Shown here: piece by piece, positions 1 to 64,000 of the stretch
Numbering within the stretch: the stretch's first letter is position 1
Layout: each line of letters begins with the position of its first letter
NCBI RefSeq assembly: GCF_002088975.1
Contig: NZ_NCST01000116.1
Coordinates: 62,001 to 126,000, forward strand
Direction: 5' to 3'
Length of the DNA: 64,000 nucleotides
Source of the DNA: Henriciella aquimarina
GTDB lineage: Bacteria > Pseudomonadota > Alphaproteobacteria > Caulobacterales > Hyphomonadaceae
The notes under the pieces: generated by a model
Seen by the model: the letters and a program-made list of their open reading frames with translations, nothing else
The model's database searches: none
What the model was told of the DNA's origin: nothing
Made by a program: the position numbers and the translations under genes

Positions 1-1
1 C

Positions 2-724
2 GCCCTCGGCGCCATGTCGGCCATGACCGCCCACGAACTCGGCACGCCGCTGGCTACGATCCACCTTGCCGCCAAGGAGCTCGCCAATGAATTCGATGAG
101 GCCGATCCGCGCCATGACGATGTCAAACTGATCGCCGGACAGGCCGAGCGCTGCCGCGACATTCTCGGCAAGCTGAGCCGAGCCCGGGAGGCGGAAGACA
201 TCGTCCACGCGAACATGCCGCTGAGCGCACTGGTCGAGGAAGCTGCCGCGCCCTTCAAGGGGCTTGGCGTGGCGCTCAACGTCACTTATTCGCCCGGAGA
301 AAAAGGCGAACCCCGCGTCCCGCTCATCCAGCGCAGCCCCGAAATCCTGCACGCGCTAGGTGCCTTTATCGAAAACGCGGTGAGCTTTGCCGACAGCCAG
401 GTTCGCGCGGTGGCAAGCTGGACCGACAGGCAGTTCATGGTGACCATTTCCGATGACGGGCCGGGCTTTGCCGCGGAAGTCATGCCAAAGCTGGGCGAGC
501 CCTATGTCTCCCAGCGCAGCGAGGCGCATCTGGGCGGCGGGGACATGGGCCTTGGCTTCTTTATCGCCAAGACGCTCATCGAAAGAACCGGCGGACGGAT
601 CGCGACACGCAACCGGACACCGCCAAGACATGGCGCAATTGTGCAGGCCGTCTGGCCGAGAACAGCACTGGAATCCTTGGAATCTGACCGTAGGCAGATA
701 AATAGTCCGGAAGTGGAGACTTGA
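2..724 (+). CDS. regB: RegB/PrrB/ActS-type redox sensor histidine kinase, C-terminal part
   Basis: The gene is cut by the left edge, so only the kinase core is visible. RegB autophosphorylates in response to the redox state of the quinone pool and passes phosphate to RegA. The visible part opens with the diagnostic H-box (HELGTPLATI, phospho-acceptor His at residue 11 of this fragment). An N-box-like stretch (ENAVSFA), a DDGPGF G1 box and a GLGFFIAKTLIERTGG segment of the ATP-binding domain follow. The membrane domain and redox-active Cys region lie outside the window. The stop is 3 bases before the regA start, and the regA ribosome-binding site (GGAG at 715-718) lies inside this gene, so the two are cotranscribed. 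Confidence 0.93.
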   Translation, partial: ALGAMSAMTAHELGTPLATIHLAAKELANEFDEADPRHDDVKLIAGQAERCRDILGKLSRAREAEDIVHANMPLSALVEEAAAPFKGLGVALNVTYSPGEKGEPRVPLIQRSPEILHALGAFIENAVSFADSQVRAVASWTDRQFMVTISDDGPGFAAEVMPKLGEPYVSQRSEAHLGGGDMGLGFFIAKTLIERTGGRIATRNRTPPRHGAIVQAVWPRTALESLESDRRQINSPEVET

Positions 725-727
725 ATC

Positions 728-1300
728 ATGGACTATAACGTCACCGTAAAACTTCATGAGGCGCTGAAAGGCATCGAGGACAGGACCTGTCTCGTGCTCG
801 ATGACGATGCGCCTTTTCTGCAGCGCCTCGGCCGCGCGCTGACCCAGCGGGGCTTTCTCGTCTCTGCCGTGTCCTCCGTCGCCGAAGCCAAGGACATCGC
901 CCGGATGAACCCGCCGGCCTTTGCCGTGCTGGATCTCCGCCTCGAAGACGGCTCCGGGCTCGACGTCGTGGAAATCCTCCATCACTACCGCCCCGATGCC
1001 CGCGCCGTCATCCTGACCGGCTACGGTGCCATCGCTACAGCTGTGGCGGCGGTAAAGGCTGGAGCGGCCGACTATCTGGCCAAGCCGGCCGAAGTCGAGG
1101 ACATTATCCGCGCCCTGGTCAACAGCTCCGAAGGAATGCCGGAACCGCCGGAAAATCCGATGTCAGCCGACCGGGTCCGCTGGGAACATATTCAGCGGGT
1201 CTATGAGCTCTGCAATCACAATGTTTCGGAGACCGCCCGGCGCCTCAACATGCACCGCCGCACGCTGCAGCGTATCCTGGCAAAGCGCGCACCGCGCTAA
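728..1300 (+). CDS. regA: RegA/PrrA/ActR-type response regulator
   Basis: This is the DNA-binding partner of RegB, controlling respiration, carbon and redox genes in alphaproteobacteria. The 190-residue protein has an N-terminal receiver domain with an acidic pocket (DDD about 25-27), phospho-acceptor Asp69 in AVLDLRLEDGSGL, and conserved Lys119 in YLAKP. A short linker leads to a Fis-type helix-turn-helix (about 150-190) containing NVSETARRLNMHRRTLQRIL, which is highly conserved in RegA proteins. The start is supported by GGAG 9 bases upstream. It ends 6 bases from the stop of the convergent nth gene. Confidence 0.96.
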   Translation: MDYNVTVKLHEALKGIEDRTCLVLDDDAPFLQRLGRALTQRGFLVSAVSSVAEAKDIARMNPPAFAVLDLRLEDGSGLDVVEILHHYRPDARAVILTGYGAIATAVAAVKAGAADYLAKPAEVEDIIRALVNSSEGMPEPPENPMSADRVRWEHIQRVYELCNHNVSETARRLNMHRRTLQRILAKRAPR

Positions 1301-1306
1301 ATCGGA

Positions 1307-2035
1307 TCAGGCCGGCCCCTTCGGCCCGAGCGACGAGGTCTTCTTCGTCGGATCGGGTGTCTTGTCCTTGAACTTGCAGATGTCGGCAATCACGCAGTCC
1401 CAGCATTTCGGCTTGCGCGCGGTGCAGACATAGCGCCCGTGCAGGATGAGCCAGTGATGCGCGCCCTTCTTGAACTCCGGCGGCGTTACCCGCTCCAGCT
1501 GTGCCTCGACCTCATCGGGGGTCTTGCCGGGCGCAAGGCCGGTACGGTTCGAGACGCGGAAGATGTGGGTGTCCACGGCAATGGTCTCATGGCCGAAGGC
1601 TTCGTTCAGCACGACATTGGCCGTCTTGCGTCCGACACCGGGAAGCTTGGTCAGCTCGTCACGGTTTTCCGGAACCTTGCCGTCATAATCGTCGATCAGC
1701 ATCTGCGACAGGGCGATCACATTCTTTGCCTTGTTACGCCAGAGCCCGATTGTCTTGATGTGCTCGGCCACGCCTTCCTCGCCGAGCGCCAGCATCTTGT
1801 CCGGTGTATCGGCAATCTCGAAGAGCTTTCTGGTCGCCTTGTTCACCCCGACATCGGTGGCCTGCGCCGACAGCGCCACGGCGACGACCAGCGTATAGGG
1901 GTTGTGATATTTGAGTTCCGTCGTCGGCGCCGGACGATCCTCGGCGAGGGCCGCATAAAGCCGGGCGGTCTTTTCCGGGCCGAGCGTGGGCGCGGCGCGC
2001 TTCTTTTTCTTCGATTTCGCGGGTGTCTTGGCCAT
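1307..2035 (-). CDS. nth: Endonuclease III, DNA glycosylase/AP lyase
   Basis: Removes oxidised pyrimidines and nicks at AP sites in base-excision repair. The 242-residue protein carries a helix-hairpin-helix (LPGVGRKTANVV, with catalytic Lys137), catalytic Asp155 (VDTHIFRVSNR) and a C-terminal iron-sulphur loop with the exact C-x6-C-x2-C-x5-C spacing. The N-terminus has a Lys-rich extension of about 20 residues. It is convergent with regA and divergent from the DUF2244 gene. Confidence 0.97.
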   Translation of the reverse strand: MAKTPAKSKKKKRAAPTLGPEKTARLYAALAEDRPAPTTELKYHNPYTLVVAVALSAQATDVGVNKATRKLFEIADTPDKMLALGEEGVAEHIKTIGLWRNKAKNVIALSQMLIDDYDGKVPENRDELTKLPGVGRKTANVVLNEAFGHETIAVDTHIFRVSNRTGLAPGKTPDEVEAQLERVTPPEFKKGAHHWLILHGRYVCTARKPKCWDCVIADICKFKDKTPDPTKKTSSLGPKGPA

Positions 2036-2116
2036 AGGCCAAGCGGTGTAAATGCCGCACCGGCCTAATCAAGTCTTCACTTGCCGTGACAGGCCTGCCC
2101 GCTCATTTTAAGGGCC

Positions 2117-2599
2117 ATGACGGATACGCCCTCAATCGTCTACTTCGATGCCACGCTGACCCCGAACACCGCGCTCAGTCCGCGCGCTTTTCTGGTTGTC
2201 ATGAGCCTCGTCGGCGCGATGAGCTTCCTGGGCGGTATCATGTTCCTGTCCATGGGCGCCTTTCCGGTCATTGGCTGGTTCGGGCTGGATGCACTGGCGA
2301 TCTGGTATGCCTTCCGGAAGAATTTCCAGAATCTCCGCGAGGAAACACAGGTTCGCATCACAGCCGAGACAATCCGCCTGCGTCATGAACGTCCGGGCCA
2401 TGAGCCGAAAGAAGTCCGCCTGCCCACAGGCTTTACCCGTCTCAGCCTGGTCCATCCGCCCCGCAAGCCGAGCGAGCTGCGCCTGGCACATGGGCAAACC
2501 GCCTATGTCATCGGCCGGTTTCTGGCCCCGCATGAACGCCGGTCCCTTCACGAGGCCATCGATTCAGCCATCGCGAAAGCCCGCGCGGAGCGCTATTGA
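2117..2599 (+). CDS. DUF2244 integral membrane protein
   Basis: The 160-residue protein has two predicted membrane helices near the N-terminus (about 24-45 and 48-66) followed by a cytoplasmic beta-rich domain of about 90 residues (RHERPGHEPKEVRLP, then VIGRFLAPHERRSLHEAI). This matches the alphaproteobacterial DUF2244 family, whose function is unknown. In this clade it is often found near nth or respiratory genes, and here it is divergent from nth with 81 bases between the starts. A terminator-like palindrome follows immediately. Confidence 0.85.
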   Translation: MTDTPSIVYFDATLTPNTALSPRAFLVVMSLVGAMSFLGGIMFLSMGAFPVIGWFGLDALAIWYAFRKNFQNLREETQVRITAETIRLRHERPGHEPKEVRLPTGFTRLSLVHPPRKPSELRLAHGQTAYVIGRFLAPHERRSLHEAIDSAIAKARAERY

Positions 2600-2601
2600 T
2601 T

Positions 2602-2628
2602 AAAAATGACGCCTGCGTCATGGTTTTT
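2602..2628 (+). terminator. Hairpin with T-run after the DUF2244 gene; also a palindrome upstream of the P450
   Basis: ATGACGC (2606-2612) and GCGTCAT (2615-2621) form a 7-bp stem across CT, preceded by five A and followed by GGTTTTT. It begins 2 bases after the DUF2244 stop, so it reads as an intrinsic terminator in either direction. It also lies about 80-100 bases upstream of the P450 start and could serve as an operator; the sequence alone cannot separate the two. Confidence 0.6.
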
Positions 2629-2700
2629 CAATAAAGTCTGTGATAGGCTGCCTTCAGAACAAGAAAACACCGGAAAGCCCGGGAACCTGGAGGCATGATC

Positions 2701-4032
2701 ATGACTGACACGGCAACTGAAGTTCGCCACAATCTCGAACGCCCGAAGACGACGGCCCGCGAAAAGCTGATGGACTTCCATCTCGACCGCGGCGCCCCGA
2801 TCCCGTCGCCCGAAGAGGTCGATATGTCGACGTTCGACATCCTCGACCCGGAGCTCTGGCGCCGCGACGCCTTCTGGTCCTTCTTCGAGTGGATGCGTGA
2901 CAATGATCCGGTTCATTATACCCCGGACAGCTTCTCCGGTCCCTACTGGTCGGTTACACGCTATGAAGACATCCAGAAGGTCGATATCGACCACAAGCGC
3001 TTCTCCTCATCCTGGGAATATGGCGGCATCACACTCGGCGAGCCGTTCGAGGACTTCGAGCTGCCCATGTTCATCGCCATGGACGAGCCGCGCCATTCCG
3101 AACAGCGCAAGACCGTGCAGCCGGCCGTCGCGCCGAACATGCTCAAGGAATATGAGCCGCTTATCCGCTCGCGCACACAGGGGCTGCTCGATTCCATCCC
3201 CGTGAACGAACCATTCGACTGGGTCGACACCGTCTCCATCGAGCTCACCACCATGATGCTCGCCACCCTGTTCGACTTCCCCTTCGAGGACCGCCGCAAG
3301 TTGACCCGCTGGTCGGATGTCGCGACCAACCCGCACAATCCGGACATCTGCCCGGGTGGCCTCGACCAGTGGAAACAGGAACTGATGGAGTGTCTGACGA
3401 CCTTCACCGGCCTCTATCAGGAACGGCAGGCCCAGCCGCTGAAGAACGACCTGATGAGCCTGCTTGCCCATGGCGAGAAGACCAAGAACATGACGCCGAT
3501 GGAACTGCTCGGGAACGTCATCCTGCTTATCGTCGGCGGCAATGACACGACGCGGAATTCCATGTCAGCCTCGGTCTATGGCCTCAACAAGTGGCCGGAA
3601 GAATATGCCAAGCTGAAGGCCGATCCGTCGCTCATTCCGAACATGGTCTCGGAAGTCATTCGCTGGCAGACGCCGCTGGCCTATATGCGCCGTACCGCGC
3701 TCGAGGATGTCGAGATGCACGGCAAGACGATCAAGAAAGGCGACCAGGTCGCCATGTGGTACGTCTCCGGCAATCGGGATGAGCGTTTCTGGGAAGAAGA
3801 TCCGTACCGCCTGATCATCGACCGGAAGCAGGCCCGCAACCACCTCTCCTTCGGCTTCGGCATTCACCGTTGTGTCGGCAACCGTCTCGGTGAGCTCCAG
3901 CTGCGCATCCTCTGGGAAGAACTGATGGAGCGGTTCGACCATATCGAGCTGCTGGACGAGCCCGAGCGCACGCCGCACTCCTTCGTGAAGGGCTACACCT
4001 GGATGCCGGTGATCTGCCACCCGAAGAAATAA
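2701..4032 (+). CDS. Cytochrome P450, CYP153-like alkane hydroxylase
   Basis: A soluble class I P450 expected to hydroxylate medium-chain alkanes or fatty compounds at the terminal position, using a ferredoxin and ferredoxin reductase. Visible motifs (443-residue numbering) are the I-helix GGNDTT (279-284), ExxR (E318/R321), IRWQTPLAYMRRTALED, and the heme loop HLSFGFGIHRCVGNRL with Cys391. The WYVSGNRDE and RWQTPLA stretches are characteristic of CYP153. ATG at 2701 is preferred over the one at 2695, because GGAGG (2689-2693) lies 7 bases before the former and only 1 before the latter. No ferredoxin or reductase gene is in the window, so redox partners must be elsewhere. A strong terminator follows. 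Confidence 0.92.
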   Translation: MTDTATEVRHNLERPKTTAREKLMDFHLDRGAPIPSPEEVDMSTFDILDPELWRRDAFWSFFEWMRDNDPVHYTPDSFSGPYWSVTRYEDIQKVDIDHKRFSSSWEYGGITLGEPFEDFELPMFIAMDEPRHSEQRKTVQPAVAPNMLKEYEPLIRSRTQGLLDSIPVNEPFDWVDTVSIELTTMMLATLFDFPFEDRRKLTRWSDVATNPHNPDICPGGLDQWKQELMECLTTFTGLYQERQAQPLKNDLMSLLAHGEKTKNMTPMELLGNVILLIVGGNDTTRNSMSASVYGLNKWPEEYAKLKADPSLIPNMVSEVIRWQTPLAYMRRTALEDVEMHGKTIKKGDQVAMWYVSGNRDERFWEEDPYRLIIDRKQARNHLSFGFGIHRCVGNRLGELQLRILWEELMERFDHIELLDEPERTPHSFVKGYTWMPVICHPKK

Positions 4033-4056
4033 ACCTATCCCTCGCACTGAAACGGG

Positions 4057-4095
4057 AAAGCCCCGCCAGTCCATTCTGGCGGGGCTTTTCTTTTT
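4057..4095 (+). terminator. Rho-independent terminator of the CYP153 gene
   Basis: A 13-bp perfect stem (AAAGCCCCGCCAG at 4057-4069 with its complement at 4076-4088) closes a 6-base loop and runs into TTTTCTTTTT. It starts 25 bases after the P450 stop and lies just beyond the stop of the convergent SDR-like gene, so it may serve both. Confidence 0.93.
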
Positions 4096-4114
4096 GGGGA
4101 AGGCACGAGCCAGC

Positions 4115-4885
4115 CTAGTCGTCGGTTTCTATAATGCCGCTCAGATTGGAGCGCCCGCCATCCATGACGATGGTCTCCCCCGTGATGATGGCACTTGAGG
4201 GCTGCGACAGGAAAAGCGCGGTCTCGGCGATCTCGTCGCCAAGGCTCGCCCGGCCGAGCGGCGTGCGCTTCTTCAGCCATTTGACCTCGGTGCTTTCCGC
4301 GCGCGGGCGCAAGGCACAGATGGCATTGGTCCGGATCCGTTTCGGGGCCAGTTCGACGGCCCCGGCCCGGACCACGCCAAGGATCGAATTCTGTACGACC
4401 GAATCGGCAAAATCGCCCTCATTGACCTGTCGTGCCGACAGGGAGAGGACAAAGGTCACGCTGCCGAGCTGGGCGCGCCGGCCCATCGTATCGCCCGCTT
4501 CCTCGACCCGCCGGGCAATGTGCTTGTCGAAGAGCTGTAGCGTGAGGATGGCGCCGCGCAGGGCGCGCATCTGGAGTTTTTCGAAGGCTTCGACATCCAG
4601 TCCGTCGAGCGGCATGTCCGGCGCGAGCGGCGGCACCGAAACGATGTGATCGACCTTGCCATAGGCTTCCACCGCGGCAGCGATGCAGTTTTTCAGGCCG
4701 ATTTTGGTGTGCAGTTCTTCGTGCTGGACAATGGCCCGGTCTCGCAGTGTGTCGGCGACACGCTCGACCCGCTTCATCTGCGGATCGCAGGCAAGGACCG
4801 AATGGCCGGCATCACAAAACCGGCGGGCCACAGCTTCGCCTGTAAGCTGGCCGAGGCCAAGGATGAGGGTGACGGGTTTTTCCAT
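4115..4885 (-). CDS. SDR-family protein lacking the catalytic Tyr and Lys
   Basis: A 256-residue Rossmann-fold short-chain dehydrogenase/reductase homologue. The nucleotide loop is GLGQLTGEA (G10, G12, G16), and the late SDR segments RAGAVELAPKRIRTNAI and ITGETIVMDGG are well kept. A Ser is present in the FVLSLSARQ strand. Aligning GVVRAGAVELAP with the usual GLTRALAVELAP places Asp161 and Gln165 where the catalytic YxxxK should be, so normal dehydrogenase chemistry is unlikely. It may be a divergent enzyme, a binding protein or a regulatory subunit. It converges on the CYP153 gene and is followed on the same strand by none of its likely partners. Confidence 0.85.
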   Translation of the reverse strand: MEKPVTLILGLGQLTGEAVARRFCDAGHSVLACDPQMKRVERVADTLRDRAIVQHEELHTKIGLKNCIAAAVEAYGKVDHIVSVPPLAPDMPLDGLDVEAFEKLQMRALRGAILTLQLFDKHIARRVEEAGDTMGRRAQLGSVTFVLSLSARQVNEGDFADSVVQNSILGVVRAGAVELAPKRIRTNAICALRPRAESTEVKWLKKRTPLGRASLGDEIAETALFLSQPSSAIITGETIVMDGGRSNLSGIIETDD

Positions 4886-4943
4886 AATGGCTCCTGATCC
4901 GGTGCTGAACGAACCGGATCAGGGAGAGCCGGGACTGGTCAGC

Positions 4944-5111
4944 CTAGTTCGGCCGGAGAGTGACCAGTTCCTCTTTAATCTTCAGTTTCTTTCTCTTCAG
5001 GTCGTGCAGTCTGACTTCATCTGCAGCAGGACGCTTCTGTTCCTCGTAGATCTCCTGATCGAGCCGGCGATGGCGATTGGAGAGTTCCTCGATACGACCT
5101 TGGATTGACAT
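4944..5111 (-). CDS. DUF465 (YdcH-like) small helical protein
   Basis: The 55-residue, highly charged protein is predicted to be two antiparallel helices (SIQGRIEELSNRHRRLDQEI, then VRLHDLKRKKLKIKEEL), typical of DUF465. The molecular role of the family is unknown. The ATG at 5109-5111 is chosen because AAGGAGG lies 8 bases upstream; an upstream in-frame start would add 20 residues with no family match. It probably has its own promoter in the 115 bases separating it from the GGDEF gene. Confidence 0.88.
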   Translation of the reverse strand: MSIQGRIEELSNRHRRLDQEIYEEQKRPAADEVRLHDLKRKKLKIKEELVTLRPN

Positions 5112-5227
5112 GGGATCAACCTCCTTGCTTGCTGCGTGAGAAACTGTGACTTTCAAGGCACAGTAAATCACAAGGCCGGGGTCCGGTCACGGGGATTTCG
5201 TCTAAAAAACGATTCATTTCAGAGGGT

Positions 5228-5959
5228 TCATCGACGCTCTGGTTTGCGGGCAGATTTTACCCGGAACATGGCTTCATCGGCCTGTGCAATAAACAATTCA
5301 GCACTGGGCTGGCCCTGCCAGGCAACAACCCCGCAAGAGGCCCCCAGCCTGACCGGGCCGGCACCTGGGTCAGCCCCGGAAATACTGAGCCGGTCGATGC
5401 GACGGACAAGCTCGCCCGCCTTCGCCTGGGCGCCCTCAAGTCCCGCATGGGTGAGCACGATACCGAATTCGTCACCGCCCAGACGGCCGACAATATCGGT
5501 CTGGCGCACCAGCGAGAGAATGATCTCGCAAACCTGCTTCAACGCCGCATCCCCGGCGGCATGACCGAAGCGGTCATTGACCGTCTTGAACCGGTCCAGG
5601 TCGATATAAAGAAGGACGAGCGGAGAGCCGTGCCGTTCGGCGAGCGCCATTTCCCGCTTCAGTTCGCGCTCGAAAGCCCGCCGGTTGAAGACCGGACAGA
5701 GCGAATCATGGTCGGCAAGGTTTTCGGCCGTTTCCAGCGCACGGCGTAGCCGGGCCTCCTCCTCACGCAGCCAGATGACTTCTTCCGCGAGCGCCCGGAA
5801 CGCCGCGGACGTCTTCAGATCGTGCTCGGCAGGCTCGATGTCGAGCGCGCGCAAAAGCTGCTCCTCCGCCGAAGCAGAACGGCCTTTGCTTGGCGCTTGT
5901 CTTTCATTGCCGGGCGTTTTCTCCATGAGCCCCGCTATAGGGGAGTTCGCCGCCTGCAT
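5228..5959 (-). CDS. GGDEF diguanylate cyclase
   Basis: Predicted to make cyclic di-GMP from two GTP. The N-terminal 75 residues are charged and helical ([22 protein letters not shown] looks like a signalling coiled coil). They lead into a GGDEF domain with substrate-binding [10 protein letters not shown] (121-129), the intact active-site GGDEF (161-165) and an RxxD inhibitory site (R152/D155) exactly five residues before it, implying product feedback. There is no obvious sensor domain or membrane helix. The start is uncertain: ATG at 5959 or 5926, neither with a good ribosome-binding site. It is divergent from purE. Confidence 0.93.
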
Positions 5960-6030
5960 CTACAGTCGAACAGGCGCTTGACGGGGAAAGGCCGCTGCCT
6001 ATTTTGGGCCGCTTCCTGAAAGGGGGCCAA

Positions 6031-6522
6031 ATGAGCGAACGGGAACCCGTAGTCGGTGTGATCATGGGCAGTCAGTCCGACTGGCCGGTCATGAAGCTTG
6101 CCTGCGAAATGCTCGAAAGGCTGGGCGTTTCTCACGAAGCGCGCATTGTCTCTGCGCACCGCACACCCGACCGCCTCGCCGATTATGCAAAGTCTGCCAA
6201 GGACCGCGGGCTCAAGGTGATTATTGCCGGGGCCGGAGGCGCGGCCCACCTGCCGGGCATGACCGCCTCTATGACGCCTCTGCCGGTGCTGGGCGTGCCG
6301 GTAAAGTCCCGCGCGCTGAATGGCCAGGACAGCCTGCTTTCGATCGTCCAGATGCCGAAAGGGGTGCCCGTGGGCACGCTCGCCATCGGCGAGGCCGGCG
6401 CGGCGAATGCCGGCATCATGGCCGCCTCCATCATCGCGCTTGAAGATGACAGCGTCGCCCAGAAGCTCGATGCTTTCCGCAAGGCCCAGACCGACAGTGT
6501 TGGCGAGGTTCCGGAAGGATGA
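6031..6522 (+). CDS. purE: N5-carboxyaminoimidazole ribonucleotide mutase
   Basis: Converts N5-CAIR to CAIR in de novo purine synthesis, acting after PurK. The 163-residue protein carries the class I PurE signatures GSQSDWPVM near the N-terminus, SAHRTPDR (catalytic His43), [10 protein letters not shown] and a C-terminal [10 protein letters not shown]. The ATG at 6031 is chosen because AAGGGGG lies just upstream; an in-frame TTG at 6004 lacks one. It overlaps purK by 4 bases (ATGA), indicating translational coupling. Confidence 0.97.
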
Positions 6523-7592
6523 CCCCCCTGCCGGCCGGCTCCGTGATCGGCATACTGGGCGGCGGCCAGCTCGGCCGTATGCTCGCCTCTGCGGCTGCGC
6601 GGCTGGGCTTTGACGTCCATGTTCTCGCCCCCGGCGAAGCCCCGCCAGCTGCTCGCGTGGCGGCGAAACACTGGAATGCCGCCTATGAGGACGAAGCCGC
6701 GCTGAAAGCCTTCGCTGAGGCCTGCGACGTCATCACCTACGAGTTCGAAAACATTCCCGTCGCCTCGGTCGACTATCTTCTGGCTTGCGGCGCCATTGTG
6801 CACCCCGGCACGAAATCCCTCGAAACCTCGCAGGACCGCCTCACCGAAAAGCGTTTCCTCAACGAGATCGGCATCGAGACCGGATCCTACGCGCCGGTGT
6901 CCTCGCCTGAAGAGCTGAAGACCGCGCTCGAGACACTTGGCGGCGAAGGCCTGCTGAAGACACGCCGCGAAGGCTATGACGGCAAGGGGCAGGCAAGCGT
7001 GAAAAGCGGCGACGACCTCGAAGCGGCCTTCGATTCGATCGGCCATGTGCCCGCTATTCTGGAAGCTTTCGTCCCCTTTGAGCGTGAAATCTCCGTCGTC
7101 ATCGCGCGCGCACCGGGCGGGGCGACCGCAGCCTTTGATCCCAGCATGAACGATCATTCCGGTGGCATTCTGCGCACCTCGATTGCGCCGTGCGGGCTGT
7201 CGGAAGGTGTCATTGCACGTGCCACCAGACTGGCCGAGACCCTTGCCCAGGAAACCGGCCATGTCGGTGTCCTGGCCCTTGAACTCTTCGTGCTCGAAGA
7301 CGGGACGCTGCTTGCCAACGAATTCGCGCCGCGCGTTCACAATTCCGGTCACTGGACGCCGGAAGGCTGCCTGACAGGACAGTTCGAACAGCACATTCGC
7401 GCCGTGGCCGGCTGGCCCCTCGGACCGGTCACCCGTGTCTTCGAGGTCGAAATGCAGAACCTGCTCGGCGAGGAAGCCCTGGCACCGCCGGAGAGCTATG
7501 ACCCGGACGCTGTCGTCACCCTCTATGGCAAGCGCGACGCCAAGCCAGGCCGCAAGATGGGCCATGTCGTCCGGCGGACAGCGAAGGCGTAG
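6519..7592 (+). CDS. purK: N5-carboxyaminoimidazole ribonucleotide synthase
   Basis: ATP-grasp enzyme that carboxylates AIR to N5-CAIR using bicarbonate. The 357-residue protein has the N-terminal [12 protein letters not shown], a central ATP-grasp region ([13 protein letters not shown], then [13 protein letters not shown]) and the C-terminal [14 protein letters not shown] metal/substrate loop of PurK. It is coupled to purE by the overlapping ATGA. A 7-bp stem (7595-7601 with 7605-7611) directly follows the stop, without a T-run. Confidence 0.97.
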
Positions 7593-7621
7593 CCGGCTGG
7601 CCGGGCCAGCCTCAGGCGCCG

Positions 7622-8560
7622 CTAGTACGTATATTTGACGTCGAACCTCAGAATACGGTCGAGCTTTTCGGTCATCAGAGGCGGGTTCGATTCATAGCGC
7701 AGGTCATAGGAGACCCCGGCACTGATCCTTTTCGAAACGACCGTGTTCAATTTCATCGTCGGATGCAGTGACGAAGTCGGCCCGGAGATGTTCACCTTCG
7801 TGTCGACTTCGAACGTCCAGTTTTCATCGATGTCCCAGTCAAGCTCCGCCGCCCCATAGAGGCCGATCGCGCCGATGGTCTTGTCCTCATTGGCAAGGTC
7901 AAGATAGCGGTAACCGGGCCCCAGTTCGCTGCGCAGCGTGATCCTGTCAGTATCCATGAGGTAGGCACCGGCCCCCACGCCAGTAAAGGCCTGTGTCTCG
8001 AAGCCTGAGAAGTCATCCCGGTCAAGGGAGCCGCGAACATAGCCGAAATAGGTATCCGTCCAGAGCGTATCGAGCTGGTAAGACAGCCCCCAATTGTTCT
8101 GGCTTTCTATACCATTGGCCTCGGCCGTGTTGGCATAGGACTCGATGCGGTGGATCTGAGCCTTCCGCATCAGGTTCAGCTTTCCGTGCAGGCCGAGATA
8201 CAGCGTATCGCTATTGCCCGAGGTTTCCGCCGCATTGAGCGTCAGCTCGGCATGGAAGTCTTCCCAATAACCGGGGCGGTCGTATTCGACCGGGACCGGC
8301 GCCGGGACAACCAGCGGATCGATACGCAAAGGCTCGACCGGGGTCTGCAGAGTGGTGACAAGGGCATCGATTTCGGCTGCATGCTCCGGGTAGGCCGATT
8401 TCGCCGCCCGCACGACCGCGGCAAGCTCTGTTTCATCATCAAGACGCAGCGCAGCCGACAGCATCCGCTCCACAGCATGGGGGAGCCGTTCGCGCTGCAC
8501 CTCTGTGGTTTCAGGCTGACTGACGACGGCAGCAGCCTGCGCCAGGAACACTTCCAACAT
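7622..8560 (-). CDS. DUF481 (YdiY-like) outer-membrane beta-barrel protein
   Basis: The last 210 of 312 residues alternate hydrophobic and polar positions with many aromatics (LGLHGKLNLMRKAQIHRIESYANT, YLDLANEDKTIGAIGLYGAAELDW) and end in FDVKYTY, the aromatic-terminal signature of an outer-membrane barrel. This matches the DUF481 family. The N-terminal 80 residues form a helical Ala/Glu-rich segment. The N-terminus (MLEVFLAQAAAVVSQ) is a poor signal peptide with no basic residue, so the true start or the export route is uncertain. No in-frame upstream start rescues it over the preceding codons. Confidence 0.82.
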   Translation of the reverse strand: MLEVFLAQAAAVVSQPETTEVQRERLPHAVERMLSAALRLDDETELAAVVRAAKSAYPEHAAEIDALVTTLQTPVEPLRIDPLVVPAPVPVEYDRPGYWEDFHAELTLNAAETSGNSDTLYLGLHGKLNLMRKAQIHRIESYANTAEANGIESQNNWGLSYQLDTLWTDTYFGYVRGSLDRDDFSGFETQAFTGVGAGAYLMDTDRITLRSELGPGYRYLDLANEDKTIGAIGLYGAAELDWDIDENWTFEVDTKVNISGPTSSLHPTMKLNTVVSKRISAGVSYDLRYESNPPLMTEKLDRILRFDVKYTY

Positions 8561-8662
8561 CTTTCTGTCTCTGAAGAGAGCCCGGTTAACAAAATATTGA
8601 CGCGCGCTGCCTGAAGCCCGGCAATGTCAGTGAAGGCCTGTCAGCGGGTCACAAAAGCCCGC

Positions 8663-9289
8663 TCAGCCCCGCCCTCTCAACCGGTCGAGCAACTCCAGTC
8701 CCGGCTTTGCGATCTTCGATCCCCACTGGCCGAGTTTCATCGCCCCTTTCAGACGGCTCTCGATGAAAGCGTCGAGCTCTTCCTCGTCATAGTCATTGTC
8801 GAGCCAGTAAAGCACGATGGTCGGCAGGGTGGCCGACAGCAAGCCGCGCTTGGTCTCGCGGTTATAGTCCGTGGCCGTGTCGCCCGCCGCCGTCCAGATG
8901 GCATCGGCGGTTTTCCAGGTGCGCTTGGCTGCATCCGGCGCATGCCAAGGCAGGAAGCCGCGCGTCGAGGCCTTCCTGACGGCGCCCCGATGCGGCTCCA
9001 GCGCATCGAGCCAGGCCCTGATGCCTGCAGCGACCCGCTCATGCGTGCGCAGGCCTGTGAGATCCCGGGTGGCCAGGCTTTCCAGCATTGTCTCTTCGGC
9101 CCGGTCGAAGAAGCGCTCGATCAGATCGGAGATGCCATTGGGCGCGGCCAGTGACATTTCTTCGGAACTTATGCCCGCCTCGCGCGCTGATAGTGTATAG
9201 GCTTCATCCGTCCAGCCCTTGTCCTCGACAAGTGGCAAGAGCGTTTCAAGCCATTTATCCTGCAGTCTCACTGATGGCCTTGCTGTCAT
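8663..9289 (-). CDS. COQ9-family ubiquinone biosynthesis protein
   Basis: A 208-residue TetR-like fold protein; COQ9 binds isoprenoid lipids and presents quinone intermediates to hydroxylases. The C-terminal half has the family hallmarks DTATDYNRETKRGLLSATLPTIVLYWLDND and the following acidic-helix region DEEELDAFIESRLKG. The N-terminal third has the residual helix-turn-helix-like region (LSAREAGISSEEMSLAAPNGISDLI). It lies divergently upstream of rpsU, a neighbourhood also seen in other alphaproteobacteria. Confidence 0.93.
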   Translation of the reverse strand: MTARPSVRLQDKWLETLLPLVEDKGWTDEAYTLSAREAGISSEEMSLAAPNGISDLIERFFDRAEETMLESLATRDLTGLRTHERVAAGIRAWLDALEPHRGAVRKASTRGFLPWHAPDAAKRTWKTADAIWTAAGDTATDYNRETKRGLLSATLPTIVLYWLDNDYDEEELDAFIESRLKGAMKLGQWGSKIAKPGLELLDRLRGRG

Positions 9290-9365
9290 TGCTGGCTCCG
9301 GGAGTAGGCAAGCCTTGTCTTTAATGCTATAGGCGCGCCTTCATTCGTCTACACGCCAGAATTAT

Positions 9366-9382
9366 ACCGGGCCAAGCCCGGT
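9366..9382 (+). promoter_or_regulatory. Leader hairpin just before rpsU
   Basis: ACCGGGC (9366-9372) and GCCCGGT (9376-9382) form a perfect 7-bp stem with a 3-base loop, ending 8 bases before the GGAG ribosome-binding site of rpsU. This position suits control of translation, for example autoregulation by S21, but that is inference. Confidence 0.5.
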
Positions 9383-9396
9383 GAACCAATGGAGAT

Positions 9397-9612
9397 TTGA
9401 CCATCGTACAGATCGTTGTCCGCGACAACAATGTCGAACAAGCCCTTCGCGCGCTGAAGAAGAAAATGCAGCGTGAGGGCCTTTTCCGGGAAATGAAATC
9501 CCGCACGCACTTTGAAAAGCCGTCTGAGAAGAAGGCTCGCCAAAAAGCTGAAGCTGTGCGCCGCGCTCGCAAACTCGCTCGTAAGCGCGCCCAGCGCGAG
9601 GGCCTGGCATAA
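9397..9612 (+). CDS. rpsU: 30S ribosomal protein bS21
   Basis: A small, very basic ribosomal protein near the 3' end of 16S rRNA that takes part in initiation. The sequence [31 protein letters not shown] and the Arg/Lys-rich C-terminal helix are unmistakable. The frame is closed by a TGA at 9382-9384, and the only canonical start after it is TTG at 9397, giving 71 residues. GGAG at 9391-9394 is only 2 bases from that TTG but 8 bases from an ATC codon at 9403, so initiation may be non-canonical. A strong terminator follows. Confidence 0.95.
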
Positions 9613-9642
9613 AACCAGTCCCGCCAATTCTGGCGTGAAATC

Positions 9643-9675
9643 AGCCCCTCTGGCCAAGGCCGGAGGGGCTTTTTC
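9643..9675 (+). terminator. Rho-independent terminator of rpsU
   Basis: A 13-bp stem (9643-9655 with 9658-9670, one wobble pair) closes a two-base AA loop and runs into TTTTTC. It lies 30 bases after the rpsU stop and in front of the stop of the convergent ABC permease gene. Confidence 0.92.
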
Positions 9676-9707
9676 ATGTCCGGGAGGGACGCGCCTTCGG
9701 CTGGGCC

Positions 9708-11153
9708 CTACTTCTTTCCGGGAACGAGCCTGGCAAACCACTTGCCGACATCGCCAACCCCGGCCCCATGAACCGCGCCGGCCCGGTAGACGCGGGCGGC
9801 CAGCCAGAGCACGAGAAGCGTTGCCGCGATCATCAGGAGCAGCAGCCCACTCACTTCCCAGAGCGGCGGCTGGGCCGGGATCCGCAGGATCAGCAGGAAT
9901 GGCGTGAAGATCGGGATCCAGCTCATCACCGACAGGATGGGCGATTCCGCATCCGAAATCGCGACCACGATCATGAACATCGGCACCATCAGCAACACGA
10001 TGAGCGGCGTCATCAGCGTCTGTGCCTCCTGGATCGTGTCACACAGGGAGCCAAGCGCGAGGAAAACCGCGCCATACATGAGATAGCCGAGCACGAAGCT
10101 GAGCACCGCCGGAACCAGCAGACCCGGTCTGGCGACCGCCGAAATGACGGTGAACATCATCTCCCGCGCATCGGCCGGCATCGAGCTGGAGAACGCATTC
10201 GTGACCACGGTCGCACCAATCGCCCAGACGCCCATCAGGGTCAGCGCGACAGCCAGCACGGCGAGCAGTTTCCCGGCCAGCATGTGCGGCAGTTTCACCG
10301 AGGTCAGCAACGAGTCGAAGATCTTGTTGGACCGCTCCTCGATCGTGCCCATCAGGAGGTAGTTCACCACTGAGAAGATCAGGAACCAGAGCAAGAACGC
10401 CATCAAGACGGCGGCGAAGAAGGGCGCCCGGTCGGCCAGCGTGACCTGCGATCCCGCCTCGGCCTGAGACGGCGGGCGAGCCTTGCGCTCGGTGACATCG
10501 CGGGCCCGCGCATCGGCCTCATCCAGGATTTGCGGGCTGACCCCGGCCTCCTCGAAGACGCGCTTCTCCGTCAGTGTGCGTTCGGCCGCACGAACCTTGG
10601 AGAGCAGGTTCTGGGCGGTGACATTCTCGCTCCAGTATTCGATTTCGTTGCCGCCTTCCGGCACGAAGATCGCCGCGAAGAGGGGTTGCGACCCGGCCGG
10701 CGTCTCCACCAGGCGCTCGCCGAGCAGCCAGGGCTGGATGTCTTCCTGCGTGGTGGCGGGCGGATCGACATAGACAAAATCGGACTGTGGCAGGTCGACC
10801 GTACTTCCGCCGGCCTCCTCCAGCGCGTCCTCGATACTGGCACCCCGGTCGATGGCCGCATCGAAGGTCTGGACCTTGTCGCTTGGTTCGCCGTTCATCA
10901 CCCCGACCGGATCCAGCGTGATACGCGCGGTCTGGATACGGTCCTGGTCGAGTTCTGCGCGCAAGGCGGATGCGAAATTACCGCTCTGATCGATGACGGT
11001 ATAATACCGGGTCGGCTGCGAAGCAGCCGCCCAGCTCGGCGCCATCATGCCGAGCCCCATCAGGAGCGGCGTCAGCAGCAGGCTGAGCCAGAAGCCCCAA
11101 GCCTGGACATAGCCGAGATAATCCCGGCGCGCGACGAGATAGATGGATCGCAT
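9708..11153 (-). CDS. ABC-2 type export permease (NatB-like)
   Basis: The membrane half of an exporter. The 481-residue protein has one N-terminal membrane helix (about 20-40), a large periplasmic domain (about 45-235) and five to six helices in the C-terminal half (starting near FFAAVLMAFLLWFLIFSVVNYLLMG). MGTIEERSNKIFDSLLTSVKLPHMLAGK just after it is typical of NatB/YhaP-like ABC-2 permeases. The start overlaps the stop of the upstream ATPase gene by one base, so the pair is cotranscribed. The substrate is unknown; family members export sodium, lipids or small peptides. Confidence 0.9.
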   Translation of the reverse strand: MRSIYLVARRDYLGYVQAWGFWLSLLLTPLLMGLGMMAPSWAAASQPTRYYTVIDQSGNFASALRAELDQDRIQTARITLDPVGVMNGEPSDKVQTFDAAIDRGASIEDALEEAGGSTVDLPQSDFVYVDPPATTQEDIQPWLLGERLVETPAGSQPLFAAIFVPEGGNEIEYWSENVTAQNLLSKVRAAERTLTEKRVFEEAGVSPQILDEADARARDVTERKARPPSQAEAGSQVTLADRAPFFAAVLMAFLLWFLIFSVVNYLLMGTIEERSNKIFDSLLTSVKLPHMLAGKLLAVLAVALTLMGVWAIGATVVTNAFSSSMPADAREMMFTVISAVARPGLLVPAVLSFVLGYLMYGAVFLALGSLCDTIQEAQTLMTPLIVLLMVPMFMIVVAISDAESPILSVMSWIPIFTPFLLILRIPAQPPLWEVSGLLLLMIAATLLVLWLAARVYRAGAVHGAGVGDVGKWFARLVPGKK

Positions 11154-12121
11154 CAGGCCGCCTCCACTTTGCCGCTATCTGCCGCCAGGGTCTGGCGCAG
11201 ATCGTCTGCTTCGGCGTCGGAAACCAGCGACACAAAGACATCGCGCAGCCGCGCCTCCAAGGGGCGGAAGCTGGTGATCGGCGCGCCCGCATCAATCGCG
11301 GCGCGCAAGGCATCCTGCGCATCCCGGCCCGGGGGCAAGGAGACCCGCCATAGGTCGCCCTGCATTTCGTTTTCGGGAAAGCCCTTGGCGGTCATCGCGG
11401 CATCAAGGTCAAAGCCTTCGCTTACACCGATCAGGACGGCCCGACCGAGCGCGCCAAAGGCTTCGTCCAGCGTTCCGTCGAACACTTTTCGCCCGCGCGC
11501 CATCATCACGATGGAATCGCAGAGCCGTTCGGCATGCTCCATGACATGCGTCGAAAAGAGGATGGTCGCGCCGCGCTTGTGCTCCTCGATGATCAGGTCC
11601 TCGAGGCCCTGCTGGTTGACCGGATCGAGGCCCGAAAACGGCTCGTCCAGGATCAGGAAGTCCGGCTTGTGCGCAAGCGCCGCCAGGATCTGCACCTTCT
11701 GGGACATGCCCTTGGACAGTTTCGAGATCCGCGAGCGGCCAAATTCCGCCAGCCCCATCATCTCCAGCAGCTCATCGGCCCGCTTGCGGCTTTCACCGGC
11801 GCTCATGCCTTTCAGCCGCGCGAAATAGGATATGATCGCACGCGGGCTCATCTTTTTGTAAAGGCCGCGCTCCTCCGGCAGAAAGCCGACCCGGCGCAGG
11901 GAATGGATATTAGGCGGCGCGCCGAACAGACGGGCAGTGCCCTCATCCGGGCTCAGCACGCCAAGCGCCATACGCAGGCTTGTCGACTTGCCGGCGCCGT
12001 TCGGACCGAGAAAGCCGACAATGCTGCCCTGCGGGACAGTCAGGCTGAGATCGCGGACGGCAGTGAAGAAGCCGAACCGTTTGGTCACATCCTCCATCGC
12101 CAGTGGCACTGATGAGGTCAT
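11153..12121 (-). CDS. ABC transporter ATP-binding protein (NatA-like)
   Basis: Cytoplasmic ATPase partner of the permease that follows it. It has Walker A GPNGAGKST (39-47), a Q-loop region (GFLPEERGLYKKM, whose EERG is typical of the NatA/DUF4162 group), the signature LSKGMSQKVQ, Walker B FLILDEPFSGLDP and a switch His (FSTHVMEHAE). The last 90 residues form a DUF4162-like C-terminal domain. ATG at 12121 is chosen over GTG at 12124 because AAGGAGG lies 4 bases before the ATG. Confidence 0.94.
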   Translation of the reverse strand: MTSSVPLAMEDVTKRFGFFTAVRDLSLTVPQGSIVGFLGPNGAGKSTSLRMALGVLSPDEGTARLFGAPPNIHSLRRVGFLPEERGLYKKMSPRAIISYFARLKGMSAGESRKRADELLEMMGLAEFGRSRISKLSKGMSQKVQILAALAHKPDFLILDEPFSGLDPVNQQGLEDLIIEEHKRGATILFSTHVMEHAERLCDSIVMMARGRKVFDGTLDEAFGALGRAVLIGVSEGFDLDAAMTAKGFPENEMQGDLWRVSLPPGRDAQDALRAAIDAGAPITSFRPLEARLRDVFVSLVSDAEADDLRQTLAADSGKVEAA

Positions 12122-12221
12122 CACCCCTCCTTGGCCGAGTGTTCTCGACTCTCGATAAACTATACACCGCCTAAAGTTCCAGCCCTTGCCAAGAGATTAA
12201 ATCGGACGCAGGCTCTCTGTC

Positions 12222-12476
12222 ATGAAAGCGTATACTGGCCGCGGTCCAGCAGGGATCAGGACGACCGGAACGGCGTCATCCATGCCCGATGATGCCGGTG
12301 GCGCCATTCAACCGAAACGCCAGGCAAGCGACCAGCTGAAGCGGATTGACGATGCCCTGCGCCGGCTGGAAACGGGCCAGTTTGGCCATTGCCTCTATTG
12401 TGGCGACCCGATCAGCGTTGCCCGGCTCGACCACGACCCCACATCCGAAAGCTGTGGCGCCTGCGACGAGGACTAG
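12222..12476 (+). CDS. Short DksA/TraR-type C4 zinc-finger protein
   Basis: An 84-residue protein whose C-terminal half matches the DksA/TraR zinc finger: C57-x2-C60-x17-C78-x2-C81 within FGHCLYCGDPIS, preceded by the helix LKRIDDALRRLETG. The long coiled coil with an acidic tip that lets DksA enter the RNA polymerase secondary channel is absent, so it is a TraR-size or shorter relative. Binding to RNA polymerase is possible but unproven. A second in-frame ATG encodes Met21; neither start has a strong ribosome-binding site. Confidence 0.85.
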   Translation: MKAYTGRGPAGIRTTGTASSMPDDAGGAIQPKRQASDQLKRIDDALRRLETGQFGHCLYCGDPISVARLDHDPTSESCGACDED

Positions 12477-12487
12477 GCGTTTCAAGC

Positions 12488-12808
12488 TCAACCCGTTGCC
12501 GATACCCGCATGAGGATGAGCCCGCTGACGATCAGGCCGGCCGCGAGAAGACGCGTCGGGTTCACGCTTTCCCCAAGAAAGGCGACACCGAGGGCAAACG
12601 CCCCGACAGCCCCGATCCCCGTCCACACCGTATAAGCCGTCCCGAGCGGCAGCACCTTCATGGCATAAGCCAGCAGGCTGAAGCTGCCCAGCATCGCCAC
12701 AATCGTGATCAGGCTGGGAACCAGCCGCGTAAAACCGGCCGACTGCTTCATATAGAAGGCCCAGACCGTTTCGAGCAGGCCGGCCACGATCAGAATAGTC
12801 CAGGCCAT
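12488..12808 (-). CDS. SMR-family small exporter, SugE/Gdx (guanidinium) type
   Basis: A 106-residue, four-helix small multidrug resistance protein that works as an antiparallel dimer. The essential Glu is Glu13 in AGLLETVWAFYMKQSAGF. The stretch YAMKVLPLGTAYTVWTGIGAVGA is characteristic of the SugE/Gdx branch, whose members exchange guanidinium for protons, rather than of EmrE/QacE. GGAGG lies just upstream of the ATG. I see no guanidine riboswitch in the 31 bases separating it from accA; it probably rides on the accA transcript. Confidence 0.93.
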   Translation of the reverse strand: MAWTILIVAGLLETVWAFYMKQSAGFTRLVPSLITIVAMLGSFSLLAYAMKVLPLGTAYTVWTGIGAVGAFALGVAFLGESVNPTRLLAAGLIVSGLILMRVSATG

Positions 12809-12839
12809 TGCCCCTCCAGACCGGCCCGCTCTGCGAGCG

Positions 12840-13802
12840 CTAGTTCAGCCCCTCGCGGCCAATCGCATAGAAGCGCTCACGGCGCTGGCGTTTGAGTTCG
12901 GTCTCGGACAGTCCGTCCAGATCACCGAGGGCCTTCTCGATCGCCTTGCCGGCCTGGCTCATCGCCCGTTGCGGGTCGCGATGCGCCCCACCGACCGGCT
13001 CTTTCACAATCGCGTCGATCACCTTGAGCTTCAGCAGGTCATCGGAGGTAATCTTCATGGCTTCGGCCGCATCGCGTGCCTTGGCGGCATCCCGGTACAG
13101 AATGGAGGCACAGCCCTCCGGCGAGATCACCGAATATATGGAATGCTCCATCATCAGCACCTTGTTGGCCGCCGCAATCGCAATCGCGCCGCCGGAGCCG
13201 CCCTCACCGATAATCAGCGAAACCATCGGCACCTTCAGCGTCAGGCAGCGCTCGGTGGAGCGCGCAATCGCTTCGGCCTGTCCGCGCTCCTCGCCGGCCT
13301 TGCCCGGAAAAGCCCCGGCGGTGTCGACAAAGGAGAGGACCGGCAGCTTGAACTTGTCGGCCAGATCCATCAGGCGCACCGCCTTGCGGTAGCCTTCCGG
13401 GTGCGCCATGCCGAAATTGTGGCGCAGGCGGCTTTCCGTCGTGCGGCCCTTCTCATGGCCCATGACGACGACACTGCGGCCCCGGAACGTCGCCAGCCCG
13501 CCGATCACGGCCTCGTCATTACCGAAGACCCGGTCGCCGGCCAGTTCCTGGAAATCATCGAACAGGTTTTCGATATAATCGGTGAAGTGCGGGCGCTCGG
13601 GATGGCGCGCGACCTGCGTCTTGCGCCAGGGCGACAGCGAAGAATAGGTGTCCTTGAGCTGTCTGGCGGCCTTGTCCTTGAGCTTCTTCAGCTCATCGGA
13701 AATCGACGGGCCATCACCTGTCTGCGCAAGCGATTCCAGCTCGGCAATCTTGGTCTCGAGCTCTGCAATCGGCTTTTCAAAATCGAGATATGTCGTCGGC
13801 AT
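12840..13802 (-). CDS. accA: Acetyl-CoA carboxylase carboxyltransferase, alpha subunit
   Basis: With AccD it transfers the carboxyl group from biotin to acetyl-CoA, the first step of fatty acid synthesis. The 320-residue protein has the N-terminal helical region, ARHPERPHFTDYIENLFDDFQELAGDR, the oxyanion-hole loops FVDTAGAFPGKAGEERGQ and GEGGSGGAIAIA, and the C-terminal KVIDAIVKEPVGGAHRDP of AccA. Length is normal. xerD lies some 6 kb further upstream on the same strand. Confidence 0.98.
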   Translation of the reverse strand: MPTTYLDFEKPIAELETKIAELESLAQTGDGPSISDELKKLKDKAARQLKDTYSSLSPWRKTQVARHPERPHFTDYIENLFDDFQELAGDRVFGNDEAVIGGLATFRGRSVVVMGHEKGRTTESRLRHNFGMAHPEGYRKAVRLMDLADKFKLPVLSFVDTAGAFPGKAGEERGQAEAIARSTERCLTLKVPMVSLIIGEGGSGGAIAIAAANKVLMMEHSIYSVISPEGCASILYRDAAKARDAAEAMKITSDDLLKLKVIDAIVKEPVGGAHRDPQRAMSQAGKAIEKALGDLDGLSETELKRQRRERFYAIGREGLN

Positions 13803-13843
13803 GGGCGAAACCTAGCTGTAGTCGGCAGAGAATCCTAGGCTTT

Positions 13844-14389
13844 TCAACTGTGCCTTGTGCGCTCGAAATACAGGACATCCTCGCCGCTCATGCGTACACT
13901 TCCGCTCTGTTTGTAACCGAGTTTCTCAGAAATCCGGATCGAGGCGTGATTTTCCGGGTCAATGATGCAGACGCTTTTGGACTCATCCGTCTCGGTATCA
14001 AGCCAGTCATGGATCGCCCTGACGGCCTCGCTGGCGCAGCCCTGGCCATGCCGGTCGGGCGATATGATCCAGCCACATTCCGGTGCGCCCCAGAAGGTGG
14101 GCTCGGTGTCGCGATGGAAATCGGCAAAACCGACCTCGCCGACAAAGGCGCCGGTCTTACGCTCCTCAACCAGCCAGTAGCCATAACCGAGCACCTCCCA
14201 CAGACCGCGATTGCGCAGGATGTTGCGGGTCCAGACCTCATGGGGTGTGCGCCCGCTTCCTCCGCCGATGAAGCGAACCACATCCGGGTGGCGCCAGTGC
14301 GCCGCCAGCGCTTCGAAGTCGGAGGCCTCATGCGCGCGCAGTTTCAGCCGCTCCGTCAGGATAACAGGCACAGGACGAGCCATGCTCAT
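13844..14389 (-). CDS. GNAT acetyltransferase (RimJ/RimL-like)
   Basis: The 181-residue protein has the RimJ/RimL-type opening (ILTERLKLRAHEASDFEALAAHWRHPDVVRFIGG), the acetyl-CoA pyrophosphate loop DRHGQGCASEAV (Q/R-x-x-G-x-G/A) and the late ENHASIRISEKLGYKQSG motif. The substrate is not predictable; it could be a protein N-terminus or a small amine. The start overlaps the stop of the NTF2-like gene by 4 bases, so the two are coupled. Confidence 0.92.
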   Translation of the reverse strand: MSMARPVPVILTERLKLRAHEASDFEALAAHWRHPDVVRFIGGGSGRTPHEVWTRNILRNRGLWEVLGYGYWLVEERKTGAFVGEVGFADFHRDTEPTFWGAPECGWIISPDRHGQGCASEAVRAIHDWLDTETDESKSVCIIDPENHASIRISEKLGYKQSGSVRMSGEDVLYFERTRHS

Positions 14390-14805
14390 GCTTTTTGATC
14401 CTTCATCTTCTCAAGCATCGCCTTCATCGCGGCATGCACCGCCTGAATGCCCTTGAGCGGGCGGACCATGACCTTGAAATCGGTGATCAGGCCGTCCTCG
14501 TCCCACTCGATCATGTCGACGCCATTGACGGTGACGCCGTCCATCTCGCACTCGAACTCCAGCACCGCCTTGTCGCCACAGTCGAAGACGCGGACATACC
14601 GGAACGTATCGTTCGCCAGCGTCTGCCCTGCCGCGCCGAGATACATCATGGTAATCGCCTTGCCCTCTTGCCGCGTGTGAACGACCGGACTGCGGAAGAC
14701 GACATCGTCATGCAGGAGCCCGGCGAGATCGCCTGGCGCATGGCTGCCATGGAAATAATCCATCCAGCGCTGCAAATTCGGTGAATAGCCGGTTGTCGTG
14801 ACCAT
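14386..14805 (-). CDS. NTF2/SnoaL-like protein
   Basis: A 139-residue single-domain protein with the cone-shaped NTF2-like fold signature: an N-terminal helix (LQRWMDYFHGSHAPGDLAGLLHDDVVFRSP) and then strands ending VNGVDMIEWDEDGLITDFKVMVRPLKGIQAVHAAM. The family includes ketosteroid isomerase-like enzymes and non-catalytic binding proteins, and the function cannot be assigned. The second of two adjacent ATGs (14805) has better spacing (5 bases) from GGAGG. It is coupled to the GNAT gene by a 4-base overlap. Confidence 0.87.
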   Translation of the reverse strand: MVTTTGYSPNLQRWMDYFHGSHAPGDLAGLLHDDVVFRSPVVHTRQEGKAITMMYLGAAGQTLANDTFRYVRVFDCGDKAVLEFECEMDGVTVNGVDMIEWDEDGLITDFKVMVRPLKGIQAVHAAMKAMLEKMKDQKA

Positions 14806-14941
14806 CATGGCCTCCCTCTTCTGTGGCTTTGCTTAGCCCGGAAATCACGGAAATCGAAGCCCTGACGCTAGCGTAAACGGCCCGTCTGTGTTTTTCTTTT
14901 CCCCAGGCTGGGGTGGCTCACTCTTCTAGGAGGGTCAGCCC

Positions 14942-15142
14942 ATGAGTGTTGCCCGCGTCACAGAAATCACCGCCAGCGGATCTTCGGTCGAGAATGCAAT
15001 GGAGGAAGGCGTCAAGCGCGCCTCGGAAACGTTGCAGAACGTCGAGCATGTCTGGGTCTCAGACATCAAGGCCCGTGTCTCAAACGGCAAGATCGATACC
15101 TATTTCGTCACCATGAAAGTGACTTTTGTCCTGACCGATTAG
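14942..15142 (+). CDS. Dodecin, flavin-binding protein
   Basis: The 66-residue protein forms a dodecameric shell that stores flavin or FMN/CoA. The sequence fits the family throughout: VARVTEITASGSSVENAMEEGVKRASETLQNVEHVWVSDIKARV, with Trp38 at the position that stacks on the flavin, then the C-terminal strand VTMKVTFVLTD. AGGAGGG lies upstream at normal spacing. Its stop overlaps the stop of the convergent lipoprotein gene by 4 bases (TTAG). Confidence 0.95.
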   Translation: MSVARVTEITASGSSVENAMEEGVKRASETLQNVEHVWVSDIKARVSNGKIDTYFVTMKVTFVLTD

Positions 15143-15702
15143 CGGCGCCCCTGCCCGTCCAGGCAATAGGTCACCGGATAGACGACATTCATCCGGCGCA
15201 CCGCGCGGCCTTCGACGCGTTTTGGTGCAAACCGCAGGCCTTTGACGGCCTGATAGGTCGGGGCATTGAACTCCGGCGACGAGCAAGCCGTGAGGATCTC
15301 TTCCGGTGTCCCGTCCGTCGTGACATCAAACAGGCCATAGCATTGCGCTTCCACGCCCCGGCTTGCCGGACCGGCCGGATAAGCCGGGCTCGGGGGCTCG
15401 ACGGGCTGCGCGTTGCGGTCAACGACCTCTGTCGTGACCGGGCCGCCCAGCAATTCGTCATTCGCCATCGACTTCTGCGCCACTTCGCCAAGCCGCTGCT
15501 GCCAACCTTCCGGATAGAAGGCCGTGGCTTCCTCGGCGCCGCGGTGGCCGCACTGGGCGATCTTGCCTTCAAGCGAGACCGGTCCCGATGTCGCCGCCCC
15601 CGTGGGTTCTGGCCCCGGGCCATAGACGCGGACCGGCTCGGTCGCACACGCTGACAGCAGAATGACGCCGCCAGCCAGCAAGGCGAAAGGGGAAAGCTTC
15701 AT
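15139..15702 (-). CDS. Lipoprotein with TonB-C-like domain and four cysteines
   Basis: The 187-residue predicted lipoprotein has signal peptide and lipobox LLSAC (Cys19). Residues about 105-180 resemble a TonB C-terminal domain (YPAGPASRGVEAQCYGLFDVTTDGTPEEI, RFAPKRVEGRAVRRMNVVYPVTY) without any TonB-like membrane energising segment. Four cysteines (51, 121, 140, 180) are matched in the neighbouring paralogue, suggesting two conserved disulphides in the periplasm. ATG at 15702 is chosen over an upstream TTG because GAGG lies 6 bases before it. The function is unknown. Confidence 0.8.
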   Translation of the reverse strand: MKLSPFALLAGGVILLSACATEPVRVYGPGPEPTGAATSGPVSLEGKIAQCGHRGAEEATAFYPEGWQQRLGEVAQKSMANDELLGGPVTTEVVDRNAQPVEPPSPAYPAGPASRGVEAQCYGLFDVTTDGTPEEILTACSSPEFNAPTYQAVKGLRFAPKRVEGRAVRRMNVVYPVTYCLDGQGRR

Positions 15703-15784
15703 GGGGAACCTCAAACCAGCTTGACGGGGACGAGCTTATCAGCGGGCATCGCCCCCCGCCAAGCCAGGAATGAGGTGAAGACGG

Positions 15785-16345
15785 TTATTGGCTCTTGCCA
15801 CCCTCTTCCTTGTCCGGGCGGCAATAGTTGATCGGCAGCAGGATGTCCGACGTCGCCGGGCTGTCCTGTCCGTCAGCGGCCGTGAATTCCAGCGGCTCCA
15901 GCATATCCTGGGTCGCTTCGGCAAAGCCCGGCAGCGTGCAGTTCGTCATGATGTTGTCGGTCTTTCCGTCTGCCGTCACATCGAACATGGCGTGGCACAC
16001 ACCTTCGACGCCAAGCACCTCATAGAGCGGCGGATAGTCCGGCGCGAGCGCGGCCGTCGGGACCGGCATGGGGACATCGCCGCCGGGCGGATTGGCATTG
16101 GCCAGACGCGCATCCCATCCTTGTGGCGCGTTCATTTCGACAGCCTGCGTGCCACCACAGGCTTCAACCTCGGTATGCTGGCTGAGTGCTGCAAGCGCCT
16201 CGTCGGTGATTGGCTGCTCGAGCTTTTCGTTCAGCGCATCGACGGTCTTCTCGTCGAAGCCGTGATAGTCGTCCATCTGCGCGCTGGCAGCACCGGCGAA
16301 AATGGCACTGCAGGCGGCGATGGTCAGGATGGGGGTGAGTTTCAT
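15785..16345 (-). CDS. Secreted TonB-C-like protein, paralogue of the downstream lipoprotein
   Basis: The 186-residue protein has a clear cleavable signal peptide (MKLTPILTIAACSAIFAGAASA, cut before Gln23) and no lipobox at the cut site. Cysteines 63, 117, 136 and 175 align with those of the next gene (GVEGVCHAMFDVTADGKTDNIMTNC against GVEAQCYGLFDVTTDGTPEEILTAC), and both contain a GW(D/Q)xRL motif before the core. The tandem arrangement indicates duplication; one copy is membrane-anchored and one soluble. The function is unknown; a periplasmic scaffold or TonB-interacting role is speculation. Confidence 0.8.
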   Translation of the reverse strand: MKLTPILTIAACSAIFAGAASAQMDDYHGFDEKTVDALNEKLEQPITDEALAALSQHTEVEACGGTQAVEMNAPQGWDARLANANPPGGDVPMPVPTAALAPDYPPLYEVLGVEGVCHAMFDVTADGKTDNIMTNCTLPGFAEATQDMLEPLEFTAADGQDSPATSDILLPINYCRPDKEEGGKSQ

Positions 16346-16384
16346 GGCATGACTCCTTGGTTGCCCTTGGATTCAATTGCCAGC

Positions 16385-17443
16385 TTAACCATCCGAATAG
16401 GCTTTTGCCAAATCGGGATCTTTTTCGGCCACAAGATCGGCCAGATCGGAGATGACCTTGGCCTGTTTCCAGGTCGCATCATCCTGCATCTTGCCGTCGA
16501 GCATCGCGACGCCCGACCCATCCGGCATCGCTTCCAGAATGCGGCGGGCAAATTTCACCTCATCCGGATTGGGCGAGAAGACGCGCTTGGCGATCTCGAT
16601 CTGCTTGGGATGCAGCGTCCAGGTGCCCGAACAGCCAAGCAGGAAGGCATTGCGGAATTGCTGTTCGCAGGCTTCAAGGTCCGCAATGTCCCCGAACGGG
16701 CCGTAGAAGGCATTGATGCCAGCCATGCGGCAGGCATCGACCATGCGGGCGATCGTATAGTGCCACGGGTCCTGCTGGGCGCTTTCACGGGGGCTGCCAT
16801 CCTCGTTCGGATCGTCCACCACGCGATAATAGGGGTGCCCGCCGCCGACGCGCGTCGTCTTCATCTTGCGATCGGCCGCGAGGTCTGCCGGCCCGAGCGA
16901 GATGCCCTGCATGCGCGGGCTGGCGAGCGCGATTTCTTCCACCAGCGCCATGCCCTGCGCTGTCTCCAGGATGGCATGGAAGAGGATCGGGCGTTTCAGC
17001 CCCGCCTTCGCTTCGAGCTGGGCGACATACTGGTCGGCGAAATGGATGTCCCACGGGCCTTCCACCTTGGGAAGCATGATCACATCGAGCTGATGGCCGG
17101 CCTTCAGCACAAGATCTGACACATCGTCCTGAAACCAGGGAGAATTCAGACAGTTCACCCGGCTCCAGAAGCCGGTCCCCTTGCCCTGCCAGTCATACAT
17201 GGAGGCCATCTCGACGGCCCCGGCACGGGCAGCATCCTTGGCGTCGGCCGGAATGGCATCCTCGAGATTGGCAAGCACCACGTCCACGGTCGGTGCGATC
17301 TCCGGGACCTTGGCACGCACCTTGTCGAGATGCGGCGGCACGAAATGGATCATCCGCTCCAGCCGGACCGGCAGCTCCAGCATCGGGTCCGGGGCGCCAA
17401 TGGCAAGCGGCTTGAAGAAATTCCGTGGTGTTTTCCGGGTCAT
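16385..17443 (-). CDS. HpcH/HpaI (CitE)-type acyl-CoA lyase, malyl-CoA lyase-like
   Basis: A 352-residue TIM-barrel C-C lyase of the citrate lyase beta/malyl-CoA lyase superfamily. Visible motifs are [19 protein letters not shown] (metal-binding Glu/Asp region), [16 protein letters not shown] (Arg that binds the substrate), [14 protein letters not shown] (metal Glu) and [11 protein letters not shown]. The likely reaction is cleavage or formation of malyl-, methylmalyl- or citramalyl-CoA, relevant to C2/C3 assimilation. ATG at 17443 is chosen; AGGAGG lies 12 bases before it, rather far, so an in-frame GTG 9 bases upstream remains possible. Confidence 0.88.
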
Positions 17444-17509
17444 GGGCGGCACGCTCCTCCTGATCTTGCCGCGCAAACTAAACGTGGCAGAGGCGGCGTC
17501 AATCAGCCC

Positions 17510-18178
17510 TTATGCGGCTTGTCCCGGCGCAGGACGGGCCTCGCTCTCCATGACCGACAGATTCATGCTGAAAGAGCGCCGCTCGCCTTCGGAACGGAAC
17601 GGATAGACACAGTGAAACATGTAGGAGGGGAAGATCCAGAAATCGCCGACGCGCGGCTTCACCATGAAATTCGACACCGAATAATGTGAATCCGTGCCAT
17701 GGGCGAACTGCAAGTGGCCGTGGGAAGGGTGATGGTCGCGATAATCCTCTTCCCATTCCGCTTCGATTCCGTCCGGCAGCTTCAGATAGCCGACGCAGGA
17801 GAGCGCCGCGCCGGTATGGATGTGCAGGGGATTATAGTCGCCGGCAAACTGACGCACGAACCAGCCGCCCGCAATATTGAGTTCATACTGCTTTGTCCGG
17901 TGCTCATAGTCCCCGAACGTGCCGCGGCGGCTGGCACGGATGTGATACTCGATGAGGGTCTGCCCAAGCGCGGCCGCGGCCATGTCGATCAGCGCGCGAT
18001 CGAAGCGCAGCTCCTCGCGGACCTTGCCGACCAGCTGTCCGGAATGATCCTCCAGGTTGCGGGTAATGGCAGCATTCATGTCATCGACGAAGCGCGCCGG
18101 CATGCGCACATAACCCATCATCGGCCCGAAGGGCGTGAAGAAATCCTTGTCCCCCTGGGGCGTAAAGATCACGGCCAT
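17510..18178 (-). CDS. Putative 2OG-Fe(II) oxygenase (TIGR02466-like)
   Basis: A 222-residue cupin-like protein with GDYNPLHIHTGAALSCVGYLKLP (candidate iron ligands His119/His121), VGDFWIFPSYMFHCVYPF (His189) and GERRSFSMNL (Arg for the 2-oxoglutarate carboxylate). This pattern matches the uncharacterised TIGR02466 group of 2OG oxygenases common in marine bacteria and cyanophages. The substrate is unknown. AAGGAGG lies 10 bases before the ATG. The promoter overlaps a palindrome that recurs upstream of the gene at 26062-26487, so it may be under specific repression. Confidence 0.82.
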   Translation of the reverse strand: MAVIFTPQGDKDFFTPFGPMMGYVRMPARFVDDMNAAITRNLEDHSGQLVGKVREELRFDRALIDMAAAALGQTLIEYHIRASRRGTFGDYEHRTKQYELNIAGGWFVRQFAGDYNPLHIHTGAALSCVGYLKLPDGIEAEWEEDYRDHHPSHGHLQFAHGTDSHYSVSNFMVKPRVGDFWIFPSYMFHCVYPFRSEGERRSFSMNLSVMESEARPAPGQAA

Positions 18179-18241
18179 GCAGCGTCTTCCTCCTTAGGTT
18201 ACGCAGGGAAAACCTGAGCTTGCTACAGCTGTCACATCGCC

Positions 18242-18280
18242 GTTCTAAGGCGAGGAGGCATTTATTGTCAAACGATAAAT
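18242..18280 (-). promoter_or_regulatory. Predicted promoter and operator palindrome for the 2OG oxygenase gene
   Basis: On the minus strand a consensus -35 TTGACA (18271-18266) is followed after 18 bases by TAGAAC (18247-18242). The -35 sits inside an imperfect palindrome, TTATTG-N5-CGATAAA on the plus strand (18262-18279), extended by one base on each side. Overlap with the promoter suggests a repressor site. The same 18-base element, 16 of 18 identical, occurs at 26507-26524. Confidence 0.5.
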
Positions 18281-18295
18281 CAAGAAGGCGCGAGC

Positions 18296-18826
18296 CTAGC
18301 GCGTGAAACTATAATAGGTACGCTGGAACGCACCCTCCCGGCCGTCGATCCTGACCATTTTCCGGATGGAAAAAGCGTGCTCGGAGATCCAGTAGGTATA
18401 TTCGCACTGCGCTTCGAGATCATTGTCCTTGCAAGCCTGCTGCGTGATCAGGACGAAACCGTCATCCTTCTGTTCACGGCTGACGATCGTCTCGTCATTC
18501 AGCATCTTGCCGTCATCGGAGACGATCACTTCCGCGCGGCCATCGGCCGTCGGCTGTTCGGGATAGCTGAAATAAAGCTCGAATGTCTGCCCGTTTTGCG
18601 CAACGGCCAGCTCCACGGGAAGGGTCACTTCCGCCCCTTCGTCAGCATCCTTGAGATAGGTCAGCTCGCCTTCCCAGTCGTCTCCGCTGAGAACGGCGAG
18701 CTCATCTGCGGACACTTCGGGCGCGACCTGTCGGCCTTCCGTGGCTGTCGGGTCCGGCGCGCCGCAGGCGGCAACCAGCACCGCCGCGAGAACCAGGCCC
18801 GGTATCTGTCTGTCAAAGCGCATCAT
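18296..18826 (-). CDS. Hypothetical lipoprotein
   Basis: The 176-residue protein has a signal peptide and lipobox LVAAC, followed by a short flexible segment and a beta-rich domain (GDDWEGELTYLKDADEGAEVTLPVELAV, FELYFSYPEQPTADGRAEVIVSDDGKML, AFSIRKMVRIDGREGAFQRTYYSFTR). It resembles a small beta-barrel or lipocalin-like reporter domain, but I do not recognise the family. Two internal Cys near QACKDNDLEAQCEY could form a disulphide. The start is at one of two adjacent ATGs (18826 or 18823), with AAGG upstream. Confidence 0.75.
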   Translation of the reverse strand: MMRFDRQIPGLVLAAVLVAACGAPDPTATEGRQVAPEVSADELAVLSGDDWEGELTYLKDADEGAEVTLPVELAVAQNGQTFELYFSYPEQPTADGRAEVIVSDDGKMLNDETIVSREQKDDGFVLITQQACKDNDLEAQCEYTYWISEHAFSIRKMVRIDGREGAFQRTYYSFTR

Positions 18827-18870
18827 GACCACACCCTTAGTGCGTAATGCCTGCGCGTCTCAAGACCTGC

Positions 18871-19113
18871 TCAGGCTTCGCCGCGGGCAGCCGCGCGCTC
18901 ATAGGTGAGAGCGCGGATGAAGAAGAGGCTGCAGATATAGACGACCGCGGCAGAGACCAGCGCCTCCACACTCCAGAAGAAAACGCCTTCGACACTGACA
19001 TGCAGCGCGAGGAGAAAAAGGGTCGAGATGCCAAGCGCAAACGCGCCGGAGATTTCAGCGATGAGGATTGTGGCCGTCAGGGCCTTGATGAAAGCAAACA
19101 TGGTCTCACTCAT
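18871..19113 (-). CDS. Small two-helix membrane protein, unknown
   Basis: The 80-residue protein has two strongly hydrophobic stretches (about 8-38, LTATILIAEISGAFALGISTL, and 45-68, FWSVEALVSAAVVYICSLFFI) and a basic C-terminal tail. I do not recognise a family. It sits between xerD and the lipoprotein gene on the same strand. Codon use looks like its neighbours, so it is probably a real gene. Confidence 0.6.
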   Translation of the reverse strand: MSETMFAFIKALTATILIAEISGAFALGISTLFLLALHVSVEGVFFWSVEALVSAAVVYICSLFFIRALTYERAAARGEA

Positions 19114-19189
19114 TCAAAGGGCCGACAGGCCCAGCATGCGCCTTATATCGCCATTGATCGCCTTGAGGGGAAGGCTGTCTGCGATTTTT

Positions 19190-20101
19190 TTACCGCGCCA
19201 GCGGATGCGCCGTCTCCAGAAGCTCGGCCAGTTCGTCCGTCAGGACGTGGGTATAGATCTCGGTCGTCGAGATATCGGCATGTCCAAGCAGGGTCTGGAC
19301 CGAGCGCAGATCCGCCCCACCCTGCAGAAGATGCGTGGCATAAGCATGGCGCAGGGCATGCGGATGGACGCGCGCCGGATCGAGGCCGGCCGCAAGGCTC
19401 AGCTCCTTCAGCATCTGGCCCAGCCGGCGGCGTGTCAGATGCCCCTCCTTGCCGCGCGAGGGGAAGACATAGCCAGCCGCCGCCTTCGCTCGCACCGTCT
19501 TTTTCGGCAAGCTATCCTCGCGCACGGCGAGCCAGTCGAGAATGGCATCCAGGGCAGGTGTCCCCAGCGGGCAAAGCCGGTCTTTGCCGCCCTTCCCACG
19601 TATAATGATATCGCTTGTCTCCCAGCGGCCATTCTTGCGGCGCGGCAGGTTACCGGTCTTCAGGCTGACCAGTTCGCTGACGCGAAGCCCGGCCCCGTAA
19701 AGCAGCTCCACCAGGCATCGAAGACGCGCATCGTCCCCGCACGCCTCAATCAAACGCGCCAGCTCTTCGCGCGACAGCACATCCGGGATGTCGCGCCCGG
19801 CTTTCGGTCCCTCGAGCTTCGAGGTCGGGTCGTCCTTGCGGTCACCCTCTTCGAACAGGAAGCGGAAGAAGCGGCGCAGCGATGAGAGCTTGCGCGCCTG
19901 GGTCCGTGGCGCGAGGCCCTGGGCGGCCAGCCCGCTAGCATACCGCGCGACCTGTCTGGCGTCGGCTTTCAACAGTTTGCCCTTCATGAAGCCGGACGCA
20001 TCGGCAAGGTCGCGGCCATACGCATCGAGCGTATTGGGAGAGGCGCCGCGCTCGGCGCTCATCATCTCCAGAAAGGCATCTATGCGGGCCGCATCGCTCA
20101 T
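19190..20101 (-). CDS. xerD: Tyrosine recombinase XerD
   Basis: With XerC it resolves chromosome dimers at dif near the terminus. The 303-residue protein has the SAM-like N-terminal domain (AERGASPNTLDAYGRDLADASGF, LSSLRRFFRFLFEEG) and a complete catalytic set: Arg140 (GAGLRVSEL), Lys in GKGGK (about 170-173), H248-x-x-R251 (HALRHAYATHLL), His274 (LGHADISTTEIY) and nucleophile Tyr283. No integrase-associated mobile element surrounds it, so it is the housekeeping enzyme. Confidence 0.95.
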   Translation of the reverse strand: MSDAARIDAFLEMMSAERGASPNTLDAYGRDLADASGFMKGKLLKADARQVARYASGLAAQGLAPRTQARKLSSLRRFFRFLFEEGDRKDDPTSKLEGPKAGRDIPDVLSREELARLIEACGDDARLRCLVELLYGAGLRVSELVSLKTGNLPRRKNGRWETSDIIIRGKGGKDRLCPLGTPALDAILDWLAVREDSLPKKTVRAKAAAGYVFPSRGKEGHLTRRRLGQMLKELSLAAGLDPARVHPHALRHAYATHLLQGGADLRSVQTLLGHADISTTEIYTHVLTDELAELLETAHPLAR

Positions 20102-20147
20102 GGCAGGAGAGTGCGCCTGCGATGCTTAACATCACGCTTATGAGAAA

Positions 20148-20171
20148 CGGGCGCGAATGGTCTCGCGCCCG
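20148..20171 (-). terminator. Hairpin downstream of the alanine symporter gene
   Basis: A 9-bp stem (20148-20156 with 20163-20171) with a 6-base loop lies 30 bases beyond the symporter stop. On the minus strand it is followed by GTTTCTCAT, a weak T-rich tail, so it is probably an intrinsic terminator of modest strength. Confidence 0.5.
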
Positions 20172-20201
20172 CTCCTGTTTCAATAGGCCTGCAGCGGCGG
20201 G

Positions 20202-21977
20202 TTATTCGCCCGGCCGCTCCTCGGTCTTGTCGAGCACAGGATGACCGTGATCCGGGTCATCATTCAGCTTGTGCATGGCCACCACGACGCTTGAGAGCGC
20301 GGCAATGGCGATCAGGTTCGGGAAGGCCATGGAGGCGTTGGCAATGTCGCCAAGCAGCCACAGCCAGTCCGCAGCCGCGATGGTGCCAAGGAAGATGATC
20401 ACAACCCAGATATAGCGGAACGGGTGGGTCGCCCACTCGCCGATCATATAGGTTGCGGCCTGCTCGCCATAATAGGACCAGCCGATAATGGTGGTGAAGG
20501 CAAAGAAGAACAGCGCCACCGGCACGATGAACTCACCGCCCGGGAAGGCTGCGCCATAGGCGCGTGTTGTGATCGCCGCGGAATTGGCGTCAGTTTCCCA
20601 CGCATGATCGACAGCGATCATCGCCTCATCGATTTGCGCCTGCAGGTCGCTCCAGCCTTGGCCCGCCTCGGCTTCCAGGGCTGCGACCTCTTCAGTCGAC
20701 ATGTCCTGAAGCGCAGCCGGATAGGCCGCCTCGATGGCGATGTCCTCGATCTCGACGCCCGAGGCGCGGCATTCCTGCAGCCAGGCCGAAGCCACCGCCC
20801 CGTTCTGGACGATGATCTGCTCACGGCCTTCAGTGTAGGCACTCGGGAACAGCGCGTCCTTTTCTGTGCCTTCCGGCAGAGCATAGTCGGCAGCGATACA
20901 GCTATTGGCTGCCATCAGCGCCGGGCTCTTCTTGAAGTCGCCGACCACGGTCAGGATGACGAGCGCCGTCATGGTGCAGATGACGATCGTGTCGATGAAG
21001 ACGCCGATCATGGCGATTTCGCCCTGCTGGACGGGGTTCTTGGTGCGGGCCGCCGCGTGAGCGATCGGCGCCGAGCCCTGACCGGCCTCGTTTGAGAACA
21101 GACCCCGCGCGATGCCGTACCGCACCGCCTGCATGACGCCGTATCCGGCCGCGCCGCCGGCCGCTTCATGCCAGCCAAAGGCGTTTCCGATGATCTCGCC
21201 GAAGGCGCCCGGCACCTTGTCGGCATTGATGAGCAGCACGATGAAAGCCGCCAGCACATACAGGGCGGCCATGACCGGAACGACCTTGCCGGCAAAGCTG
21301 CCGATGGACTTGATGCCGCCGATAATGACGGCAAAGACAAGAGCCGCCAGGACAAGGCCGATGGCCCAGGCCGGGATGCTCAGGCCAAGCGTGGACTGGC
21401 TCGTTTCGGTGACCGATTCCATGATCGAGTTCGCCTGGATCATGCCGCCCGTCGCGGCTGCCGAGAACAGTGTCCCGATACAGAAGATGATCGCCAGCCA
21501 GCCCCAATTCTTCCCGAGGCCGTTCTTGATGTAATACATCGGGCCGCCATTGATGCGGCCATACTCGTCGGTTTCGCGGTATTTGACCGCGAGAGAGCTT
21601 TCCGAGAAGGCGAGCGCCATGCCGAAGATGGCAACGATCCACATCCAGAAGATCGCCCCGGGCCCGCCAAGCGTAATGGCGGTCGCCACGCCCGCGAGGT
21701 TACCTGTGCCAACCTGCCCGGAGAGCGCTGTCGACAGGGCCTGCCAGGGCGTGATGGCCCCGTCCTCGCCCTGCGCCTTACGGCCCTGCCATACCTCGAC
21801 GAGGGCCGGCACGAAGCGGCGCAGGGGCCGCGCGGCCAGACGCACCATCATGAAGAGGCCGGTCCCGAGCAGGACGACAGCCAGCGGACCGATCTGGCCC
21901 GGAATGACGACGGCGTCGCCCCATGTGCCGCCCCAAATGAATCCGGCGACATTCTCGATCAAAGCGATAATATCCAA
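20202..21977 (-). CDS. Alanine/glycine:cation symporter (AgcS family) with extra domain
   Basis: Imports alanine or glycine with sodium or protons. The AgcS hallmarks are present: GQVGTGNLAGVATAITLGGPGAIFWMW (91-113), NGGPMYYI, GLFSNEAGQGSAPIAHAAA (292-310) and FAFTTIIGWSYYGEQ (493-506). At 591 residues it is over 100 longer than usual. The excess is a single hydrophilic insertion (about 350-465) between two membrane segments, rich in Ala/Glu with two cysteines (360, 403). The insertion seems to be a soluble loop domain, and its side of the membrane is not certain. Confidence 0.93.
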   Translation of the reverse strand: MDIIALIENVAGFIWGGTWGDAVVIPGQIGPLAVVLLGTGLFMMVRLAARPLRRFVPALVEVWQGRKAQGEDGAITPWQALSTALSGQVGTGNLAGVATAITLGGPGAIFWMWIVAIFGMALAFSESSLAVKYRETDEYGRINGGPMYYIKNGLGKNWGWLAIIFCIGTLFSAAATGGMIQANSIMESVTETSQSTLGLSIPAWAIGLVLAALVFAVIIGGIKSIGSFAGKVVPVMAALYVLAAFIVLLINADKVPGAFGEIIGNAFGWHEAAGGAAGYGVMQAVRYGIARGLFSNEAGQGSAPIAHAAARTKNPVQQGEIAMIGVFIDTIVICTMTALVILTVVGDFKKSPALMAANSCIAADYALPEGTEKDALFPSAYTEGREQIIVQNGAVASAWLQECRASGVEIEDIAIEAAYPAALQDMSTEEVAALEAEAGQGWSDLQAQIDEAMIAVDHAWETDANSAAITTRAYGAAFPGGEFIVPVALFFFAFTTIIGWSYYGEQAATYMIGEWATHPFRYIWVVIIFLGTIAAADWLWLLGDIANASMAFPNLIAIAALSSVVVAMHKLNDDPDHGHPVLDKTEERPGE

Positions 21978-22053
21978 AGCTGGCCTCCCCGGCTCCCTTT
22001 AGGTTCCCTGAAGCGCCCGACACTAGACGTGTTTTTCTCCCTGTGAAGCAGGA

Positions 22054-22079
22054 CGGGGCAGATTTTTACACCTGCCCCG
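22054..22079 (-). terminator. Hairpin downstream of the 22111-22569 gene
   Basis: An 8-bp stem (22054-22061 with 22072-22079) closes a 10-base loop beyond the stop of the small membrane protein gene. There is no T-run after it on the minus strand, so termination is only possible. Confidence 0.4.
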
Positions 22080-22110
22080 CCTCAACGCATAAGAATTTTT
22101 CTTTGAATAA

Positions 22111-22569
22111 TCAGGCGCCGAAGCCCTCTCCCACGCCAAAGTCGCGGCGCGCAGACACGATGGTGACCACCACGCCTGCCAGCACATCGAGCAGTGTCAT
22201 GATGGTGATGATGAAGAAAACCGAGGTTGCGAAGTTCGGCAGAAGCAGGAATTCGACTAGGCAGACGATGAAAAGGATCATCGAAATCGCATGATTGATA
22301 ATGGTGGCGGTGCCCGTGCTGGTCGACTTCAGGATCTCCATGAACAGGAGCGCAATCGAGAACAGGATCAGCATTTCCCCATTGGTGACCGCCCAGTTCA
22401 CACCGGAGATCATCGGCAGGGTCAGCATCGGCTTGTCCATCAGCGCAATAAGCGGCGAGACGTTGTTGACCACACCTTCCACGGCCTCCCCGCCAAAAGG
22501 CAGGGCGATCAGGTTGTAGATTGCGACCGGAATGATCAGGAGCGGAAAGATACCGAGTAGCACGCGCAT
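22111..22569 (-). CDS. Four-helix integral membrane protein, unknown
   Basis: The 152-residue protein has four hydrophobic segments: RVLLGIFPLLIIPVAIYNLI, MLILFSIALLFMEIL, IINHAISMILFIVCLVEFLLLP and SVFFIITIMTLLDVLAGVVVTIVS. I do not recognise a characterised family. An upstream in-frame ATG at 22674 would add 35 basic residues, but the codons there (several CGA, AGG, GGA and AGT) are unlike the rest of the window. ATG at 22569 has AGGGGA at good spacing, so the shorter form is chosen. Confidence 0.7.
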   Translation of the reverse strand: MRVLLGIFPLLIIPVAIYNLIALPFGGEAVEGVVNNVSPLIALMDKPMLTLPMISGVNWAVTNGEMLILFSIALLFMEILKSTSTGTATIINHAISMILFIVCLVEFLLLPNFATSVFFIITIMTLLDVLAGVVVTIVSARRDFGVGEGFGA

Positions 22570-22763
22570 ATTGGATCCCCTGCGTTGCGTTGGCCGGCCG
22601 GAGGCGGCCTGGCGTTTTCGTCGATCTTCTGCCCTGGCGATGGCCGCGGCACCGAAAATCCCTTTCAGACTCATGCCTAGCGTCCCCTTGCAGGCCTGTT
22701 AAGCATGAAAATCCTAGCACAGGATGGGCACGAAGGCAGGCGTGTCTTTTGGGACTCAGTCTC

Positions 22764-23495
22764 TCAGACCTCGTCGGCGCCCTCTGGGTTACGCCGGCGG
22801 CGGATCAGCCATGTCACGCCACGCAAATCCGACAGCGCTGCCCATAACCGGCCGAAATTGGTGTATTTCGACCGTCCGGCCCCGCGCTCGCGGTGGTTCA
22901 CATCCATGAACTCGACGGAATAGCCCTCCGCCTTGATGAGCGCCGGCATATAGCGGTGCATATGGTCGAAATAGGGAAGCGAGAGGAAGACCTCGCGCTT
23001 GACCGCCTTGATACCGCAACCGGAGTCGTCGCAATCGTCGCGTAGCATCCGGCGGCGAATCGCATTGGCGAACTGGCTGCCGAAGCGCTTCCAGGCGGTA
23101 TCCTTGCGCTTGGTCCGCCGGCCCATGACCATGGCCAGCTTTTCCGGCGCATCCTGGCGGGTCAGCGCCCGGTAAAGATCCGGCAGATCGGCCGGGTCGT
23201 TCTGTCCGTCCCCGTCCAGCGTGCCGACCACCCGCCCATGCGCCGCCCGCACCCCGGTGCGAATGGCCCGGCTCTGACCGGCATTCTTGCGGTGGCTCAG
23301 CACGCGCAGCGCCGGATACGTCTCCTTCAGGGCGGCCAGCACGGCACGCGTGTCATCGGTAGAGGCATCGTCGACGAAGATCATCTCATAGGCCCGCCCA
23401 TCGAGCGCTGCGGCAATCTCGCGGACCAGGGACTCCACATTGCCGGATTCGTTGTGGACCGGCACGACGACAGAGAATTCAAGCAGTTCAGCCAC
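22764..23495 (-). CDS. Family 2 glycosyltransferase, DPM1/ArnC-like
   Basis: A cytoplasmic GT-A enzyme that probably transfers a sugar to polyprenyl phosphate. The 243-residue protein has VVVPVHNESGNVESLV, FVDDASTDDTRAVL, the DxD-like LDGDGQNDPADLP and CGIKAVKREVFLSLPYFDHMHRYMPAL, typical of the dolichyl-phosphate mannosyltransferase/ArnC group. There are no C-terminal membrane helices, so it is the soluble DPM1-like type. It is divergent from hrpB. Confidence 0.92.
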   Translation of the reverse strand: MAELLEFSVVVPVHNESGNVESLVREIAAALDGRAYEMIFVDDASTDDTRAVLAALKETYPALRVLSHRKNAGQSRAIRTGVRAAHGRVVGTLDGDGQNDPADLPDLYRALTRQDAPEKLAMVMGRRTKRKDTAWKRFGSQFANAIRRRMLRDDCDDSGCGIKAVKREVFLSLPYFDHMHRYMPALIKAEGYSVEFMDVNHRERGAGRSKYTNFGRLWAALSDLRGVTWLIRRRRNPEGADEV

Positions 23496-23627
23496 GGGCA
23501 GAGCCTTTCGCGGGGTCAGTTCTGGCGCCTTTCTTTAAGCGCTTCGCCGCGTTTGCGAAACCATGGATCACCGCGCGAGCTGTTCCACCCCGTGCCAAGC
23601 TGGATGGATTCGGCTAGACGGGCAGCC

Positions 23628-26078
23628 ATGGCCCGGCCCAGCGATCTCCCCATCGAGCCCCTGCTCGGCGACATCTGCGCGACACTTCGCACAGAAAAGC
23701 GCCTCGTTCTGGCCGCGCCGCCGGGGGCCGGCAAGACGACCCGCGTGCCGCTTGCGCTCGCCGGCCTGATCGAGGGGTATGAGGCCCTGTCCGGCAAGAT
23801 CGTCATGCTGGAGCCTCGCCGGCTGGCGGCCCGCATGGCGGCCGAGCGCATGGCCGACACGCTCGGCGAGAAGACCGGCGGACGCATTGGCCTGTCGACG
23901 CGCATCGAGCGCAAGGTCTCGAAGGATACAGTCGTCGAGGTGATCACCGACGGCCTGTTCACCCGCCGCCTGCTGGCCGACCCGTCGCTTGAAGGCGTCG
24001 CAGCGGTGATCTTCGACGAGATCCATGAGCGCAGCCTGAATGCCGATCTCGGCCTGGCGCTCGCGCTGGAAACCCAGTCGGTCTTCCGGGAGGATCTCCA
24101 CCTGCTCGCCATGTCGGCCACGCTCGACACCGAGAAAGTTGCCGGACGCCTCGACGCCCCGGTCATCGAAAGTGAAGGCCGGCAATACCCGGTCGAGACG
24201 AAATATCTGGGCAAGACGCGTGAGCGCATAGAGGACCAGATGGCCTCAGCCATCGAGAAGGCGGTCCGCACCGAAAGCGGCTCCATTCTCGCCTTCCTGC
24301 CAGGCGCTGGCGAGATCCGGCGCACGGCTGAACGCCTTTCCGGCCTGCCGGGGGATGTCTCCGTTCACCCGCTCTTCGGCGCGCTTGGGCCCAGAGAGCA
24401 GGACGAAGCGGTTCGCCCGGCACCCGAGGGCCAGCGCAAGGTTGTGCTTGCCACCGATATCGCCGAAAGCGCGCTCACCATTGACGGGGTGCATGTCGTT
24501 GTCGATTCCGGGCTCACCCGTGTGCCGGAATTCGATCCGGCAAGTGGTGCCCAGGCGCTGCGCACCGTCCGCGCGGCGAAGGCGAATGTCGATCAGCGCC
24601 GCGGCCGGGCCGGCCGTCTCGGCCCGGGCGTCTGCTACAGGCTCTGGGACGAAGAAGAGACGCGCGGCCTGGTCGCGGCTCCAACGCCGGAAATCCTCAA
24701 TGCCGATCTCTCCGGCCTGATGCTGGCGCTGGCTGAATGGGGCGAGGACGACCCTTTCCGGCTCACCTGGCTCGATCCGCCGCCCAAAGGCCGAATCGAC
24801 GCGGCTCGCGACACACTTTCGGCCTTCGGGGCCATCGATTCCGCCGGCAAGCTGACAGACCGCGGCAAGCGCATGGCCAAGCTGCCACTGGCGCCCAAAT
24901 ATGCCAGCCTGATCGCCAGCGCCGAGACAGACGGCGAGCGCGCGCTGGCCGCGGAAATTGCAGCCCTGGCAAGCGAGCCCGGCGTCGGCGGGTCTTCCGC
25001 CAACCTTGTCGACCGGCTCGCCGGCTTCCAGCGTGATAACAGTCCGCGGGCGAAAGCCCTGAAGCGTCAGGCAGGCCGCTGGGCAAAGTCGGCCACGCCG
25101 GCAGGCGATCCGGCGATGCTTCTGGCCCGCGCCTGGCCCGGTCAGATTGCCCGGCGCCGGGACGGCTCGGCCACGAGCTATCTTCTTGCCAATGGCCGGG
25201 CCGGGGAAGTCCCGGCAGAGGATGTGCTGGCAAAGTCCGCCTGGCTCGTCGTCGCCGATATGGTCGGCGCGGCTGGTCGGGCGCGTATCACGCTGGCCGC
25301 CCCGATCAGTGAAGCCGACGTGCTCAACCTGCACCCGCCCGAAACCGCCGAATGGGCAAGCTTTGACCCGGCCTCGAAAGGCTTCAAGGGCCGGCGGGTG
25401 AAAGCCATCGGCAAGATCGTGCTCTCCGAAACGCCCCTGCCGCAGCCCTCAGGCGAGGCGGCCCGCACGGCATTTCTGGACTATGTCCAAGACAATGGTT
25501 TCGAGGCCGTCGGGCTGGGCGCCCCCGTCGCAGTATTTCTTGCGCGGCTACGCTTGCTGAACATGGCTTACGGCGAGGACTGGCCGGCCCTGGACGAAGC
25601 CGGTCTCGCCCGGACCGCCGCCGACTGGCTTGCACCGCTTCTCGGCCAGAAAGGGTTCCAGATGCCTTCGGACGGCGCCGTGCTGAACGCGCTGAAACAA
25701 TCCCTCGGTTGGCCGAAGGCGCAGGAAATCGACGATCTCGCCCCCTCCACGATGGCCCTGCCCTCGGGACGGCAAGCCCCGGTGGACTATCTCGATGACA
25801 ATGCCCCGCTCGTCGAAGCCAAGGCGCAGGAGCTTTACGGCCTCACGCGCCAGCCTGCCATTGCCGGTGGGCGCGTGCCGGTGACGCTGCAACTGCTCTC
25901 GCCGGCCGGCCGGCCGATTGCGGTGACCAAGGATATTTCAGGCTTCTGGACCGGCGGGTACCGCGACATGGCAAAGGATATGCGGGCGCGTTATCCCAAG
26001 CATGACTGGCCGGACGATCCGGCCTCGGCCAGTCCCCATGCCGGAATGACCAAGAAGCGGCTTAGTTCGGGCGGCTAG
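23628..26078 (+). CDS. hrpB: ATP-dependent helicase HrpB
   Basis: An 816-residue DEAH-type superfamily 2 helicase of unclear physiological role. Walker A APPGAGKTTRVPLAL (P-loop near 31-38), DEIH at 130-133, motif III MSATLDTEKVA, DIAESALTIDGVHVVVDSG and QRRGRAGRLGPGVCYRLW are all present. The HrpB-specific C-terminal half follows, including the late GGYRDMAKDMRARYPKHDWPDDP motif. ATG at 23628 is chosen by family length; a start at 23604 adds 8 residues and neither has a clear ribosome-binding site. The 3' end overlaps the convergent gene by 17 bases. Confidence 0.95.
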   Translation: MARPSDLPIEPLLGDICATLRTEKRLVLAAPPGAGKTTRVPLALAGLIEGYEALSGKIVMLEPRRLAARMAAERMADTLGEKTGGRIGLSTRIERKVSKDTVVEVITDGLFTRRLLADPSLEGVAAVIFDEIHERSLNADLGLALALETQSVFREDLHLLAMSATLDTEKVAGRLDAPVIESEGRQYPVETKYLGKTRERIEDQMASAIEKAVRTESGSILAFLPGAGEIRRTAERLSGLPGDVSVHPLFGALGPREQDEAVRPAPEGQRKVVLATDIAESALTIDGVHVVVDSGLTRVPEFDPASGAQALRTVRAAKANVDQRRGRAGRLGPGVCYRLWDEEETRGLVAAPTPEILNADLSGLMLALAEWGEDDPFRLTWLDPPPKGRIDAARDTLSAFGAIDSAGKLTDRGKRMAKLPLAPKYASLIASAETDGERALAAEIAALASEPGVGGSSANLVDRLAGFQRDNSPRAKALKRQAGRWAKSATPAGDPAMLLARAWPGQIARRRDGSATSYLLANGRAGEVPAEDVLAKSAWLVVADMVGAAGRARITLAAPISEADVLNLHPPETAEWASFDPASKGFKGRRVKAIGKIVLSETPLPQPSGEAARTAFLDYVQDNGFEAVGLGAPVAVFLARLRLLNMAYGEDWPALDEAGLARTAADWLAPLLGQKGFQMPSDGAVLNALKQSLGWPKAQEIDDLAPSTMALPSGRQAPVDYLDDNAPLVEAKAQELYGLTRQPAIAGGRVPVTLQLLSPAGRPIAVTKDISGFWTGGYRDMAKDMRARYPKHDWPDDPASASPHAGMTKKRLSSGG

Positions 26079-26487
26079 ACTCGCCCCAGTCCATGCCCAT
26101 CGTCCTCTTCATCCAGTCTGAGAAGGTGGCGGGTTTTTCGAGGTTTTTCGGATCCAGCGTGCCAAAGGCGACGGCCGGTCCCTCGGCGGTCTCGAGCCGG
26201 ACACCCGCGATTTGCTGATGCGGGTTGCCCCAATTGCCATGACTGGTCGCAGGATCGAGCAGCAGCATGATCTTGGTGCCACCGCTCCCGTCGGCCTCAC
26301 GGCCGAAAACGAGGCCGTAGACTTTTTCGCGCGAAAATCCGCCGGAATGCGCCTGGCGCTTACCATCCAGCAGGACCTCGTCCCAGAGGAGGTTCCGGCG
26401 CCATTGCAGGACATGCATCTGTTCATCATCGGTCACGATCTTGATGTCGACCTGATGGAGCGAAACGCGGACGAGTTCGGCACGCAT
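26062..26487 (-). CDS. Unknown beta-rich cytoplasmic protein
   Basis: The 141-residue protein has no signal peptide or membrane helix. Short strands rich in aromatic and charged residues (MHVLQWRRNLLWDEVLLDGKRQ, KVYGLVFGREADGSGGTKIMLLLDPA) and a C-terminal helix (FSDWMKRTMGMDWGE) are predicted. I do not recognise the family; a loose resemblance to FAIM-like beta sandwiches is not enough to call. AAGGA lies 8 bases before the ATG. A good promoter with a palindrome over the -10 lies immediately upstream, so it is probably regulated. It converges on hrpB. Confidence 0.72.
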   Translation of the reverse strand: MRAELVRVSLHQVDIKIVTDDEQMHVLQWRRNLLWDEVLLDGKRQAHSGGFSREKVYGLVFGREADGSGGTKIMLLLDPATSHGNWGNPHQQIAGVRLETAEGPAVAFGTLDPKNLEKPATFSDWMKRTMGMDWGESSRPN

Positions 26488-26506
26488 GGCACTTATCCTT
26501 TTATTA

Positions 26507-26545
26507 TTATTGAAAAACGATAAAGCGCGATCGACGACACGTCAA
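26507..26545 (-). promoter_or_regulatory. Predicted promoter and operator palindrome for the 26062-26487 gene
   Basis: On the minus strand TTGACG (26545-26540) and TATCGT (26522-26517) are separated by exactly 17 bases. The -10 lies inside TTATTG-N5-CGATAAA (plus strand 26507-26524), which matches the element at 18262-18279 in 16 of 18 positions with identical spacing. The predicted 5' leader is only about 20 bases. Confidence 0.55.
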
Positions 26546-26586
26546 GTGTCACCGGCGAGACCCGACGGTCATAAATCAAGGAAAGG

Positions 26587-26710
26587 AAAAAGCAGCGGGG
26601 CCCACGGCATGGAGGAGGAAAGAGGGGGACATCTGCCGCGCCTGATTGGACGGAAACCCCGCTGCGGGACACACCATCGCACCAGGAGCTGACGAGAAAC
26701 CGAACCGGAA
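26587..26710 (-). ncRNA. Candidate small RNA with an all-pyrimidine loop
   Basis: On the minus strand a 9-bp stem (26665-26657 with 26600-26592) is followed directly by five T (26591-26587), like a terminator. It encloses an inner hairpin: 26640-26635 with 26608-26603 (one wobble) and, after a 2-base bulge, 26632-26630 with 26611-26609. The inner loop (26629-26612) is 18 pyrimidines in a row and includes two anti-Shine-Dalgarno-like C/T runs. TTGACT and TTGACC (-35-like) lie at 26715-26710 and 26725-26720, but no good -10 is seen. The architecture recalls alphaproteobacterial sRNAs with CUCCUCC loops. The downstream gene has its own promoter, so this is not simply its leader. Confidence 0.42.
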
Positions 26711-26723
26711 GTCAAAAAAGGTC

Positions 26724-26761
26724 AAAAAAACAGGCCGCGCTCCTTGTCGGAGCGCGGCCTG
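26724..26761 (-). terminator. Rho-independent terminator of folE
   Basis: A perfect 13-bp stem (26761-26749 with 26743-26731) with a 5-base loop is followed by seven T on the minus strand (26730-26724). It starts 24 bases beyond the folE stop. Confidence 0.96.
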
Positions 26762-26785
26762 CTGAAAATCGGATTGAATCGGTCT

Positions 26786-27406
26786 CTAGCGCCCGGCCAG
26801 CCGCAGGAAGCGGTCGCGCATGTCCTTGTCGGTCTTGAACACGCCGGTGAACTGCGTCGTGATCGTCGAGACGTTCGGATGGTGAACGCCGCGCGTCGTC
26901 ATGCACTGGTGGACCGCATCGATGAGCACGGCCACACCTGCCGGGGCCAGGCTCTCGGTAATCGCGTCGCAGATCTGCGCCGTCATCGTCTCCTGCGTCT
27001 GCAGGCGCTTGGCATAGATCTCGACTACGCGTGCAAGCTTGGAAATGCCCACAACGGCCTGCGTCGGCATATAGGCGACATAGGCCTTGCCGAGGAAGGG
27101 CGCCATGTGGTGCTCACAATGGCTCTCCACGTCGATCTCGCGCAGCATGACGATGTCGTCATAGCCCTGCACATCGTCGAAGGTCCGCGAAAGGTATTTG
27201 ACCGGATCTTCCTCATAGCCCTGGAACCATTCCTTATAGGCATTCACGACACGCTTCGGCGTATCGATCAGGCCTTCCCGGCGCGGGTCATCCCCGGCCC
27301 AGGCCAGCAGTGTACGCACGGCCTCCTCGGCTTCTTCCCGGCTTGGTTTTTTCAGGGGTTCGCTCTGCGCGGCTGACTTGTCTTTAGTGATGGCATCCAT
27401 CGCCAT
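26786..27406 (-). CDS. folE: GTP cyclohydrolase I
   Basis: Converts GTP to dihydroneopterin triphosphate, the first step of folate synthesis. The 206-residue protein has the zinc ligands Cys97, His100 ([11 protein letters not shown]) and Cys168 (HQCMTTRGV), the [34 protein letters not shown] core, and a C-terminal helix ending [13 protein letters not shown] at 27406 is chosen because AGGA lies 7 bases upstream; an upstream in-frame start would add 23 residues without family support. The gene is monocistronic, closed by a strong terminator. Confidence 0.97.
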
Positions 27407-27762
27407 GTCGGAATCCTGTTTCTGAGGGACGGGGGTCGAGCCAGATGTTCTGTGGGTGCGCCCTCCACACCCCAATACCGGACTTAAACGCCCGCCCGAG
27501 TTGTACCCTCAGGGCGTATACAGACACATAGGGCAAACGGATCATTTTTTCCAGAATTCCCTTATGGTGCCGCTGCGGAACGTTCCCGTCCGCAAGGCTT
27601 GGCGCCCGCGTCGCAGCATGGCATAAGCCGCAGCGACGAAAGGATGACTGGCATGGAAAACACCCGGCACACCTTGTGTTGTTGCCTGCGCTGAGGCACC
27701 GGAGCCATGCAATGGCCCCGCCCGCTCGCACTGTTTTTACTTTCCAGACCTAGAAGACTTTC
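27407..27762. other. Non-coding region between folE and cysS with several small hairpins
   Basis: I find no convincing gene here. Plus-strand stems include TGCGGA/TCCGCA (27574-27579 with 27589-27594), CGTCGC/GCGACG (27609-27614 with 27633-27638) enclosing a GGC-ATAA-GCC hairpin, and a short GCCAT/ATGGC stem near 27710. The region must hold the divergent folE and cysS promoters. It could be a structured cysS leader, but there is no specifier or antiterminator pattern that I can recognise as a T-box. Confidence 0.4.
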
Positions 27763-29148
27763 ATGACCATCAAACTCTACAACACGCTCGGGCGTGAAAA
27801 GCAGGTTTTCGAGCCGCAGGATCCAGACCGTGTGACACTCTATGTCTGCGGGCCGACGGTCTATAACTACGCCCATATCGGCAATGCGCGCCCGGCCGTC
27901 GTGTTCGATGTGCTCTTCCGGCTCCTGCGCCACGTCTACGGCGCAGAGCATGTCGTCTATGCGCGCAACATTACCGACGTCGAAGACAAGATTATCGCAC
28001 GCTCGATTCAGGATGGCACGCCGATCCCGGAGATCACGCGCAAATATGCCGACATCTACAACAGTGACCTGGCGGGACTGAACGTCCTCGCCCCGACCAT
28101 CGAGCCGTGGGCGACGCAGAACATTGACGGAATGGTCGCCCTCACCAAACAGCTGGTCGACAAGGGCTATGCCTATACCGCGCCCTCTGGCGTCTTCTTC
28201 GACGTCGCGAAAATGGCCGATTACGGCAAGCTGTCGGGGCGCAATATCGAGGACAATGAGGCCGGGGCGCGTGTCGCCGTTTCCGAAGAGAAGCGCAATC
28301 CGGCCGATTTCGCCCTCTGGAAGTTCGCCAAGGAAGGCGAGCCGGAAGACGCGATATGGGACAGCCCCTGGGGCCGCGGACGACCGGGCTGGCATATCGA
28401 ATGCTCCGCCATGGCGGCGGCCCATCTCGGCGAAACCATCGACATCCATGCCGGCGGCATCGACCTGCAATTCCCGCATCATGAAAACGAGATCGCCCAG
28501 TCCGAGTGCGCCCACGGCACCCCCATGGCGCGCTACTGGATGCACAATGGCTTCCTCGACATGGACGGCGAGAAAATGTCGAAGTCGCTCGGCAATGTGA
28601 AACTGATCCACGACCTGCTGGCCGACTGGCCGGGTGAAGTGCTGCGTATGGCGCTCTTGTCGGGCCATTACCGCGCCCCGCTCGACTGGACGCGTGACCT
28701 GCTGGAGCAGGCGAAGACGACACTTGGCCGGGTCTATGGCGCATTGAGGCGCGTCTGGGCAGCCGAAGGCGGCACGGCCAATGACACGGCTGTCCTCGAC
28801 GCACTGCGCGACGACCTGAACACGCCTATCGCGCTGGCCGAACTCGCCCGGCTGGCCTCGGAAGCCAACCAGGCCGCCGATGCGAAGGATGAGACGCGCA
28901 TGGCGACGGCCCGGGCCAATCTGCTGGCGGCTGGAGAGCTGCTTGGCCTGCTACAGCTCACACCGGCAGAATGGGAACAGGGCGGCAGCGAAGACGACAA
29001 AGCCCGTATCGATGCGCTCGTTCAGGCCCGCGTCGATGCCCGCCAGGCAAAGAACTGGGCGGAAGCCGACCGCATCCGGAACGAGCTGGCCGAAGAAGGC
29101 ATTGAGATCATGGACGGACCGCAGGGCTCGACGTGGCGGCGTGTTTAG
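27763..29148 (+). CDS. cysS: Cysteinyl-tRNA synthetase
   Basis: Class I synthetase that charges tRNA-Cys. The 461-residue protein has the zinc ligand Cys29 ([21 protein letters not shown]), the HIGH-equivalent HIGN at 38-41, [35 protein letters not shown] with the remaining zinc ligands, and KMSKS at 271-275. A C-terminal anticodon domain ([35 protein letters not shown]) completes it. The histidine phosphatase gene follows by 13 bases. Confidence 0.97.
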
Positions 29149-29161
29149 GAGACAGTAAAGC

Positions 29162-29719
29162 ATGAAGCCGGGCTGGATCACGACGCTTGCCGCGCTTTTC
29201 AGCGCCCTGACACTCGCGCAAGCCTGTAGCGCCGAAAGAGATGTTACCCCGTCAGCGGCAAGCGAAGCGGGCTTCACCGTCTATCTCGTGCGGCATGCCG
29301 AAAAGACCGGTGCGGAGGACGATCCGGAATTGACAGCCGACGGCATGGCGCGGGCTGAAACACTTGCAGAAGTCCTCGCCGATGAGCCTATCGAGGTCAT
29401 CTGGTCGAGCGATTATACACGCACGCGCCAGACAGCTGCGCCCCTGGCTGAGCGCCTGCGGATGGATGTCCAGCTCTATGATGCATCCGACCTGCCGGGC
29501 TTTGCCGAGACGCTCGAGGCGGCTGGCGAGACTGCAGTCGTTGTCGGCCATTCGAACACCACCCCGGCGCTCTCGGCCCTTTTGGGGGGCGATGGCGGCA
29601 CACCGATTGATGAAGCCCGGGAATATGACCGGCTCTATGTCCTGAGCGGGGTTGGCACCGGCTCTGTCGAAACCGATATCCGCCGGTATGGAGCGCGCTA
29701 TGACGGCGGAGACAACTAA
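29162..29719 (+). CDS. Histidine phosphatase family lipoprotein or secreted phosphatase
   Basis: The 185-residue protein has an N-terminal signal sequence with a possible lipobox (LAQAC, Cys22), then the histidine phosphatase core: LVRHAEKT (nucleophile His), WSSDYTRTRQTAAPLAERL (Arg and phosphate pocket) and VVGHSNTTPALSALLGG (second His). Substrates of exported members include phosphosugars and phytate-like compounds; none can be chosen. It overlaps exoD by 20 bases. Confidence 0.88.
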   Translation: MKPGWITTLAALFSALTLAQACSAERDVTPSAASEAGFTVYLVRHAEKTGAEDDPELTADGMARAETLAEVLADEPIEVIWSSDYTRTRQTAAPLAERLRMDVQLYDASDLPGFAETLEAAGETAVVVGHSNTTPALSALLGGDGGTPIDEAREYDRLYVLSGVGTGSVETDIRRYGARYDGGDN

Positions 29720-30329
29720 GCCTTCGGTGCACAATCTCGAAAGCCTGCTCAATAGCCTGTGCGACAGCACGCACGGGGAAACGGTAACGATCCGCGACCT
29801 GCTGGATGCTGTCGGCCGGCGTGCCTATGGCCCGATCCTGCTGCTTCTGGGCTTCATCTCCGTCAGCCCCCTGACCCTCATTCCGGGCTCGACATGGCTG
29901 ATTGCGCTGGTGACCCTGCTGATCGCCATGCAGATCGTGGTCGGCAAGAAATTCCCCTGGGTACCGCGCCGTTTTCTCGATTTCGAATTCAAGCGGAAAT
30001 ACCTGATCGAAGGCATCGATATCGGCCGCAAATACGCCCACATGATCGACCGCTACCTCAAACCGCGCCTGACCATCCTCACTGCCCCGCTATTCGCCCA
30101 GCTGATCGCCCTGGTCTGTGTCGCTGCGGCGCTGATCACGATTCCGCTCGGCCTGTTCCCCTTCGGCCCGGTCCTGCCGGGGCTGACCATTTTCTTCTTC
30201 GGTCTCGGCCTGACAGCCCGGGATGGTGTCTTCCTGATGCTGGCGGGCGCTGCATTCGCCGGTGCCGTCGCCATCCTGATCCGCGTCCTGCCCCGGGTCA
30301 TTGCCATGGTCGATCAGTTTTTCTCCTGA
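29700..30329 (+). CDS. ExoD-family membrane protein
   Basis: The 209-residue protein matches ExoD, a membrane protein linked to exopolysaccharide production and alkali tolerance in rhizobia, though its biochemical activity is unknown. It has a cytoplasmic N-terminus (LESLLNSLCDSTHGETVTIRDLLDAVGRRAYGPILLLLGF) and four or so helices including LTLIPGSTWLIALVTLLIAMQIVVGKKFPWVPRRFL. ATG at 29700 has GGAG 4 bases upstream and lies inside the end of the phosphatase gene, so the two are translationally coupled. Confidence 0.88.
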   Translation: MTAETTKPSVHNLESLLNSLCDSTHGETVTIRDLLDAVGRRAYGPILLLLGFISVSPLTLIPGSTWLIALVTLLIAMQIVVGKKFPWVPRRFLDFEFKRKYLIEGIDIGRKYAHMIDRYLKPRLTILTAPLFAQLIALVCVAAALITIPLGLFPFGPVLPGLTIFFFGLGLTARDGVFLMLAGAAFAGAVAILIRVLPRVIAMVDQFFS

Positions 30330-30386
30330 CCCGACGCGTCAGCAAGAACACTTGATCTTAACCGCTTTCGGAGCGATCTAGGCTGC

Positions 30387-30836
30387 ATGAGCGCAGAGCT
30401 TTATCATAACCGCGTGCTGGAACTGGCCGCCAATATCCCGCATGTCGGGACCCTTCCCGATACCGATGCATCGGTGGAGAAGGTCTCGCGCGTGTGCGGC
30501 TCGGTCGTACGCGTCGATATCAGGCTGAGCGAGGATGGCGAGACAGTGGACGCCATTGCCGTCGATCCGCGCGCCTGTGCGCTGGGTCAGGCCGCCACCG
30601 CCGTTCTCGCCGAAAGCATCGTTGGCGCGAAAACCGAGGAGGTATTCGCCGCGCGCGACGCATTGCGTGCCATGCTGAAAGAGGGCGGCAAGCCGCCCGC
30701 CGGCCGGTTCGCGGAACTGCGCCACCTGGCAGGCGTGGCGGATTATCCCCCGCGCCATACCTCGACAATGCTCGCCTTCGAGGCGGCCTGCGAGGCCATA
30801 GAGACGGCGCGAACTAAGCGGGCTGCGGCGGCCTGA
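30387..30836 (+). CDS. NifU/IscU-like iron-sulphur scaffold homologue
   Basis: The 149-residue protein resembles the IscU/NifU N-terminal fold with Cys37 (SRVCGSVVRVDIRL) and Cys64 (DPRACALGQAATAVLAESIVG). The third canonical Cys is missing and replaced by PPRHTSTMLAFEA, the version usual in the alphaproteobacterial branch of the family. Assembly or transfer of iron-sulphur clusters is likely but unproven. It precedes yidD by 113 bases. Confidence 0.88.
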   Translation: MSAELYHNRVLELAANIPHVGTLPDTDASVEKVSRVCGSVVRVDIRLSEDGETVDAIAVDPRACALGQAATAVLAESIVGAKTEEVFAARDALRAMLKEGGKPPAGRFAELRHLAGVADYPPRHTSTMLAFEAACEAIETARTKRAAAA

Positions 30837-30949
30837 GCGCACCGCCGTAGCCGCATGACGGCCTTGTCACAGCCCTGGCGGGTTGAGGGCCGTCCCGCGC
30901 GCGTCTAGAACCGCTTTCGAGAAACAGACAAACCGGGCTTGAAACTGCC

Positions 30950-31276
30950 GTGTCCGCATTCCGCAGAAAGGCCGCCCATGCGGCCCTGAAGACGTACAAA
31001 CTGACACTGTCTCCGACGTTCCAGCTGTTCGGAGCGCAGTGCCGGCATGTGCCGAGCTGTAGCGAATACTGCGCTGAATGCGTCTCCCGCCACGGCCTCT
31101 GGGCTGGCGGCTGGATGACGCTGGCAAGGCTTTCGCGCTGCCGCCCCGGCGGCTCGCGTGGCTTCGACCCGGTTCCCGAAAGCAAACCTGAATCACCCTT
31201 CTGGGCACCATGGCGGTCCGGAGACTGGGCCTGTACGGAACGGCCCTTCCCCGACGCCGAGCCCGAAAAGACCTGA
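30950..31276 (+). CDS. yidD: Membrane protein insertion efficiency factor YidD
   Basis: A small inner-membrane-associated protein that assists Yid[47 protein letters not shown] is the family signature with its conserved cysteines. A 25-residue Trp/Pro/acidic tail extends past the usual end. Initiation is at GTG 30950; there is no ATG option in the N-terminal region and the ribosome-binding site is weak. The stop is 14 bases before the thrS start. Confidence 0.93.
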
Positions 31277-31290
31277 AAAGCTTGAGACCC

Positions 31291-33228
31291 ATGATCAACG
31301 TAACACTGCCCGATGGATCGGTGCGCCAATACGAAGACGGCGCAAGCCCGGCCGATGTCGCGAAATCCATTTCCAACAGCCTCGCCAAGGCGGCCCTCGC
31401 CGCCAAGGTCAACGGCGAAATGTATGACCTCAACCGACCACTCGAAGGCGATGCCGAGGTCGCTATCGTCACGGCCAGGGACAAGGACGGACTGGAACTT
31501 ATCCGCCACGATGCCGCCCACGTCCTCGCCCAGGCCGTGCAGGAACTCTATCCCGATACGCAGGTCACGATCGGCCCGGTGATCGAGGACGGCTTCTATT
31601 ACGACTTCGCCCGCGAGGCGCCCTTCTCCACGGAGGATTTCGAGCGCATCGAGAAGAAGATGGAGGAGATCGTCGACAAGGACTATCCGATCATTCGGGA
31701 AGTCTGGTCGAAGGACGAGGCCATCGAGACATTCAAGAAGATCGGCGAGGACTACAAGGCGCAGATCATCGACGACATCATCCCGCCGGGCGACCCGATC
31801 ACGGTCTATAAGCAAGGCGACTGGTTCGACCTCTGCCGCGGCCCGCACCTGCCGTCGACGGGCAAGCTGCCCAAGGCGTTCAAGCTGATGAAGCTTGCCG
31901 GCGCCTATTGGCGTGGCGATTCCAATAACGAGATGCTGCAGCGGATGTACGGCACGGCCTGGGGCAATGAGAAAGACCTCAAGGCGCACCTGCACCGGAT
32001 CGAGGAGGCCGAACGGCGCGACCACCGCAAGCTTGGCCGCGAACTGGAGCTCTTCCACCTGCAGGATGAAGCCCAGGGCCAGGTCTTCTGGCACCATAAG
32101 GGCTGGACGCTTTACCGCGTGCTTCAGGATTATATGCGCCGTCGCCAGCTCGAGAATGGCTATCGCGAGATCCGCACGCCGCAGCTGATGGACCGCGCCT
32201 TCTGGGAACGTTCGGGCCACTGGGACAAGTATCGCGAGAACATGTTCATTTCCTCCATCGAGGAAGAGGACAAGGTGCTCGCCGTGAAGCCGATGAACTG
32301 CCCGTGCCACGTGCAGGTCTTCAATCACGGCCAGAAATCCTATCGCGACCTGCCGCTCCGGCTGGCCGAGTTTGGCTCCTGTCACCGCTACGAACCGCAC
32401 GGCGCCCTGCACGGCCTGATGCGCGTGCGCGCCTTCACGCAGGATGACGCGCACATCTTCTGCCGCGAGGACCAGATTACCGAAGAGGTGAAAGCCTTCT
32501 GCGACATGCTGCGCTCGGTCTATTCCGATCTCGGCTTTGACGATGTTGTTGTGAAATTCTCCGACCGTCCGGATGTCCGCGTCGGGTCCGACGACGTCTG
32601 GGACCGGGCCGAGAAGGCCCTGCGCACGGCCGCCGATGCGACGGGCCTCGAGGTCATCCACAATCCCGGCGATGGCGCTTTCTATGGCCCGAAGCTCGAC
32701 TTCATCCTGCGCGATGCGATCGGACGCGAATGGCAGACGGGCACGATCCAGGCGGACTTCAACCTGCCGGAACGCCTCGATGCGAGCTATATCGCCGAAG
32801 ACGGCAACAAGCACCGTCCGGTCATGCTCCACCGCGCGATCCTGGGCAGCTTCGAGCGGTTCCTCGGTATCCTGATCGAGAACTATTCGGGCGCCTTCCC
32901 GATGTGGCTCGCCCCGACGCAGGTCGTTGTGGCAACGATCACGTCGGATGCCGATGACTATGCCGAAAAGGCCGCCGAGACGCTCCGCGCCGCGGGTTTG
33001 CGCGTCGAGGTTGACACGCGAAACGAAAAAATCAACTACAAGGTCCGCGAGCATTCGCTGCAGAAAGTTCCCGTCATCGCCGTGGTCGGCGCGCGCGAGG
33101 CCGAGGAGGGCACGCTGGCCCTTCGCCGCTTCGGCTCGAAAGGCCAGGAGGTTCTGGGACTTGATGAGACAGCCGAAAAGCTGTCCGATGAATCGACTCC
33201 GCCCGACCTGAAACGGGCTAACGCCTGA
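31291..33228 (+). CDS. thrS: Threonyl-tRNA synthetase
   Basis: The 645-residue class II synthetase has all four domains: N-terminal TGS ([26 protein letters not shown]), editing domain with [11 protein letters not shown] and the [14 protein letters not shown] Cys/His motif, the catalytic core with zinc ligands in [10 protein letters not shown] and [12 protein letters not shown], and motif 3 [24 protein letters not shown]-terminal anticodon-binding domain follows. ATG at 31291 matches the family N-terminus. A long open frame on the opposite strand is a shadow. Confidence 0.98.
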
Positions 33229-33245
33229 ACACGACGGACTTGTAG

Positions 33246-34517
33246 ATGACTGAAACCCGCGGCTTTAGCTATGCACCCATAGTCGCTGCGGCTTTCATCC
33301 TGTGGACACCTGTCGGCATGTTTGGTGGGCAGGGCTATTCAGCCCTGCTCGCCCTTGCCGCCATACCGGCCGGTTTCCTGGTGGACTGGCGCCATCCGTC
33401 CCGACCAGCCATCTGTCTTCTTCTTCTGGCCTTGTGGTCCGGCATATCAGGGATCTGGTCTGCCGAATCCGATCCGCTCGTCTCCGGCAGCCTGACCAAG
33501 GGCACGTTCGGCGTGAACGCCGCCGGGTTGCGCATCGTCCTGACCGCGCTTGGCGCAGCGCTTGTGCTGGGCGCCTGCATGCGAATCAAGGAAGCGCCGG
33601 GCCGGGCCGCCATAGTGATCCTGGCGGCGCTTGCGGTGCATGGCCTCGAAACGGCGACCGTTGCAGCCTTCCCGGACATGATGCTGTCGGCCTACGCCCC
33701 CTTCAGCGACCCGGTGAAGGAAGCCCCGCAGAACATCCTGCGCAGCGCAAACGCCTTCTGTCTGGCCCTGCCGCTCCTACTGACACTGTGCTGGTTTCTA
33801 AAAGGGTGGCAGCGCTACGCCACCATCGCCGCCGCCCTTATACTGGCGACCTGTGCCTTCCGCTTGATCGGGTCCGATGTGGCCCTTCTGGCGGTCATCT
33901 TTCTCGCTTTGAGCTGGGCGGTCGTCTCCTGGCTGCCGCAAAGCGGTTTCCGGGTCCTGCTGGGCGTGGTCGCCTTTGCGATCGTCTTTGCACCGATCAT
34001 TCTCAGCACCCTCGGCCCCGCGGCGGTAAACTCCGGCCTGCCGCTCTCGGCCTCCTCGAAATCACGGGTCTTTGCCTGGTCACTGGCCGCCGAGAAGACC
34101 CGTGAGCGCCCGATAACAGGACACGGCATCGAAGCCTCCAAGGAGTGGCGCGAGACCTTCAGCGAGCGTCCAAACCTGCTGGCGCTCATGAAAAAGAGCA
34201 CCGACATCACCAATATCCCCTGGGAGAATTACCGCATCCTGCCGGGCCATCCGCATAATATGGGCCTGCAGCTCTGGGCGGAAACAGGCTTTATCGGCGT
34301 CGCCCTGGCCATCGCCACCCTGTTCTTCCTGGCGCTGGCCATTCCGCCGCCGGCGGCTTTGCCACCCGCCATCCGCTTTGCCGCCGCCGGTCTGATCGGG
34401 ACGACCTTTGCCCTCTTCAGCCTGTCCTACAGCGTCTGGAACGAAGCGTTCTGGGCCAGTGTCGCCCTGGCGGCAGCTGGCATCATCACCGTCTCGAAAG
34501 CCCGGCTGACGCCATGA
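33246..34517 (+). CDS. O-antigen ligase/polymerase-like membrane protein
   Basis: The 423-residue protein has about 10-12 membrane helices and a periplasmic loop between late helices bearing SKSRVFAWSLAAEKTRERPITGHGIEASKEW and then LPGHPHNMGLQLWAETG. The G-x-G and HPHNxxLQLWxExG motifs are the hallmarks of the WaaL/Wzy O-antigen ligase superfamily. It would attach or polymerise polysaccharide on the periplasmic face. The downstream glycosyltransferase start overlaps its stop by 4 bases. Confidence 0.88.
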   Translation: MTETRGFSYAPIVAAAFILWTPVGMFGGQGYSALLALAAIPAGFLVDWRHPSRPAICLLLLALWSGISGIWSAESDPLVSGSLTKGTFGVNAAGLRIVLTALGAALVLGACMRIKEAPGRAAIVILAALAVHGLETATVAAFPDMMLSAYAPFSDPVKEAPQNILRSANAFCLALPLLLTLCWFLKGWQRYATIAAALILATCAFRLIGSDVALLAVIFLALSWAVVSWLPQSGFRVLLGVVAFAIVFAPIILSTLGPAAVNSGLPLSASSKSRVFAWSLAAEKTRERPITGHGIEASKEWRETFSERPNLLALMKKSTDITNIPWENYRILPGHPHNMGLQLWAETGFIGVALAIATLFFLALAIPPPAALPPAIRFAAAGLIGTTFALFSLSYSVWNEAFWASVALAAAGIITVSKARLTP

Positions 34518-35341
34518 GCGGCCAAGCGGTCACGGCCATTGTCGTCAGCTATCGCACGGGCCCCTACCTTCGCGACTGCCTGCACGCGCTGACCAGCGAT
34601 CCCGAGATTACTGGGGTCGTCATTGTCGACAATGGCAATCCGCCCGAGGCGCAAGACTGGCTTGCCAGCTTCGCCGAGACGCAGGCGAGTGTGACCCTGC
34701 TCACGCCGGGCCAGAATTTGGGGTTTGGCGCCGGTGTCAATCTCGGCGCCCGGTCGGCGCCAGACGGATATCTCCTGCTGATCAATCCCGACGCCATCCT
34801 GAAGCGCGGCTCCGCCGGAACGCTCATCCAGGCAAGCCATGAGCGCGCCAGGCCCACAATTGCCGGCGGCAAGGTCTTTGACACTTATGGGCGTGAGGGC
34901 CGCGGCTGCCGTCGGCGCAAGCTGACCTTGTGGCGCGCCATCACCAGCTATGCCGGCTGGAACACCTGGACGCTCGAGCACGAGCCGGAACCGAACGCCC
35001 CTGTCCGCATGGATGCGGTGTCCGGCGCCCTGATGCTTGTCGACACGGCCAGCTTTGCCCGGCTCGGCGGCTTCGATGAGGGGTATTTCCTGCACGTTGA
35101 GGATATCGACCTCTGCCGGCGGGCCTGGGAGGCTGGCGGTGAGGTCGTTTACTGCCCCTCGGCAGGCGCCCTGCACTATGGCGCGACCTCGGACGCGCCG
35201 TCGAAACTTGTCGCCAGACACAAGGCCGACAGCCTTGCCCGCTATTTCCGAAAATTCGCCGCCAATCCGCTGGAGAAAGCCCTGGCCGCCCTCCTGGCGC
35301 CGGTTCTGAAATGGCTACTTGTCGCCCGCGCGAGACACTGA
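34514..35341 (+). CDS. Family 2 glycosyltransferase, rhamnosyltransferase-like
   Basis: The 275-residue protein has AIVVSYRTGPYLRDCLHAL, VVIVDNGNPP, the nucleotide-sugar motif LLLINPDAIL, and the WbbL-type acceptor-site pattern SGALMLVDTASFARLGGFDEGYFLHVEDIDLCRRAWEAGGEVVYCP. The ED(I/V)DLCRR motif places it with rhamnosyl/mannosyl transferases of cell-surface glycans. It is coupled to the O-antigen-ligase-like gene (ATGA overlap). Its stop is 3 bases from the stop of the convergent DUF4340 gene. Confidence 0.9.
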   Translation: MSGQAVTAIVVSYRTGPYLRDCLHALTSDPEITGVVIVDNGNPPEAQDWLASFAETQASVTLLTPGQNLGFGAGVNLGARSAPDGYLLLINPDAILKRGSAGTLIQASHERARPTIAGGKVFDTYGREGRGCRRRKLTLWRAITSYAGWNTWTLEHEPEPNAPVRMDAVSGALMLVDTASFARLGGFDEGYFLHVEDIDLCRRAWEAGGEVVYCPSAGALHYGATSDAPSKLVARHKADSLARYFRKFAANPLEKALAALLAPVLKWLLVARARH

Positions 35342-35344
35342 AGC

Positions 35345-36406
35345 TCAGGGCTGAAAGTTGGATTCAATCGGCGCTTGGCCTTCTGCCGGATCGGGCCGGC
35401 GCACAATGGACGTGACAAGCGGTGTAAACTCCCGCCAGTCATATTCCGTGAGCTTGAAGGCCCAACCCTCGGCCTGGTCATTGATGGTCTGCGCCCGGCG
35501 CGCGCCTTCCCCGGCCTCGACGGCCCGCAACGTCACCCAGTGGCCATCCGGTTCGTTCCAGGCCCGCAGGTCGATCTCCAGCCCGTCATGCGTCTCCGTG
35601 ATGTGGCGGGCGACCGGGCGGGTCGTCAGCTCGGAGGCGGGCTTCACATCAATGGGCGCAAGCCGCGCAATCGCCAGCGCCGGTGTCGAGGCAGCAAGCC
35701 GGCTGCGCAGGCGGTCATTCTGATAGGGTGGCGCCGGCGCAAAGCTGCGCGGCCCATCCCCGGGATCGCGGGTCAGATAGAGAGAGTCGCCTTGCGAATC
35801 GCTGATCCGCACCGCCGAAATCGCGGAAGGATCAATCTCGACAATATCCAGATCGAGCCAGGCTTCACGCGTATAAAGTGGCGGCAGATCCCCCTCGGCG
35901 CGGAAGGAGATCGTTTCGTTGGGATCGCGTGCATAAAGCTGTTCATTGCGCCGCCCGACAATCATCTCAGCCGTCTTCGTGCCATTCGTGGTGAACACTT
36001 CCACGAGAATACCATTGCCGCCTTCGCGGGGATCGCCCAGCCCAATCCGGCTCAGACGGTCCGGGTCGGAGGTGCGCCGCTCGCCCCAGCTCAGCGTCTC
36101 GAGCCCCTCAGCCAGCGTGTTCAGCCGGTCCTTGCGCACCGGATAGCCGCCTGTCTCGGCCATCACCCACTCGCTGCCATCCCGCTCAAGCGTGTAGCGA
36201 AGGTCCGCCATAGTAAAGCGGATGCTGCCGGTATCGCCTCGCACGGCGGAAAAGTTCTTCAGCACCGGGTCGCCTGTGCGCGGGCTGACATCACTGGTCG
36301 TCGGCGCGAACAGGCTCATCAGCAGCAGGATGATCCAGAGCGCGACGGCTGCGATCGACAGCCGCTGCACCGCCTGGCGCCGCTTCTTGTCAATCGTGGC
36401 GCTCAT
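35345..36406 (-). CDS. DUF4340 protein, last gene of a Gld-like ABC operon
   Basis: The 353-residue protein has one N-terminal membrane helix (LSIAAVALWIILLLMSLFAP) and a long periplasmic beta-rich region (LEGLETLSWGERRTSDPDRLSRIGLGDPREGGNGILVEVF) with repeated DUF4340 modules. It follows the GldG-like gene with a 4-base overlap. Elsewhere this family accompanies GldG-type ABC proteins, and it is probably a periplasmic accessory of the complex. Confidence 0.85.
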   Translation of the reverse strand: MSATIDKKRRQAVQRLSIAAVALWIILLLMSLFAPTTSDVSPRTGDPVLKNFSAVRGDTGSIRFTMADLRYTLERDGSEWVMAETGGYPVRKDRLNTLAEGLETLSWGERRTSDPDRLSRIGLGDPREGGNGILVEVFTTNGTKTAEMIVGRRNEQLYARDPNETISFRAEGDLPPLYTREAWLDLDIVEIDPSAISAVRISDSQGDSLYLTRDPGDGPRSFAPAPPYQNDRLRSRLAASTPALAIARLAPIDVKPASELTTRPVARHITETHDGLEIDLRAWNEPDGHWVTLRAVEAGEGARRAQTINDQAEGWAFKLTEYDWREFTPLVTSIVRRPDPAEGQAPIESNFQP

Positions 36407-38292
36407 ACCGTCACCTTCCTGCGCCGGCGCCACCAGACCAGCCCGCCCAACAGGCCGATCAGCACCGGGCCGCCAAAGATGTTGATGAATTTCAGCCAGC
36501 CTTCCAGCGAGTCGATCTCCTGGCGAAACTCCCGCTCGATGGTGCGCAGGCGCGACCGGGTCTCGACAATATCCTGGCGCAGGCGGGCAAGCTCGGTCTG
36601 CTCTTCCTCGGTGAGCGTGGCCTCGACATTGCCTTCGAAAAAGCCATCCCCGGCGCTGCGGGTCTGCAGCTCCTCAAGCCGCGCCTGGGATTGGGCAAGG
36701 TTCTCCTCAAGCCGTTCCTGCTCGTCGAAATAGCGCGCCTGGGCGGCGTCACGCATCTTGTCGACCCGCGTCATCGGACGACGCGAGGAGGAGCGCGCCC
36801 TCAGGCTGAGCAGGTTGGCATCGCCCGACATCACATCGAGCGCATTCATCAGGAAGGCGCCATTATCGGCAAAGGCGGTGGAATCCTGGAGGTTCACATA
36901 AAGCCCGTCATCGACCATGTCGGCATCCGAGACGATCAGGATTTCGGCGTCGCGCTCGCTGGTCGTGATGTGGGGTTTGGCCTTTTCGGCTTCGGCCCGG
37001 GCCAGCTCGGCCACGACCGGATCTTCCGGGAAGGCCGGCTCAGGCTCGCCGTCCGGAAAGGCTGATACCATCGCACCATGCACCCGCACGGCCAGCGGCA
37101 GGGCCTGGTCCAGCGGCTCGTAAAGCTCCAGCGTATCCTGGGGATTGAGGTCCGTCACGGCTCGATCCGGCGGGATCCAGGACGGGGCCGGCCCGGTCTC
37201 GATCAGCGTCTGTGTATCGAAGGGCGACTCCTCGTCCAGGATCAGACCGCCCGGCGCACCGAAATTCACGCTACGCGAGAGGTCCGCTGTGATGAGGCTT
37301 TCCGACGACATCTGTTGCGGCGTCGCCGAAAGATAGAGCGGATGGCGGACCACCGTCGTGCGCCCTTCCCCGGCATCGGACTGGATCGGCAGGGCGGTTT
37401 CCGTATCGGCCAGCGCTTCCTCAGAGAGATGCACGCCCCAGACGTCCCCGAACCGGCCAAGGTCGGAGCGGATCTGCCGGTCGCCCAGGCCGGAGAAATC
37501 GCTGCCCTGCGAGGTCTTTGCCGCCGGATCGACCAGCATGATGACGCGTCCGGTACGCAGGATGAACTGGTCGACCAGCCAGGCCTGCCAGTCATTGAGC
37601 GCCGGCGGATGCACCATCACCAGCACATCCATGTCCTCCGGCAGGGCGAAGAAGTCGTTCTCGATTGGCTGGACCTGATAGCTCCGCGCCATTTCCTGCA
37701 GCAGGGTATAGCCGCTGTCCTGGCCGTCCCCGCTCATGCCCTGCAGCATGGACAATACCCCGATGGTGGCCGGCTCAGGCCGGTCAAGGCGGGCGATGAG
37801 ACGAGTGAGATCATATTCCAGCGTCTCTTCCTGCTCCGGCGCCAGAAAGGAAATGACACGCTCATCATCGACCGTGTTGCGCCCGATCAGGCCAAAATAC
37901 AGCGGATCCCCCCCGTCGGAATTGACCGCCCGGATACCCGAGGCGAGCGCCTCGTCCTCGGCCTCGGAGAAAGGTTCCGGGTCGATCTCTCGGATGCGCA
38001 GTTTCGAACCGGCAACCGCCTTGTAGGCATCCAGCATCTCGCGCACACGAGTCGCATAGGCGCGAATGGCCGGAAATTCCTGGCCGACCTGACGGGTGTA
38101 AACGAAAGTGAGATCGACCGGCTCTTCGAGACTGGAAAGCACGCTGCGTGTCCCGTCCGAGAGGGTGTAGAGCCCGTTCTCGGTAAAATCGATCCGGGCC
38201 CCGCGCATCAGCGGCTGCACGATCAACGTTGCGGCAATGAAGATCGCCACGATGAGCGCGGTGGCCGCCGGCAGGAAGGCTCTCGAGTTCAT
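36403..38292 (-). CDS. GldG-like ABC transporter auxiliary membrane protein
   Basis: The 629-residue protein has an N-terminal helix (AATALIVAIFIAATLIVQPL), a GldG/IFT52-like periplasmic domain (IDFTENGLYTLSDGTRSVLSSLEEPVDLTFVYT; VHPPALNDWQAWLVDQFILRTGRVIMLVDP), a C-terminal coiled coil (about 510-600, YFDEQERLEENLAQSQARLEEL) and a final membrane helix. In Bacteroidetes GldF/GldG/GldA act in gliding; in proteobacteria the cluster has no established substrate. Overlaps of 4 bases on both sides show it is part of one operon. Confidence 0.87.
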   Translation of the reverse strand: MNSRAFLPAATALIVAIFIAATLIVQPLMRGARIDFTENGLYTLSDGTRSVLSSLEEPVDLTFVYTRQVGQEFPAIRAYATRVREMLDAYKAVAGSKLRIREIDPEPFSEAEDEALASGIRAVNSDGGDPLYFGLIGRNTVDDERVISFLAPEQEETLEYDLTRLIARLDRPEPATIGVLSMLQGMSGDGQDSGYTLLQEMARSYQVQPIENDFFALPEDMDVLVMVHPPALNDWQAWLVDQFILRTGRVIMLVDPAAKTSQGSDFSGLGDRQIRSDLGRFGDVWGVHLSEEALADTETALPIQSDAGEGRTTVVRHPLYLSATPQQMSSESLITADLSRSVNFGAPGGLILDEESPFDTQTLIETGPAPSWIPPDRAVTDLNPQDTLELYEPLDQALPLAVRVHGAMVSAFPDGEPEPAFPEDPVVAELARAEAEKAKPHITTSERDAEILIVSDADMVDDGLYVNLQDSTAFADNGAFLMNALDVMSGDANLLSLRARSSSRRPMTRVDKMRDAAQARYFDEQERLEENLAQSQARLEELQTRSAGDGFFEGNVEATLTEEEQTELARLRQDIVETRSRLRTIEREFRQEIDSLEGWLKFINIFGGPVLIGLLGGLVWWRRRRKVTV

Positions 38293-39053
38293 CGGGCCGC
38301 ACTCCTGCGGTGGGAGACCCAGAGTACGTTCAGGGCCACCCACAGGGCGATCACGCCGAGAAAGTACAGGAAGGCGCGGAATTCCAGAACGCCGCGTTCT
38401 GCCGTCTCGAAATGCGTCAGGAAGGAGAACTTGGCGACGATGTCCCCGATCCCCGGCCCCAGCGCACCGGACACGGCCCCCAGAACCATGGGCCAGCCCG
38501 CCGCTGTCAGGACGAAGGCCACGACGACGCCGATGACATAGGCGAGCACCTGGCTGTTCACGAGGGCCGAGACCGCAGCGCCGATTGCGAGATAGGCGCC
38601 CGCCATGACGAAGCTCATGAAGTAGGTGAGCAGGATGGCGGCATTATCGGGATCGCCCAGATAATTCACCGTCAGCCACATCGGGAAGGTGAAGACCAGC
38701 GTCACCGCCGCCACCGTCCAGGCGGCGAGCAGCTTGCCGATAGCGAGCCCGGTAATGCTGACCGGCATGGACAGGAGAAGCTCGGCGGTACCGCCGGCGC
38801 TCTCATCGGCCCACAGCCGCATCGAAAGCGCGGGCAGGAAGATCATGTAGAGCCAGGGATGCCAGTAGAAGAAGGGCGACAGGTCAGCCGCGCCCGTATC
38901 GAAGAAACGGGATGCCTCCCAAGTGAAAAAGCCCAGCAGCATCAGGAAGATGGCAATGAAGACATAGGCGAGCGGAGTGGCAAAATAGGCCCGCACTTCG
39001 CGGCCATAGCTCGCCCGGATGCCGGTCAGCGTATCGAGCGCCCAGTGCTTCAT
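38289..39053 (-). CDS. ABC-2 type permease, GldF-like
   Basis: The 254-residue protein has six predicted helices. It begins with a short basic segment (LTGIRASYGREVRAYFATPLAYVFIAIFLMLLGFF), followed by YWHPWLYMIFLPALSMRLWADESAGGTAELLLSMPVSITGLAIGKLLAAW, the ABC-2 permease pattern typical of GldF/NosY-like proteins. It lies between the GldA-like ATPase and the GldG-like protein with 4-base overlaps each side. Confidence 0.92.
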   Translation of the reverse strand: MKHWALDTLTGIRASYGREVRAYFATPLAYVFIAIFLMLLGFFTWEASRFFDTGAADLSPFFYWHPWLYMIFLPALSMRLWADESAGGTAELLLSMPVSITGLAIGKLLAAWTVAAVTLVFTFPMWLTVNYLGDPDNAAILLTYFMSFVMAGAYLAIGAAVSALVNSQVLAYVIGVVVAFVLTAAGWPMVLGAVSGALGPGIGDIVAKFSFLTHFETAERGVLEFRAFLYFLGVIALWVALNVLWVSHRRSAAR

Positions 39054-39778
39054 GCGACGTCGGCCTCCGGCGAGCCAGCCACGGTGATGAAGGTCTCTTC
39101 AAGGCCGCCGGGATATTGCCTGGAGAGGCTTTCCGGCGTGCCGTCGGCGACGACGCGCCCGCGGTCGATAATGATCGCGCGGTTGCACATGGCCGGCACC
39201 TCTTCGAGCGTGTGCGTCGAGATCAGGATGGCCTTGTCGGGTGCCATGCGGGCAATCAGCGCGCGCACGGCGCGTTTCTGGATCGGGTCGAGGCCATCGG
39301 TGGGCTCGTCCAGGACCAGAACGTCGGGATCGTGAAGCAGCGCGCCCGCAAGGCCCACACGGCGGCGGTAGCCTTTGGAGAGGTTGCCGATTCGGCGGTG
39401 CGCGACATTGGCGATGCGCGAATCGGCGATGACCCTTTCAATCGCCGGCTTGCGAGCCGAGCGCGGCATGCACTGGGCCGCAGTCATGAACCTCAGAAAC
39501 TCGACCGGCGTCATGTCGACGTAAAGGGGGGCGCCCTCGGGCAGGTAACCAAGCTGGCGCTGGGCATGGCGGCGCGCGGAAACGATGGAGTGCCCGGCAA
39601 TCGTGACGTCGCCCTGGTCCGGCTCGATCACGCCGGCGACCATACGCATCGTGGTCGACTTGCCGGCGCCATTGGGGCCCAGAAAGCCCAGCACCTCGCC
39701 CTTGTCGAGCTTGAAGCTGACCGACTGTACCGCCTTGTGATCACCGAAGGATTTCGCGAGCTGCTTCAGTTCAAGCAT
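39050..39778 (-). CDS. ABC transporter ATP-binding protein, GldA-like
   Basis: First gene of the four-gene operon. The 242-residue ATPase has Walker A GPNGAGKST (34-42), a Q-loop in LGYLPEGAPLYVDMTPVEFLRFM, the signature LSKGYRRRVGLAG, Walker B VLVLDEPTDGLDPIQ and switch His (STHTLEEVPAM). It belongs to the GldA/NosF/CcmA-like group. No transporter-specific binding protein is present, consistent with export or envelope remodelling. Confidence 0.93.
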   Translation of the reverse strand: MLELKQLAKSFGDHKAVQSVSFKLDKGEVLGFLGPNGAGKSTTMRMVAGVIEPDQGDVTIAGHSIVSARRHAQRQLGYLPEGAPLYVDMTPVEFLRFMTAAQCMPRSARKPAIERVIADSRIANVAHRRIGNLSKGYRRRVGLAGALLHDPDVLVLDEPTDGLDPIQKRAVRALIARMAPDKAILISTHTLEEVPAMCNRAIIIDRGRVVADGTPESLSRQYPGGLEETFITVAGSPEADVA

Positions 39779-39973
39779 GTCAGGACCCGTTGCCTTGCGC
39801 AGACGGTCATCTGACTAACCGCCAGCGACTGAACTGACCAGAGCCTGCTTGAACAAATGGCAGGGTTAACGCCAAAGGTGACCGAAATTTCATATGGCTG
39901 CTGACGCAGCGCTTCGGATCATCTGGCTGTCTTGAAGGGAAAGGCTGTCGGGTGAAGGTTGCACAGGCGCCCC

Positions 39974-40002
39974 GGGGGGCTGGGGGGGCTGATGGGTCCG
40001 GG
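39974..40002 (+). promoter_or_regulatory. Potential G-quadruplex tract
   Basis: Four G-runs of 6, 7, 3 and 3 bases (39974-39979, 39982-39988, 39994-39996, 40000-40002) are separated by loops of 2, 5 and 3 bases, meeting the usual rule for a stable G-quadruplex. It lies in the divergent promoter region on the plus strand. Confidence 0.45.
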
Positions 40003-40081
40003 ATACCTGCTGGACACCATCACCCGACAATTGCAAAGTGGCCGTAATCGGCGGCGCTCGCAAGGCGAGAATGCGGCGAAA

Positions 40082-40112
40082 TCCTGTTCTTCGCATTAAA
40101 AATGCGACAGGA
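40082..40112 (+). promoter_or_regulatory. Leader hairpin upstream of the DUF2794 gene
   Basis: CGCATT-AAA-AATGCG (40092-40106) sits inside a second stem TCCTGT/ACAGGA (40082-40087 with 40107-40112), with a 4-base bulge, giving 12 pairs in total. It ends 33 bases before the start codon and about 7 bases before the AAGGAG, so it could be a 5' leader structure. No T-run follows. Confidence 0.4.
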
Positions 40113-40145
40113 AGACATGTAAGATAAGGAGCACGGTCTCGGCAT

Positions 40146-40481
40146 ATGGGAAGCGTGACAAAACTGCAACCTGGGCAACCTCCCAATGTTGCCTTTCACA
40201 AATCGGAAATGAGCAGAATCCTGGATGTCTATGGCCGCATGGTCATGGCGGGTCAGGCCAAGGATTATGCCATCGGCATGTATCGCGATCATGCCGTCTT
40301 CGCCATTTTCAGACGCCATGCCGAAGCGCCGACCTGGCGCATCGAAAAGGTGCCGGCCCTGCGCAACCAGCAGGGCGCCTATGCGGTCTATGGCAGCCAG
40401 AACCAGATCCTGAAGCGCGGCCATGACCTCGCCCAGGTCCTGCGCGTCTTCGACCGGCGCCGGTTCGAAATTATCAAGTAA
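40146..40481 (+). CDS. DUF2794 protein
   Basis: The 111-residue cytoplasmic protein has the family core VAFHKSEMSRILDVYGRMVMAGQAKDYAIGMYRDHAVFAIFRRHAEAPTWRIEKVPAL followed by GAYAVYGSQNQILKRGHDLAQVLRVFD. DUF2794 is restricted largely to alphaproteobacteria and has no known function. AAGGAG lies about 17 bases upstream, rather far, so the ribosome-binding site is uncertain. It converges on the chrR-like gene. Confidence 0.9.
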   Translation: MGSVTKLQPGQPPNVAFHKSEMSRILDVYGRMVMAGQAKDYAIGMYRDHAVFAIFRRHAEAPTWRIEKVPALRNQQGAYAVYGSQNQILKRGHDLAQVLRVFDRRRFEIIK

Positions 40482-40496
40482 AGCCGGGTCGCGGGC

Positions 40497-41168
40497 CTAC
40501 TGCCCGGCGAATTTCTGGATCAGGCCCAGGATGCCGGTGAATTTCAGCCCGCCCTCACTAACGGCAAGCGCAATACAGACTCCGTCATCATCGGCCACCG
40601 GATGGTGTGTGTCGCCGGGGCTCTGGCACGAGATGTCCCCCGGCCCATAGCTGCCGGTATGGTCGCTGAAGCCGCCTGTCAGCACGAGGGTCAACTCATC
40701 GCCCTTGTGGGAGTGGGCCGGCACAGACGCGCCCGGACGGATGCGATAGAGATGCGCGTGAACAGCCGTGTTCTCGCTGAGGTCTATCCGGCTCACACCG
40801 CCCGTCAGACGCCGCCAGCCTGATTGTCCGAACGCTTTCAGGGCCCGTGTGCGCACCGGCTCCGGCAGGCCACGAAGCTCTTCATCGTCGGCCAGATCCG
40901 TTTCGCCGATCTGCACAGCCACATCCTCGCTGTCCTCCAGCGCATCGATGGCGTGCAGCACCGATTCAAAGGCCCTCGGCGACATGGCCTCGCCCGTTTC
41001 ACGCTCCAGCAAAGCACCCGCGATGGCTTCGGCATGAGCAATATCATTGCGGATGTCGGTGCGCAGCGCCGCCTGGGTTTCGACCAGCAGGGCGAAGGCC
41101 GGGCTCAGGCGGCCGGCCGCATAGGCGCTGTAAAGCTCCGATACATATGACGGGTCTATCTGCGGCAA
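40497..41168 (-). CDS. ChrR-like cupin anti-sigma factor lacking the N-terminal zinc ligands
   Basis: ChrR proteins hold an ECF11 sigma factor inactive and release it on singlet-oxygen stress. The 223-residue protein has the N-terminal anti-sigma helices (YVSELYSAYAAGRLSPAFALLVETQAAL) and a C-terminal cupin with H152-x-H154-x3-E158 and His188/189 (PAHSHKGDELTLVLTGG, GDTHHP), which match the second metal site. Aligning YAAG with Rhodobacter ChrR shows that His6, His31, Cys35 and Cys38 are replaced by Ser7, Gln32, Arg36 and Ile39, so the zinc site used for sigma binding is absent. It lies 103 bases downstream of the sigma gene. Confidence 0.88.
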   Translation of the reverse strand: MPQIDPSYVSELYSAYAAGRLSPAFALLVETQAALRTDIRNDIAHAEAIAGALLERETGEAMSPRAFESVLHAIDALEDSEDVAVQIGETDLADDEELRGLPEPVRTRALKAFGQSGWRRLTGGVSRIDLSENTAVHAHLYRIRPGASVPAHSHKGDELTLVLTGGFSDHTGSYGPGDISCQSPGDTHHPVADDDGVCIALAVSEGGLKFTGILGLIQKFAGQ

Positions 41169-41271
41169 CAGTTTCGCATCCGGTCGTGTCTGGCTTTGGT
41201 CTTCATGCGATATTGCCGTCTTTTTTCCTGCGTCAAGGTTCTGGCCACTGAGAGAGGCCGCGCCGATGGCG

Positions 41272-41889
41272 CTAGGCCCCGTCCAGCCGGCCGCGCAAAC
41301 GCTCGAAGGCGAGCCGGATGCGGGACTTCACGGTGCCCAGTGGCAGATCGTACGCCTTGGCGATCTCACTGTGGGAAAGGCCCTGGTAGAAGGCGGCCTT
41401 CAAAAGCTCAAGCTGTTCGGCAGGAAGCGTTTCGAGCTGCGCACGCACGTACGCTTCCATCTGTACCCGATCGAGCTCTTCCTCAGGCGCGGCTTCGGCG
41501 GCCGGTTTCAGCATCGGCTCGTCAGGCGATAGCTCCGGCTTCGAGGCCTGCCGGAACATGTCGATCTGGCGGTTGCGCGCGATTCGGAAAATCCAGGTCG
41601 AGACGGAGGCTTTCGCCTCGTCGAACTGCGCAGCCTTCTTCCAGACCGTCAGCATGACGTCCTGGACGATTTCCTCGGCACTGGAATCCTCGGCTCCCAT
41701 GCGCTTGAGATAACTCTTCAGGCGCGGCGCGTAGAACTGGAAAAGCTGCCCGAAGGAGGCCCGGCACCGCTCCTGCGCGATCTTCCGCATACAGGCCGTC
41801 TGGACCGCGCGATCATTTCCTGCACTGTTCAGTTGGGCCAATGTCACGAACGCGTCCACATACTGCGACTGCCCCAATAATTGGCACAC
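41272..41889 (-). CDS. ECF11-type RNA polymerase sigma factor (RpoE/SigE-like)
   Basis: The protein is up to 205 residues, with region 2 (FGQLFQFYAPRLKSYLKRMGAEDSSAEEIVQDVMLTVWKKAAQFDEAKASVSTWIFRIARNRQIDMFR) and region 4 (LETLPAEQLELLKAAFYQGLSHSEIAKAYDLPLGTVKSRIRLAFERLR). The region 2 core matches the ECF11 group regulated by ChrR. Family length suggests the real start is 10-30 codons into this frame, but no start has a clear ribosome-binding site, so the longest form is given. No ECF11 promoter (TGATCC-like -35) is seen upstream. Confidence 0.93.
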   Translation of the reverse strand: MCQLLGQSQYVDAFVTLAQLNSAGNDRAVQTACMRKIAQERCRASFGQLFQFYAPRLKSYLKRMGAEDSSAEEIVQDVMLTVWKKAAQFDEAKASVSTWIFRIARNRQIDMFRQASKPELSPDEPMLKPAAEAAPEEELDRVQMEAYVRAQLETLPAEQLELLKAAFYQGLSHSEIAKAYDLPLGTVKSRIRLAFERLRGRLDGA

Positions 41890-42030
41890 CGCTGGACAAA
41901 TGCAACCGCGAGGTGAGAGAGAAGGTCCCTGTAATTCTGGCCTTTTCGCCGTATTTCAGCCTTAACCTTCCTGCAGTATTGAGGCCTTAGACCCAGTTTG
42001 ACGATCTCCAATTTCCAACCCTGTGACGCT

Positions 42031-42528
42031 ATGATCAGAACGATCCTTGCTACCCTTCTTGTCGCCACGAGCGCCGCCATGACGGCGGATGCCGCGCCAA
42101 CCGCCATCGGTCGCTATCAGGACTGGACCGTCTTCCAGGAAACCGTGAATGGCGAAACGCTCTGCTATGCCGTGACCGAAGCGACCGACAAGGCGCCGAA
42201 ATCGGCCGATCACGGAAATGTGTGGTTCTATGTGACCAACTGGAAATCCGGAAAGGCGCGCAGCCAGCCAAGCCTGAAAGTCGGCTACGAGCTTCGTGCC
42301 GACCTGCCGGCTCGCGCCACGGTCGGGCGCTCGGGCTGGACGCTTTATGGCGTCGGACATGAAGCCTTTGCGCAAGATCAGGACGATTCCCGCATCGTTT
42401 CGGCGCTGCGCCGGGGCCATGAGTTGCGGGTCGAGGCCGTTTCGGCACGCGATACGAAAGTATCCTATCATTTCTCGCTGTCGGGCTCGGCCGATGCCAT
42501 CGACAAGGCGGCCGCCATCTGCCGCTAG
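42031..42528 (+). CDS. Invasion-associated locus B (IalB) family secreted protein
   Basis: The 165-residue protein has a signal peptide (MIRTILATLLVATSAAMTADA) and an IalB-like beta-sandwich: YQDWTVFQETVNGETLCYAVTEATDKAP, VWFYVTNWKSGKARSQPSLKVGYEL, GRSGWTLYGVGHEAFAQDQDD and SALRRGHELRVEAVSARDTKVSYHFSLSG, ending in AICR with a second Cys that could pair with the first. In alphaproteobacteria the family is found in free-living species too; its role is unknown. The ATG at 42031 is chosen over an upstream in-frame TTG. Confidence 0.87.
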   Translation: MIRTILATLLVATSAAMTADAAPTAIGRYQDWTVFQETVNGETLCYAVTEATDKAPKSADHGNVWFYVTNWKSGKARSQPSLKVGYELRADLPARATVGRSGWTLYGVGHEAFAQDQDDSRIVSALRRGHELRVEAVSARDTKVSYHFSLSGSADAIDKAAAICR

Positions 42529-42608
42529 GCCTTCGGCCTGTCCGCCCCGCCCGAACCATGGTGCAGCCGCGATGTTCCGGATTCTTAGATTTTTGACCAG
42601 GACATGCT

Positions 42609-43784
42609 ATGTGCGCGCCAATGAAGCATGATCTGGATCTTTCCCGCCGCCCCGAAGCGCGCGCCTCTGCACCGGCAAATCTCGCCGGTCTTTCCCTGCC
42701 TGCGCTGAAAGCGGAGATGGAAGCGCTCGGCCTGGAGCCGAAGAAGGCCGGTATGCGCGCCAAGCAGCTGCGCCGCTGGATCCATCATTTCGGCGTGCAG
42801 GACTTTGCCGGCATGACCGACATCGCCAAGGAGCTGCGGGCCCAGCTGGCCGAAAAATACGTTCTGACCCGGCCCGAGATCACCGAACACAAGGTCTCCG
42901 TCGACGGCACGCAGAAATGGCTGACCAAATTCCAGCCGGGCGTCGAGGGCGAGAGTGTCTTCATCCCAGACGTTGGCCGCGCCGGGGCGCTCTGCGTTTC
43001 CAGCCAGGTCGGCTGCACCCTGAACTGCACCTTCTGCCATACCGGCACCCAGAAACTCGTGCGCAATCTGACGGCGCAGGAAATCGTCAATCAGGTGCTG
43101 ATCGCCCGCGACACGCTTGAGGAATGGCCGAGCTCGAACGAGAACCGCAAGCTCACCAATATCGTCTTCATGGGCATGGGTGAGCCGCTCTACAATCTCG
43201 ACAATGTCGCCGAGGCCATCGACACGATTTCCGATGGGGACGGGATCGCGCTGGGCCGCCGCCGCATCACGGTGTCGACCGCCGGGGTCGCCCCGAAGAT
43301 CCCGGAACTGGGCGAGCGCACCGGCGCCATGCTCGCCATCTCGCTGCACGCCACGCATGACGACCTGCGCAACGAGATCGTGCCGATCAACAAGAAGTAT
43401 GATCTGAAGACGCTGTTCGAGGCGATCCGCGCCTATCCCGATCTCGGCAATTCCAAGCGGGTGACGTTCGAATACGTGATGCTGAAAGGCGTCAACGACT
43501 CCCCGGCCGAGGCGCGCGACCTCGTCAAGCTGCTGCGCGGCGTGCCGGCGAAGATCAATCTCATCCCGTTCAACCCGTGGCCAGGCTCTCCCTATGAGTG
43601 CTCCGACTGGGAGACGATCGAGACCTTCGCGGAGATCGTGAACCGGGCCGGCTACGCCTCCCCGATCCGTACCCCGCGCGGCCGCGATATCTTCGCCGCC
43701 TGCGGGCAGCTGCGCTCGGAAAGCGTGAAGAAGTCAGCCGCCGAAAAGCGCCGCGAAGCGCTAGCCCAGCAGGCCGAAGCCTGA
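42609..43784 (+). CDS. rlmN: 23S rRNA (adenine2503-C2)/tRNA methyltransferase RlmN
   Basis: A radical-SAM enzyme that methylates A2503 of 23S rRNA and A37 of some tRNAs. The 391-residue protein has the cluster-binding C136-x3-C140-x2-C143 ([15 protein letters not shown]), the second catalytic Cys365 ([11 protein letters not shown]), and [10 protein letters not shown] and [10 protein letters not shown] motifs. AGGA lies 6 bases before the ATG; a second in-frame ATG at 42621 is less well placed. It converges on the TAXI protein gene with 2 bases between stops. Confidence 0.97.
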
Positions 43785-43786
43785 TC

Positions 43787-45103
43787 TCAGGCCGTCTTCG
43801 CCGCCGGCACGCCAGCATCGCGCGCATACAGCCCCTGAACGAGATTGCGCACAAAGGCGATGTGGCTGCGGAGATGGTAAACCTCTTCGGTGTATGAAAG
43901 CGGCACGTCGAGTTCGCCGACTTCGCGCTGAAGCTCGGCCAGCTCTTCCAGCACCCTGTCGCGCTGATCGTTCGTGGTCGCTTCGCGGCCGCGTGTTTCG
44001 AGTTCGCGCAGATCCTTGTACCAGACATAGATCTTCCGCCTCACGCGCCAGCGATAGATGGGCGGGGCCACTCGCACGAGCGGGATAAGCAGGGTCGCCA
44101 GCGGAATCAGGAAAACCCAGGCGCGTTCCAGGAAATTGGCGAGCTGGAAAGAGAAATAGTTGCGCAGGAAAGACGGCCCATTCTTCCAGTAGCGCTCGGC
44201 TTCCGAGGATAGCGGCATGTCGATCAGCGACTTGTCCGGAAAAGCGCCGGCCGGGGCAAAGGCAGAATTACCGGAATGGATCTCCTCGGACGCCTCCAGC
44301 AGCAGAGACTGGATCGCTGGATGGAGGTCTGCACCCACCGCCAGCTGTGCGACCGATGCAATCAGCGGGATGTCTTCCGCGGGAACATCGCCCTGGAGGT
44401 CGACCAGGCCGCGATAGAGCGTCACCTCGTCCAGCGCCGCCGTGCGCCGCGCCAGGGCCGGAGCGCGGCCGAAGGGAAGAAGGTGCACGCCGTCCGCCTC
44501 GAGCAGCTCGGCAATATAGGGCGCATTGATCGAGGCCGAGAAGGCTGCGGCATCGATGTCGCCGGCCATGAGGGCGGCGGAAGCCGCCTCTCCGCTAGGT
44601 GTCAGCTTTGCCGTCTCCGGCCAGTCTCCGCCCCATTTTCCCTGCAGGTCCAGCGCCAGCGCGCGCGTGCCGGAGCCTTCCGGGCCAATCGCCAGCCGCG
44701 CGTCGCGCAGGTCGCCATAATTATCGGCCGCCACACTGTCGCGGACAAAGACCCAGAAGGGTTCGTGAAACATGCCGGCCAGCGAGCGCAGGGCGTCGCG
44801 GTTTTCCGGCCCGGCCAGTCCGCCCTGGACCAGCGCGATATCGGCCTCGCCAGACATGAGCAGGGCGAGATTCTCGATCGATCCCGCCGTCTCCAGCACT
44901 TCGACTTCGACACCGCTTTCGGCGAGATCTTCCCTGTATTGCTGCGCCAGCGCGTAATAGGCACCGCCCGAGCCGCCGGACGCGAAGGTGACTTTTGAAG
45001 GCGGGGCCGGATCGATTAGGGCGAGCGCGATCCAGATGGCCGCGATCACCAGAAGGGCGATCGGCCCATAGACCTTCAAAACATCCTTCATTGTCTTTTC
45101 CAT
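43787..45103 (-). CDS. TAXI-family TRAP-type solute-binding protein, membrane-anchored
   Basis: The 438-residue protein has an N-terminal membrane anchor (VYGPIALLVIAAIWIALALI), a TAXI-type binding domain (SKVTFASGGSGGAYYALAQQYREDL; GEADIALVQGG; AIGPEGSGTRALALDLQ) and a C-terminal membrane helix (AWVFLIPLATLLIPLVRVAPPIYRW) followed by a basic cytoplasmic helical tail. No TRAP permease gene is adjacent, so it may act as a sensor or with an unlinked permease. ATG at 45103 has GAGGTG 8 bases upstream; a longer in-frame start adds a Cys-rich leader without support. Confidence 0.85.
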   Translation of the reverse strand: MEKTMKDVLKVYGPIALLVIAAIWIALALIDPAPPSKVTFASGGSGGAYYALAQQYREDLAESGVEVEVLETAGSIENLALLMSGEADIALVQGGLAGPENRDALRSLAGMFHEPFWVFVRDSVAADNYGDLRDARLAIGPEGSGTRALALDLQGKWGGDWPETAKLTPSGEAASAALMAGDIDAAAFSASINAPYIAELLEADGVHLLPFGRAPALARRTAALDEVTLYRGLVDLQGDVPAEDIPLIASVAQLAVGADLHPAIQSLLLEASEEIHSGNSAFAPAGAFPDKSLIDMPLSSEAERYWKNGPSFLRNYFSFQLANFLERAWVFLIPLATLLIPLVRVAPPIYRWRVRRKIYVWYKDLRELETRGREATTNDQRDRVLEELAELQREVGELDVPLSYTEEVYHLRSHIAFVRNLVQGLYARDAGVPAAKTA

Positions 45104-45296
45104 TTTCGCGCCCACCTCAGGGGTGGACCCTAGACCGGGGCGGCCAGTTGCGTCGAGAGGTTCGGCGCCACAGGCTGCCGGTTTATGCGGCAGTCTGAAG
45201 CAATTGCAGAGACATGACGGCAATTTGAGTCGTTTTCTGGATGTGGAATGCCTATGTTAGGGTCAGAAGAAATTCACAGGATCGACGGATTAAATC

Positions 45297-47216
<1,920 letters not shown>

Positions 47217-47235
47217 TCTCAGGACTGACATGACA

Positions 47236-47271
47236 AGAGAGGGCGCTGCTGCATGGCGGCGCCCTTTCTCT
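47236..47271 (+). terminator. Terminator-like hairpin between ftsH and thiD
   Basis: An 11-bp stem (47236-47246 with 47259-47269, one wobble) closes a 12-base loop, with a TTTCTCT tail, 19 bases after the ftsH stop. It partially separates ftsH from thiD. Confidence 0.65.
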
Positions 47272-47287
47272 ATAAGGGATCCCAGAC

Positions 47288-48112
47288 ATGATGGAAAAAC
47301 GACCGGAGCCGAATGGCCGCGTCTTGGTTATCGCCGGCTCGGATTCAGGCGGCGGAGCCGGCATCCAGGCCGATATCAAGGCGGTGATGGCCATGGGCGG
47401 CTATGCGATGACCGCAATCACCGCGATCACGGTACAGGACACGACCGGCGTCTATGATGTCCACCCGGTGCCGCTGGACACGGTGAGCGGCCAGATGAAA
47501 GTCTGCCTGAAGGATATCGGTGCCGATACGATCAAGACGGGCATGCTGGGTAGCGCCGAGCTGGTCGAGGGCATCGCCGAAACGCTCAATGAGCAGACGG
47601 CCGGTACCCCGCGCATCATCGATCCGGTGATGATCGCCAGCTCCGGCAGCCGGCTGATCACCGAGCGCGCAGTCGATGCGCTGGCCTCCCTGCTGTTGCC
47701 GGGCGCCCATCTCATCACGCCGAACGCGCCGGAAGCCGAAGTCCTGTCGGGAAAGTCGGTCGACGGGGTCAATGGTCAGCGCCGCGCCGCCGAAGCGCTG
47801 CTCAATCGCGGCGCCAAGGGCGTCCTTGTGAAGGGGGGACATATCCCCGGCCGCGTGATCACCGATGTCCTCCAGACCGAGCATGGCGAATGGCTTCTGG
47901 AAAGCGAGCGCATCGTCACCACCTCGACGCATGGCACCGGCTGCACGCTGGCGAGCGCAATTGCCGCCCTCATCGCACAGGAAAGGCCCATTGATGAGGC
48001 TGTCGAAGCCGCCCGCGACTATCTTCATGGCGCGATCCGCCATGCCCGGGGCTTCGGCTCGGGTCACGGGCCGGTCGACCATGGCTGGCAGATAACCCCC
48101 ACCGAAAGCTAG
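47288..48112 (+). CDS. thiD: Hydroxymethylpyrimidine/phosphomethylpyrimidine kinase
   Basis: Phosphorylates HMP and HMP-P in thiamine synthesis. The 274-residue ribokinase-fold protein has GSDSGGGAGIQADIKAVMAMGGYAMTAITAITVQDT near the N-terminus and the anion-hole motif STHGTGCTLASAIAA near the C-terminus. No thiamine riboswitch or other thi gene is nearby. Its stop overlaps the stop of the convergent transporter gene through CTAG. Confidence 0.96.
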   Translation: MMEKRPEPNGRVLVIAGSDSGGGAGIQADIKAVMAMGGYAMTAITAITVQDTTGVYDVHPVPLDTVSGQMKVCLKDIGADTIKTGMLGSAELVEGIAETLNEQTAGTPRIIDPVMIASSGSRLITERAVDALASLLLPGAHLITPNAPEAEVLSGKSVDGVNGQRRAAEALLNRGAKGVLVKGGHIPGRVITDVLQTEHGEWLLESERIVTTSTHGTGCTLASAIAALIAQERPIDEAVEAARDYLHGAIRHARGFGSGHGPVDHGWQITPTES

Positions 48113-48558
48113 AAGCGGCGCACCAGATAAACGCCGAGGATCAGGAAACCGGCGCCCAGCAGCCGCAGTGGCGTCGCCGGGCGTACCGCCTGTCCGAACG
48201 CGCCGAACTGGTCATACAGGACAGCCGCGCCCAGCTGGCCGGCAATGAAGGCGGCAATCCACGCAGCCACCCCGATCTTCGGCACCGCGAGCGCCGTCGA
48301 CGCAACGACAAGCGCGCCGATCACGCCGCCAACCCAGACCCACCACGGCATGCTGGCCACCTGTCCGGCCGGCGGCACACGCACGCCCATGAAGAGATTG
48401 GCAACCAGCAGCGCGGCCCAGCCAACCGTAAACGAGATGAAAGCCGCCTGAAGCGGCCCGCCAATGCCACCCGCAAGCCGGCCATTGATCGCTCCCTGAG
48501 CGGCCATCAACGCCCCGCTCAACAGCCCCAGTCCGACAAGCAGATAGCCAAACGGCAT
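48109..48558 (-). CDS. DMT-superfamily transporter, DUF606/YdcZ type
   Basis: The 149-residue protein has five predicted helices and the family pattern QGAINGRLAGGIGGPLQAAFISFTVGWAALL and ALAVPKIGVAAWIAAFIAGQLGAAVLYDQFGAFG. Members are half-size, probably dimeric exporters with unknown substrates. The start has no other in-frame alternatives nearby. Confidence 0.88.
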   Translation of the reverse strand: MPFGYLLVGLGLLSGALMAAQGAINGRLAGGIGGPLQAAFISFTVGWAALLVANLFMGVRVPPAGQVASMPWWVWVGGVIGALVVASTALAVPKIGVAAWIAAFIAGQLGAAVLYDQFGAFGQAVRPATPLRLLGAGFLILGVYLVRRF

Positions 48559-48660
48559 GCGCGATCCTCTCTTCTGTAACTAAACAGTGGCTTAGAAAGT
48601 CTCGTTTGTGGTGGCCCAGTTCTGCGGCTATTTGCAAGCCTCCAACCGGAGACTGACACG

Positions 48661-49473
48661 ATGGCGCGCCTGCCCTTTTACCAGATCGATGCTTTTGCCA
48701 GCCGCCCCTTCGAGGGCAACCAGGCCTGTGTGATGCCGCTGGAGGCGTTTCTGCCGGACGCGACGCTGCAGGCGATCGCGGCAGAGAACAATGTGTCCGA
48801 GACCGCCTACATCGTCCCGAAGGAAGATGGCGGCTGGGCGCTGCGCTGGTTCACGCCGGGCCGGGAAGTGCCGCTTTGCGGGCATGCCACGCTCGCATCG
48901 GCACATCTGCTGTTCGACCAGCTCGGTTTCGCAGGCGACGAGATCGCCTTCGACACAGTGAAGTCAGGGCGGCTGACCGTGACGCGCGGGCCGGAGGGGC
49001 GCTACGAGATGGATTTTCCAGCCCCCGAGGTCGAACAGGTCGAAGTGAGTGACGATGTCGCCGAGATGCTCGGCGCGCGGCCGGTGGAAGCCTGGGCCGG
49101 ACCCTATTATGCCGCGATCTTCGAGAATCCGGAGCAGATCGTCTCGCTGGAACCGAACCTTGAACGCATGAAACCGATGACCGTCGGCCAGCGGGATCAT
49201 AATGGCTGTTTCGGTGTCCTCGCGCCGGGGGGCGACGGGGCCGATATCACGAGCCGCTTCTTTGCGCCGGGCAGCGGCATCCCGGAAGATCCGGCCACCG
49301 GCAGCTGGCACTGCATTGTCGCGGCCATCATGGGTGCACGTCTGAACAAGCCGCTGGACTGCTTTCAGGCCTATCCAGGCCGGGGCGCGCGGATCGGCGC
49401 CGAGCTGGCCGGTGACCGCGTGAAGCTGCGCGGTGACGCCGTAACCGTGATCGAGGGCACCTTCACGCTCTAG
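48661..49473 (+). CDS. PhzF-family isomerase/epimerase
   Basis: The 270-residue protein has the PhzF fold signature: [22 protein letters not shown] with catalytic Glu47 ([10 protein letters not shown]), [21 protein letters not shown] in the first half, and [21 protein letters not shown] in the second. The family includes PhzF of phenazine synthesis and many isomerases of unknown substrate, and no phenazine genes are nearby. A housekeeping isomerase role is more likely. Confidence 0.93.
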
Positions 49474-49501
49474 AAAGGCCGGGCGCTCCTGTCGCGTCCC
49501 C

Positions 49502-50401
49502 TCAGGCAGGGGCGCGCTTGCGGGCCTGGCGCTGCGAGAACCAGACGCCGGCCAGGATCAGCACGAAAGCGACAAGCGCGTTCCAGCTTTGCGTCTCACG
49601 GAAGGCGAAATAGCCGATCACGGCCGACATGATCGGGATGACATAGCCGGTCAGCGCGATGAAGGTCGCACTGGTGCGGGCGACGAGATACATCAGGATG
49701 ATCCCGGCGGCCGCGGTCGAGATAGCGCCCAGTCCGAGGACCGCCGCGAGGTTCACCGCCGTCGGCTGGACCTCACTCCAATCCGTCCAGACCAGCATGG
49801 GCAGCGAGGCGATCGAGGCAACGGTCAGGAAACCGACCGGCATGACGATCGCCGGCAGGCGCGGGGCCTGGCGGGCAATGATGCTGTTGATGGCATAACA
49901 GAAGGCCCCCATGAGCACGAGCAGCTGGGCCCCAAGCTCGAGATCGAGCCCCGTCAGCGCGTCCGGGCCGAGCAAGACCGCCACGCCCGCAAAGCCCACA
50001 ATCAGGCCGGCCGCCTTGTAGGCAGTGATCTGCTCATCATGAAACCGGATATGGGCCAGCACGGCGGTAAAGAGCGGGGCTGCCGAGATCAGCAGGGCCG
50101 CCAGCGAGGAATCGATCGTCTTCTGGCCGAGCGTGATCAGATAGAAGGGCGCCGCCGTCCCGATCGTCCCGAGCCCGACGATGGACAACCATGCGGCGCG
50201 ATCGCTGAAGGGTGGCAAGCGCTCGCCGCGCGCCAGCATCACGCCCCACAGGATCAGGGCCGCCACGGTGAGGCGTCCGGGAATGATGACACTGGCCGGC
50301 AGGCCGCCCACGGCGAGCTTGGTCATGGCAAAGGCACACGCCCAGCAGAGAGACAGAAGCAGGAAGAGCCCCCACTCGGCCGGCGAACGGTGTGTCGTCA
50401 T
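49502..50401 (-). CDS. DMT-superfamily EamA transporter
   Basis: The 299-residue protein has ten predicted helices in two EamA repeats ([112 protein letters not shown]). Exporters of this family remove amino acids or metabolites; the substrate is unknown. ATG at 50401 is chosen; it has only a distant GAGGA. It is divergent from serC. Confidence 0.9.
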
Positions 50402-50541
50402 GTCGAAAGGGCATCCTCTTCGCGGACTGGGAGAGAAGGGCTTTGCATCCCCCCGGAGGCCCGGCAAGCCCTGCTTTCAGCAAGTGTCACAAAACTCCCC
50501 TTTGATGCAGCGCAAAAATCTGGCATACGGGCCGTGGGCCA

Positions 50542-50580
50542 GCCCTCCCCAACGAGGGCCAGCCTATCTGTAAGGATAGG
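50542..50580 (+). promoter_or_regulatory. Candidate serC-motif RNA leader
   Basis: Two consecutive hairpins lie just before serC: GCCCTC/GAGGGC (50542-50547 with 50554-50559) and CCTATC/GATAGG (50563-50568 with 50575-50580). The second stem overlaps the AGGAG ribosome-binding site. A structured serC leader (the serC motif) is known in alphaproteobacteria, and this position and two-stem layout fit, but I could not run the covariance model. Confidence 0.5.
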
Positions 50581-50590
50581 AGTAAAACAG

Positions 50591-51763
50591 ATGACGATTC
50601 CCGCTAAGCCGGACGTGCGTCCAGCGTGTCCGCATTTCTCTTCCGGGCCGACCGCAAAGCGCCCCGGATTTTCACTCTCACAACTCGAAACCGCTGCCTT
50701 TGGCCGCTCGCACCGTGCCAAGGATGCCAAGGCGAAGCTGAAAGAGGCGATCGACCGGACGAAAGAGATCCTCGATCTGCCGGAAGGCTATCGCGTGGCC
50801 ATCGTCCCGGCCTCCGACACCGGCGCCGTCGAGATGTGCATGTGGTCCATGCTGGGCTGCAAGCCGGTCGACATTTTCGCCTGGGAAAGCTTCGGCATGG
50901 GCTGGGTGACCGATGCCCAGAAGCAGCTGAAGCTCGACGACTGCGAGATCCATGTCGGCGACTATGGCGTGCTGCCGGACTTCGGCAAGGCGCGCGACGA
51001 TGCCGACATCGTCTTCACCTGGAATGGCACGACCTCGGGCGTGCGCGTCGATGACCATAGCTGGCTGAAGCCGAACCCGGACCGCATCGTGATCTGCGAT
51101 GCGACGTCGGCCATCTTCGCCCAGGACATCCCGTTCGAGAAACTCGATGTCATCACCTATAGCTGGCAGAAAGTGCTCGGCGGGGAAGCGGCCCACGGCA
51201 TGCTGATCCTCTCGCCCAACGCGGTAAAGCGGCTTGAGAGCTATACGCCGGACCGGCCGCTGCCGAAGATCTTCCGCATGACAAAGGGCGGAAAGCTGAA
51301 CGAGGGCATCTTCGAGGGCTCGACGATCAACACGCCGTCCATGCTCTGCGTCGAGGACTATCTGAAGTCGCTTGACTGGGCCGAAGCCGAAGGCGGGCCC
51401 AAGGGCCTCAAGGCGCGCTCCGACAAGAGCCTCAAGATCCTCGAGGACTGGGTCGCGAAGACCGACTGGATCGAATTCCTCTGCGCCGATCCGAAAGTAC
51501 GCTCGAATACGGGGGTCTGCTTCAAGATCACCGATCCGCGCGTCGCCGGCCTCGGCAAGGACGACCAGGAAGCCTTCGTGAAGAAGCTGGTCGGCCTGCT
51601 CGAGAAGGAAGAGGTCGCCTACGACTTCAACGCCTATCGCGATGCCCCTCCGGGCCTGCGCATCTGGGTCGGCGCCACCGTCGAACCCTCGGATGTCGAG
51701 AAGCTCCTGCCCTGGCTCGACTGGGCTTTCGCAACCGTCGCGGAAGAGCTTCAGAACGCGTAA
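50591..51763 (+). CDS. serC: Phosphoserine aminotransferase
   Basis: PLP enzyme that converts 3-phosphohydroxypyruvate to phosphoserine, the second step of serine synthesis. The 390-residue protein belongs to the alphaproteobacterial SerC type: [20 protein letters not shown] at the N-terminus and [21 protein letters not shown] with the PLP-binding Lys in [11 protein letters not shown] at 50591 has AGGAG 8 bases upstream. It forms an operon with serA, with a palindromic repeat in the 136 bases between. Confidence 0.96.
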
Positions 51764-51769
51764 CGCCCT

Positions 51770-51867
51770 GTCATCCCGGACAGCGCGCGAGCACTTGTCC
51801 GGGGCCCGGCCTCACATCGTTTCAGGGCCTGGGCCCCGGTCTCTCGCCGCGCTCCCGCCGGAGTGAC
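51770..51867. repeat. Palindromic intergenic repeat between serC and serA
   Basis: The segment begins GTCATCCCGGA and ends CCGGAGTGAC, with an inner pair GGGGCCCGGCC/GGCCTGGGCCCC around a short loop. This is the familiar alphaproteobacterial dispersed palindromic repeat (GTCATCCCGG...CCGG.ATGAC family). It would fold into a long hairpin in the serC-serA transcript and may stabilise or attenuate it. Confidence 0.7.
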
Positions 51868-51899
51868 GCCTCATCCCTGCTTACAAATGGAATCTGACC

Positions 51900-53495
51900 A
51901 TGCCTAAAGTATTGATTGCTGACAGTCTCAGCCCCGCCGCCGTCGAGATCTTCAAGAATCGCGGCATCGAAACCGAAACCCGTGTCGGCCTCTCCAAAGA
52001 AGAGCTGATCGAGATCATCCCCGAATATGACGGCCTCGCCGTGCGCTCGGCCTGCAAGCCGGACGCCGACGTCATCGAGGCCGCCAAGAACCTCAAGGTC
52101 ATTGGCCGGGCCGGTATCGGCGTCGACAATATCGACATCAAGGCCGCGACCGCCAAAGGCGTCGTGGTCATGAACACGCCGTTCGGCAATGCCGTCACCA
52201 CCGCCGAGCATGCCATCGCCATGATGTTCGCCGCCGCCCGCCAGATCCCGGCAGCGGATGCCGGCACCCAGGCTGGCAAATGGCCGAAGAAGAGCTTCGT
52301 CGGCACCGAGCTGTCCTACAAGACGCTCGGCCTGATCGGCTGCGGCAATATCGGCGCCCGCGTGGCCGAACGCGCCAAGGGCCTGACGATGCGCGTCGTC
52401 GCCTATGACCCGTTCCTGACCGAGGAGCGCGCCGTCGAACTCGGCATCGAGAAGGTCGACCTCGAACACCTGCTTTCGCGCGCCGATATCATCACGCTGC
52501 ACACGCCGCTGACCGACCAGACGCGCAACATCCTCTCCAAGGAAGCGCTGCAGAAGACCAAGAAGGGCCTCATCCTCGTCAACTGTGCCCGGGGTGGCCT
52601 GGTCGACGAAGCTGCCGTGCGCGAGCTGCTCGATTCCGGCCATCTCGGGGCGGCCGCCTTCGACGTCTTCGCCGAGGAGCCGGCCAAGGAGAACGTCCTG
52701 TTCGGGGCGCCGAACTTCGTCGCCACGCCGCACCTTGGCGCTGCGACTGTCGAAGCGCAGGAAAATGTCGCCCTGCAGGTCGCCGAACAGATGAGCGACT
52801 ATCTGCTGACGGGGGCCGTCACCAACGCGCTCAACATGCCGTCCGTGACGGCTGACGAAGCCCCGCGCCTCAGGCCCTTCATCGATCTTGCCGAGAAGCT
52901 CGGCCAGTTCGCCGGCCAGATCTCCGATCATGGCTTCGAGGAAGTCGTCATCGAGTATGAAGGCGAGCTTGCCGACATCAACCGCAAGCCGATCACGGCG
53001 GCGGCCCTGGCCGGTCTGCTGCGCACCTCGCGCGGTGATGTGAACATGGTCTCGGCGCCGGCGATCCTCGCCGAATCGGGCGTGAAGTATTCCGAGACAG
53101 TGACCGAGGAGAGCCCGGTCTATGACACGCTCATCCGCATCAAGGTCCGCGTGCCGAAGACGGAAAACTCCGACGAGACCGGCTGGCGTTCGCTCGCCGG
53201 TACCGTGTCTGCCGGTCGCCCGCGCGTGGTCGAGATCAAGGGCATGCCGCTTGAAGGCGATTTCACGCCGGTCGCTCTCTACGTCAACAATATCGACAAG
53301 CCGGGCTTCATCGGCTCGCTTGGCGCCATGCTTGGCGAAGCCGAGGTCAACATCGCGACCTTCCACCTTGGCCGTCAGGACGTGGGTGGCGAGGCCATCG
53401 CGCTGATCGGCATCGACAACGAGCCCCCGGCTGACATGACGGCGAAACTCGATGCCTTGCCGCACGTGCGCTATGCCAAGGTCCTGCACTTCTAG
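51900..53495 (+). CDS. serA: D-3-phosphoglycerate dehydrogenase
   Basis: First enzyme of serine synthesis, oxidising 3-phosphoglycerate with NAD. The 531-residue protein is the long form: a catalytic domain (GRAGIGVDNIDIKAAT; LGLIGCGNIGARVAERAKG; NCARGGLVDEAAV with catalytic Arg; VATPHLGAATVEAQENVALQVAEQ with catalytic His), an allosteric substrate-binding domain (about 315-450) and a C-terminal ACT domain (VALYVNNIDKPGFIGSLGAMLGEAEVNIATFHLGR) for serine feedback. A long open frame opposite is a shadow. Confidence 0.97.
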   Translation: MPKVLIADSLSPAAVEIFKNRGIETETRVGLSKEELIEIIPEYDGLAVRSACKPDADVIEAAKNLKVIGRAGIGVDNIDIKAATAKGVVVMNTPFGNAVTTAEHAIAMMFAAARQIPAADAGTQAGKWPKKSFVGTELSYKTLGLIGCGNIGARVAERAKGLTMRVVAYDPFLTEERAVELGIEKVDLEHLLSRADIITLHTPLTDQTRNILSKEALQKTKKGLILVNCARGGLVDEAAVRELLDSGHLGAAAFDVFAEEPAKENVLFGAPNFVATPHLGAATVEAQENVALQVAEQMSDYLLTGAVTNALNMPSVTADEAPRLRPFIDLAEKLGQFAGQISDHGFEEVVIEYEGELADINRKPITAAALAGLLRTSRGDVNMVSAPAILAESGVKYSETVTEESPVYDTLIRIKVRVPKTENSDETGWRSLAGTVSAGRPRVVEIKGMPLEGDFTPVALYVNNIDKPGFIGSLGAMLGEAEVNIATFHLGRQDVGGEAIALIGIDNEPPADMTAKLDALPHVRYAKVLHF

Positions 53496-53524
53496 GGAAC
53501 CATCCCTCGCAATGAGACTTGACC

Positions 53525-53559
53525 AATGACCCGCCCCGTCCTTTCTGGGGCGGGTCATT
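53525..53559 (+). promoter_or_regulatory. Perfect 13-bp inverted repeat between serA and the PagL-like gene
   Basis: AATGACCCGCCCC (53525-53537) pairs with its exact complement at 53547-53559 around a 9-base loop. It ends 16 bases before the next start codon and lacks a T-run on either strand. It could be a serA terminator working without U-tract, a processing site, or a translation-blocking hairpin for the downstream gene. Confidence 0.6.
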
Positions 53560-53575
53560 GACTCTGAGGCCCCTC

Positions 53576-54163
53576 ATGAAACGATTCTTTGCCCTTGCCG
53601 GGCTTGCCCTGACGACCCTTCCCCTGGCCCAGCCAGCCAGTGCCCAACTGGTCGAAGAAGCCCGGATTGGCGTAATGCAGCATAATATCTGCGTTACAGA
53701 CTGCAAAAACGCCAACAAGGAAGATGGGCCCACCGTGGAAGGTGAGCTTGTCTTCGCGTCGCCTGACTTCCTCAATCTCCTTCTCGGACCGCGCCCTTAT
53801 GCGCTCGCCTCGGTCAATACAGCTGGCGACACCAGTTATGGCGCGCTCGGACTGATGTGGAACTGGGACTTCGCACAAGGCTGGTCGCTGGAGCCAAGCC
53901 TCGGCTATGCCATTCATGACGGCGCCAAGAGCAGCCCCTATCCGCAGGGCAGCCCGGAGAGCGCCGCCTTTGCCGAAAACAACCTCCTGCTTGGTTCGAA
54001 AGACCTGTTCCGGACCGGCCTCGCCATCAACCGCGATATCGGGGAAAATTGGGGACTGCAGGTCCAGTATGAACACCTCTCGCACGGCCAGATTCTCGGA
54101 AATGGGCGCAATCAGGGTGTCGACAGCATAGGCATGCGTGCCTATTGGCGCTTCGGACGCTGA
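53576..54163 (+). CDS. PagL-like lipid A 3-O-deacylase, outer membrane
   Basis: The 195-residue protein has a signal peptide (MKRFFALAGLALTTLPLAQPASA) and an 8-strand barrel pattern ending AYWRF(GR). The PagL His/Ser pair is H167-x-S169 in QVQYEHLSHGQIL, followed by NQGVDSIGMRAYW, where an Asp (183) stands near the usual catalytic Glu. Members remove the 3-O-acyl chain from lipid A. Two Cys at 39 and 43 are an unusual extra. Confidence 0.8.
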   Translation: MKRFFALAGLALTTLPLAQPASAQLVEEARIGVMQHNICVTDCKNANKEDGPTVEGELVFASPDFLNLLLGPRPYALASVNTAGDTSYGALGLMWNWDFAQGWSLEPSLGYAIHDGAKSSPYPQGSPESAAFAENNLLLGSKDLFRTGLAINRDIGENWGLQVQYEHLSHGQILGNGRNQGVDSIGMRAYWRFGR

Positions 54164-54251
54164 CACAGGCTCCACGCCTTCCCCGCCGTCAGTCTTGCAT
54201 TACAGCCTCATCAGGCGAATCCTCCCTGGAAAATAGACTAGGGAGGTTTGC

Positions 54252-55718
54252 ATGGCGAAGAAGCATGCCATCATCATCGGCGCCGGGCTTGGCGGCCTGA
54301 CAGCGGCCATCAAGCTCCAGGAGGCCGGACACACATACGACCTGCTCGACCGCAACCCGAAAGTCGGCGGCACATGGTATGAGAACAGCTATCCGGGCGT
54401 TGCCTGCGACGTGCCCGTGGCGCTCTACCAGCTCTCCTTTGCCCAGAGCATCAACTGGACGCGCGCCTATCCGCAGGGCCAGGAAATCCAGGCCTATGCC
54501 GAAGAGATCACCGACCGCTACCAGCTGCGCCCGAACCTTCATCTCGACGATGAAGCCATTTCGGCGGTCTGGGACGAAGAGGCGAAAAAGTGGACGGTCA
54601 AAACGGCCAGCGGGAAAACCTATACCGGGGACCTTCTCGTCGGCGCGCTCGGCCAGCTGAACCGGCCATTCTGGCCAAAGATCGACGGGATGGGCACCTT
54701 CAAGGGCGCGAAGATGCATTCGGCCCGCTGGGACCACTCGGTCTCGATCGAAGGCAAGCGCGTCGGCGTCATCGGCTCGGCGGCGAGCGCCATCCAGATC
54801 ATTCCGGAAGTGGCCAAGGTCGCCTCGCAGCTGACCGTCTTCCAGCGCACGCCGAACTGGGTCATCCCCCGCCGGGACGTTCCGATCTCGAAGCAGGAAC
54901 AGGCCCTCATGTTCACCGAGCCGGAGACGGCCATGGAACTGGCCTCGCGCAACCGTCAGCTCATCTTCGACAATGCCGACCACTTCTTCTGGCAGGCCTT
55001 CAAATGGACCCCGGAGGGCCGCGAGGCCTACACGACCATCGCGACCAACCACCTCAACGAGCAGGTGAAGGACCCGGAGCTGCGCGAAAAGCTGACGCCG
55101 GACTATCCCGTCGGCTGCCGTCGTATCCTGATTGCTGATGACTATTTCCCCGCCCTCCAGCGCGACAATGTCGAGCTCGTGACCGAAGGCATCACCAGCA
55201 TGGACGAAACCGGCGTCACGACGAAGGATGGCACGCACCGTGAGTTCGATGTCCTGATCTTCGCAACCGGGTTCGAGACCACGGGCTGGAACTGGACGGT
55301 CGACGTTCAGGGCAAGGACGGAAAGCATCTCGGCGAGGTCTGGGCCGATCATCCGGAAGCCTATGTCGGTATCACGGTAAACGGTTTCCCCAACCTGTTC
55401 GTTCTCTACGGGCCGAACACCAATCTCGGGCACAACTCGATCACCTTCATGCTCGAGCGCCAGGTCGAATACATGGTGAAGGCGCTGGACACATTGGATG
55501 AACACGACGCCAGTGCGATGAGTCCGAAAAAGGCCGCCCAGGACCGCTGGAACGACGAGATCCAGGCACAGCTGCAGAAGACCGTCTGGGCCGATCCGGC
55601 GTGCAATTCCTGGTACAAGACCGATGGCGGGCTGATCACCCAGAACTGGGGCTCGCACAACCGCGATTACGCCAAGGCCGTGGAAACGGTGAAGGTCGAG
55701 GATTACGAACTCGCCTGA
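54252..55718 (+). CDS. Flavin-containing (Baeyer-Villiger type) monooxygenase
   Basis: The 488-residue protein has an FAD Rossmann motif GAGLGG (10-15) and the Baeyer-Villiger signature F150-x-G-x3-H156-x3-W160 (TFKGAKMHSARWDHS). A second dinucleotide motif for NADPH (VGVIGSAASAIQI) follows, then the ATGFET motif later. Likely reactions are oxygen insertion into ketones or N/S-oxidation; the substrate is unknown. With the P450 at 2701-4032 it suggests hydrocarbon/ketone metabolism. Confidence 0.92.
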   Translation: MAKKHAIIIGAGLGGLTAAIKLQEAGHTYDLLDRNPKVGGTWYENSYPGVACDVPVALYQLSFAQSINWTRAYPQGQEIQAYAEEITDRYQLRPNLHLDDEAISAVWDEEAKKWTVKTASGKTYTGDLLVGALGQLNRPFWPKIDGMGTFKGAKMHSARWDHSVSIEGKRVGVIGSAASAIQIIPEVAKVASQLTVFQRTPNWVIPRRDVPISKQEQALMFTEPETAMELASRNRQLIFDNADHFFWQAFKWTPEGREAYTTIATNHLNEQVKDPELREKLTPDYPVGCRRILIADDYFPALQRDNVELVTEGITSMDETGVTTKDGTHREFDVLIFATGFETTGWNWTVDVQGKDGKHLGEVWADHPEAYVGITVNGFPNLFVLYGPNTNLGHNSITFMLERQVEYMVKALDTLDEHDASAMSPKKAAQDRWNDEIQAQLQKTVWADPACNSWYKTDGGLITQNWGSHNRDYAKAVETVKVEDYELA

Positions 55719-55802
55719 CAGGCGGCATCCGCACATTTCGGCTCTTGCAATTCGTGCGCAAACCCTGTCAGTGGCGCACGGGTTTTGAAGGAGCTGTGAC
55801 AC

Positions 55803-57098
55803 ATGGCCGGAGTCGTCGTCGTAGGCGCCCAGTGGGGCGATGAAGGCAAGGGCAAGATTGTCGACTGGCTGTCGAGCCGGGCCGACACGGTCGTCCGTTT
55901 CCAGGGCGGCCACAATGCCGGCCACACGCTTGTTATCGGCGACAAGACCTTCAAGCTGAACCTTCTGCCCTCGGGCGTCGTGCGCGGCGGCAAGCTCTCG
56001 GTCATCGGCAATGGCGTCGTGGTCGACCCGTGGCAGCTGCTCTCGGAGATCGAGGGCATGGCCAAGGAGGGCGTCACGCTCGACCCCGACGACCTGATCC
56101 TGGCCGACAATGCCTGCCTGATCCTGCCATGGCACAAGGATATCGATGCCGCGCGCGAGGCCGCGCTGGGCGACTCCAAGATCGGCACGACCAAGCGCGG
56201 TATCGGACCGGCCTATGAAGACCGTGTCGGGCGCCGGGCGATCCGCGTGGCGGACCTCTCCGACCCGGATGCCCTCGACCTGAAGCTCGAACGCCTGCTC
56301 GCCCACCACCGCCCGCTGCGCGCCGGGCTCGACCTGCCGGAGCCGGATGCGGAACAGCTGAAGGCCGATCTTCTGGCACTGGCGCCGAAAGTGCTGCCCT
56401 TTGCCAAGCCGGTCTGGAAACTGCTGGACGAGCAAGTGAAGCTCGACCGCCGCATCCTGTTCGAAGGCGCCCAGGGCGTGATGCTAGACGTCGACCATGG
56501 CACCTACCCCTTCGTGACTTCGTCCAATGTCGTCGCGGGCAATGCCTCCGCCGGCGCCGGCGTCGGCCCGAGCGCCATTTCCTATGTGCTGGGCCTCGCC
56601 AAGGCTTATACGACCCGCGTCGGCTCCGGCCCCTTCCCGACCGAGCAGGACAATGAGATCGGCAAGCGCCTCGGCACCGCCGGTCATGAATTCGGCACGG
56701 TGACGGGCCGGGCGCGCCGCTGCGGCTGGTTCGACAGCGTCATGGTACGCCAGGCCTGTGCGACCTCCGGCGTCAACGGCCTCGCGCTGACCAAGCTCGA
56801 CGTCCTCGACGGCTTCGAGGAGATCAAGGTCTGTGTCGGCTACAAGCTGAACGGCAAGGAAATCGACTACTTCCCGGCCGGCCTGACCGATCAGGCCGCC
56901 GTCGAGCCTGTCTATGAGAGCATGCCGGGCTGGAAGGATTCGACCAAGGGCGCCCGTTCCTGGGCGGACCTGCCGGCCGAGGCGGTCAAATATGTTCGCC
57001 GTCTGGAGGAGCTCGTCGGCAAGCCCTGCGCGCTGGTTTCCACCTCGCCGGAGCGCGAAGACGTCATCCTGATGCGCGACCCGTTCGAGCGGGGCTAG
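55803..57098 (+). CDS. purA: Adenylosuccinate synthase
   Basis: Condenses IMP with aspartate using GTP on the way to AMP. The 431-residue protein has the P-loop [48 protein letters not shown], the IMP-binding [23 protein letters not shown], and the late [15 protein letters not shown] motif. It lies 80 bases after the monooxygenase gene with its own ribosome-binding site. Its stop overlaps that of the convergent methyltransferase through CTAG. Confidence 0.98.
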
Positions 57099-57901
57099 TC
57101 CGCCCCGCGCGCCTCGAAAATCCGGCTCATCGCGATCGCTCCGGCGGTCGCGACATTCACGCTGTCAAAGCCTGCCGCCATGGGGATGCGTACGGGCTTG
57201 GCGCCGCCGATCAGCGCATCCGGCAAGCCCGGCCCTTCGGCGCCAAGTAGCACCGCCACCTTGCCCGTGACCGGCATATCCGGCAGCGGCGTGGCATCGG
57301 CGCGCGGTGTCAGCGCCCAGACCTCATAGCCTGCCGCATGCAGCGCCGTCAGGTGCGCCTCGCCCGTTCCGCCATGATGGAAGGGCAGCCATAGCGCGCT
57401 GCCGGCCGAGACACGCACGGCCTTCCTGTAGAGCGGATCGCAGCTGCGCTGGTCAAGCAGGACACCCCCTGCCCCGAACGCGGCCGCATTGCGGAAGGCC
57501 GCCCCGACATTGTCGTGGTTGGAGATGTCATTGAGCACCAGCAGGGTTTCCCGCCCAAGCACTTCATCCAGCGCCAACGGCTCGCCCTTGCGCGCGCAGG
57601 CGAGGATACCGCGATGGATCGGGAAGCCGGCGATCTGGTCCATGACGCCCTGGGTTGCGACATAGACCGGCACGCTCTCCGGCAGGCCCGCCAGGGTCTC
57701 ACGCAGGGGCTCAAGCCGGGATTCGGCGATCAGGACACTCTCGATGGGAAAGCGCGACCGCTCGGCCAGGATGGCGAGCGTTACCTTGCCTTCCACGATG
57801 AAACGACCGTCGCCGCGCCCGGTCAGGTCCCGCTCGCGGATGGAGACATAAGGTGCCAGGCGCGGATCGGCCGGGTCTTGAACAGAAATCCGGGGCATCG
57901 C
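57095..57901 (-). CDS. SpoU/TrmH-family RNA 2'-O-methyltransferase
   Basis: A 268-residue SPOUT methyltransferase. The C-terminal deep-trefoil-knot is visible ([78 protein letters not shown]), and an N-terminal L30-like domain ([26 protein letters not shown]) binds RNA. It is a TrmH/RlmB-like enzyme; the exact rRNA or tRNA site cannot be fixed. The ATG at 57901 is chosen; GGAG lies rather far upstream (14 bases). Confidence 0.92.
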
Positions 57902-58060
57902 TTCGTTATTCACTCCGATGGGGAAAGAGGCCAGCTTCGCTGTCGGGGGTGGAACACAGGCCTGACGCATCTGGGGTCGCGGATCGCGGTGACAATAGTG
58001 CTTGCTGCGGCTCTAGCCCGGCTTCATCGTGGAAATCGGCATGCTCTTTAGAGTGGCGGC

Positions 58061-58195
58061 GTGCTGGTTGCCGTGACCGCCGATACGGGCGATGTCGCCT
58101 CGCTGACGGCAGCCGCCATCATGGGCGTGCGGCCTCCGGATTTTCTCGATCCGCCGGCCCACGACCCGAATGATAAAACTGTTTCAGCGGAGTAG
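58061..58195 (+). CDS. Possible 44-codon ORF or gene remnant
   Basis: An open frame from GTG (58061) to TAG encodes 44 residues, with Val/Ala-rich start (VLVAVTADTGDVASLTAAAI), then a Pro/Asp-rich tail ending KTVSAE. Codon bias resembles real genes (mostly GC-rich third positions), but there is no ribosome-binding site and no recognised family. It could be the end of a decayed gene. It ends 3 bases before the rpoH stop on the other strand. Confidence 0.25.
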   Translation: MLVAVTADTGDVASLTAAAIMGVRPPDFLDPPAHDPNDKTVSAE

Positions 58196-58198
58196 GCC

Positions 58199-59086
58199 TC
58201 ACGCCCCAGCCGGCAAGCCCTGTTCCTTCGCCATGCGCTTCATGGCCTTCTGGATCTTCTCGAAGGCGCGCACCTCGATCTGGCGGATACGTTCGCGCGA
58301 GACGTTGTAGACCTCGGAAAGCTCTTCCAGCGTCTTCGGCTCATCCGTCAGGCGGCGTTCCTGCAGGATATGCTGCTCCCGCTCGGAGAGGTCCGCCATG
58401 GCTTCCTGGAGAAGCTCCATGCGCGAGTCGAACTCCTGCCGGTTGGCATAGCTCTCAGCCTGGCCGGGCTCGTCATCGGTCAGCCAGTCCTGCCACTCCA
58501 TATCGCCTTCCGCGCCCATCGGGGCGTTGAGCGAGGCGTCCGAACCGCTCATCCGGCCATTCATGCTGAGCACGTCCTTCTCGGACACGTTCAGCCGTTC
58601 GGCGATTTCCCTGACCTGATCGGGATTGAGGTCGCCATTTTCCAGCGCGCTGATCTCGCCCTTGATACGGCGGAGGTTGAAGAAGAGCTTCTTCTGGGCC
58701 GCTGTCGTACCGAGCTTCACCAGACTCCACGAGCGCAGGATATATTCCTGGATCGCGGCACGGATCCACCACATGGCATAGGTCGCGAGCCGGAAACCCT
58801 TGTCCGGATCGAACTTCTTGACGGCCTGCATCAGGCCGACATTGCCTTCAGAAATCACTTCGGCCATGGGCAGGCCATAGCCGCGATACCCCATCGCGAT
58901 CTTCGCGACGAGGCGAAGATGCGATGTCACCATCTGCTCGGCGGCATCGGTATCCTCATGCTCCTGCCAGCGCTTGGCGAGCATGAATTCCTGTTCTTTT
59001 TCGAGCATGGGAAATTTCCGGATCTCCGTGAGATACCGGCTCAGACCCTGCTCCGGGCTGAGAGCAATTGTTGCTGTCTTGGCCAT
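58199..59086 (-). CDS. rpoH: Heat-shock sigma factor RpoH (sigma-32)
   Basis: The 295-residue protein has region 2 (AEQMVTSHLRLVAKIAMGYRGYGLPMAEVISEGNVGLMQAVKKFDPDKGFRLATYAMWWIRAAIQEYILRSW), the diagnostic RpoH box QKKLFFNLR (131-139), region 3 and region 4 (LSEREQHILQERRLTDEPKTLEELSEVYNVSRERIRQIEVRAFEKIQKAM). ATG 59086 has a weak ribosome-binding site. FtsH, encoded 12 kb away, is expected to degrade it. Confidence 0.97.
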   Translation of the reverse strand: MAKTATIALSPEQGLSRYLTEIRKFPMLEKEQEFMLAKRWQEHEDTDAAEQMVTSHLRLVAKIAMGYRGYGLPMAEVISEGNVGLMQAVKKFDPDKGFRLATYAMWWIRAAIQEYILRSWSLVKLGTTAAQKKLFFNLRRIKGEISALENGDLNPDQVREIAERLNVSEKDVLSMNGRMSGSDASLNAPMGAEGDMEWQDWLTDDEPGQAESYANRQEFDSRMELLQEAMADLSEREQHILQERRLTDEPKTLEELSEVYNVSRERIRQIEVRAFEKIQKAMKRMAKEQGLPAGA

Positions 59087-59497
59087 GGACCTTTTCTCCC
59101 TGTCTACAGAGACTGACCCGTAAAGCAGGCATCAGTTCCGTATCGGTTATGGAGAAAGTATTAGCCCCGATCATCGGCGGCGTCTTTCCCCCAATCGCGC
59201 ATCTGAATTATCACGCATCCGCATAAATAAGCCCCGAATGCCGCGAAAAAAGGGCAATCTGGCTTGAATACTCCGCAAAAAGACCGTCCCGCGACACGAT
59301 GTCCGGACAATCCCCTAATGACACGCTGTCAAAAAGGATCCGGGCTCATCACTGGCGATGCGGCTACCTGCACAGCAGGTCTGAAACAGCCTTTACATCA
59401 AGTAAAGCTCAAATTCTTGTTTCGGGTCCGAAGCAAAAGAAACGCAGATACATGAAACGCCCCGCTTTTTGAAAAAATATGTCCTCCAGTAACGAGT
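59087..59497. other. Non-coding stretch upstream of rpoH
   Basis: I see no convincing gene here. The stretch must contain the rpoH promoter, which I could not place with confidence. Two short perfect palindromes occur close together: CCTGC-ACA-GCAGG (59377-59389) and CTTTAC-ATCAA-GTAAAG (59391-59407). They could be operators or small RNA hairpins. Confidence 0.4.
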
Positions 59498-59530
59498 GAG
59501 ACCCGGATGCGGGGGCGGCATCCGGGTCTC
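59498..59530 (-). terminator. Strong hairpin after the 32-residue peptide gene
   Basis: A perfect 13-bp stem (59498-59510 with 59518-59530) closes a 7-base loop, 20 bases beyond the small gene's stop. No T-run follows on either strand, so it may stabilise the 3' end rather than terminate by itself. Confidence 0.6.
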
Positions 59531-59550
59531 TCAGGCGCCAGCCTGCTGAA

Positions 59551-59649
59551 TTACTTGCCCTTCGGCTTGCCGGGGATCGATGGCTTACCTGGCTTGGCAG
59601 CAGGTTTGGCGGCCGGTTTCGGTGTCGGTTTAGCAGTTTGCGAATTCAT
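59551..59649 (-). CDS. Lys/Pro/Ala-rich 32-residue peptide
   Basis: The 32-codon frame starts at ATG 59649 with AAGG 9 bases upstream. After MNSQTAKPTP come alternating KPAA units, KPGKPSIPG, and a basic end; 10 Lys and no acidic residue make it strongly cationic. The repeats recall the tails of H1-like or HU-type DNA-binding proteins, or secreted basic peptides, but no family is assigned. There are two hairpins in the predicted 5' leader and a strong one after the stop. Confidence 0.6.
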   Translation of the reverse strand: MNSQTAKPTPKPAAKPAAKPGKPSIPGKPKGK

Positions 59650-59668
59650 CGCGTTGTGCCTTCAAAAT

Positions 59669-59712
59669 GGAGCGATTGACTTACGCTCCTCAGCATCGGG
59701 ACGCCATGTCCC
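59669..59712 (-). promoter_or_regulatory. Two hairpins in the leader of the small peptide gene
   Basis: Upstream of the start are GGAGCG/CGCTCC (59669-59674 with 59684-59689) and GGGAC/GTCCC (59698-59702 with 59708-59712), both perfect. TTGCAA further upstream could be part of a promoter, but no good -10 is visible. Confidence 0.4.
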
Positions 59713-59882
59713 AATACTTGCAAAATACGCCTTCCCGGAGCCGTCCGCAATGGAAGACGAAGTGAAATTATCGTTATCTAACGGGCCTCTCGCGGCCCTG
59801 CGTCGAGGCAGCACATCATCCAGCGCATGACTTCCGCGCCGCAGCCGCCTAAGTAGGGATAAACCGTCACGAAGGGATCAGC

Positions 59883-60089
59883 ATGGCCCACATTCTCACA
59901 ATTGCATTCTATGCCGCACTCGTCGTCCTTGTCGGCGTGCTGATCGCTGGCCTCGTCAACCTGACGCGGACCGATCCCAACCAGGCCAGCCGTTCCAACA
60001 AGCTGATGCGGATGCGCGTTCTGGTTCAGGCGATTGCCATTGCCCTGCTCTGTGCGCTTGGTTTTGCCGTCGGCGCCTTTGGCGGATAG
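59883..60089 (+). CDS. HIG1-domain twin-helix membrane protein
   Basis: The 68-residue protein has two membrane helices (LTIAFYAALVVLVGVLIAGLVNLT and VLVQAIAIALLCALGFAVGAF) separated by a basic loop RSNKLMRMRV, the HIG1 (hypoxia-induced) pattern. In mitochondria and alphaproteobacteria such proteins associate with respiratory complexes. It lies 40 bases upstream of the cobalamin adenosyltransferase gene, the usual order in this class. Confidence 0.88.
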   Translation: MAHILTIAFYAALVVLVGVLIAGLVNLTRTDPNQASRSNKLMRMRVLVQAIAIALLCALGFAVGAFGG

Positions 60090-60129
60090 GGAAACGCGCC
60101 ACAAGGCCACAGAAAAGGAGCGCCCCTTC

Positions 60130-60711
60130 ATGGTGAAGCTCAACAAGATCTATACGAAAACCGGCGATGGCGGGAAAACGCGCCTGGCGACCGGCGAGCC
60201 CGTCGACAAGTGGCACCCGCGTGTCATCGCCTATGGCAGCGTCGACGAGACGAACGCCGCGCTGGGCGTCGCCGCCCTCGAGGCCGACGGCGAGATGGCG
60301 GCCAGCCTTTTCCGCATCCAGAACGACCTGTTCGACCTCGGCGCCGATCTCGCCACGCCGGACCGCGGCAAGGATCTCGGCTGGGAACCGCTGCGCATCG
60401 TCACCGCCCAGGTCGACCGCCTCGAGGCCGAGATTGACGCCATGAACAAGGACATCCCCGCCCTCGACAGCTTCATCCTGCCGGGCGGTTCGGCGCTGGC
60501 GACCCGGCTGCATGTCGCACGCACCATCTGCCGCCGGGCCGAACGCGACGTGGCGCGCCTGTCGCACATGGACGGCGAAACGGTCAGCACCGCTGCGCTC
60601 GCCTTCATCAACCGGCTGTCGGACTGGCTCTTCGTCGCCGGCCGGGCGGCCAATGGAAATGGCGCGAACGATGTGAAATGGGTTCCCGGCGCGAACCGTC
60701 AGGACAAGTAG
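60130..60711 (+). CDS. Cob(I)alamin adenosyltransferase, PduO type
   Basis: Makes adenosylcobalamin for B12-dependent enzymes such as methylmalonyl-CoA mutase. The 193-residue protein has the ATP-binding motif YTKTGDGGKTRLATGEPVDKWHPRVIAYGSVDETNAALGVA at the N-terminus, then LDSFILPGGSALATRLHVARTICRRAERDVARL and SDWLFVAGRAANG. ATG at 60130 has AAGGAG upstream. It precedes an unknown gene by zero bases. Confidence 0.95.
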   Translation: MVKLNKIYTKTGDGGKTRLATGEPVDKWHPRVIAYGSVDETNAALGVAALEADGEMAASLFRIQNDLFDLGADLATPDRGKDLGWEPLRIVTAQVDRLEAEIDAMNKDIPALDSFILPGGSALATRLHVARTICRRAERDVARLSHMDGETVSTAALAFINRLSDWLFVAGRAANGNGANDVKWVPGANRQDK

Positions 60712-61128
60712 TTGGCAGATACCCCTTACAATCGCTTTCTCGGCCACTGGCAGCTCGATCCGGGCTCCTGCAATTACGGGCAGGGCGAGCCCCCGGCCAG
60801 CGGCAGCTATGTCATCCGCGAAGACGGCGACGAACTCGTCTTCGACATGGCCTGGACCGACCAGGCCGGCACCGCCCATGAGGCGAGCTTCCGCGGCAAG
60901 CCGGATGGCGAGGCCGTGCCCTTCAACGGCACCGACCTTGTCGACAGTTTCGCCATCACAGCGGAAAGCCCGAGCGAGCTGAACTCCACCGCCTACCTCA
61001 AGGGCGAGAAGCTGATGCAGGCGATCCGGACACTGATCGATGACGAGACCATGCGCATCGTCCAGACCGTCTACCTGCCCGATGGCACAGCGCCCTCGAA
61101 CCGGTCGGTCTATTACCGCAAGACCTGA
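60712..61128 (+). CDS. Unknown protein, possibly lipocalin-like
   Basis: The 138-residue protein starts with TTG immediately after the adenosyltransferase stop, so translation is probably coupled. FLGHWQLDPGSCNYGQGEPPASGSYVIREDGDELVFDMAWTDQAG and further strands (VYLPDGTAPSNRSVYYRKT) suggest a beta-barrel such as a lipocalin, but no family is certain. It has no signal peptide. The 3' end overlaps the convergent nitroreductase-like gene by 16 bases. Confidence 0.75.
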   Translation: MADTPYNRFLGHWQLDPGSCNYGQGEPPASGSYVIREDGDELVFDMAWTDQAGTAHEASFRGKPDGEAVPFNGTDLVDSFAITAESPSELNSTAYLKGEKLMQAIRTLIDDETMRIVQTVYLPDGTAPSNRSVYYRKT

Positions 61129-62270
61129 ATACGCGACTCCATCGCCCAGCGCGGCGATGGCGCCGGTCGCTTGGCATAGCCGAGCCTGAACAGGCCCTGC
61201 AGCTGCTGCGGCGCCGACACGCCAAGCTCGGTATGGGCCTGCTCGAAAGGCTCTTCCATTTCCGGGAATTCCTCAAGCGCCTGGCTCAAGGGCTGGAAGG
61301 CGACACCGAGATGATTGGCCGCCATGTTGAGACGCACCCAGTGTGCGCCGGCATCCAGCTGATCGACCCGGCTATTACCGGGCGAAACCAGCCAGCCAAA
61401 GGCCATCGCGCTGTCGATCAGGTTGTTATAATAGCTGATTGTCTGCTGATGCGCCGTCGAGCCCTTTTCGGCCATGGCCTTCTTCGAGAGGAAGCCGGCG
61501 GCCTTGTAGAGTTCGATCATCGGCCCATGGACTGAAATGCCATCGGGGTTTTCACGAATGGCCGCCGCACCGATGCGGGTCAGGGCGGTGCTTTCATCCA
61601 AAGTGCGCTGGACGTTGCACTCAATCTCCCAGGCTTCCCGGCAGAGCGCCTTCAGGCGGTCCACCTGGGCGGGATCGTTGCTGTGGCCGAACAGGCCGCC
61701 CACACCGCTCAGCGCCGCGACCTCATCCATGGTCCCGCTTGTGACCGGCTTGTCCTGCGCGAACACGGCACGGTTTGTCCGACGGTCCAGCAGGTCGTCG
61801 AAAAGCGGGGCGGTTTTCACCTTCGGCGCTTCGGTGAAGATGACCTCTGCGATGGGCCGGCCATCGAGCTGCGGGGCTGGCTCACCGTCGGGGAAGGAAG
61901 TCACCTCGGCCTTGTAGCCCTGTTCGGCCGCCGCCATGCCAAGCAATTCGAGGAAGGCTCCAAGCCCGATCACGGTCTGGCGGTCATAAGGGTCGGCTTC
62001 AGGCAGGCGGCGGATGAGATCGCAATAGAGAACAAGCTTGTCTTCGCCGCGCAATTCGACCCACCAGGGCTGCCGGTTGTGCGCGCTGGGCGCGAGGATC
62101 GCATAGGCCACGGCATTGAGACGCGGGTCGCCGAAGCCACCTTTCGCAGCAGCCCGCCAGGGCTCGCGAACCGGGTCGATGCTGCGTGTGGTCAGCCAGG
62201 CCGCCGCGCCGCCGCCGGCGACCAGAATGGCCGCCCCGCCCGTCATCAGAAGTCCGCGTCGCGTTATCAT
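61113..62270 (-). CDS. Acg-like nitroreductase-family oxidoreductase with Tat-like leader
   Basis: The 385-residue protein has a twin-Arg leader (TRRGLLMTGGAAILVAGGGAAAWL), then a duplicated, degenerate FMN-reductase fold: LNAVAYAILAPSAHNRQPWWVEL at the start and DQLDAGAHWVRLNMAANHLGVAFQPLSQ later. It resembles the Acg family, which sequesters FMN. It would act in the periplasm. The location between the adenosyltransferase and etfBA genes is unusual. Confidence 0.82.
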   Translation of the reverse strand: MITRRGLLMTGGAAILVAGGGAAAWLTTRSIDPVREPWRAAAKGGFGDPRLNAVAYAILAPSAHNRQPWWVELRGEDKLVLYCDLIRRLPEADPYDRQTVIGLGAFLELLGMAAAEQGYKAEVTSFPDGEPAPQLDGRPIAEVIFTEAPKVKTAPLFDDLLDRRTNRAVFAQDKPVTSGTMDEVAALSGVGGLFGHSNDPAQVDRLKALCREAWEIECNVQRTLDESTALTRIGAAAIRENPDGISVHGPMIELYKAAGFLSKKAMAEKGSTAHQQTISYYNNLIDSAMAFGWLVSPGNSRVDQLDAGAHWVRLNMAANHLGVAFQPLSQALEEFPEMEEPFEQAHTELGVSAPQQLQGLFRLGYAKRPAPSPRWAMESRIQVLR

Positions 62271-62460
62271 CGCCCTCCATCCGGCTTTCTCACCCTGGAT
62301 TCCGGCGGCTCAACGCCTCGCTGTCAAGCTGGAATCGGGCGCGGCAGGAGACTGCCCCTGCGGCAAGCGCCTCATATCGACAGGCTGAGCGGACAGCTCC
62401 ATGAGACCGGGCAGCGCTTGCCTCTTGAGAATTCCCGCCTGTCAGGGCAAATCACGGCGT

Positions 62461-62721
62461 ATGAGTGAAACAGATACACCCCCCGATCGCCTGAGCCTCG
62501 ACCCGCGCAGCTCCTATTATGATGAAGCGCTGATTTCGCGCGGCGTCGGCGTACGCTTCAAGGGTCAGGAGCGCACCAATGTCGTCGAATACTGCCTGTC
62601 GGAAGGCTGGATCAAGGTCGTAGCCGGCAAGTCGCTCGACCGTAAGGGCAACCCGCTGACGCTGACCCTGAAGGGCCCGGTCGAGGTCTGGTTCGAGGAC
62701 GTCGAAGACAAGAACGCCTGA
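62461..62721 (+). CDS. DUF3297 protein
   Basis: The 86-residue protein matches DUF3297 along its length: PPDRLSLDPRSSYYDEALISRGVGVRFKGQERTNVVEYCLSEGWIKVVAGKSLDRKGNPLTLTLKGPVEVWFED. The function is unknown. ATG 62461 is chosen by family alignment; an in-frame upstream ATG (62401) would add 20 residues. A perfect hairpin follows the stop. Confidence 0.92.
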   Translation: MSETDTPPDRLSLDPRSSYYDEALISRGVGVRFKGQERTNVVEYCLSEGWIKVVAGKSLDRKGNPLTLTLKGPVEVWFEDVEDKNA

Positions 62722-62739
62722 GACCGTGGGCCCTGTTTT

Positions 62740-62761
62740 TCGCGATAGGGAACTATCGCGA
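62740..62761 (+). promoter_or_regulatory. Perfect 9-bp hairpin between DUF3297 and etfB
   Basis: TCGCGATAG (62740-62748) pairs with CTATCGCGA (62753-62761) around a GGAA tetraloop. TTGACC begins 5 bases later (62766-62771) and could be the -35 of etfB, so the palindrome may be an operator. As a plus-strand terminator it lacks a T-run afterwards. Confidence 0.45.
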
Positions 62762-62859
62762 CGAATTGACCTTTACGTTAGCGACAAGCTTGATTGTTGT
62801 CCGCGTGTTCTTTAGGTGATCGCAAGACTTCAGGATCATTTAAGTATAGGAGCCAGCCT

Positions 62860-63606
62860 ATGAAGGTGCTCGTGCCCGTTAAGCGGGTGATCGATTATAA
62901 CGTCAAAGTCCGCGTCAAATCCGATGAAAGCGGCGTGGACCTCGCCAATGTGAAGATGTCCATGAACCCCTTCGACGAGATCTCCGTCGAGGAGGCCGTG
63001 CGCCTGAAGGAAAAAGGCGCCGTGGAAGAAATCGTGGTCGTCTCGATCGGCCCGCAGCAAGCCCAGGAAACGCTTCGCACCGCGCTCGCCATGGGCGCCG
63101 ACCGCGGCATCCTGGTCAAGACCGACGACACGGTCGAGCCGCTCGCCGTCGCCAAGATCCTGAAAGGCGTCGTCGAGGAAGAGAGCCCGAATCTCGTCAT
63201 CCTCGGCAAGCAGGCCATTGATGACGACTCCAACCAGACCGGCCAGATGCTGGCCGCCCTGCTCGACTGGCCGCAAGCCACCTTTGCGTCCGAAGTCGTT
63301 CTGGAAGACGGCAAGGCCACTGTCACCCGCGAAATCGATGGCGGTCTGCAGACGCTTGCCCTGGAAACCCCGGCCATCGTCACCACCGACCTGCGCCTCA
63401 ACGAGCCGCGCTATGCGTCCCTGCCGAACATCATGAAGGCGAAGAAGAAGCCGATCGATGAAAAGGCCCCGGGCGATTATGGCGTCGAAACCGCCGCGCG
63501 CCTCAGCGTGGTCAAGGTCACCGAGCCGCCGCAGCGCGAAGCCGGTGAAAAGGTCGAGGACGTCGCCGAGCTCGTGTCCAAGCTGAAATCGAAAGGAGCA
63601 CTCTAA
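62860..63606 (+). CDS. etfB: Electron transfer flavoprotein, beta subunit
   Basis: Forms the heterodimer that takes electrons from acyl-CoA dehydrogenases to ETF:quinone oxidoreductase. The 248-residue protein has the beta-subunit N-terminus ([21 protein letters not shown]) and the AMP-binding region ([32 protein letters not shown]), with a conserved [28 protein letters not shown] at 62860 has AGGAG upstream. It overlaps etfA by one base (TAATG). Confidence 0.97.
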
Positions 63607-64000
63607 TGGCTGTTCTGGTTATTGCCGATCACGACAATGAGTCGCTCTTCGATGCGACCCACAAGACCGTCACTGCGGCCCAGGCCTTCGGTGGCGACAT
63701 CGACGTGCTGGTCGCCGGCAAGGACGCCGGTGCGGTGGCTGAAGCCGCCGGCAAGATCGATGGCGTCCGCAAGGTGCTGCATGCCGAAGGCGAGGCTTAC
63801 GAAAAGCAGCTCGCCGAAGCGATGGAAGCGCTGATCGTGCCGCTGATGGATGGTTATGACGCGGTTTTCGCGCCGGCCACCACCATGGGCAAGAACTGCA
63901 TGCCCCGCGTCGCTGCCAAGCTCGACGTCATGCAGATCTCCGACATTTCCGGCATTGAGGGCACAGATACGTTCGAGCGCCCGATCTATGCCGGTAACGC
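63606..64000 (+). CDS. etfA: Electron transfer flavoprotein, alpha subunit, N-terminal part
   Basis: The gene is cut by the right edge, with about 131 codons visible. The N-terminal domain is clear: AVLVIADHDNESLFDATHKTVTAAQAFGGDIDVLVAG, then APATTMGKNCMPRVAAKLDVMQISDISGIEG. The FAD-binding C-terminal domain is outside the window. It is translationally coupled to etfB. Confidence 0.96.
   Translation, partial: MAVLVIADHDNESLFDATHKTVTAAQAFGGDIDVLVAGKDAGAVAEAAGKIDGVRKVLHAEGEAYEKQLAEAMEALIVPLMDGYDAVFAPATTMGKNCMPRVAAKLDVMQISDISGIEGTDTFERPIYAGN

Follow-up and report, generated by a model that had tools for sequence, protein, structure and literature searches.

The window, a 64,000-nucleotide stretch of the Henriciella aquimarina genome (G000; 4.34 Mb in 132 contigs), carries on its minus strand, in this order, folE, a terminator, a candidate small RNA (sRNA) and a gene for a 141-residue protein. 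The cysS gene is divergent from folE, and an hrpB-like helicase gene converges from the opposite side. The genes and the two borders of the candidate are as follows; L108 is the corresponding locus of another Henriciella species (genome G018).

folE: start about 27406, end 26786, minus strand; GTP cyclohydrolase I (PF01227)
folE terminator: 26729-26763, minus strand; upstream border of the candidate; L108 has its own terminator-like hairpin there, as judged by eye
Downstream-gene promoter, whose -10 side carries a palindrome: 26507-26545, minus strand; downstream border of the candidate; among the 14 orthologues aligned, all 14 have TTATYG-N5-CRATAA and TTGAC does not vary
141-residue protein gene: 26062-26487, minus strand; without a Pfam match

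An earlier sequence-only reading placed the candidate between a strong terminator of folE and a separate promoter of the downstream gene, and both borders are found: the terminator read at 26763-26729 is strong, and the promoter-like site at 26545-26517 (TTGACG-17-TATCGT) scores 9/12, with 0.5 such sites expected. That reading saw no good -10 element for the candidate itself, and the present search likewise found neither a -10 nor any recognisable promoter of its own.

The 141-residue protein gene is present in 26 of 29 genomes of the genus, mostly downstream of folE, and in 33 of 61 relatives; the 14 orthologues aligned for the palindrome were drawn from these 26. The palindrome (26507-26523) also occurs at many other loci of the genus, and at three of five further loci that were read it stands in front of a gene for a PhoR-like histidine kinase, as judged from the translations. 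It is probably the operator of some regulator. Elsewhere in the window the serC leader (RF00517; 50532-50584, plus strand, 61.2 bits) is the only Rfam match at gathering score.

The hairpin and its counterpart in a second species

Between the two borders the following features are recognised.

Conserved 60-nt block 5' of the hairpin, holding GACCTTTTTTGAC: 26672-26731, minus strand; it may be a promoter, a regulator site or the RNA's 5' part
Outer stem, 5' arm: 26657-26665, minus strand; GCAGCGGGG (26665-26657), from sequence and fold; CAGCGGGG kept in L108
Inner stem, 5' arm: 26634-26640, minus strand; from the fold; its GGCA part kept in L108
Loop pyrimidine run of 19 nt (TCCCCCTCTTTCCTCCTCC): 26611-26629, minus strand; open in the ensemble (mean unpaired probability 0.92); a 16-nt run in L108
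Inner stem, 3' arm: 26603-26609, minus strand; from the fold; TGCC kept in L108
Outer stem, 3' arm: 26592-26600, minus strand; CCCCGCTGC (26600-26592), identical in L108
T5 behind the outer stem, a possible terminator tail: 26587-26591, minus strand; from sequence; not kept in L108

The 9-bp closing stem followed by five T that had been described on the minus strand is there (26657-26665 with 26592-26600, then TTTTT at 26591-26587). The inner stem, said to enclose a loop of 18 consecutive pyrimidines, forms with 7 bp in the minimum-energy fold, and the run does lie in its 24-nt loop (26610-26633), its length being 19 nt and not 18. Chance occurrence was gauged by shuffling the window 200 times with its dinucleotide composition preserved and scanning both strands. 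One pyrimidine run of at least 16 nt was seen where 0.98 were expected, and one of at least 19 nt where 0.10 were expected. The candidate is the sole case in the window of a perfect, G+C-rich 8-bp stem around a run of at least 15 nt (0.1 expected), and none of the 200 shuffles contained such a stem and run together with a T-rich tail. The pyrimidine run by itself is thus only mildly unusual; the combination of stem, run and T-tail is striking. Thermodynamic folding, which the earlier reading had proposed as a check, favours the hairpin taken alone (z -2.2, 14 of 500 shuffles as good) and not the entire stretch 26582-26712, which folds no better than shuffled sequence (z 0.25, 116 of 200 as good).

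A diverged counterpart was detected in L108 by reading the spacers between folE and the downstream gene by hand. It lies at the same place, and the L108 spacer runs from the terminator-like hairpin through the alignable block to CAGCGGGGTCC-TT-GGCAG-loop-CTGCC-TC-GGACCCCGCTG and on to the promoter of the next gene. Local alignment of the two spacers scores 76, compared with 24.3 +- 3.9 and a maximum of 44 in 1000 shuffles. Most of this significance resides in the block 26731-26672, of which 42 of 60 positions are identical without gaps (the runner-up 60-mer in that 6.4-kb locus has 29), and which scores 48 on its own against a shuffled mean of 17.3 and maximum of 38. Since fourfold degenerate sites of folE and of the downstream gene are 56% and 55% identical between the two loci, the block is better conserved than silent sites. 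The block also retains two GAC units at a distance of 10 nt. The hairpin part alone reaches a similarity score of 43, below the shuffled maximum of 48, and its sequence similarity is therefore not decisive by itself.

The structure of the hairpin persists more clearly than its letters. The L108 hairpin folds far better than its shuffles (z -6.3, 0 of 500 as good), its loop region holds 16 consecutive pyrimidines with a mean unpaired probability of 0.87, and the stems and pyrimidine loop are retained although the loop letters differ. All 15 of 15 pairs form in both sequences, with two one-sided compatible changes and no compensatory change in this two-sequence comparison. MAFFT alignments disagree on the 5' arm, a short stretch pairing the arms and a long stretch not, which implies two offsetting indels. 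A conserved open reading frame over the candidate was not found between the window and L108. The proposal that the candidate is an independent unit accordingly gains from L108, where the architecture and the 5' block are kept at the same place, and loses with respect to the T-run as its terminator, since L108 has no T-run after the outer stem.

Searches beyond these two species returned little. With blastn against 61 genomes the spacer found its own locus; the other matches were short and weak (lowest E 0.0018), and many fell on the palindrome of the next gene's promoter. Similarly, the spacer of L022, from the same genome as L108, found itself and palindrome matches in 29 genomes of the genus, among the matches listed. 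A covariance model of the hairpin (R1), built from the two sequences of G000 and G018, gave convincing matches in just two genomes of each set searched (29 of the genus, 61 relatives, 105 of the family), always the two from which it was built. Weaker matches besides these were obtained in 24 of the 61 relatives (E up to 10), in 12 of the 29 from the genus and, with an E limit of 1, in nine of the 105 from the family. Six were read, and those read looked like chance: L094, L095 and L096 are coding sequence by eye, and L184 and L185 overlap long open frames. The sixth, at 1501-1560 of L093 (G044, from another family of the order), lies between genes and resembles the candidate in its hairpin, CTCTCTCTCCCCCC loop and T-run; its E value of 0.015 applies to a single genome out of the 61 searched, and its genomic place differs from that of the candidate.

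Applied to 30 loci, R1 gave only three matches, with E 1.1 to 2.1; the 30 included 17 (all but L115) of the 18 others that run from folE to the downstream gene. Reading by eye of the first 330 nt behind folE at the other 18 loci of the genus, where folE and the downstream gene lie 82 to 2108 nt apart, revealed no such element. The exact block pattern occurs in G000 and G018 only, among 105 genomes; allowing up to three mismatches brings matches in 46 of the 105, which were dismissed as noise, the 29 genus genomes giving 15 as against 28 for the reversed control. An element present in two genomes only is either restricted to a lineage or often lost. In a tree of folE and the downstream protein (19 rows) the window and L108 fall in an unresolved group, so that gain and loss are indistinguishable.

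The 5' leader of folE

A second structured RNA, far more conserved than the candidate, lies 0.7 kb away in the 5' leader of folE (27410-27516, minus strand). In a scan with 5-nt steps, 60-mers of the window and L108 agree at up to 55 of 60 positions upstream of folE, as against 41 in the downstream spacer. The core of the leader consists of P1 (CUGAGGG/CCCUCAG), whose 5' strand is followed by GGGCGGGCGUUAAGUCC, a P2 hairpin closed by CC/GG and very variable in length and sequence, CUCGACCYCCG and the P1 3' strand, with a purine-rich ribosome-binding site a few bases past the latter. An alignment of 25 rows shows pairs in 89% of cells at P1 and the base of P2; column shuffles give 85.4%, with none of 500 attaining the observed value, and sliding the structure gives 34-59%. 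Two-sided changes give a mixed picture: four pairs show them, 24 of 500 shuffles reach as many, and when the structure is slid by one column the number rises to five and the covariation score is higher too. The folding advantage of the window's own leader over its shuffles is slight (z -0.95). P1 is replaced in some distant genomes, for example by GGGGCGG/CCGCCCC in L200 and AGGGG/CCCCU in L192 and L204; a good P1 was not found in L047 (best 4 bp) or L202 (2 bp).

A covariance model of the leader (R2) was built from the 25 rows, and the best-scoring folE locus of each genome was counted. Of the 60 genomes with folE, 41 matched, from three families of the order, the 25 rows from which R2 was built being included in the count: 29 of 29 in the genus, five of seven other members of the family with folE, five of six in family f3, two of six in f4, and none of six in either f2 or f5. 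Three f3 loci outside the building set (L215-L217) match with E 6e-12 to 2e-10. A search of Rfam 15 found nothing over the leader, either in the window, with E values up to 10 admitted, or in eight loci holding the motif.

The only folE-leader class found in a literature search was THF-II, for which 86 representatives, from Rhizobiales or metagenomic sequence, were given in 2019 (PMC6800512). An Rfam search for an example in five alphaproteobacterial plasmid copies of folE returned none, and the Rfam set may lack a THF-II model. According to the structural account in PMC9881143, the pterin of THF-II is contacted by C22 and U44, the latter lying between C43 and A45-C46. At the 3' junction of the folE leader CUCG precedes AC, and G follows GUUAA; the pocket as that account gives it is therefore absent as such. 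The GU..AA opposite AC may nevertheless reflect a distant relationship to THF-II, and the leader is a candidate pterin- or folate-type riboswitch or other autoregulatory leader. Being strongly conserved, without an Rfam 15 match and placed before the gene for the first step of folate synthesis, it may be more consequential than the sRNA candidate, and it lies outside the Rhizobiales, to which the THF-II representatives named in the 2019 description were confined (PMC6800512).

Possible functions and comparison with known small RNAs

The best reading of the interval downstream of folE, to which we give slightly less than an even chance, is a lineage-restricted and independently transcribed intergenic sRNA of roughly 100 nt with a loop of the anti-Shine-Dalgarno (anti-SD) type. 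We infer a course of events in which the RNA would begin within the block 26731-26672, or shortly downstream of it, and terminate past the outer stem. On its two-part stem it would display the open pyrimidine loop, and base pairing between this loop and the purine-rich ribosome-binding regions of target mRNAs would hinder translation of the latter. Many messages could be bound by a general anti-SD loop, and selectivity would thus have to come from elsewhere. Apart from the candidate itself, a search of the genome for an extended target gave one site with three mismatches, apparently within coding sequence by eye.

Possible but unlikely, in our estimate, is a cis-acting role, either for folE, as a further terminator or a stabiliser of its 3' end, or within a long leader that the downstream gene would have if transcribed from an upstream promoter. 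The tandem gene layout and the stable G+C-rich hairpin with T5 directly behind folE in the window are what such an element would show, and in L108, without the T-run, transcription could continue into the downstream gene. However, folE already has its strong terminator upstream of the element in the window, and a terminator-like hairpin in L108, and the downstream gene's own promoter lies beyond the element; it is kept in all 14 aligned orthologues, among them those of G017 and G005, whose spacers are far shorter. Furthermore, the best-conserved part is the upstream block and not the hairpin.

That last feature would be expected if the block were conserved regulatory DNA, with regulator sites in 26731-26672, and the hairpin a non-functional by-product beside it. 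Most of the significant similarity indeed sits in the block, where the two spaced GAC units are kept, and the hairpin alone fails to exceed its null. This explanation is nevertheless quite improbable, given that L108 has the same stems and pyrimidine loop despite its differing loop letters, with a folding score that no shuffle equalled. A ChvI promoter within the block was considered and set aside, the Caulobacter motif TTGC-N3-GCAA as given in PMC9731502 being unlike the block by eye. A small protein gene is very improbable indeed: a 33-codon frame from ATGGTG, kept in both genomes, spans the hairpin, and longer frames of 59 and 68 codons overlap it, but the same ATG in L108 meets a stop at codon 6 and the alignment gaps are not multiples of three.

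The sRNA reading can be set beside several alphaproteobacterial RNAs. A full-text literature search for Henriciella and small RNA returned only casposon work. Like the candidate, SmelA075/SmelA099, cuckoo and CcsR RNAs are described as stem-loops exposing an anti-SD C/U motif (PMC3927594, PMC10253847); in SmelA075 and SmelA099, CCUCCUCCC is reported in three and four hairpins (PMC3927594). The candidate loop CCTCCTCCA differs from CCUCCUCCC, the motif shared by cuckoo, CcsR and SmelA075, by one mismatch; the motif is not kept in L108, which has CCCCCTCCC within a C-run, and in contrast to the several motif hairpins of those RNAs there is one hairpin in each of the two genomes. CcsR RNAs are also linked to a DUF1127 protein in the account of PMC10253847; PF06568 (DUF1127) had no match at E 0.001 in the H. 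aquimarina genome, the same search being positive in one of 14 control genomes.

GsrN of Caulobacter offers a likeness of another kind in its C-rich loop, which pairs with G-rich mRNA leaders (PMC5869019). As described there, GsrN is driven by an EcfG-type sigma factor, activates katG and is usually located near ecfG, nepR or phyR, C. crescentus being an exception to this proximity (PMC5869019). The four neighbouring genes of the candidate that were identified are folE, cysS, the hrpB-like gene and the 141-residue protein gene. EcfG-type promoters have the consensus GGAAC-N14-20-CGTT, for which the window holds no exact match, mismatches not being allowed, with 2.5 expected. AbcR-type sRNAs resemble the candidate in having a loop with at least a partial anti-SD motif, as stated in PMC3927594. 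They differ in that the candidate is without an Rfam match: Rfam 15 gave nothing at gathering score in the spacers of the window and L108, and the weak listings were far below it.

It thus appears, as the best reading, that the candidate would work like the anti-SD-loop sRNAs while belonging, judged by the comparisons above, to neither the cuckoo/CcsR group nor GsrN, and it stands as a sound but modest sRNA candidate. A broader proposal, that it represents an anti-SD-loop sRNA of independent and recent origin in two Henriciella species, unrelated to cuckoo/CcsR, and that the loop strategy has arisen repeatedly in the alphaproteobacteria, is possible but on balance doubtful. If expressed, the candidate would add a lineage-restricted regulator in Henriciella and a case of independently arisen loops that mask ribosome-binding sites.
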